Positions 1 to 35,616 of a DNA stretch of 35,616 bases are shown here, one piece after another (the stretch's first letter is position 1; each line of letters opens with the position of its first letter). Where the stretch lies: positions 1 to 35,616 of the forward strand of contig DYFB01000088.1 of NCBI GenBank assembly GCA_020725405.1, in the 5' to 3' direction. The translations under genes and the position numbers were made by a program. Below the pieces are notes generated by a model that worked only from the letters and a program-made list of their open reading frames with translations, searched no databases and was not told the DNA's origin. The stretch is from Symbiobacterium sp. Its GTDB lineage: Bacteria; Bacillota; Sulfobacillia; UBA995; UBA9673.

Positions 1-1056
1 GATGGCCACTCCGGTCGAGATGGTGTCGAGCCCGTAGGCGGCGCAGAGCTCGTTCCCCTTGCAGACGGCGGCGAGGTCGGCCACACCGCAGGTCGACCCG
101 AGGGCGCCGATGGTCTCGTACTCGGGTCCCCCGTAGACGGGGTCGACAGGCCAGGGCCGTTCGGCCCCGACCACCCGCTTGCAGTGGATGGGGCAGGCGA
201 AGCAGGTGTCGCGCCCGACGAGGAGGGTCTCGTTGAGCTTCGGGGCGGCGATGTCGTCGGCTCCCTCGAACGTGCCCTCCCGGAAGTTCCGCGTCGGGAG
301 ACCTCCCTGGACGTTCAGCGGCGCGACCACCCCCGGGGTTCCGTAGGTTGTGAAGCCCTTCGATTTCTCCGCGCCGGTGGTGGCCATGTAGCGGGCCAGG
401 GCTTTGAGACCAGCCGGGTCGGCGATCTCGGGGGTCTTCGAGCCCCGAACGGCGACGGCCCGGAGGTTCTTCGAGGCCATGACCGCCCCGTTCCCGCACC
501 TTCCAGCGAAGTGCGTGAGGTCGAAGACGACGTTAGCGTAGCGCACGCCCCGCTCGGCCGCGGGCCCGCACTGGGCGACCCGGACCCGGTCGTCTCCGAG
601 CTCCTCCTTTATGGCCGCCTCGACCTCGGCGACCGTCTTGCCGGCGAGCCGCCCGGCCTCGCGGAGCTCGACCCGGTCGTCCTCGACGAGCATCCAGGTG
701 GGTCTGGCGGCCCTCCCGGTGATTACGACCGCGTCCCACCCGGCTCGCTTGAGCTCGGCCCCCCAGTAGCCGCCGCCCTCCGCGCTGCCGAAACCGCCGG
801 TGAGCGGCGAGAGGGAGGCGACCTGTGTCCGCGACCCCCCGGCGATGGGAGCGCCGCTGAGCACTCCCGGGGCCAGGATGAAGAGGTTGGCCGGGTCGAG
901 GGCGTCTATGTCCCGGGGGACCTCCCGGAGGAGGTAGTAGGCCGAGAGGGCCCTTCCCCCCACGTAGCGGCGGTAGAAGTTCTCGGGGGGAGTCTCGCTC
1001 GAGACCTCCCCGCGGCTGAGGTCCACTCTCAGGACCTTACCGGCGTATCCGGGCAC
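1..1056 (-). CDS. aor: Aldehyde:ferredoxin oxidoreductase, tungsten type (N-terminal 352 residues; runs off the window)
   Basis: The frame is open from a GTG at 1056 to the window edge, so the 3' part is missing. The start (V-P-G-Y-A-G-K-V-L-R-V-D-L), the glycine-rich N-terminal domain and the segment C-G-V-A-D-L with N-E-L-C and Y-G-L-D-T-I-S-T-G are typical of the AOR family. Cys285, Cys288 and Cys292 form the CxxCxxxC part of the [4Fe-4S] site; the fourth cysteine would lie beyond the window. Family members oxidise aldehydes to acids (or the reverse) with a tungstopterin cofactor and reduce ferredoxin in the cytoplasm. A GGGGAG ribosome site precedes the GTG. A MoaD-like gene lies 27 bp upstream, as is common for AOR. 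Substrate cannot be told from the sequence; it could be AOR, FOR or a related paralog. Confidence 0.93.
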   Translation of the reverse strand, partial: MPGYAGKVLRVDLSRGEVSSETPPENFYRRYVGGRALSAYYLLREVPRDIDALDPANLFILAPGVLSGAPIAGGSRTQVASLSPLTGGFGSAEGGGYWGAELKRAGWDAVVITGRAARPTWMLVEDDRVELREAGRLAGKTVAEVEAAIKEELGDDRVRVAQCGPAAERGVRYANVVFDLTHFAGRCGNGAVMASKNLRAVAVRGSKTPEIADPAGLKALARYMATTGAEKSKGFTTYGTPGVVAPLNVQGGLPTRNFREGTFEGADDIAAPKLNETLLVGRDTCFACPIHCKRVVGAERPWPVDPVYGGPEYETIGALGSTCGVADLAAVCKGNELCAAYGLDTISTGVAI

Positions 1057-1083
1057 ATCCCATTCTCCCCACGGGTCTCTGTC

Positions 1084-1350
1084 CTAGCCCCCGGCCACCG
1101 GAGGCACGAAGACGACCTCGTCTCCGGGGACGAGGCGGTGCTCGCGCCTGACGCGCCGGCCGTTGACAATGACCAGGAAGACCTCGTCCTCTGGTATTCC
1201 GACGAGCCTCATGACCTCCCCGGCCGTCGGACTCCCGCCGACGGGAACGGAGAGGTCGACCGGCCCCCCGTCCGGAAGGTGAACGGCGAGGTAGCCGATG
1301 GCCTTGACCCGTACCGTCTGCTTCCCGCCGCCCTCCGGCTCCGGGGTCAT
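1084..1350 (-). CDS. MoaD/ThiS-family sulfur carrier protein
   Basis: The product is 88 residues with a beta-grasp pattern (V-R-V-K-A-I-G-Y-L-A at the start, V-N-G-R-R-V in the middle, L-V-P-G-D-E-V-V-F-V-P-P-V-A at the end) and a C-terminal Gly-Gly. In MoaD and ThiS that Gly-Gly is adenylated and converted to a thiocarboxylate that donates sulfur, here most likely to the pterin dithiolene of the tungsten cofactor. It sits between an amidohydrolase gene and the AOR gene on the same strand, which favours a MoaD-like role serving the adjacent AOR over a ThiS role. No adenylating partner (MoeB/ThiF) is in the window. Confidence 0.85.
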   Translation of the reverse strand: MTPEPEGGGKQTVRVKAIGYLAVHLPDGGPVDLSVPVGGSPTAGEVMRLVGIPEDEVFLVIVNGRRVRREHRLVPGDEVVFVPPVAGG

Positions 1351-1368
1351 GACCGGTTCACCGGCCCC

Positions 1369-2607
1369 TCACTTCCGGCACGACCGGGTCCCGGGCTCGG
1401 GAGCGCCGGCCTTCACCGCGTCGTAGACTTCGCGGCCGTTGATGAAGACCTTCTCGCAGCGGGTGAACGAGCAGAAGGGGTGGCCGCTGAAGAGAGCGAT
1501 GTCGGCGTCCTTCCCGGGCTCGAGGCTTCCCATACGGTCCCCCACCCCGATGATCTCGGCCGCGTTGATGGTCACGGCCCGGAAGGCGTCCTCCTCCGGC
1601 AGGCCGAAGCGCACCAGGACGCCGGTGTGAACCGGGAGCCACCGCGTGGTGGAGAAGGCGTCGACCTGGATGGCGATCTTGACCCCGGCCTTGGCCAGAA
1701 TGCCGGCGTTGGCCAGGTTGAAGTTCTCGAGCTCCATCTTGGACCGGAACATGTCGTGCGGTCCCACGGTGCACGGGACGCCCTTCGCGGCGAGGATATC
1801 GGCGACCTTGTAGGCCTCGGTCGCGTGCTCGATGGCGATGTCGAGGTTGAACTCCTCGGCGATGCGGATGGCCGTGAGGATGTCGTCGGCCCGGTGAGCG
1901 TGGATGCGGCAGCGGATCTCCCGGCGGAGGACCCGGGCGAGCGCTTCCATCTTGAGGTCGCGCTCGGGGTACTTGGGCTCGACCTTCGTCCCCTTCTCTT
2001 TGGACTCCTTCTCGGCCTCCTCCTCCGCCCGCCGGATCTTCTCCATGTAGTTCTGGGCCTTGATGAGGGCGTCGCGGAGGACCGCCGCGTTTCCCATCCG
2101 GGTCGAGGGGAGCTTCTTCTGGCTGCCGTAGACACGCTTCGGGTTCTCCCCGAGGGCCATTTTCATCGACTCCGACCCGGGGACGACCATCTCGTCGATG
2201 GTCCGGCCGTACAGCTTCACCACGACGCCGGTTCCGCCGATGACGTTGCCGCTGCCCGGCCCGGTCCAGGCCGCCGTGATCCCGGCCGGAAGAACGTCAC
2301 GGAAGGCCGGGTCGGCCGGGTTGACGGCGTCGATGGCCCGGACGTGCGGGGTCACCGGGTCGGTCATCTCGTTCCCATCCACGGTGGCCTCGACCATCGG
2401 CTCGCCGAAGATGCCCATGTGGCTGTGGGCGTCGATGAGGCCGGGCATGACCCATAGGCCCGTGGCGTCGACGACTTCCGCACCGGCGGGGATGGGCACG
2501 TCTTTGCCGACGTCCTTGATCTTCCCGTCCTCGATGAGAACGGTCCCGCCCTCGATGGTGCCGCGGGTGATGGTGAGGACCCTGCCGTTGGTTATGGCGA
2601 TGGCCAA
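1369..2607 (-). CDS. Metal-dependent amidohydrolase (imidazolonepropionase-like)
   Basis: The product is 412 residues with the amidohydrolase-superfamily layout: an N-terminal beta-sandwich strand set (I-T-N-G-R-V-L ... I-E-D-G-K-I), the metal motif D-A-H-S-H-M-G with His61 and His63, further ligand candidates His236/His238 and His261, Asp316 in I-Q-V-D-A-F, and the closing G-S-L-E-P-G-K-D-A-D-I-A-L-F segment. Residues 190-215 are a charged Lys/Glu-rich insert. I chose TTG at 2607 because AAGGAG lies 9 bp upstream; the frame is open to 2682, but that extension does not look like protein. The gene is 18 bp upstream of the moaD-like gene and 91 bp after the last antiporter gene. COG1228-type hydrolase or deaminase is safe; the substrate is unknown. 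Confidence 0.85.
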   Translation of the reverse strand: MAIAITNGRVLTITRGTIEGGTVLIEDGKIKDVGKDVPIPAGAEVVDATGLWVMPGLIDAHSHMGIFGEPMVEATVDGNEMTDPVTPHVRAIDAVNPADPAFRDVLPAGITAAWTGPGSGNVIGGTGVVVKLYGRTIDEMVVPGSESMKMALGENPKRVYGSQKKLPSTRMGNAAVLRDALIKAQNYMEKIRRAEEEAEKESKEKGTKVEPKYPERDLKMEALARVLRREIRCRIHAHRADDILTAIRIAEEFNLDIAIEHATEAYKVADILAAKGVPCTVGPHDMFRSKMELENFNLANAGILAKAGVKIAIQVDAFSTTRWLPVHTGVLVRFGLPEEDAFRAVTINAAEIIGVGDRMGSLEPGKDADIALFSGHPFCSFTRCEKVFINGREVYDAVKAGAPEPGTRSCRK

Positions 2608-2698
2608 GCCCGTCAACTCCTTACGAGTCACTAAACAACGGCGGAGTCCTTCTACGGAGAGGAGCGCCCTCCTCCTCGGCACGCCAGGTCCGACCCTC

Positions 2699-4504
2699 CT
2701 ACCAGCGGAGGAGGCCGAGAGCCAGGGCGGCCGCGAGGGCGAGGAAAGCGAGGATGAAAAGGATGCTCAGGCCGGCCCGGAGGCGGTAGCGGTTCTCGTC
2801 GTAGGCCGGAACGGCACCCTCCCCGGCCGGGTCGCCCCCGCCCCTCTCTTCGTCGAAGGCGGCGCTCGCCCCCGCCCCGCGGGGCGGACCGAGGGTAACC
2901 CGGGTAAGACGGGTCGGGGCCAGGAAGGGGTTCCGGAAGTAGGGCAGGGCGGCCCGCAGGGCCTTCCCGGCACCGGCCTCCGCGCCGAGCTCCAGACGCC
3001 GGAGCGACTCCACCAGGCGGCCCAGGAGGATGGCCAGGGGCCGGCGGTAGAGCCAGTCGACATCGAGAGTGATAGTCGGCTGACCGCCCAGCTTCGGGAG
3101 AACCAGGGCGAAGACCAGGCCGGTCGCCAGCATGAGCTGGACGACCTGGAGGACGTGCTCCACAGTGTAGGGCTCGAAGTTCATGGCGAAGGGCAGCCAG
3201 GCGTAGAGCAGACCGGGGAAGAGCCCGATGGCCACGCACAGCAGGGCCGCTCCGCCCATCGCCAGGTACTTGTTGACGGGCGCCCGGGCGGGGTCGAGCC
3301 CCCGCGCCTCGCCGAAGAAGGCGAAGTAGGGCAGCTTGAGGTTCACCGACAGGAAAGTGCCGATGCTGGCCATGATGAGCAGGAGCTCGGCTGCGGGCAG
3401 ACCGGCCTTGGAGGAAGCCGAGACGACGATGGACTTGCTGACGAAGCCGTTGAACAGCGGAGCCCCGGAGATGGAGAGGGCCCCGATGAGATAGAGCACC
3501 AGCGCGGCGGGCATGGCCCGGGCCAGACCTCCGAGGTCGGTCAGCTTGTGTCGACCCGTGGCGTGGATCACCGTTCCGGCGGCCATGAACAGGAGGGCCT
3601 TGTAGAGGATGTGGCAGAAGGCATGGGCGGTCGAGCCGTTCAGGGCGAGCTCGGTCCCGATCCCCGCCCCGGCGACCATGAAACCGACCTGGCTCACGAT
3701 GTGGTAGGACAGGAGCCGGCGGATGTCGTTCTCCAGGACGGCGTAGACGACCCCGTAAAGGGCCATGGCCACGCCCAACCAGACGAGAAGCCCGGTGCCG
3801 GGGAACACCCTGAGCAGCACGTAGACGGCGACCTTGGTCGTGAAGGCGCTCAGGAAGACGCTCCCGGTCAGGGTGGCTTCAGGATAGGAGTCGGTCAGCC
3901 AGGCGTGAAGCGGCGGGATGGCCGCGTTCACCGCCACCCCGATGAGGATGAGCCAGAAGACCGGTCCCGTGGTGCCGGTGAGGGAGGCGACCCGGACGTC
4001 ACCGCCGCCCGCCAGGAGGATGACCCCGGCGAGGAGGAGGCTGCCGCCGATGAAGTGGATGACCAGGTAGCGCAGGCCGGAGGCCAGGGCGCCGGGGGTG
4101 CTCCGGTACCAGATGAGGAACACCGAAGAGGCCGCGAGGAGCTCCCAGAAGACGAAGAGGGTCAGCCAGTCCCCCGCGTAGACCACACCGAGAGCCGCCC
4201 CGGCGTAGAGCATGGCCGCCGCGTGCTCCCCGCCCCGCCGCACGTGGAGGGCGTAGAGGTTCCCGAGGAAGGCCGTCAGGGCGAAGATGAGGGCGAAGAC
4301 GCGGGAGAGCGCGTCGACCTGGAGGGGCAGGAGCTCGTAGCCCAGGAAGCCGAGACGCCAGGCCGTCCCCGGTTCGAGGGCGGTGACGGACGCGACGGCC
4401 AGGACCGGGGCGCCGAGGAGCACCGCCTTCCGCCAAGGCCCCGGCAGGCCGGCGGCGAGCGGCGCGGCGGCTATGAGGATGAGCGCCGGGTGGAGCCCGG
4501 TCAC
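2699..4504 (-). CDS. MrpD/NuoL-family antiporter-like membrane subunit (third copy)
   Basis: This 601-residue protein is almost entirely hydrophobic, with about 14-16 predicted membrane segments, and belongs to the proton-conducting membrane transporter family (NuoL/M/N, MrpA/D). Visible family features are F-V-F-W-E-L-L near residue 120, the P-L-H-A-W-L-T-D-S-Y-P-E-A segment, and D-I-R-R-L-L-S-Y-H-I-V-S-Q-V-G-F-M. A hydrophilic stretch (about residues 490-575) separates the core from one last C-terminal helix, so it is longer than a usual MrpD (about 490 residues). It is the last gene of the antiporter operon, 9 bp after a small membrane protein. It probably forms an extra ion-translocating unit. 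GTG start. Confidence 0.85.
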   Translation of the reverse strand: MTGLHPALILIAAAPLAAGLPGPWRKAVLLGAPVLAVASVTALEPGTAWRLGFLGYELLPLQVDALSRVFALIFALTAFLGNLYALHVRRGGEHAAAMLYAGAALGVVYAGDWLTLFVFWELLAASSVFLIWYRSTPGALASGLRYLVIHFIGGSLLLAGVILLAGGGDVRVASLTGTTGPVFWLILIGVAVNAAIPPLHAWLTDSYPEATLTGSVFLSAFTTKVAVYVLLRVFPGTGLLVWLGVAMALYGVVYAVLENDIRRLLSYHIVSQVGFMVAGAGIGTELALNGSTAHAFCHILYKALLFMAAGTVIHATGRHKLTDLGGLARAMPAALVLYLIGALSISGAPLFNGFVSKSIVVSASSKAGLPAAELLLIMASIGTFLSVNLKLPYFAFFGEARGLDPARAPVNKYLAMGGAALLCVAIGLFPGLLYAWLPFAMNFEPYTVEHVLQVVQLMLATGLVFALVLPKLGGQPTITLDVDWLYRRPLAILLGRLVESLRRLELGAEAGAGKALRAALPYFRNPFLAPTRLTRVTLGPPRGAGASAAFDEERGGGDPAGEGAVPAYDENRYRLRAGLSILFILAFLALAAALALGLLRW

Positions 4505-4513
4505 GGCCCGGCC

Positions 4514-4738
4514 CTACCTCTCATAGTAATCCTCCCCGCGCTGGAGGAAGTACTCCCCCAGCGTCTTCGGTAGCCACACCAGGAGGAAGGCGCCGGCCAG
4601 GCCGAGGAGGACGTCGAACCCGGGCACGCGGTGGAACCAGTAGATGACGTGCTCCGGGTGCGGGAACAGCAGCTGCCAGGCCACCGTTCCGGCGAGTCCG
4701 AGGCCTAGGGTGAGATAAAGGCGTCTCCTGGTCGTCAT
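4514..4738 (-). CDS. Small two-helix membrane protein of the antiporter operon
   Basis: The product is 74 residues with two hydrophobic segments (about 7-23 and 43-57), a basic start (M-T-T-R-R-R) and a charged tail ending R-G-E-D-Y-Y-E-R. I do not recognise a named family. It lies 4 bp after one mrpD-like gene and 9 bp before another, on the same strand, so it is very likely translated with them. It may be an assembly factor or accessory subunit joining the extra MrpD-like proteins to the complex. The ATG start and compact spacing support a real gene; the function is inferred from context only. Confidence 0.7.
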   Translation of the reverse strand: MTTRRRLYLTLGLGLAGTVAWQLLFPHPEHVIYWFHRVPGFDVLLGLAGAFLLVWLPKTLGEYFLQRGEDYYER

Positions 4739-4742
4739 GGCC

Positions 4743-6356
4743 TCACGGTCCCCCTCCCGCCAGCCCGAACCCTCCGCCGAACACGCTCCGGGCGGCCGTG
4801 GCCGCGAGCTCGTACAGGTTCAGGCCGAGGTCCGGCAGGAGGCCGAGGGCCACGGCCGCGAGTGCGGTCAGGACGAGCGGGACGACGAGTCCGGCCGGAG
4901 CCTCCCGGAGGCCGCCCTCCTCGGGTCGGCCGTCCCCGTCCGGGCCGTCCCCGGCCGCGCGCCCGAAGTAGGCTCGGTAGACGACGGGCAGGAGGTAGCC
5001 CAGGCTGAGAACGCCGCTCAGGAGAAGGGGGACGATGAACCCCGGCCGCCCGGCGGCCGCGGCTCCGGTCCCGAGAGTCCACTTCGAGACGAACCCGGCG
5101 ATGAACGGCATCCCGGTGATGCCCAGGGCACCCAGGCCGAAGGCGCCGACGGTTACGGGCATGGACCGGCCCAGACCGTCGAACTCGCTGACGTTCTCCT
5201 TGTGGGTGGCCGCGTAGATGGCCCCGGCGCAGAAGAACAGGGTTATCTTCATCAGGGCGTGGGCCGTGATGTGGAAGACCGCGCCAGCGAAGGCCGCCGG
5301 GGCGCCCAGGGCGGCGCCGAGGACGACGTAGGAGAGCTGCCCCACGGTGGAGTAGGCTAGACGGCGCTTGAGGTTGTCCTCGGCCAGGGCCCGAAGCGAG
5401 GCGAGGATCATGGTCAGCGAGGCCACCCAGGCCAGGACCTGCCCGGGGTCGATCCCGGCCACGGCCTCCGGGCCGAAGACGTAGCCGGTGACCCTGAGGA
5501 TGCCGAAGACGCCGGCCTTGACCACGGCTACGGCGTGAAGGAGGGCGCTGACCGGGGTGGGCGCGATCATCGCCGTGGGCAGCCAGCCGTGCAGGGGCAT
5601 GATGGCCGCCTTGGCCCCGAGCCCCACGACGAAGAGGGTGAAGAGGACCCGCAGGGCCGGCAGGGACGCCGCCGCCCCCGCCGCCGGGTCGCCGGGCGCC
5701 CCGGCCACCGCTCCCGCCGCCCCGCCGAGGAAGCCTCCGGCCGTGAAGCCGCCCCCGGGCGCGAGATGCTGGGTCCAGAGGACGGCCACAAGGAGGACCT
5801 GGCCAGCGCCGAGAGTGTAGACGAGGTACTTGCGGCCGGCGGCGACGGCTTCCGGCGTCCGCCGGTGGACGACCAGGGGGTAAGTGGCGACCGTCAGGAG
5901 CTCGTAGAAAACGAAGAACGTGAGGAGGTTGCCGGCGAAGGCGATGCCCATGGTCGCGCCGAGGCAGACCGCGAAGGCCGCGTGATAGCCCGTCTGGTGA
6001 CCGTACTCCAGGGTGCGCATGTAGGTTATCGAGTAGACGGCCGTGACCACCCAGAGGGCCGACGACAGGGCCGCGAAGGCGAGGCCCAGGGCGTCGGCCC
6101 GGAGGTGGAGGGCCAGGGTTGGCGTGAGGAGGAGCGGGGCGGTCTCGACGACCCGTCCGGCGAGGACGTCCGGGACCATCGAGGCCACAAGGGCGAACTT
6201 GACGGCCGCCGCCGCGAGGAGCAGGGCATCCCGCAGGTTCGGGCGACGGCCGAGAAGGAGAATGCCACCGGCGGCCGCCAGAGAGACCCCGACGGCGAGG
6301 AGCGGCCGCAGGCCGCCCGCCAGGCTCTGGATGATGAACTCGCTCAGACTGCTCAT
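4743..6356 (-). CDS. MrpD/NuoL-family antiporter-like membrane subunit (second copy)
   Basis: The product is 537 residues from the ATG at 6356, which follows the stop of the preceding gene by 2 bp. The frame is open much further upstream (to 7268), but that part overlaps the preceding mrpD gene and reads as Arg/Gly-rich noise. Family signatures are F-F-V-F-Y-E-L-L-T-V, K-A-A-I-M-P-L-H-G-W-L-P-T-A-M-I-A-P-T-P-V-S-A-L-L-H-A-V-A-V-V-K-A-G (with the conserved Lys pair) and L-K-R-R-L-A-Y-S-T-V-G-Q-L-S-Y. A Gly/Ala-rich loop at about residues 200-225 and a charged Gly/Asp/Glu loop near 470-490 are unusual. It is one of three MrpD-like proteins in this operon and probably an ion-conducting subunit. 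Confidence 0.88.
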   Translation of the reverse strand: MSSLSEFIIQSLAGGLRPLLAVGVSLAAAGGILLLGRRPNLRDALLLAAAAVKFALVASMVPDVLAGRVVETAPLLLTPTLALHLRADALGLAFAALSSALWVVTAVYSITYMRTLEYGHQTGYHAAFAVCLGATMGIAFAGNLLTFFVFYELLTVATYPLVVHRRTPEAVAAGRKYLVYTLGAGQVLLVAVLWTQHLAPGGGFTAGGFLGGAAGAVAGAPGDPAAGAAASLPALRVLFTLFVVGLGAKAAIMPLHGWLPTAMIAPTPVSALLHAVAVVKAGVFGILRVTGYVFGPEAVAGIDPGQVLAWVASLTMILASLRALAEDNLKRRLAYSTVGQLSYVVLGAALGAPAAFAGAVFHITAHALMKITLFFCAGAIYAATHKENVSEFDGLGRSMPVTVGAFGLGALGITGMPFIAGFVSKWTLGTGAAAAGRPGFIVPLLLSGVLSLGYLLPVVYRAYFGRAAGDGPDGDGRPEEGGLREAPAGLVVPLVLTALAAVALGLLPDLGLNLYELAATAARSVFGGGFGLAGGGP

Positions 6357-6358
6357 TC

Positions 6359-7957
6359 TCAGAACGGCTCCACCGGCACGGCGAACTGGATGACTTCCCG
6401 GATGATGAACCCGCTGGAGAGCCCGGCGACGACCACGCCGGCTCCGAGAAGCAGGATGGGAACCAGCATGGGCCAGGGAAGCTCCCAGGGCCGCCGCCTG
6501 GCAGCCGTCGCGGCCTCCGGCTCCTGCTCCCGCCCGGCCTCCTGCTCCCGCCCGGCCTCCTGCTCCCGCCCGGCCTTCGCCTCCGGCTCTCGTCCGGCTT
6601 CCTCCTCCGGCTTTCGCCCGGCCTCGCTCTCGGGAGCGGGTGCCCGTCGAAGATAGACCTGTTCGATGACCCGGAAGAAGTAGGCCGCGCTCAGGAGACT
6701 GCTGACGATTATGACCACGACGTAGCCCCACGCCCCGGCCTCCAGGGAGCCGAGGACAAGATACCACTTGCTGAAGAACCCACCCGTCGGCGGAAGCCCG
6801 ATCATCGAGACGGCGGCGACGAAGAGCGCCCCCATGGAGAGCGGCATCTTCCGGGCCATCCCGGTCAGGGCCGCGATGTCCTGGCGACCGGTCCGCCACC
6901 TCACGGCGCCGGCCACCATGAAGAGGCACCCCTTCATCAGGGCATGGTTCAGGATGTGCAGAAGGGCCCCGTAGAGGCCCAGCCGGGTGCCGAGCGATAG
7001 GCCGAGCACGACGTAGCCGAGCTGGGCCACGCTGGAGTAGGCCAGCATCCTCCAGAAGTCGCGCTGGGCGAGGGCCAGGAGCGAGCCGGCCACGATGCCG
7101 GCCGCAGCGGCGAGACCCACGAGGCGGAGGAGCGGCTCGACCGGACCTCCCGGGCCGACGACGAAGTAGAAGATCCGGAAGAAGGCGTAGGCCGCCACCT
7201 TGGTCTGGACGGCAGCGGCGAAGGCGACCACGGGCGCCGGCGCGGTGCTGTAGGCGTCGGGGAGCCACCCGTGGAGCGGGAACAGGGCAACCTTCACGCC
7301 GAGGCCGGCGGCGATGAGGGCGAGACCCACTGCGGCCACCCGCGTCTCGAGGGCGGCCGGGAGGCGGGCGGCCAGATCGGCCATGTTGAGGGTCCCGGTC
7401 GCGGCGTAGAGATAGCCGATACCCAGGAGGTAGAAGGAGGCGCCGACGGTGCCGATGAGCATGTAGCGGAAGGCGGCCACCGTGGCCCGGTTACCGCCCG
7501 CGGCGACAAGAGCGTAGACGGCCAGGGAAGATATCTCGAGGAAGACGAAGAGGTTGAAAACGTCGCCGGTGACGACCACGCCGAGAAGGCCGGCGACCAG
7601 GAGCAGGAAGAGGGAGCCGAGGGCCCCCTCCCTGAGCTGGGCCAGGACGCCCAGGTAGGCCGGAGCGTAGAAGGCGGCGAGCAGGGCGAAGAAGGAAACG
7701 AGGACGGCCATCCCCCCCGACAGCGGGTCGATGACGTACTCGATGCCCCAGGGAGGCGCCCAACCGCCGAAATGGTAGGACCACGGTCCCTCGGCCAGGA
7801 CCCGCTGAAGGCTGGCGAGCGAGGCGGCCAGCGAGGCGGCGAGGCTGAGGACGGCGACAGGCCGGACCAGGACCCGGGCCAGGATGGCCAGGACCGGGAC
7901 GACCAGGGCCGCCACGAGCGGCGTCAGGACGATGAGGGCGGGCAGGTGACTGGTCAT
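6359..7957 (-). CDS. mrpD: Mrp/Mnh-type Na+/H+ antiporter subunit D
   Basis: This 532-residue multi-spanning protein directly follows mrpC with an ATGA overlap, the canonical mrpC-mrpD arrangement, so of the three D-like copies it is the best candidate for true MrpD. Family features are N-L-F-V-F-L-E-I-S-S-L, K-V-A-L-F-P-L-H-G-W-L-P-D-A-Y, V-Q-T-K-V-A-A-Y-A and F-W-R-M-L-A-Y-S-S-V-A-Q-L-G-Y. Near the C-terminus (about residues 430-482) is an insertion of A-G-R-E-Q-E-type hexapeptides encoded by 18-bp tandem repeats, followed by W-E-L-P-W-P and a last membrane helix. MrpD normally forms one of the antiporter-like channels. Confidence 0.92.
   Translation of the reverse strand: MTSHLPALIVLTPLVAALVVPVLAILARVLVRPVAVLSLAASLAASLASLQRVLAEGPWSYHFGGWAPPWGIEYVIDPLSGGMAVLVSFFALLAAFYAPAYLGVLAQLREGALGSLFLLLVAGLLGVVVTGDVFNLFVFLEISSLAVYALVAAGGNRATVAAFRYMLIGTVGASFYLLGIGYLYAATGTLNMADLAARLPAALETRVAAVGLALIAAGLGVKVALFPLHGWLPDAYSTAPAPVVAFAAAVQTKVAAYAFFRIFYFVVGPGGPVEPLLRLVGLAAAAGIVAGSLLALAQRDFWRMLAYSSVAQLGYVVLGLSLGTRLGLYGALLHILNHALMKGCLFMVAGAVRWRTGRQDIAALTGMARKMPLSMGALFVAAVSMIGLPPTGGFFSKWYLVLGSLEAGAWGYVVVIIVSSLLSAAYFFRVIEQVYLRRAPAPESEAGRKPEEEAGREPEAKAGREQEAGREQEAGREQEPEAATAARRRPWELPWPMLVPILLLGAGVVVAGLSSGFIIREVIQFAVPVEPF
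6521..6574 (-). repeat. 18-bp tandem repeat inside mrpD (three exact copies plus decayed ones)
   Basis: Three identical 18-bp units run from 6521 to 6574 and encode the hexapeptide A-G-R-E-Q-E. Diverged copies continue to about 6630 (A-G-R-E-P-E, A-G-R-K-P-E). The array keeps the reading frame and adds a highly charged linker before the last membrane helix of MrpD. Confidence 0.9.
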
Positions 7958-8331
7958 CGCCCGGCCATCCTCCGGAGGATGTCGTTCTCCTCGAGGGTGC
8001 CGTAGCGCCGGTATATCCGCATGAGCAGGGCCAGGGCCACACCGGTGGTGGCCAAGCTGACGACGATGGCCGTGAGCATGAGGGCGTGCGGCAGGGGGTT
8101 CACGTAAGCGGCGGCCTCGGGATGGAGCTCGCCCGGAAGGAGGACGGGGAACGTGCCGCCGGCCTTCTGGGCGAGGTTGAGGTAGAACATGATGATGGAG
8201 ACCTGCATGATGTTCATCGACATGAGCTTCTTGACGAGGTTGTTGAGGACCGTCATGCCGTAAAGGCCGAGCAGGAAGAGAAGGGCGATGGCCCAGTAGT
8301 TGAGGTGTCCGATGAGACCGTCGGGCGCCAC
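7954..8331 (-). CDS. mrpC: Mrp/Mnh-type antiporter subunit C (NuoK-like)
   Basis: The product is 125 residues with three hydrophobic helices and the MrpC/NuoK pattern (L-Y-G-M-T-V-L-N-N-L-V-K-K-L-M-S-M-N-I-M, then P-L-P-H-A-L-M-L-T-A-I-V-V-S-L-A-T-T). I chose GTG at 8331: it lies 2 bp after the mrpB stop and 8 bp after GGGGGAG. Longer starts in the same frame would overlap mrpB heavily and read as Arg-rich noise. The stop overlaps the mrpD start. MrpC is a small channel-lining subunit homologous to NuoK. Confidence 0.9.
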   Translation of the reverse strand: MAPDGLIGHLNYWAIALLFLLGLYGMTVLNNLVKKLMSMNIMQVSIIMFYLNLAQKAGGTFPVLLPGELHPEAAAYVNPLPHALMLTAIVVSLATTGVALALLMRIYRRYGTLEENDILRRMAGR

Positions 8332-8333
8332 GC

Positions 8334-8762
8334 CTATATCTCCCCCGTCTCGAAGAGCTCGAAGAAAATGACGAAGACGCCCATCACGGCCAGGGCGACC
8401 CCCGTCTCGACCAGCATGGTGGCCAGGGCCCGACCGGCCGCGCCCTCGAGGCCGAACGGGAGGGCGCCGTAGTCGAGAACGTTCCCGCCCCAGAGGAGAG
8501 CCAGGAGCCCGAGTCCGGGAAAGACCAGGGTCCCAAGGCCGGCTAGAATCACAGCCGCCCGGCGGCCGAGACCCCACTTCGACCGGGGTCCCTGGACGAG
8601 CGGCACGAGGACCATGGCTACGGCCAGGACCGCTCCGGCCTGGAAGCCGCCTCCCGGGCTGTAGTGACCGTGGGCCAGGACGTAGACCGCGTAGAGCATC
8701 AGCGCCGGAACGAGGACGCGGACCGCCGCGTCGAGGACCACGCTACCGAAGGGGCGCCTCAC
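8334..8762 (-). CDS. mrpB: Mrp/Mnh-type antiporter subunit B (MnhB domain)
   Basis: The product is 142 residues, close to the usual MrpB length, with four hydrophobic segments and the MnhB signature G-H-Y-S-P-G-G-G-F-Q-A-G-A-V-L-A, a loop conserved in MrpB and MbhF. It overlaps the preceding MbhE-like gene by ATGA and is followed 2 bp later by mrpC, as in Mrp and membrane-bound hydrogenase operons. Confidence 0.92.
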   Translation of the reverse strand: MRRPFGSVVLDAAVRVLVPALMLYAVYVLAHGHYSPGGGFQAGAVLAVAMVLVPLVQGPRSKWGLGRRAAVILAGLGTLVFPGLGLLALLWGGNVLDYGALPFGLEGAAGRALATMLVETGVALAVMGVFVIFFELFETGEI

Positions 8763-9046
8763 GGCTCTTCCCTCCTCTCGGCGAGGCCGGCGAGAATCAG
8801 GATGGCCGCTATCCCGGCCGTGAAGATGACGACCGTCTCTCCCAGGGTGTCGTAGCCCCGGTAGTCGGCCAGCACCGCCGTGACTAGGTTGATGGTCCCG
8901 GTCTCCTTGTAGGCCGCCTCGATGTAGCGCGGCGAGACGTGGGTGGCCGGAGGCGAACCCGGGTCGCCGGTCGGCGGGAGCTCGGCCGAGGAGTAGAAGA
9001 AGAGAGCCCCGACCAGGACGAGAAGGACCAGGCCCGCGGCTCTCAC
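8759..9046 (-). CDS. MbhE-like subunit (part of the MrpA C-terminal region as a separate gene)
   Basis: The product is 95 residues with an N-terminal hydrophobic helix, an extracytoplasmic loop with P-P-A-T-H-V-S-P-R-Y-I-E and a second helix after G-Y-D-T-L-G-E-T-V-V-I-F-T-A-G-I-A-A. The D-T-L-G-E motif is typical of the MbhE/MrpA C-terminal segment. The start is GTG at 9046, overlapping the preceding stop by 4 bp (GTGA); a longer open frame to 9298 is noise overlapping the previous gene. In Bacillus Mrp this segment is fused to MrpA; in archaeal Mbh and related operons it is separate, as here. Confidence 0.82.
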   Translation of the reverse strand: MRAAGLVLLVLVGALFFYSSAELPPTGDPGSPPATHVSPRYIEAAYKETGTINLVTAVLADYRGYDTLGETVVIFTAGIAAILILAGLAERREEP

Positions 9047-9288
9047 CGCATCGCCCTCCTTCCGGTCCGGAAGAGGATGGCCACGAAGAAGGCTGTCGTG
9101 AAGACCCCGATGACCGCCTCCATGAAGGCCACGTCGAGCGCGTTCATCAGGGCGTAGACGAAGGCGGCCGAGAAGCTGAACAGGGCGAAGACGACCACGG
9201 CCACCAGGAGATCGCGGACGGCGATGACAAAGGCCGCCGAGGCCACGAGGAGGATGAGGAACACGGCCTGGACGGAGGGCTCGATCAT
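9043..9288 (-). CDS. MbhD-like subunit (DUF4040 domain of MrpA as a separate gene)
   Basis: The product is 81 residues with three hydrophobic helices and the DUF4040 pattern A-V-R-D-L-L-V-A-V-V-V-F-A-L-F-S-F followed by D-V-A-F-M-E-A-V-I-G. It starts at ATG 9288, overlapping the mrpG stop by ATGA, and overlaps the MbhE-like gene by GTGA. It corresponds to the DUF4040 part of MrpA, while the large NuoL-like N-terminal part of MrpA is absent. Confidence 0.83.
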   Translation of the reverse strand: MIEPSVQAVFLILLVASAAFVIAVRDLLVAVVVFALFSFSAAFVYALMNALDVAFMEAVIGVFTTAFFVAILFRTGRRAMR

Positions 9289-9593
9289 GCGTCCCCACCT
9301 CGATTCCTGGTCCAGGGCCGGAGGCCCGACCGGTAGGCGGCCCGGCTGATGGCGTGGGTGGCCGTCGGGTTGCCGACGAGGATGAAGGCTCCGACGATGA
9401 GAATCTTCAGGCTGGTGACGGTGAAGCCCCCGTAGAGGGCAAGGCCGATAAGGCAAAGGGTCATCCCGAAAGTGTCGCACTTGCCCGTGGCGTGAAGACG
9501 GGAGTAGAAATCCGGGAGACGCACGAGCCCCACGGCGCCGATGAAGAGGAAGGCCACCCCGACGATGAGGAAAGAGCCGGCGACTAAGGTCAT
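9285..9593 (-). CDS. mrpG: Mrp/Mnh-type antiporter subunit G
   Basis: The product is 102 residues with three hydrophobic segments and the MnhG/PhaG signature G-L-V-R-L-P-D-F-Y-S-R-L-H-A-T-G-K-C-D-T-F-G, one of the most recognisable motifs of the Mrp system. It overlaps mrpF upstream and the MbhD-like gene downstream by ATGA, implying translational coupling. It is a small membrane subunit needed for assembly and activity of the antiporter. Confidence 0.94.
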   Translation of the reverse strand: MTLVAGSFLIVGVAFLFIGAVGLVRLPDFYSRLHATGKCDTFGMTLCLIGLALYGGFTVTSLKILIVGAFILVGNPTATHAISRAAYRSGLRPWTRNRGGDA

Positions 9594-9862
9594 GAGGCGT
9601 GGTCCCCCTTCAGCTCGAAGTACTTGGCGATGAGCAGGAAGCTCACGAAACCGAGGGCCCCGTAGGCGATGGCGATGTCGACGAAGAGGTCGGGCCGGCC
9701 GGTGATGAAGCCGAGGAGGAGCAAGAGAAAGATGGTGCTCGTCCCGATGAGCCCGGACCCGGCCAGACGGTCGAAGACCGTCGGCCCGGTGAAGATCCGG
9801 TAGAGGAGGAGGATGAAGCTCAGCCCGACGACGACCAGCAGGACGAGGAAGAGCGTCGTCAT
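9590..9862 (-). CDS. mrpF: Mrp/Mnh-type antiporter subunit F
   Basis: The product is 90 residues with three hydrophobic helices and the MnhF motif Y-R-I-F-T-G-P-T-V-F-D-R-L-A, followed by D-I-A-I-A-Y-G-A-L-G-F. The length matches the family. Both ends overlap their neighbours (mrpE and mrpG) by ATGA. Confidence 0.93.
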   Translation of the reverse strand: MTTLFLVLLVVVGLSFILLLYRIFTGPTVFDRLAGSGLIGTSTIFLLLLLGFITGRPDLFVDIAIAYGALGFVSFLLIAKYFELKGDHAS

Positions 9863-10521
9863 GGCTCTCTCACCCTCCTTCCGCTGGCGAAGACCTGTCC
9901 CACCCGGCGCAGCATCTCGCCCTCGCCGCCGGCGCGCGGCCTAAGCCCTTCGGCCGCCTCTCGCGACAGAACGTGAACGAGGTAGTCGTCGCCCTCGACG
10001 TCGACCGTAACGGTCCCCGGGGTCAGGGTGATGGAGTTGGCCAGAACGAGCTGGGCCAGCGGTCCCGGCAGGCGCTTTCTGAAGCGGATGAGGCCGGGGT
10101 CGACCGGGAGCCGTGGGTGAAGAATCAGATAGGCCACCTGGAAGTTCGCCTTGACTATCTCCCAGGCGAGCCACGGGAGGTAGGCGAGGAACCTGGGCCA
10201 GGGAAGGTCCCAGGCCGGGCGCTGGCGCGGCTGGGCCGGCGGCTGGGAGACCTCGGACGGCGGGGCGGCCTCGGACGGCGGGGCGACCTCGGACGGCGGG
10301 GCGGCCTCGGACGGCGGGGCGTCGTCCCAGGGCAGGAGAAGGAGGCGCCGGGTGAGGACGGCTATGCCCAGGGAGCTCGCGAGACCGATGAGAAGGTACT
10401 CAGGGTCGCTTCGCCCCGATAGCGCGAGCCAGAACACGAAGAGCAGGCCGGTTGACACGGCCACCTGGTAGGCGGCGGCCCGGAAGGAACTCCTTCGGCC
10501 CGCAGCCTTCCCGGCACCCAC
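9859..10521 (-). CDS. mrpE: Mrp/Mnh-type antiporter subunit E, with a repeat-encoded linker
   Basis: The product is 220 residues, longer than the usual 160 or so. N-terminal helices (about 17-32 and 41-56) are followed by a Pro/Ser/Glu linker (68-91) made of P-P-S-E-A/V-A repeats, then W-D-L-P-W-P, another helix, and the MnhE core A-Y-L-I-L-H-P, I-R-F-R-K-R and N-S-I-T-L-T-P-G-T-V-T-V-D-V. The GTG at 10521 has an AAAGGA site about 10 bp upstream. It is the first gene of the antiporter operon, 121 bp after nuoN, with a promoter-like sequence between. Confidence 0.92.
   Translation of the reverse strand: MGAGKAAGRRSSFRAAAYQVAVSTGLLFVFWLALSGRSDPEYLLIGLASSLGIAVLTRRLLLLPWDDAPPSEAAPPSEVAPPSEAAPPSEVSQPPAQPRQRPAWDLPWPRFLAYLPWLAWEIVKANFQVAYLILHPRLPVDPGLIRFRKRLPGPLAQLVLANSITLTPGTVTVDVEGDDYLVHVLSREAAEGLRPRAGGEGEMLRRVGQVFASGRRVREP
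10251..10322 (-). repeat. 18-bp tandem repeat inside mrpE (four copies)
   Basis: Four near-identical 18-bp units run from 10251 to 10322, differing only at the last base or so. They encode the hexapeptide P-P-S-E-A/V-A in frame and form the linker between the N-terminal helices and the W-D-L-P-W-P segment of MrpE. Confidence 0.92.
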
Positions 10522-10602
10522 CGAATCGCCATCCTTTCACCCTGAAGGCCGGGAGGCCGGCCACAGCCCCGCAGGGCCCGCGACCAGCCCTTCCTTGCCA
10601 TA

Positions 10603-10630
10603 ATCCTACACGTTTCGCACGGCCTGACAA
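10603..10630 (-). promoter_or_regulatory. Sigma-A-like promoter for the mrp operon
   Basis: On the minus strand TTGTCA (10630-10625) and TAGGAT (10608-10603) are 16 bp apart, in the 121-bp gap between the nuoN stop and the mrpE start. The gap is AT-richer here than its surroundings. Transcription would start near 10597, giving a leader of about 75 nt. No clear terminator closes nuoN, so read-through from the nuo operon is also possible. Confidence 0.6.
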
Positions 10631-10642
10631 GGGGCCGCTCCT

Positions 10643-12133
10643 CTAGAGGCCCCCACCGGCCAGCCGGGCCAGGTGGGAGAGCGGCTCGGAGAGGAAGCCC
10701 AGGGCCAGAACGGCAGCGACCGTGAGCCCGAGCGCGGTCCCGACCATCGGAGTGGCCCGCACCGCTTCGCCGGCCGGCTCGTCCTGGAGGTACATGTTCC
10801 GGACGATGCCGTAATAGTAGCCGACCGAGACGGCGCTGTTGACGACCATGACCACGGCCAGCCAAGCCATCCCGGCCTCGACCGCGGCCATGAACAGGTA
10901 GAACTTGCCGAAGAAGCCGACCATGGGAGGGATGCCGATGAGCGAGAGAAGGCAAACGAGCATGGCCGCGGCGGCCAGGGGCGCGCGCCCGGCCAGGCCC
11001 GTGTAATCGGAGATCTCGTCGCCCGTACCGCGGTTGTTCAGCCAGATGACCACGGCGAAGACCCCGAGGTTGGTCACCGCGTAGGCGAGCAGGTAGTAGA
11101 TGACGGCCGCCGTGCCCTGCGGGGTGGCCACGGCCAGGCCGACCATCATGTAGCCAGCGTGGGCGATGGACGAGTAGGCCAGCATGCGCTTGATGTTCTT
11201 CTGGGTCAGGGCCACGAGGTTACCGACGGTCATGGTCACGACCGCGAGGCCGGCGAAGAGGACGGGCAGGACGGCGGGCGGGCCGCCCGCCTGCCCGAGG
11301 AGCAGGACGGGAGCGAAGACCCGGAGGACGACGGCGAAGGCGGCGGCCTTCGGGCCGACGGAGAAGAAGGCCGTGACCGGCGTCGGAGCGCCTTCGTAGG
11401 CGTCGGGCGCCCAGAAGTGGAACGGCACGGCGGCTATCTTGAACCCGAACCCGGCCACAAGCAGGACGAGCCCGGCCAGGGCCAGGGGTCCGCTCACGGG
11501 CGCGGCGCCGGACAGGCCGAGGAAGCCCGGGGCGAGGAGAGCCGTGAGGCTCGTGCTCCCCGTCCCGCCGAAGACGAGCGACATCCCGAAGAGGATGACG
11601 GCCGACGCCAGGGCCCCCGTCAGGAAGTACTTCAGGGCGGCCTCCCCGGAGCGGGCGTCGCCGCGCAGGAGACCGGCCAGGACGTAGGAGGCGATTGCCG
11701 TCGTCTCAAGACCGAGGTAGATGACGATGAGGTCGCGCGACCCGGCCATGATCATCATCCCGAGCACGGAGAACAGGACGAGGGCGTTGTACTCGCCGGC
11801 CGCGATACGGCGGCTCTCGACGAAATCGACGCTGAGCATGATGACGGCGAGGCCGATACCCAGAAACAGCAGCTTGACCAGCAGGGCGAAGGGGTCGGCG
11901 ACGAGCATGCCGCCCCAGAGGCCCGCGCCGGGGCCGGCGGCGGCCGCGCCGCTCCCGTCGGGGAGGCCTGCGGCGAGGAGGCGGACCGAGGCGACGAGGG
12001 CGGCGAGGAGCCCGGCCAGGCTGAGGTAGGCCGCCGAGCGCCGCCGCTCCTCGGACAGGAAGAGGTCGAGGACCAGGACCGCAAGGCCGGTGCCCGCGAC
12101 GATGAGCTCGGGCGTGACCAGGTTCCAGTCCAC
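10643..12133 (-). CDS. nuoN: Complex I (NDH-1) subunit N
   Basis: The product is 496 residues with about 14 membrane helices and NuoN features: P-F-H-F-W-A-P-D-A-Y-E-G-A-P-T-P-V-T-A-F, V-G-P-K-A-A-A-F and N-I-K-R-M-L-A-Y-S-S-I-A-H-A-G-Y. I chose GTG at 12133 because GGGAGGT lies 7 bp upstream and the nuoM stop is 1 bp away; the open frame extends upstream to 12211 but inside nuoM. NuoN is one of three antiporter-like proton channels of the membrane arm. Last gene of the nuo operon. Confidence 0.95.
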   Translation of the reverse strand: MDWNLVTPELIVAGTGLAVLVLDLFLSEERRRSAAYLSLAGLLAALVASVRLLAAGLPDGSGAAAAGPGAGLWGGMLVADPFALLVKLLFLGIGLAVIMLSVDFVESRRIAAGEYNALVLFSVLGMMIMAGSRDLIVIYLGLETTAIASYVLAGLLRGDARSGEAALKYFLTGALASAVILFGMSLVFGGTGSTSLTALLAPGFLGLSGAAPVSGPLALAGLVLLVAGFGFKIAAVPFHFWAPDAYEGAPTPVTAFFSVGPKAAAFAVVLRVFAPVLLLGQAGGPPAVLPVLFAGLAVVTMTVGNLVALTQKNIKRMLAYSSIAHAGYMMVGLAVATPQGTAAVIYYLLAYAVTNLGVFAVVIWLNNRGTGDEISDYTGLAGRAPLAAAAMLVCLLSLIGIPPMVGFFGKFYLFMAAVEAGMAWLAVVMVVNSAVSVGYYYGIVRNMYLQDEPAGEAVRATPMVGTALGLTVAAVLALGFLSEPLSHLARLAGGGL

Positions 12134-12134
12134 G

Positions 12135-13622
12135 CTACATACCTCCCAACCGGAGGACGATGTCGGCCGCCGGGCCGTCCAAGAAGCGCATGAGGAGGCC
12201 GGGGGCGACACCCAGGATGACGATGAGGGCCACGACGGGGGCGTAGGTGAAGAGCTCGAGCGGCGTCGCGTCCGGCAGCTCGGCGTACTCCGCCCGCTTC
12301 TCGCCCATGAGGGTCCTCTGCATCATCCAGAGGTTGAAGCCGGCCACGACCAGCATCCCGAGGACGGCCAGGGCCACCCAGGTGACGCTGGCCGGAAAGA
12401 CGCCGGCCAGGACGAAGAACTCGGCGATGAACCCGGCCAGGCCCGGCAGGCCCAGATTTGCGAAGGCTCCGAAGGCCAGGACGGTGGCGATGACCGGGAC
12501 CGTGACGTAGAGCCCGCTGAGCTTGGGGATTTCCCGGGTGTGCGTCCGGTCGTAGATGGCGCCGACCATGAGGAACAGCAGGCCGGAGATGAGGCCGTGG
12601 GAGATATTCATGTACATCGCCCCGGCCAGGGCCAGATGAGTCCCCGCCGCCAGGCCCAGGAGAACGAAGCCCATGTGGCTGATCGATGAGTAGGCGACCA
12701 GCTTCTTCAGGTCCTTCTGGGCCATGGCCGTCAGGGCCCCGTAGATGATGTTGATCAGCCCCAGGGCGGCGAACATTACGGCGAAGGCCCGGGCGGCGTC
12801 CGGAAGGGTCGGGTAGCTTATCCGGAAGAAGCCGTAGGTCCCCATCTTCAGGAGGATGGCGGCCAGAACGACGCTGATGGGCGTCGGCGCCTCGACGTGG
12901 GCGTCCGGAAGCCAGGTGTGGAACGGGAAGACCGGGACCTTCACGGCAAAGCCCAGGAAGAGAGCCAGGAAGACCCAGAGCTGGGCCCGCCAGGTGAGCA
13001 TTCCCCCGGCCTTCGAGGCGATCTCCATCATGTTGAAGCTCACGGCCCCCGTCCCGAAGTAGAGGGCGAGAATGCCGATGAGCATGATGACGCTGCCGAC
13101 CAGGGTGTAAATGAAGAACTTAATGGCCGCGTACTCCCGACGTGGCCCGCCCCAGATGCCGATGAGGAAGTACATCGGGACCAGGACGAGCTCCCAGAAG
13201 ACGTAGAAGACGATGTAGTCGAGGGCGAGGAAGACGCCCATCATCCCGGTCTCCAGGAGGAGCAGGAGGGCGAAGAAGTCCTTCTCCCTGTGCTTTATCA
13301 TCCCCCACGAGGCCATAACGGCGACGAAACTGAGAAGGGCCGTCAGGAAGACGAGCGGGAAGCTGAGGCCGTCGGTGCCCATGAGATAGGAGATGCCCAG
13401 GCTCGGTATCCACTCCAGCCTCTCGAGAAAGCGCATCCCGTACGCGCCGGCCGCTCTCTGCCCCCACTCGGCCCACATGGCGACGGCCAGGAGAAGGGGC
13501 ACGAGACTGAAGAGGGCGGCCGCTCTCTTGATGAGCTCCACCCGCTGGCGCGGAAGGAGAAGGATGAGAACGGTCCCGGCCAGAGGGATGAAGGTTATGA
13601 GGGTCAAGTAGGAACCTGACAT
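12135..13622 (-). CDS. nuoM: Complex I (NDH-1) subunit M
   Basis: The product is 495 residues with about 14 helices. NuoM-specific features include Y-L-M-G-T-D-G-L-S-F-P-L, F-V-F-W-E-L-V-L-V-P-M-Y-F-L-I-G-I-W-G-G, P-F-H-T-W-L-P-D-A-H-V-E-A-P-T and I-L-L-K-M-G-T-Y-G. The ATG has an AGGAGG site 7 bp upstream. It is separated from nuoL by 175 bp, unusually long for this operon. It forms a proton-translocating unit of the membrane arm. Confidence 0.96.
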   Translation of the reverse strand: MSGSYLTLITFIPLAGTVLILLLPRQRVELIKRAAALFSLVPLLLAVAMWAEWGQRAAGAYGMRFLERLEWIPSLGISYLMGTDGLSFPLVFLTALLSFVAVMASWGMIKHREKDFFALLLLLETGMMGVFLALDYIVFYVFWELVLVPMYFLIGIWGGPRREYAAIKFFIYTLVGSVIMLIGILALYFGTGAVSFNMMEIASKAGGMLTWRAQLWVFLALFLGFAVKVPVFPFHTWLPDAHVEAPTPISVVLAAILLKMGTYGFFRISYPTLPDAARAFAVMFAALGLINIIYGALTAMAQKDLKKLVAYSSISHMGFVLLGLAAGTHLALAGAMYMNISHGLISGLLFLMVGAIYDRTHTREIPKLSGLYVTVPVIATVLAFGAFANLGLPGLAGFIAEFFVLAGVFPASVTWVALAVLGMLVVAGFNLWMMQRTLMGEKRAEYAELPDATPLELFTYAPVVALIVILGVAPGLLMRFLDGPAADIVLRLGGM

Positions 13623-13797
13623 GTCCTTGCCTCCTGTTCACCCTGTCGCCGGCGGCGGCTCACGCCCCGACCGCGCAGGCGCCGTTCCTTCGGGTCTATC
13701 CTCTCAGTGCTGTCTCCCGGTCGGGCTCCGGCCCCGTTCCCCCAGTGTCGAGCCCCTGCCCTGCTCCCGCGGTCGCGCCCGGCGCGGCCGGGGGCCC

Positions 13798-15837
13798 TCA
13801 GAGCAGGAACCACAGGAGCGCCAGCAGGGATACGGCCGCCCCGGCGTAGAGGGCGACCATGTACGACTGGACCTGCCCGGTGTGGGCGCGGCGGAGCTGC
13901 CGCCCGGCCGCGACCGTCCCGTCGGCGAGGCCGTTGACGGCCCCGTCGATGACGATATTGTCGAACTCGCCCGCGGCGGCGCTGGTCTCGACCGTGACCG
14001 CGCCCACCCCGTTGACGAGCCCGTCGATGACCCGGTTGTCGAAGATACCACACATCTCGGCCAGGCGCACGGACGGGCGGACGAAAACGACCTGGTAAAG
14101 CTCATCAACGTAGTACTTGTTCTTGAAAAGGGTGTAGATCGGCCGGAAAGCCCGGATAAGACTCTCCCGGCGCACGAGCCGGAGCCCGTAGACGGCGTAG
14201 CCGACAAGGATGCCGAGAACAGCCGAGCCGATGGCGATGGGCATCACCAGGGCGGCGGCACCGTGACCCGCCGCTCCGTGCGCCGCGTGCGCGGCCGCGT
14301 CGTGCCCTGCGGCAGAAAGACCCGGAAGGGTGTGCCCGAAATCGAGGAAGTGGCCGAGCCAATGCCCCATCCAGGCCGACCCGGGAAGGCCGGCTACAAC
14401 GGCCAGGGCGCCGAGGACGACCAGCGGGCCGGTCATGCTCAGCGGCGACTCGTGGGCGTGCTCGTAGCGGTGCCGGTCCCGCGGCCGGCCGAGGAAGACC
14501 AGGCAGGTGAGTCTGGTCATGTAGTAGGCCGTGAGGAACGCCGTGGCCACGGCCATCCAGAAGAGGACGTGGTAGCCCGAGCCGAAGACGGCCAGGAGAA
14601 TCTCGTCCTTGCTCCAGAAGCCGGCCAGCGGCGGGATGCCGGCCAGGGCCGCCGCGCCGGCGAGGAAAGTCCAGAAGGTGACCTTCATCTTCCGAGCAAG
14701 GCCGCCCATCTCGTGAATCTCGAAGGTGCCCACGGCGTGGCTCACGCTGCCCGAGGTCAAGAAGAGCAAGGCCTTGAAGAAGGCATGCGTCACGAGGTGG
14801 AAGACCCCGGCCACGAAGCCGCCGACGCCAAGGCCGAGCATCATGTAGCCGAGCTGGCTCACGGTCGAGTAGGCCAGGACTTTCTTGAAGTCGGTCATGA
14901 CCGTGGCAATGGTCGCGGCGAAGAGGGCGGTAAAGCCGCCGATGACGGCCACGGTGAGCATGGCCTCGGCCGAATGCATGAAGATCCCGTAGGACCGGGC
15001 CACGAGGTAGACGCCGGCGGCGACCATCGTCGCCGCGTGGATGAGGGCGCTGACCGGCGTCGGACCGGCCATGGCGTCAGGAAGCCAGACGTGGAGCGGG
15101 AACTGGGCCGACTTACCGACGGCCCCCGCGAAGAGGAGCACCGCGGCGATGGTGATGACCGCCGGGCCGAGGTGCCCCTCGGCGGCCGACCGGGTGATGT
15201 CGGCGATGTTGAAGGTCCCGGTCTGAGTGAACAAGAGCCAGATGCCGATCATCATGGCCACATCGCCGACCCGCGTGGTCATGAAGGCCTTCATCGACGC
15301 CATCCTCGGCCAGGCCTGCTCGAACCAGTGGCCGATAAGGAGATAGGAGCAAAGACCCATGACCTCCCAGGAGATCAGAAGGAGAAGGAAGTTGTCGGCG
15401 AGGACCAGGGCGAGCATGGCCGAGGTGAACAGGCTCAGGGTCCCGAAGTAGCGCTGGTAGCGGCGGTCGCCGTGCATGTAGCCGACGGAGTAGACGTGGA
15501 CGGCGGCGCTCACGATGCTGACAACGAGGAGCATGACCGCCCCCAAGCTGTCCACCGTGAAGCCCATGCGCAATTCGACCGGCCCGAGAGTCAGCCAGTG
15601 GCCGCCGCTCGACACCGGGTGCCCGATCCGCAGGAGGCCGACGAAAGCCGCCACGGCCAGGACGAGGGAGCCCAGGACGGCGGCCGTGCCGACGTGGGCG
15701 GCCCGCTCGCCGAGGCGGCGGTTGAAGAAGGTGATGACGACCCATGACGCCAGCGGCAGGGCCGGCACCAGCCAAATGTTCTCCAGCAGCGCCGGGGGCA
15801 GAGCCGCGGCTGCCATCGTCTTCTCGAGCAGGGTCAT
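13798..15837 (-). CDS. nuoL: Complex I (NDH-1) subunit L
   Basis: The product is 679 residues with about 16 helices, including the long C-terminal lateral-helix region (about residues 560-660). NuoL signatures are M-H-G-D-R-R-Y-Q-R-Y-F, W-E-V-M-G-L-C-S-Y-L-L-I-G-H-W-F, F-P-L-H-V-W-L-P-D-A-M-A-G-P-T-P-V-S-A-L-I-H-A-A-T-M-V-A-A-G-V-Y and D-F-K-K-V-L-A-Y-S-T-V-S-Q-L-G-Y. Residues 480-500 form a His/Ala/Gly-rich loop (H-D-A-A-A-H-A-A-H-G). It is the distal proton-channel subunit. Both flanking gaps (175 and 137 bp) are long while most other genes in the operon overlap. Confidence 0.96.
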   Translation of the reverse strand: MTLLEKTMAAAALPPALLENIWLVPALPLASWVVITFFNRRLGERAAHVGTAAVLGSLVLAVAAFVGLLRIGHPVSSGGHWLTLGPVELRMGFTVDSLGAVMLLVVSIVSAAVHVYSVGYMHGDRRYQRYFGTLSLFTSAMLALVLADNFLLLLISWEVMGLCSYLLIGHWFEQAWPRMASMKAFMTTRVGDVAMMIGIWLLFTQTGTFNIADITRSAAEGHLGPAVITIAAVLLFAGAVGKSAQFPLHVWLPDAMAGPTPVSALIHAATMVAAGVYLVARSYGIFMHSAEAMLTVAVIGGFTALFAATIATVMTDFKKVLAYSTVSQLGYMMLGLGVGGFVAGVFHLVTHAFFKALLFLTSGSVSHAVGTFEIHEMGGLARKMKVTFWTFLAGAAALAGIPPLAGFWSKDEILLAVFGSGYHVLFWMAVATAFLTAYYMTRLTCLVFLGRPRDRHRYEHAHESPLSMTGPLVVLGALAVVAGLPGSAWMGHWLGHFLDFGHTLPGLSAAGHDAAAHAAHGAAGHGAAALVMPIAIGSAVLGILVGYAVYGLRLVRRESLIRAFRPIYTLFKNKYYVDELYQVVFVRPSVRLAEMCGIFDNRVIDGLVNGVGAVTVETSAAAGEFDNIVIDGAVNGLADGTVAAGRQLRRAHTGQVQSYMVALYAGAAVSLLALLWFLL

Positions 15838-15957
15838 GAGATGACCACCATCCTACCTGCCTTTCCCGCCGCCGACCGGTCGCGCCGGAACGAGCCCTCC
15901 GGCCCTTGAGCCGGTGCGGACTTCAGCCTCGCTTCAACCCCTAAGCCGGAGCGGACT

Positions 15958-15987
15958 GTCAGCCCTTGAGACCGTCAGCCCTTGAGA
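15958..15987 (-). repeat. Short tandem duplication of the nuoK 3' end, including its stop codon
   Basis: A 14-bp sequence (plus strand GTCAGCCCTTGAGA) occurs at 15958-15971 and again at 15974-15987, a period of 16 bp. The second copy holds the last codons and the TGA of nuoK, so the first is a copy of the gene end lying beyond the stop. A related CCCTTGAG occurs again near 15903. Confidence 0.75.
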
Positions 15988-16298
15988 AGATTGATCCTGT
16001 CGATATGAACAACACCGCGCTGCCGCACAATCTGGAGGATGATGGCCAGTCCGACGGCGACCTCGGCGGCGGCGACGGTCATGACGAATATCGCGAAAAC
16101 CTGGCCTGGGACGGCCGCCTGGGCGGTCCCACTCACGGCGGCCAGGCGGGCGAAGGACACGAAGTTCAGGTTGACCGCGTTAAGCATGAGCTCGATGCAC
16201 ATCAGGATGCGCACGGCGTTCGTCGTCCGGAGAGCCCCGTAGAGCCCCACGGCGAAAAGCAGGACGCCCAGGACAATCGCGTGGTGCAGGTCTATCAC
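15975..16298 (-). CDS. nuoK: Complex I (NDH-1) subunit K
   Basis: The product is 107 residues with three helices and NuoK signatures: L-Y-G-A-L-R-T-T-N-A-V-R-I-L-M-C-I-E-L-M-L-N-A-V-N-L-N-F-V (containing the membrane Glu) and V-A-A-A-E-V-A-V-G-L-A-I-I-L (the second membrane Glu). The start is GTG at 16298, overlapping the nuoJ stop by GTGA; a longer open frame to 16955 is noise. The length matches the family. Confidence 0.95.
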   Translation of the reverse strand: MIDLHHAIVLGVLLFAVGLYGALRTTNAVRILMCIELMLNAVNLNFVSFARLAAVSGTAQAAVPGQVFAIFVMTVAAAEVAVGLAIILQIVRQRGVVHIDRINLLKG

Positions 16299-16885
16299 TC
16301 GACCTCCTCCTCCCTCTCCCTGGCCACCAGGACGATGGCCCCGACCATGGCCACGAGGAGGACGACCGACGCGAGCTCGAACGGCACCAGGAAGGTCGTG
16401 AAGAGCTCGCGGGCGATCGGGGCGGTCGTTCCGGGCCCCGCGGCGGCGCCCACCGCTCCGGCCGGCAGGCCGGAGCGGGCCAGGGCGGCGAGAACGAGCC
16501 CCGCGAAGCCGACCGTGACCAGACCGGCGAGGACGAACCAGACTTTGCGGGTCCCGGTGCCGCCAGCGGCGGCCGACCCGGTCCCGGCCCCGCGGGCCCG
16601 GGTTTCGGCGTCCGAGATCTCCTTGAGATCGGAGACCATGATGGCGAAGAGGAACATGACGGCGATGGCGCCGACGTAGACGAGGACCTGCCCGCCGGCA
16701 AGGAAGTCGGCCCCGAGGAGGACGAAGACCCCGGCCACACCGGTGAAGACCAGGACCATGAAGAAGGCGGCGTGCGTTATCCGTCTCGCGTGGCTCACCA
16801 TCCAAGCCGAGACCAGGATGATGACCGCCAGGACGAAGAAGCCGATGGTCGGCGCGAGGGCGGCGAGGCCGTCGAGGAAGCTCAC
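16295..16885 (-). CDS. nuoJ: Complex I (NDH-1) subunit J
   Basis: The product is 196 residues with five hydrophobic segments and the NuoJ pattern A-A-F-F-M-V-L-V-F-T-G-V-A-G-V-F-V-L-L, then A-D-F-L-A-G-G-Q-V-L-V-Y-V-G-A-I-A-V-M-F-L-F-A-I-M. A charged Gly/Ala-rich loop (about 105-130) is typical of GC-rich lineages. GTG start overlapping nuoI by GTGA; the stop overlaps nuoK. Confidence 0.95.
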   Translation of the reverse strand: MSFLDGLAALAPTIGFFVLAVIILVSAWMVSHARRITHAAFFMVLVFTGVAGVFVLLGADFLAGGQVLVYVGAIAVMFLFAIMVSDLKEISDAETRARGAGTGSAAAGGTGTRKVWFVLAGLVTVGFAGLVLAALARSGLPAGAVGAAAGPGTTAPIARELFTTFLVPFELASVVLLVAMVGAIVLVAREREEEVE

Positions 16886-17382
16886 CCGCGCTCACCTCCC
16901 GCAAAGCTGACCTTGACCGTCGTGCCGTCCAGGCGTGAGACGGCGATAGGCTCACGCGGCAGCTTGAGGTGCTCCAGGTCGTAGAGGAGGTCCTCCGGCC
17001 GGTACTCGGCGACCTCGTAGTCCGGGGACATCCGGAGAGCGTCGAACGGGCAGGCCTCGACGCAGAGGTTGCAGACCATGCACCGGCCGAAGTCGAGCCG
17101 CCACTCGGTGGGGTAGCGCTTCTTGTCCTCGCGCTGGGCGACCTCCATGCTGATGACGCCGAGCGGGCAGGCTCGGGCGCAGGCCTGGCACCCGGTGCAG
17201 ATCACCTCGCCCGAATCCGGGTCGACCACCAGGGCCGGATAGCCGCGGAAGCCCTCGAGAGGCACGTAGTACCTCTCAGGGTACTGGAAGGTGACCGGAC
17301 GCCGGAGGGCGTTCAGAAGAGTCACTCCCAGCCCGACGACGAAGCTCCAGAACCCTGTCACTATGTCGATAAGGCTGCGCAT
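16882..17382 (-). CDS. nuoI: Complex I (NDH-1) subunit I, 2x[4Fe-4S] ferredoxin-like
   Basis: The product is 166 residues with two complete ferredoxin motifs: Cys62, 65, 68, 72 and Cys101, 104, 107, 111. These hold the two [4Fe-4S] clusters that pass electrons toward NuoB. Without nuoEFG in the operon, this subunit is a plausible entry point for electrons from reduced ferredoxin, as proposed for other 11-subunit complexes. The N-terminus has a short amphipathic/hydrophobic helix. The ATG lies 16 bp after nuoH. Confidence 0.96.
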   Translation of the reverse strand: MRSLIDIVTGFWSFVVGLGVTLLNALRRPVTFQYPERYYVPLEGFRGYPALVVDPDSGEVICTGCQACARACPLGVISMEVAQREDKKRYPTEWRLDFGRCMVCNLCVEACPFDALRMSPDYEVAEYRPEDLLYDLEHLKLPREPIAVSRLDGTTVKVSFAGGERG

Positions 17383-17398
17383 CCACGAAGCCTCCCGC

Positions 17399-18436
17399 CT
17401 AGACCCAGAGAAGGTAGATGCCCGTCACCGCGAGGTTCACGAGCGAGGCCGGAAGCAGCACTTTCCAGCCGAACGAGAGAAGCTGGTCGATCCGCACGCG
17501 GGGAAGGGTCCAGCGTATCCACATCACCAGGACGATGAAGGCGTAGGTCTTGATGAGGAACCAGGCCAGCGGCGGCAGAACCGGTCCCTGCCAGCCGCCG
17601 AAGTAGAGCGTCACCCCGATGGCCGAGAGGGCCACCAGGTTGGCGTACTCGGCCAGGAAGAAGAAGGCGAACCGCAGCCCGCTGTACTCCGTGTTGAAGC
17701 CCGAGACGAGCTCCGATTCGGCCTCGGCCATGTCGAACGGGACCCGGTTAAGCTCGGCGAAGAGGGCCGCCAGGAAGACCAGGAACCCGATGGGCTGGAG
17801 GACGATGTTCCACAGGCCTGACTGGGCCTGGACGATGGCCGTCGTCGAGAGCGAACCGGCCAGCATGACCACCCCTAGAACGGCGAGGACCATCGGTATC
17901 TCGTAGCTGATGATGGACGCCGCGCCGCGCATGGCGCCGAGGAGGGTCCACTTGCTGTTCGAGCCCCAACCGGCCATGAGGACGCCCATGACCGTGAAGC
18001 TGGTCACCGCGGCGAGGTAGAGCATGCCGATGTTGAGGTCCGAGACGACGGCCGACGGCCCCATAGGCACGACCACGTAGACGAGCAGGGCGGCCGTGAA
18101 CGAGACGATGGGGGCGATGACGAAGAGGGCCCGGTCGGCCGAACGGGGGATGATGTCCTCCTTACCCAGGAGCTTCACCATGTCCGCCAGACTCTGGGCC
18201 CAGCCGTGAGGCCGGCTGACGCGCATCGGCCCCAGGCGACTCTGGATGCGGGCGCTGACCTTCCGCTCGAGCCAGACCAGGACGAGCACGTTCACGACCA
18301 TGAAGGCGATGATGAGGACGACCTTGAAGAGGCTCCAGCCGACGGCGAAGACCCCCGACCAGAACGCGCTCTGGGAGCACCAGAGGTGAACCTGGTCGAA
18401 AAGGGCCTGCAGCCTGGCCGCGATGTCCGTCAGCAT
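17399..18436 (-). CDS. nuoH: Complex I (NDH-1) subunit H
   Basis: The product is 345 residues with eight or nine helices. Diagnostic segments are W-L-E-R-K-V-S-A-R-I-Q-S-R-L-G-P, G-W-A-Q-S-L-A-D-M-V-K-L-L-G-K-E and the acidic loop F-A-E-L-N-R-V-P-F-D-M-A-E-A-E-S-E-L-V-S with G-F-N-T-E-Y-S-G. NuoH lines the quinone cavity and links it to the proton path. It abuts nuoD with no gap. Confidence 0.96.
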   Translation of the reverse strand: MLTDIAARLQALFDQVHLWCSQSAFWSGVFAVGWSLFKVVLIIAFMVVNVLVLVWLERKVSARIQSRLGPMRVSRPHGWAQSLADMVKLLGKEDIIPRSADRALFVIAPIVSFTAALLVYVVVPMGPSAVVSDLNIGMLYLAAVTSFTVMGVLMAGWGSNSKWTLLGAMRGAASIISYEIPMVLAVLGVVMLAGSLSTTAIVQAQSGLWNIVLQPIGFLVFLAALFAELNRVPFDMAEAESELVSGFNTEYSGLRFAFFFLAEYANLVALSAIGVTLYFGGWQGPVLPPLAWFLIKTYAFIVLVMWIRWTLPRVRIDQLLSFGWKVLLPASLVNLAVTGIYLLWV

Positions 18437-19570
18437 CTACCGGTCCACCTCTCCCAGAATGATGTCGATGGAGCCGATGATGGCCACCATGTCGGCGATG
18501 ACATGGCCCTTGGCCATCAGGGGCAGGAGCTGGAGGTGCACGAAAGACGGGGCCCGCCACTTCACCCGGTAGGGGTTCGGACCGCCGTCGCTGACGAGAT
18601 AGACCCCGACCTCGCCCCGAGGCGACTCCACCCGGGAGTAGACCTCGCCGGGCGGCGGCTTGATGACCCGGGGGACCTTGGCCCGGACCTCGCCCTCAGG
18701 GAGACTCTCGAGGACCTGCTCGATAAGGTCGAGGCTCGCCCTCATCTCTTCGAAGCGGCAGTAGGCCCGGTCGTAGACATCGCCGTTCCGACCGAGCGGG
18801 ACGCGGAGGCGATAGCGGTCGTAGGCCGCGTAGGGCTCGTCCCGCCGGAGGTCCCAGTCGACGCCCGACCCGCGGAGCGTCGGGCCGCTGGCGCCGTAGG
18901 CCACGGCCTCCTCGGCGCTGACCCGGCCGATGCCCCGGGACCGGAGCTCGTAGATGCGGTTCTTCATGAAGAGGTTCTCGTACTCTCGGAGGCGGGAGGG
19001 CATGAGTTTCAGGAATTCGCGGGTCCTCCGGTCGAACCCGGGGGGAAGGTCGTTCCTCACCCCGCCGATCCGCATGTAGCTGTAGGTCAGGCGGGCTCCG
19101 CACAGGGCCTCGAAGAGGTCGAGGATGTGTTCCCTTTCCCGGATGGCGTAGAGGAACGGGGTCGTCGCCCCGAGGTCCAGGGCGAAGGTGCCGAACCACA
19201 CGAGGTGGCTCGCCACCCTCTGGAGTTCGGCGATGAGGACCCGCAGGTGCTGGGCTTTCTCCGGGACCTCGAGACCGAGGAGCTTCTCAACGGCGAGGAC
19301 GTAGGCCAGCTCGTTGGTCATCGCCGACACGTAATCGTTGCGGTCGGTGAGCGGGACCACCTGAGGGTAGGTCCAGCCCTCAGAGACCTTCTCGAAGCAG
19401 CGGTGCAGGAAGCCAACGTCCGGGCGGGCCTCGACAATGCGTTCGCCGTCGACGCGGAGGATGACTCTCAAGACCCCGTGGGTGCTCGGGTGCTGGGGGC
19501 CCATGTTGACGAGGAGCTCGTGCTCGCCCAGGCCCCCGGGCACCGGGCGAACCTCGGAGATGGCGGTCAT
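18437..19570 (-). CDS. nuoD: Complex I (NDH-1) subunit D, 49-kDa type
   Basis: The product is 377 residues. It carries M-G-P-Q-H-P-S-T-H-G-V-L-R (the His of the quinone site), F-L-H-R-C-F-E-K, D-R-N-D-Y-V-S-A-M, and the C-terminal I-G-S-I-D-I-I-L-G-E-V-D-R end. The family descends from the hydrogenase large subunit, but the nickel-binding cysteine pairs are missing, so this is complex I and not a hydrogenase. I chose ATG at 19570, overlapping the nuoC stop by ATGA with GGAGG upstream; the frame extends to 19750 inside nuoC as noise. Confidence 0.96.
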   Translation of the reverse strand: MTAISEVRPVPGGLGEHELLVNMGPQHPSTHGVLRVILRVDGERIVEARPDVGFLHRCFEKVSEGWTYPQVVPLTDRNDYVSAMTNELAYVLAVEKLLGLEVPEKAQHLRVLIAELQRVASHLVWFGTFALDLGATTPFLYAIREREHILDLFEALCGARLTYSYMRIGGVRNDLPPGFDRRTREFLKLMPSRLREYENLFMKNRIYELRSRGIGRVSAEEAVAYGASGPTLRGSGVDWDLRRDEPYAAYDRYRLRVPLGRNGDVYDRAYCRFEEMRASLDLIEQVLESLPEGEVRAKVPRVIKPPPGEVYSRVESPRGEVGVYLVSDGGPNPYRVKWRAPSFVHLQLLPLMAKGHVIADMVAIIGSIDIILGEVDR

Positions 19571-20112
19571 GGCTGGTAGTCCTCCCTCGTCACGCGCCGC
19601 CACGGCGGACGCCGGTCGACGAAGTCCTTCCGCAGCGGGTGGCCCTCGAAGTCCTCTTTGAGGAGGATGCGACGCAGGTCCGGATGACCCTCGAACCACA
19701 CGCCGAGGAGATCGAAGACCTCCCGCTCCTGGAACTCGGCCGTCGGCCACACGGAAGTGAGGCTAGGAACGGACGGCCGCTCCAAAGAGCGGTCGACCTC
19801 GACCCGCAGGTGAACCTTGGCCGGGCCCGGCAGGGAGTAGAGAGTGTAGACGACCTCGAGCCTCCCGCGCTCCGGCCAGTCCAGACCGGTGACGCAGGCG
19901 AGGTAGTTGAGCGGGTGCGGAGCCCGACCGGCCAGGACCCGCGCCGCGGCTTCGAGGTCGGCCGCCCGAACACGGACATCGAGCTCTCCATCAGGGCGCA
20001 CGACGGCCTCGGCCCCCGGGACCGCGGTGCCGAGGTGGGCCCGAAGGGCCTCCGACGCGGCCAGTCTCTCCTGGTTGACGGCGGGCGCACCCGCCTCGCC
20101 GGTATCGCTCAC
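19567..20112 (-). CDS. nuoC: Complex I (NDH-1) subunit C, 30-kDa type
   Basis: The product is 181 residues. The first 25 are low in conserved features; the rest matches Nuo[55 protein letters not shown] and G-H-P-L-R-K-D-F. It is the peripheral-arm subunit contacting NuoD. GTG start overlapping nuoB by GTGA. Separate from nuoD rather than fused. Confidence 0.96.
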
Positions 20113-20795
20113 GCCTGGACCTCCCTCTCACCGCTGGCGTCCGACCCCGCCGGCTCGACCGGCCGGCCGGCGGACGACCCGGCGCTCCGGCCGACCGCTG
20201 CCCGCTCGGCGGCGGTGCGCGGCACCGCCCGCAAGCCCTCCTGGGCGATGAGGGCCTGAAGCCGCGTCAGGCCGTCAAGAAGGGCCTCGGGCCGCGGCGG
20301 GCACCCCGGGACGTAGACGTCGACCGGGATGACCTTGTCCACCCCGGGGACGACGTTGTAGGAGCCGGCGAACGGGCCGCCCGTGCAGGCGCAGGCCCCC
20401 ATGGCCAGCACCCACTTCGGTTCGGCCATCTGGTCGTAGAGGAGCTTGACCGTCTCGGCCATCTTCTCGTTGATGGTCCCGGACACGAACATGAAGTCGG
20501 CCTGCCGGGGAGTCGCCCGGAAGAACGACCCGAAGCGATCGAGGTCCCAGCGCGCGGCCCCGGTGGCCATCATCTCGATGGCGCAGCAGGCGATGCCGAA
20601 GGTCATGTACCAGAGCGAGTTCTTCCTCCCCCAATTCAGGAGCTTCTGGACATCGGCCATGAAGACGCCCGGCACCACCCGCCGCAGGGGCGACTCCTTC
20701 GGAACCGAGTGGTGCGATATATCCTCGACAATGCGGACGTCCTTGGGGCGAGGGGTCCGGATGTCAGCCCGTCCCCGCCGGCGCTCTACACCCAT
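20109..20795 (-). CDS. nuoB: Complex I (NDH-1) subunit B, [4Fe-4S] cluster N2
   Basis: The product is 228 residues with the N2 cluster ligands Cys70-Cys71 ([10 protein letters not shown]), Cys135 (G-A-C-A-C-T-G-G) and Cys165 (V-P-G-C-P-P-R-P-E). A C-terminal Ala/Ser/Pro-rich tail (about 195-228) extends past the usual end. I chose ATG at 20795, which overlaps the nuoA end by 10 bp and has AAGGTG 6 bp upstream; the frame is open to 21014 but runs through nuoA as Arg-rich noise. Confidence 0.95.
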
Positions 20796-21139
20796 TGCAG
20801 CACCTTCTTCTTCCAGGCGTAGATGAGACCGATGACGAGAACCCCGAGGAAGACGAACATCTCGACGAGACCGAAGAGGCCGAGCTCGCGGTAGATGACC
20901 GCCCAGGGATAGAGGAAGACGGCCTCGACATCGAAGATGACGAAGACGAGGGCGAAGATGTAGTACCTCACCCTGAACTTCACCCAGGAACCGCCGAAAG
21001 GGCGCTCCCCGCACTCATAGGTCGACAGCTTGTGCGGGTTCGGGCGGTGGGGCCGGAAAAGGTAGGCCGCCCAGAGACCCACAAAGACGAAGACGACGCC
21101 GGTCAGGAGAAAGACGAGGACATCAAGATAACTGCCCAT
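20786..21139 (-). CDS. nuoA: Complex I (NDH-1) subunit A
   Basis: The product is 117 residues with three helices and the NuoA signature [13 protein letters not shown] (conserved acidic/Cys loop), then [28 protein letters not shown]. The ATG at 21139 has GGAGG 7 bp upstream; an upstream in-frame ATG at 21220 would put the start inside the promoter. First gene of the nuo operon. Confidence 0.96.
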
Positions 21140-21219
21140 TCGGCCGCCTCCAAGAGCCAGTAAATGATGTATTGAAGAAGCCCAGGCGGGACACTTTAGT
21201 TGTTTTGTGGACATCAGCA

Positions 21220-21248
21220 ATTATAGACCCCGAGGAAGGGGAGTGCAA
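21220..21248 (-). promoter_or_regulatory. Strong sigma-A promoter of the nuo operon
   Basis: On the minus strand TTGCAC (21248-21243) and a perfect TATAAT (21225-21220) are 17 bp apart. Transcription would start near 21213, giving a leader of about 75 nt before nuoA. It is one of the best promoter matches in the window and sits in a clear AT-rich dip. Confidence 0.8.
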
Positions 21249-21256
21249 CCGAGCGA

Positions 21257-21294
21257 GGAGCCGCTGCCGGCCCTTGGCGGGCCGCAGCGGCTCC
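21257..21294 (-). terminator. GC-rich hairpin between the Spo0E-like gene and the nuo promoter
   Basis: GGAGCCGCTGC and GGCCC pair with GGGCC and GCAGCGGCTCC around a TTGGC loop, with a single bulged C; about 16 base pairs in all. It lies about 110 bp downstream of the Spo0E-like stop and just upstream of the nuo -35 box. There is no U-run after it on the minus strand, so intrinsic termination is uncertain; it may be a weak terminator insulating the nuo promoter. Confidence 0.5.
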
Positions 21295-21406
21295 CGTCCT
21301 GACCGCCTTCCGGCGCTTTGCTCCCCCGAAGCATCCCAACGGTCCTCCGGGCCGCCGCCGCGGGCGGATCCCCAGCGACGGGCAGGCGCAGAACCGGCGA
21401 AGTTCT

Positions 21407-21754
21407 CTATCCCAATCTCTGTGCCCGACCCCGACCGGCGAACCGTTCAAGGTAGACCGACTGCTGACCTGCGATCTGCCGTCCTTCGCCGCCCGGCCCG
21501 GCCGGCCGCGGCTCCGTCCGGCGGGGTCCGCGCGTACGGCCGCCCCTGACCACGGCGCATCCTCCTGCCGCCGCGAGCTGCTTGGCGAGGTAGGCGTTTA
21601 TCAGGCGGTCCAGCCTCCGGCTCAACCTGAGGATCTCATCACTGGTCAGGCTCTTCTGTCCCAGCCCGTAGGTCTGCTCGATTCTTTCCCTGAGATGCTC
21701 AATCCGGCGCAAGAACGCTTTCTCTTCCTCATCCGCAGCGCATGGCATCGACAC
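21407..21754 (-). CDS. Spo0E-like aspartyl-phosphate phosphatase family protein
   Basis: Residues 16-58 match the short Spo0E family: I-E-H-L-R-E-R-I-E, a turn, then S-D-E-I-L-R-L-S-R-R-L-D-R-L-I-N-A-Y-L, containing the S-x-x-x-D signature (Ser45, Asp49). Family members dephosphorylate Spo0A~P and delay sporulation. The C-terminal half (61-115) is Gly/Arg/Pro-rich and looks like unconserved tail. The start is unsure: GTG 21754 or ATG 21748. The strong AAAGGAGG (about 21785-21778) is over 20 bp upstream and faces an out-of-frame ATG at 21773. It has its own promoter-like sequence. The family call is good; the exact start and tail are not. Confidence 0.7.
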   Translation of the reverse strand: MSMPCAADEEEKAFLRRIEHLRERIEQTYGLGQKSLTSDEILRLSRRLDRLINAYLAKQLAAAGGCAVVRGGRTRGPRRTEPRPAGPGGEGRQIAGQQSVYLERFAGRGRAQRLG

Positions 21755-21800
21755 CCCGGGCGTCCGCCCCCATCCACCTCCTTTCGACAGTTCAAATGGT

Positions 21801-21830
21801 ATTCTATGACAGCACGACGAAGATTGTCCA
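21801..21830 (-). promoter_or_regulatory. Promoter-like sequence for the Spo0E-like gene
   Basis: On the minus strand TGGACA (21830-21825) and TAGAAT (21806-21801) are 18 bp apart, in the gap between the murB stop and the Spo0E-like start. The gap is much AT-richer than its surroundings. Transcription would begin near 21794, just ahead of the AAAGGAGG site. Confidence 0.6.
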
Positions 21831-21890
21831 GCTTAGTCTCCAATTGTAATGAGGCGGAAAACGCGGGTCGCGGGGAGTTGGCGGACGCAG

Positions 21891-22871
21891 CTAGAGCGCA
21901 GGGTCTCCTTCGTCCGGAAGGTCCTCACCGACCACGCGGATCTCCGGCTCGAGCCAGACCCCGAACCGCTCGTAGACGGCGTCGCGGACCCTCCGCATGA
22001 GCTCGAGGACGTCGGTCGCGGTGGCCGCTCCCAGGTTGACGACGAAGCCGGCGTGGCGCTCCGAGACCTGCGCGTCGCCCACCCGGAGCCCCCGGCACCC
22101 GCTCGCCTCGATGAGCGTCCCGGCGTAACCGCCGGGGGGCCGCTTGAAAGCGCTTCCCGCGCTCGGGAGGTCGAGCGGCTGGCGGGCCCGACGTCTCTCC
22201 GTGTAATCCTCCTCCCGGCGCCGGATCTCAACCGGGTCACCGGGTTCCAGCCCGAAGCGGGCCGAAAGCACTATCCATCCCTCGCGCTGGGGCCGGCTCG
22301 TGCGATACCCGAAGTCGAGGTCCCGAGCCGACAGGCGCTCCGGCCGACCGCGACCCGGCCCGCCGGGGCGGAAGACGACGGCGGACTCGACGACGTCCCT
22401 CATCTCCCGCTCGTAGGCCCCGGCGTTCATGACGACGGCCCCGCCCACGGTGCCGGGTATCCCCACCGCGAACTCGAGCCCGCTGAGCCCCTTCCGGCCG
22501 CAGTCCCGGGCGAGCTCCGAGAGGGGAACAGCGGCCCCGGCCTCGACCTCCGGGCCTTCATAGCTCACGTCGAGGAACTCTCCGGCGAGCCGGAGGACGA
22601 CACCGCGCATCCCTCCGTCGCGGACAAGGATGTTCGTCCCCCGGCCGAGAAGGAGAAAGGGCGTCCCCGACCGTTCGCAGCACTCGAGGACCGACGAGAG
22701 CTCGGCCGGGCTTTCGACCGTGACTAGGTAGTCCGCCGGGCCCCCGATTCTGAAGGACGTGTGGAGGCTCATCGGAACCTCCCGGAGGATGCGATCGGCC
22801 GGGACGGCGGCCCCAAGACACCGCTCGAGAGCGTCGCGGCAGAGACCGGCGGTTTCCTTGAGACCGGTCAC
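21891..22871 (-). CDS. murB: UDP-N-acetylenolpyruvoylglucosamine reductase
   Basis: The product is 326 residues. It has the FAD-binding segments H-T-S-F-R-I-G-G-P-A-D and L-G-R-G-T-N-I-L-V-R-D-G-G, G-L-E-F-A-V-G-I-P-G-T-V-G-G-A-V-V-M-N-A-G-A-Y, the catalytic Ser240 in P-S-A-G-S-A-F-K-R-P and Glu310 near the end (L-E-P-E-I-R). The S-A-G-S-x-F-K-R-P form is that of type II MurB found in Bacillota. The enzyme reduces UDP-GlcNAc-enolpyruvate to UDP-MurNAc with NADPH in the cytoplasm. GTG start overlapping the rlmD stop by GTGA. Placement behind rlmD is unusual. Confidence 0.95.
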   Translation of the reverse strand: MTGLKETAGLCRDALERCLGAAVPADRILREVPMSLHTSFRIGGPADYLVTVESPAELSSVLECCERSGTPFLLLGRGTNILVRDGGMRGVVLRLAGEFLDVSYEGPEVEAGAAVPLSELARDCGRKGLSGLEFAVGIPGTVGGAVVMNAGAYEREMRDVVESAVVFRPGGPGRGRPERLSARDLDFGYRTSRPQREGWIVLSARFGLEPGDPVEIRRREEDYTERRRARQPLDLPSAGSAFKRPPGGYAGTLIEASGCRGLRVGDAQVSERHAGFVVNLGAATATDVLELMRRVRDAVYERFGVWLEPEIRVVGEDLPDEGDPAL

Positions 22872-24427
22872 CCGTCACTCCCCCTCCCGTGTCCCGGCCC
22901 CGGCCGGCCCCGGCCGGTGGGAATCCTATGTCCGGCGCCGCCGGCGTATCCGGACCTGCCGCTCCGGCCCGAACCGCGCCCGCCGCTCCCGCCCTGACCC
23001 ACCAGCAGGGCGCAGCACTCCACGTGCGTGGTCTGCGGGAACATGTCGACCGGCTGGACTTCGGCCACCCGGTAGCCGGCGTCGTGGAGCACGGAGAGGT
23101 CGCGGGCGAGGGTGGCGGGGTTGCAGGAGACATAGACGATCCGACGGCAGGCGAGGTCGGCCAGGGCCGCCAGGACCTCCGGCTCACAGCCCTTCCGCGG
23201 CGGGTCGAGAACCACGGTGTCGAGCGGCAGGCGGGCGGCGGTCATGTCCCTCAGGACGGCCGCGGCATCACCGCAGACGAAAGCCGCCTTGTCTACCCCG
23301 TTGGCCCTGGCGTTGGCCGCGGCGTCCCGCACGGCCGCTGGATTGGCTTCGATACCGACTATCTCCTTGAGCGAGCCGAGCCGGCTCGCCAGGTATAAGG
23401 CTATCGTCCCCACCCCGCAGTAGACGTCGGCTGCCCGGCGGGCGCCCTCCGCCATCCCGGCCACCACCCCGTAGAGGACCTCGGCCTGCTCCGGCTTCAC
23501 CTGGAAGAACGACGTGGCCGATACCCTGAATTCGAGGTCCCCCAGGCGGTCGGTGATGTAGCCCGGGCCGCTGAGGACGACGTTTCGGGGTCCAAGGATG
23601 ACGTTCGTCCGACGGGTGTTGATGTTCTGAACGACGGTCGTCACCTCCGGGACGACCCGCCGCAGGGCCTCGGCCAGGCGCCGGCCGGCCGGAAAGCGGG
23701 GTTCCGCGGTGACCAGGACGGCCATGGCCTGGCGTCCGTCACGCGAGACCCGGGCCAGGATGTGCCGGAGCAGGCCGCGGCCCGTGTCCTCGTCGTAAGC
23801 GCTGACCCCGTACTCGGAAGCGAGCCTTACCACAGCCGCGAGGATGCGGTTGTTCACCGGGCGCTGAAGGAGACAGGTCTCCACCGGCACGACGTCGTGC
23901 GTGCGCCGGCGGTAGAGCCCGGCCGCCAGACGTCGAGGACCGGGCCGGTCAGGCGACGCCCGGTCCTCCCGGGGCCGGCAGGCGGAAACCACCGGGAACT
24001 GGGCCTTATTCCGGTAGCCCAGGGGCCGTTCGGCCCCAAGACAGGGCCGGACGTCGATCTCGTCAAGCCCTCCGATACGCCGCAGGGCTTCTCTGACCAC
24101 CGAGGTCTTCCATACGAGTTGGGCCGGGTAGGAGAGAGCCAGGAGCTGGCAGCCGCCGCAGAGGCGGGCCACCGGACAGGCAGGCTCGACCCGCTCGGGA
24201 CTGGGCCTCTCAACGCCTGCAAGATCGGCCTCGATGAAGCCGCGTGAAACGCCGGGCCGGGTCACCCTGGCCCGCACCTTCTCTCCCGGTAGGGCTCCGG
24301 GGACGAAGACGGCCACCCCGCGCCACCGCCCGACTCCCTGGCCCTCCACCCCGAGGTTGTCGATGACGAGATCGATGACTTCGCCGGGGGCGGGTGCCCT
24401 GAAACCGTCCGGCTGCCTTCTGGTCAT
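22868..24427 (-). CDS. rlmD: 23S rRNA (uracil-C5)-methyltransferase, RlmD/RumA family
   Basis: The product is 519 residues. An N-terminal TRAM domain (about 12-70) is followed by the iron-sulfur cysteines Cys84, Cys90, Cys93 and Cys185, and a SAM-dependent methyltransferase domain with D-V-Y-C-G-V-G-T-I-A-L-Y-L, D-P-P-R-K-G-C-E and the catalytic Cys435 in Y-V-S-C-N-P-A-T-L-A-R-D-L. Family enzymes methylate U1939 or U747 of 23S rRNA; some Bacillota paralogs (RlmCD) do both. After the usual end (C-A-L-L-V) there is an extra tail of about 40 residues rich in Gly, Arg and Ser. ATG start; first gene of a short operon with murB. Confidence 0.93.
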   Translation of the reverse strand: MTRRQPDGFRAPAPGEVIDLVIDNLGVEGQGVGRWRGVAVFVPGALPGEKVRARVTRPGVSRGFIEADLAGVERPSPERVEPACPVARLCGGCQLLALSYPAQLVWKTSVVREALRRIGGLDEIDVRPCLGAERPLGYRNKAQFPVVSACRPREDRASPDRPGPRRLAAGLYRRRTHDVVPVETCLLQRPVNNRILAAVVRLASEYGVSAYDEDTGRGLLRHILARVSRDGRQAMAVLVTAEPRFPAGRRLAEALRRVVPEVTTVVQNINTRRTNVILGPRNVVLSGPGYITDRLGDLEFRVSATSFFQVKPEQAEVLYGVVAGMAEGARRAADVYCGVGTIALYLASRLGSLKEIVGIEANPAAVRDAAANARANGVDKAAFVCGDAAAVLRDMTAARLPLDTVVLDPPRKGCEPEVLAALADLACRRIVYVSCNPATLARDLSVLHDAGYRVAEVQPVDMFPQTTHVECCALLVGQGGSGGRGSGRSGRSGYAGGAGHRIPTGRGRPGPGHGRGSDG

Positions 24428-24458
24428 GCGATGAGTTTCTCCGCCGAGCCGCGAATCC

Positions 24459-24485
24459 TTGTAGCCCGGCCGCGGGGGCCTACAA
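24459..24485. repeat. Inverted repeat between divergent genes
   Basis: TTGTAGCCC and GGGCCTACAA face each other around GGCCGCGG, forming a stem of about 9 bp with one bulge. It lies in the 206-bp gap between rlmD (minus) and the first exported-protein gene (plus). It could be an operator, a leader hairpin of the rlmD transcript, or two overlapping weak promoters (TTGTAG-N16-TACAA on either strand). The rest of the gap shows nothing I can name. Confidence 0.45.
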
Positions 24486-24633
24486 CCTTATCTCAGCCGG
24501 ACCCTGCGCCGGGCAGGCGGGAAAGCGCCAAGCAAGGAGGATTCTTCCCGAAAGAGCAGAATACAAGTTGGTTTTTCGTTAAGGCCCGCGCCAGCGAGGC
24601 GGTCCAGAGCGTGGGTGCAGGGTCTGATTCCTC

Positions 24634-25083
24634 TTGGTCCGTAGGCTTCTCGGAAGTCTCCTCATCATCCTCGGTCTCGGTCTCATGGTCGTCGGCGTGT
24701 CGACCCCCGTCCTGGCAGGCGTCGGAGCAACGGTGTCCGTCACCTTCAGGGTCCGGCCCTTTCAGCATCTCACCGTGACGGGCGAGCCAGCCGTCGCGGG
24801 CGGGCCGGTCGCGGATGGCGGGGCGGCCGGGCCCACGACCTCGCCCTCGCCGTCCCCGGGGGCCGGGGGTGCGGTCACTCTGAGCGTCATGAGCACCGTC
24901 GAGTACACGCTGTGGAGGACCGTAGCCGCCGTCGGCTCGGAGGCCGCCCCCCGCATCCAGAGCGCAGCGCTGACCAACCCGCTCGGTCAGACCTACATTC
25001 TCCCGGCCGGGTCCCTGCTTCTTGACGAATCGGTCGTGCTCCCGGAGAGGTTCATCTTGATCTATCACGTCGCTCCCCGGTAG
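24634..25083 (+). CDS. Exported small beta-rich protein, diverged paralog of the next gene
   Basis: The frame encodes 149 residues: a basic N-terminus, a hydrophobic signal peptide (about 3-28, ending S-T-P-V-L-A), then V-S-V-T-F-R-V-R-P-F-Q-H-L-T-V. That matches V-S-V-T-F-T-V-P-S-F-Q-N-L-T-L in the next gene almost position by position, and later parts also align (V-E-Y-T-L with V-N-Y-K-L; I-L-I-Y-H-V with A-S-I-M-Y-T-L). The F-G-T-V-x-P-G motif is replaced by a Gly/Ala/Pro-rich stretch. The only possible start is TTG 24634, as an in-frame stop lies 9 bp upstream, and its ribosome site is weak. It may be a poorly expressed or decaying paralog. Function unknown. Confidence 0.6.
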   Translation: MVRRLLGSLLIILGLGLMVVGVSTPVLAGVGATVSVTFRVRPFQHLTVTGEPAVAGGPVADGGAAGPTTSPSPSPGAGGAVTLSVMSTVEYTLWRTVAAVGSEAAPRIQSAALTNPLGQTYILPAGSLLLDESVVLPERFILIYHVAPR

Positions 25084-25097
25084 GAGACGAGGACCGC

Positions 25098-25122
25098 CCG
25101 GCCCCCTCGACCGGGGGGCCGG
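25098..25122 (+). terminator. Hairpin after the first exported-protein gene
   Basis: CCGGCCCCC and GGGGGCCGG pair perfectly around a TCGACCG loop, 15 bp after the stop codon. There is no T-run, so it is a terminator-like or RNA-stabilising hairpin rather than a textbook intrinsic terminator. Confidence 0.5.
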
Positions 25123-25181
25123 ACAGGGCTGATCCCGCAAACCTGGTTGAGAGACCCGTATCTTCCGATGGCTTCTAAGCC

Positions 25182-25210
25182 TTGACAGTGAAGGGTTTGT
25201 CAGCGATACT
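25182..25210 (+). promoter_or_regulatory. Sigma-A promoter of the second exported-protein gene, with an adjacent palindrome
   Basis: A perfect TTGACA (25182-25187) is 17 bp from GATACT (25205-25210). Transcription would start near 25217. A perfect 10-bp palindrome, TTGTATACAA, occupies 25221-25230, right at the start of the transcript, where a bound repressor would block initiation. A run of nine C flanked by GGG follows at 25236-25244. Confidence 0.7.
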
Positions 25211-25327
25211 ATGTCCCGAGTTGTATACAAGCCGGGCCCCCCCCCGGGCCCCGCGAGCTCCTCTGACCAGGCGCCAAGACGACCTGCCAGAGAAGCGGAC
25301 AACCCCGCAGAGAGAGGAGGGACTTAA

Positions 25328-25843
25328 GTGCGCAAGGCCTTCGCAATCGTCCTGGTCGTCGCGGGTCTGGGCATGGTCGCCTTCGGTTTTTCGGCCCTGG
25401 CGTCGGCCGGAACCACGGGTAACGTTTCGGTGACCTTCACCGTCCCGAGCTTCCAGAACCTCACCCTCGATACGACTACCATCCAGTTCGGCACGGTCAA
25501 TCCGGGAACGACGGGCAACACGCCGACCGGACCCACGAACCCGGGCACGGGCAACCCCTATCCCGGTCCGACCATCACGGTCCAGAGCAACGTGAACTAC
25601 AAGCTGAGCTACACCGTTACCGCCGACTTCACCGGGACGGGCAGCTCGCCTCCGACCATCGACATCGGCAATCTCAAGTACAATGGAACGTCCTTCGTCG
25701 TCGGCACGGTGGACATCGTGACCAACGGAACACCCACCGGGGGCACCGACCATCTCTACAACTACACCCTGGACGTCCCCGGGGTAGCTGCGCCTGACGA
25801 CTACTCGGCTTCAATTATGTATACTCTCTCGACGCCCGACTGA
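25328..25843 (+). CDS. Exported surface-type protein with F-G-T-V-x-P-G domain (WxL-like)
   Basis: The product is 171 residues: signal peptide (1-27, ending A-L-A-S-A), then V-S-V-T-F-T-V-P-S-F-Q-N-L, I-Q-F-G-T-V-N-P-G (residues 52-60), a Thr/Gly/Pro/Asn-rich loop, I-T-V-Q-S-N-V-N-Y-K-L-S-Y-T-V, and a closing D-D-Y-S-A-S-I-M-Y-T-L-S. The regular alternation suggests a small all-beta domain with no anchor motif. GTG start with GAGGAGG 7 bp upstream; strong promoter of its own. Similar strand patterns occur in WxL-domain and spore coat U-type proteins; assignment to either is unproven. The neighbour resembles a WxL partner protein, which favours a cell-surface role. Probably the most expressed gene of the island. 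Confidence 0.8.
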   Translation: MRKAFAIVLVVAGLGMVAFGFSALASAGTTGNVSVTFTVPSFQNLTLDTTTIQFGTVNPGTTGNTPTGPTNPGTGNPYPGPTITVQSNVNYKLSYTVTADFTGTGSSPPTIDIGNLKYNGTSFVVGTVDIVTNGTPTGGTDHLYNYTLDVPGVAAPDDYSASIMYTLSTPD

Positions 25844-25887
25844 CCGGCCGGAGGACTTGGGTATCTTCCGGGACGCTTGACGAGCAT

Positions 25888-25939
25888 CCGGTAGGTGACC
25901 TCCCCCGCGCCGACGCCGCCGGCGGGAGGTCACCACCGG
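25888..25939 (+). promoter_or_regulatory. Long perfect-arm hairpin between two exported-protein genes
   Basis: GGTGACCTCCC (25894-25904) pairs with GGGAGGTCACC (25924-25934). The stem extends by CCGGT/ACCGG with one bulged A, giving 16 bp around a 19-nt GC-rich loop. It starts 44 bp after one stop and ends 28 bp before the next GTG, leaving the GGGAGG ribosome site free. There is no U-run. It is likely an RNA processing or stability element, or a partial terminator, lowering expression of the downstream gene. Confidence 0.65.
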
Positions 25940-25967
25940 GTGTCTTCGTCGCAGGGGAGGGAACAAC

Positions 25968-27017
25968 GTGGGCCGGCCATATGGACGTAGCCTCGCGCCT
26001 TTCCTCCTGGCGGGCCTGGTTTTCTCTCTCGTCGCCCCTGCGGTCGGAGCCGCGGCTGAGACCATCGGTCAGGCCGACTCTGGAGAGCGGAGCATCCTCA
26101 GCATCGGGCTCGCCCCCGTCAAGAGCGCCTACGACCTTACCCCCGGGTCCACTCTCACCCTGGTCGCCAGGTTCACCTGCGAGGGCACGGTCCCACTCCG
26201 CGCTCGGGTCAAGTACATGGACGCCCTCCATCACGGCGACAGATTCGAATACCTGGAACCCGGCGGGGAGTTCTGGTCGGCCGGGTCCTGGGTCTCGGTC
26301 GAGCCGGCCGAGTTCCAGGTCGCCCCGGGCGAGTCGCGGGAGCTCCGGGTGACGGTGACCGTCCCACCGGGGACCCCGGACGGGGAGTACTACGCGGCCT
26401 TCTTCGTCGAGACCGTCCCGGCCGGCGGTCCCGGAGCCGAGACGGGGGTCAGCCTCGGCGGGAGCATCGGCTCCCTCATCTGTCTGGCCGTCGGGGAGAA
26501 CATCGGCCGCTCGGCCCGGCTCATCCCCTACGGCGACGTCCCGCGGACCACCACGGGACTCCAGGGCTGGGCCCGTCTCGTGGAGGATGTCCGGTACTGG
26601 TGGCGCTGTCTCGTCATCCGGGGGCGCAACGTCGCACCCCTGGTCGAAGCGCGTCCCCTCAAGGTGTTCGCGCCCATTGAGAACACCAGCGCAGCCCACA
26701 TCCAGCCGAGGGTGACGGCAAGCTTCTACGAGGGCGACGTCCTCCGGCGCCGGGTGACAGTCGAGGGGGAGATAATCCTCCCCCGGCAGGCAAGGGTGAT
26801 CGAACTCCCGTGGACCGACGCTCCGGTCTACGGGCGGTTCCGCTTGGAGCTCGTGATCGAGTACGGAGGCCCGGAGCCCATCCGGGTCGAGCGGGCCTTC
26901 TGGGTCCTGCCCGTCAAGGGTATCCTCGGCCTGATGGCCGTGGCCTTCGGAGTCGGCTACCTGTCAGCCGCGAGCGGGCGCCGCCGGCAGGCGGGGAGGG
27001 CGGCTCAGGGACCGTGA
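25968..27017 (+). CDS. Membrane-anchored exported protein resembling DUF916/DUF3324 WxL-interacting proteins
   Basis: The product is 349 residues: signal peptide (about 8-29), an N-terminal beta domain (44-150) with L-T-P-G-S-T-L-T-L-V-A-R-F-T, S-W-V-S-V-E-P-A-E-F and A-P-G-E-S-R-E-L-R-V-T-V-T-V-P-P-G-T-P-D-G-E-Y, a second beta domain (about 228-312), one membrane helix (314-334) and a short Arg-rich cytoplasmic tail. This order (two Ig-like domains, helix, basic tail) and the P-G-E-S...V-P...G-x-Y pattern are those of DUF916 plus DUF3324 proteins, which partner WxL surface proteins and bind peptidoglycan. GTG start with GGGAGG 7 bp upstream. Similarity is judged by eye; a chaperone-like role is also possible. 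Confidence 0.7.
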   Translation: MGRPYGRSLAPFLLAGLVFSLVAPAVGAAAETIGQADSGERSILSIGLAPVKSAYDLTPGSTLTLVARFTCEGTVPLRARVKYMDALHHGDRFEYLEPGGEFWSAGSWVSVEPAEFQVAPGESRELRVTVTVPPGTPDGEYYAAFFVETVPAGGPGAETGVSLGGSIGSLICLAVGENIGRSARLIPYGDVPRTTTGLQGWARLVEDVRYWWRCLVIRGRNVAPLVEARPLKVFAPIENTSAAHIQPRVTASFYEGDVLRRRVTVEGEIILPRQARVIELPWTDAPVYGRFRLELVIEYGGPEPIRVERAFWVLPVKGILGLMAVAFGVGYLSAASGRRRQAGRAAQGP

Positions 27018-27121
27018 CGGCAAGGTGGCCGGGAAGAGGCCTTGCAGCCTGAACGCCAGCCTCGATGAAGGAGAACGGGTCGGCGGGGGCGGCAGGAGAG
27101 CGCCGGCAGGGAGACGCGGAG

Positions 27122-29071
27122 ATGCGGGTGAGGACGACCGAAAGGAAGGAGACCGGCTCCAGAAAAACGGGCTCCCCGAAAACCCAGTGGCCGGGTCATG
27201 TCTGCCTTATCCTCGGCCTTTTCCTCATCCTCAGCTCGGCCTCCAGTGAGGTCGCCCGGGCTGGACTCGGGACCATAAGCCTGACGTCGATAGAAGCCTA
27301 TAACTGGGATGGGTCCCCCGGGAGCGGCACCGTGGACTTCGGGACCGTCTACCCCGGGAGTCCGGCTGTCGTCTCGCGGGCCCTGGTCTTCAACGTCTCG
27401 AGCGACCTCGAGTGGCGTCTCCGCGGCTGGACGGGCGCGGCCCTGCCCGCCGGCTGCCTTCTCGAGCAGAGGCCGCGGGAGAGCGGCGGCTGGGTCGCCC
27501 TCTCGCCCTCGGGGGCGGTCATCCGCCCGGCCGAGAACCCGTGCCCGGACGGCGGCTCGTTCGAGGACGACCTCCGTCTGACGGTAGACTTCACCCTTTC
27601 CCCCGGGACGTACACCATCGAGCTCCAATACGAGGTATCGTTCACCGACCAGACTCCTCCGGCGGGCACCGTCGTCATCAACGGCGGGGCCGGCTACACC
27701 AACGACCCGGTCGTGACCCTTGACCTCTCAGCTACCGACGATTCCGGTGTCGTCGACTCCGTGTCCTTCTCCGACGACGGGAGCACCTGGTCGGCGTGGC
27801 AGGATTACGCGACCACAGTCAGCTACACCCTGGCCGACCCGGGGGCGGACGGGACGAAGACCGTCTGGGCGCGCTTCAGGGACCGCGCCGGGAACGTGTC
27901 GAGCCCGGCCTCGGACTCGATAATCCTCGACACCGTGCCTCCGGCCATCTCGGAGCTGACCGTCGCGGGCGTGACCTCCACCACAGCCAACATCGCCTGG
28001 CAGACCGACGAGCCCGCCACAAGTCAGGTGAAGTACCGTCCGGACGGGGCGTCCTCCTGGTCGCTCTCGCCCCTCGGCTCCGCCTACGAGCTGAGCCACA
28101 CCGTGAGCCTCGCGGACCTCACCCCGGGGACGAGGTACTTCTACCGCGCCCTTTCCGCCGACCGGGCGGGGAACCTGACCGAGAGCGCGGAGGCGAGCTT
28201 CTGGACGCCCTGCGAGGCCCCCTACCTCAGCGCGAGCGTGACCCAGACGGGCGGGAGCTTCCAGTACCAGGTCAACCTGAGCTGGACGTCCTCGACCAAC
28301 GCCACCGGCTACAAGGTCTATCGCAAGGACGTCTCGACGGGGACCACGACCCTCCTCACGACGACGACGGCGACATCCTACACGGACAACGTGGAGGCCC
28401 GAACCGTCAAGACTCTCGAGTACTGGGTCGCCGCGGTGAACGGGGCCGGGACGGAGACGAGCTCCAACGTTGTGACCGTGACCCTGGGCGGCGACGATGC
28501 CACCCCGCCGGTCCTGACCATAACCTCGGTCACCCCCGGCCAGACCGAGTGCGTGATTACCTGGACGACCGACGAGCCGTCGACCAGCCGGATCGCGTAC
28601 CGGGTCAAGGGCACCGGGACCTACTCCGAGACACCGCTAGACACCACCCTGGTCACCGACCACAGCGTGACCGTGACCGGCCTGACCCAGGACACGACCT
28701 ACGAGTTCTACGCCGTTTCGAGTGACGCGGCCGGGAACACGGGGCAGTCGGACGTTGGCGAGTTCACCACGCTGCCGCCGGGCGTCCCGCCGGCTCCGCA
28801 GAACCTGCGGGTCACCAAGAGGTGGCCGCGCAACCAGTTCGTGACCCTCGCCTGGGACCCGGCGGACACGGCCGTGGAGTACACGGTCTACCGGCGCTAT
28901 CTCAGCGACCCGCCGACAGCCTGGGAGGAGTGCGGCCGGACGTCCGACACCACCATCAAGGTCGGCTTCCTCAACCCGGCGCAGCCGACCTATACCGCCG
29001 AGTACTACGTCACGGCCTGGAACGCGCTCGGAGAGAGCGATCCCTCCAACATCGTGACCGTCGTCCCCTGA
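27122..29071 (+). CDS. Large exported protein: F-G-T-V-x-P-G domain, Ig-like domain and four fibronectin type III domains
   Basis: The product is 649 residues from ATG 27122. A long basic N-region leads into a signal helix (24-47, ending E-V-A-R-A). Residues 50-175 repeat the domain of the preceding small proteins: V-D-F-G-T-V-Y-P-G (71-79), N-V-S-S-D-L-E-W-R-L (containing W-x-L), and P-G-T-Y-T-I-E-L-Q-Y-E-V-S. Then come an Ig-like domain (178-272, T-V-V-I-N-G-G-A-G-Y-T) and four FN3 domains (about 273-365, 366-456, 461-552, 555-649), two with T-D-E-P-x-T-S-x-x-x-Y. No C-terminal anchor or LPxTG. ATG 27065 is an alternative start with a poorer ribosome site. Likely an extracellular adhesive or polysaccharide-contacting protein. 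Confidence 0.85.
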   Translation: MRVRTTERKETGSRKTGSPKTQWPGHVCLILGLFLILSSASSEVARAGLGTISLTSIEAYNWDGSPGSGTVDFGTVYPGSPAVVSRALVFNVSSDLEWRLRGWTGAALPAGCLLEQRPRESGGWVALSPSGAVIRPAENPCPDGGSFEDDLRLTVDFTLSPGTYTIELQYEVSFTDQTPPAGTVVINGGAGYTNDPVVTLDLSATDDSGVVDSVSFSDDGSTWSAWQDYATTVSYTLADPGADGTKTVWARFRDRAGNVSSPASDSIILDTVPPAISELTVAGVTSTTANIAWQTDEPATSQVKYRPDGASSWSLSPLGSAYELSHTVSLADLTPGTRYFYRALSADRAGNLTESAEASFWTPCEAPYLSASVTQTGGSFQYQVNLSWTSSTNATGYKVYRKDVSTGTTTLLTTTTATSYTDNVEARTVKTLEYWVAAVNGAGTETSSNVVTVTLGGDDATPPVLTITSVTPGQTECVITWTTDEPSTSRIAYRVKGTGTYSETPLDTTLVTDHSVTVTGLTQDTTYEFYAVSSDAAGNTGQSDVGEFTTLPPGVPPAPQNLRVTKRWPRNQFVTLAWDPADTAVEYTVYRRYLSDPPTAWEECGRTSDTTIKVGFLNPAQPTYTAEYYVTAWNALGESDPSNIVTVVP

Positions 29072-29102
29072 GCGCGTCCCTCCCGTTCCGACCGGTCCGC
29101 CG

Positions 29103-30125
29103 TCACCCGCAGGCGGCCTCCTCGATGATGAGGCGGGCCTTATAGCCGTCGAGAGTGGCCGCGACGCCGAGAGGCAGAGTCCACTTGTCCCGCCCGTGCC
29201 CGCACGGGAGCCCGCTGAGGACGGGCCGCCCGAGTCCGGCCAGGTGGTCGGCGATGACCTCGTCGACGGTGAGCGACCACGGGGCCCCGTCCTCGTCCCC
29301 CTCCGCCGCCGGCTCGCAGGCGACCATCTCCCCGAGGGCGACCCCGGCGGCCTGACCCAGGGCTCCGGACAGTACAAGCTGCGTGAGCATCCGGTCGATC
29401 CGGTAGGGCTGTTCGCGGACGTCCTCGAGGATGAGGACCCTTCCCCGCGCGTCGAGCTCGTAGGGGGTGCCGAGGAGGCCGGCGACCAGGCTGAGGTTGC
29501 CGCCGGCGAGCGGGCCCACGGCCCTTCCCGCCGAGACCACCCGCGGAGGCGGATAGTCGTCCGGGACGGGCAGGACATCGAGAGGGTCGGTGGAGGTCAC
29601 CGCCCGCACGAAGGAGTCGAGGGTGAAGCGGGTGAGTCTCTCGCCGAGGCTCTCGACGACCGGACCGTGGAAGGTGACGAGGCCGGTCTCGCGGGCGAAG
29701 GCCAGGTGGAGGGCTGTCAGATCGCTGTAGCCGACGAAGACCTTGGGGTCGTTCCTAGCCGCGGCGTAGTCCACCAGCGGCAGGATTCGTGACGCCCCGT
29801 AGCCGCCCCGGGCGGCGACGATACCGCGCACCTCCGGGTCGGCCAGGGCCCGGTTCAGGTCGTCGGCCCGGGCCTCGTCGGGACCGGCGAGGTAGCCGCG
29901 GTGCTCGGTGAGGTGGCGCCCGAGGACCACCCGGAAGCCGAGATGCTCGAGGACCCTCACCCCTCCCGCCAGAGCCTTCTCGTTCCGGACCCGGCCGGCC
30001 GGAGCGACCACGGCCACGAGGTCGCCGGGTTTGAGAGCGGTGGGCTTCAGCCGGCCCCCGGGAGCCGGCCCTCCCGGGCGGTCACCGGGGCCGTCCTTGG
30101 AAACAGGGTTCAGCGCTTCCGCCAC
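29103..30125 (-). CDS. LD-carboxypeptidase, peptidase family S66
   Basis: The product is 340 residues with the S66 triad visible: Ser134 in V-G-Y-S-D-L-T, Glu234 in L-I-L-E-D-V and His310 in C-G-H-G. Other family segments are V-A-V-V-A-P-A-G, A-A-R-G-G-Y-G-A-S-R-I-L and F-H-G-P-V. The fold is that of LdcA (cleaves the tetrapeptide L,D bond in recycled murein) and MccF (microcin C resistance); the two cannot be separated here. No signal peptide, so cytoplasmic. GTG start with GGAGGT 8 bp upstream, overlapping the end of the MBL-fold gene by 16 bp. Confidence 0.92.
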   Translation of the reverse strand: MAEALNPVSKDGPGDRPGGPAPGGRLKPTALKPGDLVAVVAPAGRVRNEKALAGGVRVLEHLGFRVVLGRHLTEHRGYLAGPDEARADDLNRALADPEVRGIVAARGGYGASRILPLVDYAAARNDPKVFVGYSDLTALHLAFARETGLVTFHGPVVESLGERLTRFTLDSFVRAVTSTDPLDVLPVPDDYPPPRVVSAGRAVGPLAGGNLSLVAGLLGTPYELDARGRVLILEDVREQPYRIDRMLTQLVLSGALGQAAGVALGEMVACEPAAEGDEDGAPWSLTVDEVIADHLAGLGRPVLSGLPCGHGRDKWTLPLGVAATLDGYKARLIIEEAACG

Positions 30126-31141
30126 AGGTCACCACCTCCGTAGCTGTCCACCCGGTCGGACCCCGGACCCGCGGCCTCGGGCGCGGACCCGCGCTCCGCC
30201 GCCCCGGGCACGGACTCCGGCCCCGCGCCGTCGGTCGCGGACCCCGCCGCCCCGGGCACTCTCTCCACCTTCCCGGCCCGGGCCAGGCGGTCGAGGTGGT
30301 GCTGCAGCATGAAGAACTCCGCTTTGTAGAGGCCGGGGTGGAGTTCCGACCGGGGACCGTAGATGGGCCACCTCGCAGTGAGCTCCGTGAGGGTCAGGGG
30401 CCCTTCGGCGGCAAGGACCGACAGAACCTTCTCCTCGCGCAGTTCAAAGTGATTCTCGAAGGCGGCGAGCCCGGCCGCGAACGCCTCGCGGGTCAGCGGA
30501 CGCCGATGGGAGGTGAGGACGGTCTCAAAGCCGGGCCCGGCCGCGGCGAGGGCCGTAAGCCGGCGGACTGACGCCAGGTAGTCGTCCACGCTCGAGTGGA
30601 CGTCGCCGTACCACGGACCGAATCTCGAAAAATCGATATCGGCCGTGAAGAGGATCCCCTTGTCCTCCAGAACCAGCCCCGAGTGTCCGGGAGTGTGCCC
30701 CGGCAGGCGCACGACCGCCGCGGAGAGACCCCCCAGGTCGAGAACCTCTCCGTCGGCCAGCTCCCGCGCGACCGGGGTCGGCCGCCAGCCCAGACCGGAG
30801 AGAACGGAGCGGGCCGTCTCGGTCCCGACGAGGTCCCAGCCGCTCAGCTGGAAGAACTCCTCCTCCGAAGAAAAGGCCCCCGCCTCTCCCTCGGGGCACC
30901 AGAAGACCGCGCCGCGGAACCGCGCGTTTCCGCGGACGTGGTCGATGTGGTAGTGGGTGTTGAAAACGATATGGACCGGGCCCCGGCCGAGGACGGCCTC
31001 GAGGACCTCGTCGCCGGCTCCCGTATCCACGAGGAGGCGGGCGTCGCGACCCTCGAGGAGGAGCACGTTCCCGAACGGGAAGCGCCCGCGGCGCTCGCCC
31101 TCGAAGAAGGTGACTCCAGGAGCCACTCCCAGCTCGAACAT
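30110..31141 (-). CDS. MBL-fold metallo-hydrolase with a C-terminal helix-turn-helix-like region
   Basis: The product is 343 residues. The metal site is N-T-H-Y-H-I-D-H (His63, His65, Asp67, His68), with His149 in P-G-H-T-P-G-H, Asp168 or Asp170 in F-T-A-D-I-D and His212 in L-T-S-H. Residues 225-300 (E-E-K-V-L-S-V-L-A, L-T-L-T-E-L-T-A-R-W, L-Q-H-H-L-D-R-L-A-R-A-G-K-V-E-R-V) look like the winged-helix-like tail found in LACTB2-type hydrolases. The last 40 residues are a Pro/Gly/Ala/Ser-rich repeat tail. I chose ATG 31141, 17 bp after ileS; the frame is open to 31294 inside ileS. Substrate unknown. Confidence 0.88.
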   Translation of the reverse strand: MFELGVAPGVTFFEGERRGRFPFGNVLLLEGRDARLLVDTGAGDEVLEAVLGRGPVHIVFNTHYHIDHVRGNARFRGAVFWCPEGEAGAFSSEEEFFQLSGWDLVGTETARSVLSGLGWRPTPVARELADGEVLDLGGLSAAVVRLPGHTPGHSGLVLEDKGILFTADIDFSRFGPWYGDVHSSVDDYLASVRRLTALAAAGPGFETVLTSHRRPLTREAFAAGLAAFENHFELREEKVLSVLAAEGPLTLTELTARWPIYGPRSELHPGLYKAEFFMLQHHLDRLARAGKVERVPGAAGSATDGAGPESVPGAAERGSAPEAAGPGSDRVDSYGGGDLWRKR

Positions 31142-31158
31142 GGCCCTACAGGTTCCCG

Positions 31159-34100
31159 TCAGAGGCCCGGTCTCCTGCAGCGGCGGATGGCGACCCGGAC
31201 CACGTCGCCCTCGAGGTCGACGACCTGGACGGTCCAGCCGCCGGCCCCGGCCTCGGCCTCCGACGGGATGGTCCCGGCGGTCAGGGAGTCGCACAGGGTC
31301 TCGGAGGCCACGTAATCGCGCGTCCGCTCCAGGGCCCGGGCGGCCTCTCCGGAAGCCTTGTAGACCATCTCGATGTGGTCCTCGACCTCGAACCCGGCCT
31401 CCTTGCGCAGGCGCTGGACGCGGTTTACCATCTCCCGGGCGAGGCCCTCCCAGAGAAGCTCCTCGGAAACCTCGGTGTCCAGAGCGACGTAGCGTCCGTC
31501 GCCGCCCTCAACCACCCACCCCGGGAGCCCCTCGGTCTTCACCTCCACCTCGCCCGCCTCGAGCTTGACGGGCTCGTCCTGACCCTCGACGTCGACGGCG
31601 AGGTCGTCGCCGGCGGCGAGCCGGCGGACCGCCAGGGCCGCCTCCTCGGGCGTCAGGCGGCCCAGAGCTCTCGCCACACTTGGGGCGAGCGGGCCCAGCC
31701 GGGGCCCCAGAAGGTCGAAGCGCGGCTTCAGGCTGTGCGTCGCCAGCCCGGAGAGGTCGGGGGCGGAGCCGACCTCCTTGACGTTGACCTCGTCGGCGAG
31801 GAGGTCGAAGAGAGGCGCGGCGCCCTCCAGGGCCCGTTCGGGCCCGACGAGCACGACCCGCCTGAGAGGCTGCCTCGTCCGGATGTGGGCCCGGTTCCGG
31901 GCCGCCCGGGCCAGAGCCACGTAGGCCCGGACCGTTTCCATCCGCCTTTCCAGGTCCTCGTCGGCGAGGGTGGGATCGGGCTCGGGGTAAAGGCAGTGGT
32001 GGACGCTCTCCGGCAGGCCGCCTGCCTCCGCCGCCCCGCCCGCCGGGACGGAGCGGACCAGGTTCTGGTACATCTCCTCGGTCGTGAAGGGGACGAAGGG
32101 CGCGAGAAGCCGGCACAGGGTCACCAGGGCCTCGTAGAGGGTCTGGTAGGCGGCAACCTTGTCCTCGTCTGTCCCGGCCCGCCAGTAGCGGCGGCGGCCG
32201 CGGCGGACGTACCAGTTGCTGAGGTCGTCGACGAAGCCCTCGATGGCCCGTGTCGCCGGGAGGACCTGGTAGGCGTCGAGGTTGGCCCGGACGTCGGCCG
32301 TGGTCCGGTTGAGTCTCGACAGGATCCACCGGTCGAGCGGACCGCGATCCGCCGCCGGAGGCACGGTAACCTCGCGGCCTCCGAGTCTGGCTCTCGGCGG
32401 CCCGCCGCGTCTTAGGAGGACCGCCGCCGGGTCGGGCTCGAAGCCGTCGAGGTTCGCGTAGAGGACGAAGAAGGAGTAGACGTTCCAGAGCGTGTCGAGC
32501 ATCCGGCTCTGGAACTCGGTGATTACCCTGGCCGAGAAGCGCTTCTGGAACCAGGGGTGGCTCACGGCGTAGAGGAACCAGCGCAGGGCGTCGGCCCCCT
32601 GGACGTTGAGGATCTCCCACGGGTCGACGACGTTCCCGAGGTGCTTGGACATTTTCCGGCCTTCCTCGTCCACGCCGAACTCGGTCACGAGCACGTTCCG
32701 GTAGGCCGGGCGCCCGAACAGGAGGGTGGCGATGGCCAGAAGGCTGTAGAACCACCCCCGGGTCTGGTCGACAGCCTCACAGATGAAGTCGGCCGGAAAG
32801 TGCCGGTCGAAGAGGTCCCGGTTCTCGAACGGGTAGTGCCACTGGGCGAAGGGCATCGCCCCGGAGTCGAACCAGCAGTCGATGACCTCAGGGACCCGCC
32901 GCATGTCCCCGCCGCACGCGGGACAGGGGATGACGACCCGGTCGATGTGGGGCTTGTGGGGGTCGAAGGGGTCGGGCAGGGTCTCCGGACGGGCGAGCTC
33001 CCGGAGCTCGGCGACAGAGCCGACGCAGACCTGGCGCCCGCAGCCCTCGTTCCCGCAGACCCAGATGGGGAGCGGGGTCCCCCAGTAGCGGTTCCGGCTC
33101 AAGTTCCAGTCGACCATGTTCTCGAGCCAGTCGCCGAAGCGTCCCTCCTTGAGGTGCTCGGGGTACCAGTTGACCTCCTCACGGTTGAGGGCGATGAGCT
33201 CGTCCCTGACCGCCGTCATCTTGATGAACCAGGTCGTGTCCGCGTAGTAGAGGAGCGGCGCGTGACAGCGGTAGCAGAAGGGGTAGATGTGCTGGTAGAC
33301 GTTTGACCGGTAGAGGCGACCGCTCTCCCGGAGGGCCGCGACGATGTCCGGGTCGGCGTCCTTGACGAAACGACCCGCCCAGGGCGGGACCTCGTCCGTG
33401 AACCGCCCGGCCGCGTCGACAGGGCGGAAGATGGGCAGGCCGTGCCGCCGGGCGGCCTCCATGTCGTCCTCGCCGAAAGCCGGGGCGAGGTGGACGAGGC
33501 CGGTGCCTTCCTCGAGAGTGACGAAGTCGCCGGGGACCACGGTGAAAGCCTTGCCCCGGGCTTCCCGGTCCCTTTCCCCCCCCGTTTCGAAGAAGGGGAA
33601 GAGGGGCCGGTAGCGGCGGCCGACGAGGTCCCGGCCCTTGAGGAGATCGACGGTCCGGTAGCCCTGAGGGAAGAGCTTCGGCGCCAGGGCCGCGGCGACG
33701 ACCAGGACCTCCTCATCGCCTTCGGGCACCACGGCCGCGTAATCGAGTTCGGGGTGGACGGCGACGGCCGTGTTCGATGGAAGCGTCCACGGGGTGGTCG
33801 TCCAGACCAGGAGCGAGGTGGGCGCCCCGGCCCCGCTGCCGGCCCGCGCCCCGGCCTCGCTGCCGTCCGCCGCGGCGAGGGGGAAGCGGACGAAGACCGA
33901 CGGGTCCTCGATTTCGCTGTAGCCCTGGGCGACCTCATGGCTGGAGAGCGAGGTCCCGCACCGCGCGCAGTAGGGCACGACGCGGTAGCCCTGGTAGAGC
34001 CAGCCTTTGTCCCAGATGGTCTTGAGAGCCCACCAGACCGACTCGATGTAGCTCGTGTGGTAGGTGACGTAGGCGTTGTCGAGGTCGAGCCAGAAGCCGA

Positions 34101-34512
34101 TGCGCTCGGTCAGCCTGGCCCACTCCTTCTCGTACTTCCAGACGGAGCGCTTGCACTCCTCGATGAACTTCTCGACCCCGTACTCCTCGATCTCGGGCTT
34201 GGAGCTGATGCCCAGCTTCTTCTCGACCTCGAGCTCGACGGGCAGGCCGTGGGTGTCCCACCCGGCCTTCCGGGGGACGTAGTAGCCCAGCATGGTCTTG
34301 TAGCGGGGGAAGAGGTCCTTCATGCTCCTGGGCAGGACGTGGCCGATGTGCGGGAGGCCGTTGGCCGTGGGCGGACCTTCGTAGAAGGTGAAGACCGGCC
34401 CGTCCCGGCGGAGGTCCTGCACCTTCCGGAAGGCGTCCGACCGGCGCCAGAACTCGATGACACGCTCCTCCATCTCGGGATAGCTGACCTTGGCGCTGAC
34501 CTCGCGGAACAT
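31159..34512 (-). CDS. ileS: Isoleucyl-tRNA synthetase (IleS2 type)
   Basis: The product is 1117 residues. It has the HIGH motif as H-I-G-H (55-58), P-R-K-A-G-W-D-T-H-G-L-P-V-E, the editing domain, W-F-D-S-G-A-M-P-F-A-Q-W-H-Y-P, and K-M-S-K-H (620-624). The length, the N-W-Y-P-E-H-L-K-E-G-R-F-G-D-W-L segment and the long C-terminal region fit the IleS2 branch, which is often less sensitive to mupirocin than IleS1. A short Gly/Ala-rich insert (A-G-A-R-A-G-S-G-A-G-A) sits in the editing domain. GGGGAGGA lies 7 bp before the ATG. Controlled by an upstream T-box leader. Confidence 0.97.
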   Translation of the reverse strand: MFREVSAKVSYPEMEERVIEFWRRSDAFRKVQDLRRDGPVFTFYEGPPTANGLPHIGHVLPRSMKDLFPRYKTMLGYYVPRKAGWDTHGLPVELEVEKKLGISSKPEIEEYGVEKFIEECKRSVWKYEKEWARLTERIGFWLDLDNAYVTYHTSYIESVWWALKTIWDKGWLYQGYRVVPYCARCGTSLSSHEVAQGYSEIEDPSVFVRFPLAAADGSEAGARAGSGAGAPTSLLVWTTTPWTLPSNTAVAVHPELDYAAVVPEGDEEVLVVAAALAPKLFPQGYRTVDLLKGRDLVGRRYRPLFPFFETGGERDREARGKAFTVVPGDFVTLEEGTGLVHLAPAFGEDDMEAARRHGLPIFRPVDAAGRFTDEVPPWAGRFVKDADPDIVAALRESGRLYRSNVYQHIYPFCYRCHAPLLYYADTTWFIKMTAVRDELIALNREEVNWYPEHLKEGRFGDWLENMVDWNLSRNRYWGTPLPIWVCGNEGCGRQVCVGSVAELRELARPETLPDPFDPHKPHIDRVVIPCPACGGDMRRVPEVIDCWFDSGAMPFAQWHYPFENRDLFDRHFPADFICEAVDQTRGWFYSLLAIATLLFGRPAYRNVLVTEFGVDEEGRKMSKHLGNVVDPWEILNVQGADALRWFLYAVSHPWFQKRFSARVITEFQSRMLDTLWNVYSFFVLYANLDGFEPDPAAVLLRRGGPPRARLGGREVTVPPAADRGPLDRWILSRLNRTTADVRANLDAYQVLPATRAIEGFVDDLSNWYVRRGRRRYWRAGTDEDKVAAYQTLYEALVTLCRLLAPFVPFTTEEMYQNLVRSVPAGGAAEAGGLPESVHHCLYPEPDPTLADEDLERRMETVRAYVALARAARNRAHIRTRQPLRRVVLVGPERALEGAAPLFDLLADEVNVKEVGSAPDLSGLATHSLKPRFDLLGPRLGPLAPSVARALGRLTPEEAALAVRRLAAGDDLAVDVEGQDEPVKLEAGEVEVKTEGLPGWVVEGGDGRYVALDTEVSEELLWEGLAREMVNRVQRLRKEAGFEVEDHIEMVYKASGEAARALERTRDYVASETLCDSLTAGTIPSEAEAGAGGWTVQVVDLEGDVVRVAIRRCRRPGL

Positions 34513-34599
34513 CGCGTCGTCCTCCCCTGTCGTGCGGTGTCGCCTGTCCGGCGCGGACCGAGTCGCCAGGTCGACGACCGGGCCCTGGCCGGGCCGGAA

Positions 34600-35022
34600 A
34601 GCGATAAGCCCTCGTCCAAGGACGAGGGCCGGCTCGCGGTACCACCCTGGTTAGCCCGCTGCGGGCGGGCTCTCTCAGCGGCGCGGGAGGCATCCCACCG
34701 GCCGGCACGACCGGCCGGGCCTCCGACGCCCGCCCCGTTAACGCCGGGGACCCACGTTGGCGCCTACTCGACGGGCCCCAGGGGCGGGTCCGGGCGGGAT
34801 CCCCGCCCAGTGACCGGCCCCGGCCGCTTTCGGGCCACGACTCGGGGGTGATCTTCGGCGGTCTCCCCGGCACCCTCTTCCACCCGCAGGGCTCGCTCCG
34901 GCCGGCGCCCGCCCGCCTACTCTCCCCGTCATCGTCTTTCGGGGTCTTCTTCGGTCCAATTGCCCCGGCCGGCCCGCGCCCGGCGGGTGAGCCCGCAGAG
35001 CCCGGGACGGACCGGGAAAGTT
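34600..35022 (-). promoter_or_regulatory. T-box leader (tRNA-Ile responsive) of ileS
   Basis: The minus strand carries the conserved T-box AGGGTGGTACCGCG (34648-34635), which forms the antiterminator and pairs with the tRNA acceptor end, just before a terminator hairpin. Further upstream is a stem I region with G-A-A-G-AUC-ACC; the AUC at 34852-34850 is a fitting specifier for isoleucine and agrees with the ileS gene downstream. GGAGAGTAG and GAGCGAG segments typical of stem I lie near 34925-34895. The leader is about 420 nt and fills most of the 758-bp gap between ileS and the next gene. Confidence 0.92.
34608..34629 (-). terminator. T-box intrinsic terminator upstream of ileS
   Basis: GCCCTCGTCC and GGACGAGGGC overlap to form a perfect 9-10 bp hairpin followed on the minus strand by TTATCGCTTTC. 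It lies directly after the conserved T-box sequence, as expected for the terminator that uncharged tRNA-Ile would prevent. Confidence 0.85.
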
Positions 35023-35028
35023 GAGTGG

Positions 35029-35057
35029 ATTATAGCACGTGCTCCGAGCGGCGGCAA
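35029..35057 (-). promoter_or_regulatory. Sigma-A promoter of the ileS T-box transcript
   Basis: On the minus strand TTGCCG (35057-35052) and a perfect TATAAT (35034-35029) are 17 bp apart. Transcription would start near 35022. The -35 box is only 24 bp from the edge of the 21-bp repeat array. Confidence 0.75.
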
Positions 35058-35080
35058 CCAGGGGACCAGACTGAGTCGGT

Positions 35081-35290
35081 CCCAACGGCCGGAGGCGGTG
35101 GCCTAACGGCCGGAGGCGATGGCCCAACGGCCGGAGGCGGTGGCCTAACGGCCGGAGGCGATGGCCCAACGGCCGGAGGCGGTGGCCTAACGGCCGGAGG
35201 CGGTGGCCCAACGGCGGGAGGCGGTGGCCTGACGGCCGGAGGCGGTGGCCTAACGGCCGGAGGCGATGGCCTAACGGCCGGAGGCGATGG
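35081..35290 (-). repeat. Ten-copy 21-bp tandem repeat grown from the 3' end of the aminotransferase gene
   Basis: Ten head-to-tail 21-bp units (plus strand beginning CCYAACGGCCGG and ending GGCGRTGG) fill 35081-35290. The unit at 35270-35290 is the last six codons and TAG stop of the cysteine desulfurase-like gene (A-I-A-S-G-R-stop); the other nine lie downstream of that stop. Units 1+2 and 3+4 are identical 42-bp pairs, so growth occurred at two scales. Differences are single bases (T/C in the stop position, A/G near the end, one C-to-G, one A-to-G). There are no spacers, so it is not CRISPR. Confidence 0.95.
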
Positions 35291-35616
35291 CCTGAACGGC
35301 GTCGACGAGACTCTCGACGTCCTCGTCCGTGTTGAACGGTCCGAAACTCGCCCGGACCGTGCCGTGCTCCTCGGCCCCTATGGTCCGGCAGGCGCAGGGA
35401 GCGCAGTGAAGGCCGGCCCTGACCATGATGCCGTGGTCCACGTCGAGCCGCCGGGCCACCTCGCCCGGTTCCAGACCTTCGACGTTGAAGGAGACGACGC
35501 CGACTCGCGCCGACGGGTCCCGCGGCCCGTAGAGGGTGACCCGCGGCACCTGACCGAGCAGCTCCAGGGCCCGGGCGCCCAGGTCCTTCTCGTGGGCCCG
35601 GATGGCCTCCAGCCCC
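35271..35616 (-). CDS. Cysteine desulfurase-like class V aminotransferase (C-terminal 114 residues; runs off the window)
   Basis: The frame enters from beyond the window and ends at TAG 35271. The visible part has G-V-V-S-F-N-V-E-G, R-R-L-D-V-D-H-G-I-M-V-R-A-G-L-H-C-A-P and G-T-V-R-A-S-F-G-P-F-N-T-D-E-D-V-E-S-L, the C-terminal domain of PLP-dependent class V enzymes of the cysteine desulfurase subfamily. The Cys in L-H-C-A-P is the probable sulfur-accepting residue; two further cysteines follow (C-A-P-C-A-C). The PLP-lysine domain is outside the window. Its last 20 bp and stop are the template of the adjacent 21-bp repeat array. Confidence 0.88.
   Translation of the reverse strand, partial: GLEAIRAHEKDLGARALELLGQVPRVTLYGPRDPSARVGVVSFNVEGLEPGEVARRLDVDHGIMVRAGLHCAPCACRTIGAEEHGTVRASFGPFNTDEDVESLVDAVQAIASGR

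Follow-up and report, generated by a model that had tools for sequence, protein, structure and literature searches.

Four adjacent genes raise the question of whether a WxL-type surface system can exist outside the bacteria in which such systems are known, and, if so, whether it is a distant relative of theirs or an independent invention. They lie in what we call the window, the whole 35,616-nucleotide stretch of DNA that was analyzed. Clusters of WxL and WxL-interacting proteins (WxLIP) (cscA-cscB-cscC; PF06030, PF11797, and PF13731) are known from Lactobacillales and Bacillales (PMC1534035, PMC9772566, PMC10599100), and a 2006 paper, one of these three, states that clostridia are without these genes. 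Firmicutes account for more than 91% of known WxL sequences, with Bacilli contributing 99% of that share, and WxL proteins have been described as a trait of Bacilli that is tied to gut hosts and virulence (PMC9772566).

Gene organization

A first-pass annotation of the window described four consecutive plus-strand genes encoding exported proteins, and four adjacent open reading frames, here P1 to P4, were indeed found:

24634-25083, plus strand: P1, 149 residues, exported; a diverged or partial copy of P2
25182-25210, plus strand: promoter-like site TTGACA-17-GATACT upstream of P2; a consensus match only, with a chance expectation of 0.3
25328-25843, plus strand: P2, 171 residues; small WxL-like protein with a signal peptide and one WxL-like domain
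25968-27017, plus strand: P3, 349 residues; WxLIP-like (DUF916/DUF3324-like)
27065-29071, plus strand: P4, 668 residues, large and exported; N-terminal WxL-like domain, then Ig-like and FN3 domains

All four proteins have an N-terminal signal-like hydrophobic stretch, and the GC3 of 0.82 to 0.90 across P1 to P4 is coding-like. The intergenic gaps are 124 bp between P2 and P3 and 47 bp between P3 and P4. P1 has a TTG start codon and a weak ribosome-binding site, and an alternative start of P4 is possible at the ATG at 27122. Pfam and NCBIfam searches of P1 to P4 returned no WxL-related match.

The WxL-like domain of P2 and P4

25598-25606, plus strand: first motif of P2, Y91-K-L, which most homologs have as W-x-L
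25802-25831, plus strand: closing strand of the P2 domain, YSASIMYTLS, equivalent to WxL motif two
27263-27649, plus strand: WxL-like domain at the N terminus of P4, about residues 67-195
27407-27421, plus strand: P4 motif L-E-W-R-L; LxWxL is invariant or nearly so in five orthologs
27692-29068, plus strand: P4 Ig-like (Big_13-like) and FN3 domains, the presumed surface-exposed part

The P2 family aligned with canonical WxL domains in hhalign at 97.4% (E = 1.6e-11, 120 columns), with a maximum of 0.6% among 40 column shuffles, and a hidden Markov model of the P2 profile found a WxL-like protein of Lactococcus garvieae (E = 1.3e-4). Judged by these profiles, the P2 family is homologous to WxL domains, and no unrelated known family emerged for it. 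P2 itself does not carry two W-x-L motifs, having Y-K-L and Y-T-L instead; in its homologs the first motif is mostly W-x-[LIV] and the second carries Y. PF13731 (WxL) gave no match to P1, P2, P4, or nine P2-like members, and an AlphaFold run on P2 from a five-sequence alignment gave a pLDDT of 37, leaving the fold unmodeled.

Compared with the family of the P4 N-terminal domain, the P2 family scored 97.8 to 98.1% in hhalign, with reversed and shuffled controls at or below 1.5%, which places the two domains, on profile evidence, in one family. The first-pass annotation had proposed a domain common to three of the proteins; this holds for P2 and P4, in which the motifs it quoted are present as described, and only in part for P1 (see the last section). 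P4 has W-R-L as its first motif and Y-E-V as its second, and its domain reached 1% when compared directly with the WxL profile, the link running only via the P2 family. The domain is N-terminal in all five P4 orthologs, in contrast to the C-terminal position in canonical large WxL proteins.

P3 and its relation to WxLIP

26097-26495, plus strand: P3 first beta-sandwich, PGBD (DUF916)-like, about residues 44-176 (AlphaFold model, profile)
26649-26906, plus strand: P3 second beta-sandwich, HBD (DUF3324)-like, about residues 228-313 (AlphaFold model, profile)
26913-26999, plus strand: P3 predicted C-terminal transmembrane helix with a basic tail at its end; model residues 316-344, hydropathy from 311

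The AlphaFold model, hydropathy, and profile of P3 agree on an order of two Ig-like domains followed by a helix and a basic tail, as in canonical WxLIP; a helical insert, residues 201-217, lies between the two domains. The DUF916-DUF3324 layout that the first-pass annotation had assigned to this 349-residue protein was borne out by HMM-HMM comparison, in which the P3 family matched canonical WxLIP at 98.9% (E = 2.7e-17) over 237 columns that cover both domains; the maximum of 40 column shuffles was 0.3%. A P3 profile made from the window's class found WxLIPs of Lactobacillales (best E = 4e-8). The P3 of the window has no PF06030 or PF11797 match in Pfam, and one P3 homolog (genome G059) exceeds the PF06030 cut-off of 27.3 with a score of 28.1. 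In a PDB comparison of the P3 model (pLDDT 71.7), the first three places went to the Enterococcus faecium WxLIP structures 9i1y and 9i25 (E = 1.9e-11 to 1.2e-10), at 14 to 15% identity and with low Foldseek TM-scores of 0.29 to 0.40; 9i25 is a complex with a long WxL. PDB sequence searches with P3 gave no significant match, and the canonical WxLIP motif NQIDKxxxYFDLK, located close to the N terminus, is reduced in P3, at about the corresponding position, to APVKSAYDL, in which only the Y...D-L part is kept. Taken at the level of profiles, the P3 family is homologous to WxLIP.

Could P2, P3, and P4 instead be generic Ig-like or NEW3-type exported beta proteins that resemble WxL and WxLIP by convergence? 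The closest direct Pfam match of P3 is the generic NPCBM_assoc/NEW3, below cut-off, and the P3 model, after WxLIP, also matches a large number of unrelated Ig-like structures, at E values of about 1e-9. However, the profile matches take in the two WxLIP domains, in the right order, and the two WxL strands, the FN3, reversed, and shuffled profile controls all stayed below 6%, and a P2-like gene accompanies the P3-like gene in 14 of the 15 mapped loci, which were chosen on P3 alone. Convergence is largely refuted by these results, and we give it very little credence. The first-pass annotation had left open a distant or an independent WxL system; since the profiles point to homology with WxL and WxLIP, the system would be a distant homolog, and independent invention was rejected.

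Conservation and spread

The P2-P3-P4 gene order is conserved in four genomes of the same taxonomic order, and P2-P3 is also present in further members of the class. Across the phylum (Firmicutes), the P2-like/P3-like pair occurs widely but mostly goes unannotated: PF13731 matches occur in only 2 of 199 genomes of the phylum and PF06030 matches in only 2 of 151 genomes of the class, so that annotation alone would call the system nearly absent. A location outside the usual lineage had been claimed; the host does belong to another class, but the spread was understated. Neither an unrelated known family, nor a lack of DUF916/DUF3324 similarity, nor a lack of conservation, each named beforehand as evidence against the idea, was encountered, with the P2 fold still unmodeled.

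Spo0A is encoded by the host and by most genomes that have the pair, which makes the description of the host as a spore-former plausible and would suit a system that belongs to the spore, in its coat or exosporium, and not to the vegetative cell surface. We regard that reading as highly improbable: Spo0A is common to the group anyway, canonical WxL systems occur in non-sporulating lactobacilli, and the site upstream of P2 is of the vegetative, sigma-70-like type.

The window's cluster has the order of small WxL, WxLIP, and large WxL found in Enterococcus mundtii. It differs from canonical clusters in that the W of its family is often Y, with Y-T-x as the second motif, that no LPxTG protein was noted in it, and that its proteins lie below Pfam detection.

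Likeness to chaperone-usher systems

A two-Ig-domain exported partner encoded beside small beta subunits is also found in the archaic and alternative chaperone-usher systems, and the P3 model matches their chaperones CsuC (E = 4e-9), CfaA, and EcpB. The P2-like proteins might then not be WxL platforms that bind the wall but building blocks of a filament, joined through donor-strand exchange; P3 would serve as its chaperone or assembly base, and P4 would be the adhesin at its tip. Tandem small subunits flank the P3-like gene in many loci, and the sole match of the P2 profile in PDB sequence searches is TLP-2 (9ikk, an entry with 16 chains), which has a similar V-S-S-x-x-x-W-x-L stretch, although at E = 0.23 the match is not significant. 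The similarity of the P3 family to Escherichia coli EcpB (hhalign, 78.8%) likewise falls below the usual significance, and that to FimC/YadV is 7.8%. Moreover, the window has a single P2 gene plus the diverged P1, no large gene for a possible outer-membrane protein adjoins its operon, and no usher or sortase gene was recognized beside it. We consider the filament reading unlikely.

The transmembrane helix and Omp85

Across 37 genomes, a P3-like C-terminal transmembrane helix is present in all 14 that are Omp85-negative and absent from all 23 that are Omp85-positive. On a protein tree about two changes of the helix suffice to account for this association, so that it represents few events rather than dozens. 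The genome that carries the window is without Omp85, and the bacterium is therefore probably single-membrane. A published proposal is that the WxLIP helix inserts into the membrane of host cells (PMC10599100), whereas on an earlier view it is an anchor in the membrane of the bacterium itself (PMC1534035); the helix/Omp85 split speaks against the former and supports the latter.

The same pattern hints at kinship with chaperone-usher systems. In Omp85-positive relatives the helix-less P3-like gene often adjoins a large gene, possibly for an outer-membrane protein. Six large proteins tested from such genomes had no Usher match in Pfam, PDB sequence search did not reveal usher homology of the large neighboring genes, and hhalign gave no match of these genes to usher, in a comparison in which the positive control failed too.

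A probable divergent WxL/WxLIP system

The explanation that we favor, and think probable, places the operon in the WxL/WxLIP (Csc) system as a divergent branch, carried by an Omp85-less, Spo0A-encoding bacterium outside the usual WxL orders of Bacilli; its observed part is that P2 and P3 are homologous to WxL and WxLIP, together with the gene order and the conservation. All the proteins would be exported by Sec, given their signal-like N termini. The C-terminal helix of P3 would keep this protein in the cytoplasmic membrane, its basic tail on the inner side and its two Ig-like domains exposed outside. By homology with the E. faecium WxLIP for which this has been modeled, P3 would donate a beta strand to the WxL-like domains of P2 and P4 and so complete their sandwich, which lacks one. 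In this way P3 would fold and hold P2 and the N-terminal domain of P4 and retain them at the cell wall, to which they may bind, while the Ig/FN3 arm of P4 would project outward and may bind a polymer or another cell.

A broader reading, which we put forward tentatively and hold to be possible rather than probable, is that an old donor-strand surface-assembly system has two branches, of which WxL/WxLIP is the single-membrane one. The two-membrane one, in diderm Firmicutes, Acidobacteria, and perhaps Deinococcus, would combine the same small subunits and the same two-Ig-domain partner, here helix-less, with a large outer-membrane protein; the window's operon would belong to the single-membrane branch, yet its sequences would lie nearer to the two-membrane branch than those of the lactobacillar systems do. 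Given the possible link with chaperone-usher systems, the idea that the two arose from one ancestor can be tested directly. The occurrence of the pair in environmental metagenome-assembled genomes, and its commonness across the phylum, suggest that the system is older than host binding and not confined to it.

P1, a partial relative of P2

Mature P1 aligns with mature P2 at z = 9.4, with none of 500 shuffles equally good, but the alignment spans only the part from the V-S-V-T-F strand through the Y-x-L strand. No counterpart of P1 was recognized in related loci. Because P1 is without FGTV, has a shortened and mostly lost second half, and as mature protein alone falls below detection by the P2 family profile even at E = 10, we class it as a diverged or decaying copy of P2. 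Its Y-x-L strand, VEYTL, is retained.

P3 and its partners are related to WxLIP and WxL proteins

At 24634-29071, four genes on the plus strand each code for an exported protein. The last three are closely spaced (gaps of 124 and 47 bp) and are preceded by a sigma-70-like site, the sole such site found in the region; P1 lies upstream of it and has a weak start.

22868-24427, divergent from the operon: 519-aa gene, RlmD/TrmA-type RNA methyltransferase by eye; position seemingly kept in same-family loci L010 and L011
24634-25083, plus: P1, related to P2
25182-25210: sigma-70-like site
25328-25843, plus: P2, small WxL-like protein
25968-27017, plus: P3, WxLIP-like (DUF916/DUF3324-like) protein
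27065-29071, plus: P4, large protein with a WxL-like domain

The P3 of the window has no match to the WxLIP Pfam families; four of eight homologues match at E ≤ 1 (best E 2e-5), and one homologue exceeds the curated Pfam cut-off. An HMM of its family retrieves canonical WxLIPs, which we took from annotated plasmids and genome G208, with a best E of 4e-8. The hhalign figures in this report are single comparisons, and the weight of the argument rests on the controls: 27 P3-like sequences against 14 canonical WxLIPs gave 98.9% (E 2.7e-17, 237 columns, both domains), and reversed and shuffled profiles gave at most 0.6%. AlphaFold models P3 as a pair of beta-sandwiches plus a helical insert and a helix at the C-terminus. 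The Enterococcus faecium WxLIP entries 9i1y and 9i25 take the first three places among the PDB matches of this model; a mixture of Ig-like proteins comes next, chaperone-usher chaperones included. Since the TM-scores are low, the predicted fold supports the sequence result and does not stand alone.

Alignment of 28 P2-like with 15 canonical WxL sequences gave 97.4% (E 1.6e-11); its 120 columns start at the F-G strand and run through to the closing strand, and it places the first WxL motif on the P2 strand V-x-S-N-x-x-[WY]-x-L and the second on Y-S-A-x-I-x-Y-T. Against PDB sequences, the sole match of the P2 profile was 9ikk (TLP-2, a 16-chain entry), not significant at E 0.23, in which a V-S-S-x-x-x-W-x-L stretch lines up with the WxL strand. 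The N-terminal domain of P4 matches the P2 family at 97.8% and gave no direct hhalign match to WxL; the rest of P4 is Ig-like and FN3. This domain is N-terminal in all five orthologues, whereas that of canonical large WxL proteins is C-terminal (PMC1534035, PMC10599100). Mature P1 is related to mature P2 (z = 9.4). Because P1 is shortened relative to P2, was not recognised in related loci and, as the mature protein alone, falls below the match level of the family profile, we regard it as a P2 copy that has diverged or is decaying.

By analogy with the published E. faecium WxLIP model (PMC10599100), and given that a solved complex is on record (PDB 9i25), the most likely mechanism is one of strand completion: P3, held in the membrane, would lend one strand to complete the WxL-like domains of both P2 and P4 and so keep them at the wall, with the FN3 arm of P4 pointing outward to a putative ligand.

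Distribution of the pair

WxL has been described as nearly confined to Bacilli (PMC9772566), and clostridia were stated in 2006 to be without WxL genes. P3-like proteins matched at E ≤ 1e-5 in 72 of 398 genomes of the phylum, including some multi-repeat or first-domain-only proteins, and in 15 of 154 genomes of the class at 1e-10; PF13731 itself was found in 2 of 199. Among 15 loci (L090-L104) picked by P3 alone and then mapped, the window-class HMM found a P2-like gene nearby in 14, mostly directly upstream, and the fifteenth has a small neighbor with P2 motifs by eye. Cohnella, Embleya, Deinococcus and one Acidobacteria MAG have related proteins as well. Thermotoga maritima, a control genome from an Omp85-bearing lineage outside Bacilli, gave PF06030 above cut-off.

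Across 61 genomes, made up of the host plus 60 relatives, P3 was found in nine; five of these, host included, are of the same order. The named versions are MAGs labeled Eubacteriales, Bacillota SURF_36, 'Symbiobacterium thermophilum' BE2011_68_19 and Firmicutes UBA995. All four same-order relatives have P2, P3 and P4 together, with best-segment identities of 29-37%, 37-55% and 36-50%, respectively, and other class members retain P2-like and P3-like genes and lack P4. In the host genome, P3 is single-copy and P2-like domains were found only in P1, P2 and P4. The host encodes Spo0A, and its genome (95% complete) has no match to Omp85; a single membrane and the ability to sporulate are therefore probable.

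The membrane helix and the Omp85-positive loci

P3-like proteins end in one of two ways: the chain continues as a hydrophobic helix, in most cases followed by a basic tail, or it stops where the second domain ends. Among the 23 genomes checked first, all 13 without Omp85 have the helix and none of the 10 with Omp85 does; G001, with a hydropathy of 1.56 against a cut of 1.6, counts as positive because its chain continues into the helix. Under the same rule, all 13 further helix-less genomes have Omp85, and the sole further helix-bearing one, G071, does not; seven of these 13 carry a longer, multi-repeat P3-like form. G084 was excluded for its split P3-like gene, apparently interrupted, with two minus-strand ORFs about 3.5 kb apart (L109, 1080-1967 and 5473-6291). 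As the protein tree needs only about two changes of the trait, the association is strong but the independent events are few; it favors placing the helix in the bacterium's own membrane. Loci L072, L075, L079, L084, L085, L086 and L089, from genomes of families f96 and f109 that have Omp85, encode helix-less P3-like proteins of 570-700 aa with two or three P3-profile matches.

A gene of 719-1113 aa lies within a few kilobases of the P3-like gene in 9 of the first 10 Omp85-positive loci, the contig of the tenth being too short to show one, and the Acidobacteria locus has a comparable 792-aa gene. In the nine, the ends are of CarboxypepD_reg/SdrD_B type (by Pfam in five, in the others by alignment with those).

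Large genes adjoining P3-like genes in Omp85-positive genomes and the Acidobacteria MAG
L091, 2184-5522
L097, 2988-5930
L098, 8388-11297
L102, 3405-5561
L104, 6176-8827
L033, 3495-5870

These are possible outer-membrane assembly proteins, and the loci look like subunits with a soluble two-Ig-domain partner and a putative outer-membrane protein. Pfam, PDB sequence searches and hhalign did not show usher homology for the large genes; the P3 family aligns with EcpB at 78.8%, and the sequence link to chaperone-usher chaperones is suggestive only. Tentatively, and with the odds somewhat against it, WxL/WxLIP and the Omp85-positive loci may be single- and two-membrane branches of one old surface-assembly system.

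Several of the large genes have NEW3-like N-terminal domains and an unannotated middle, with one weak Porin_4 match.
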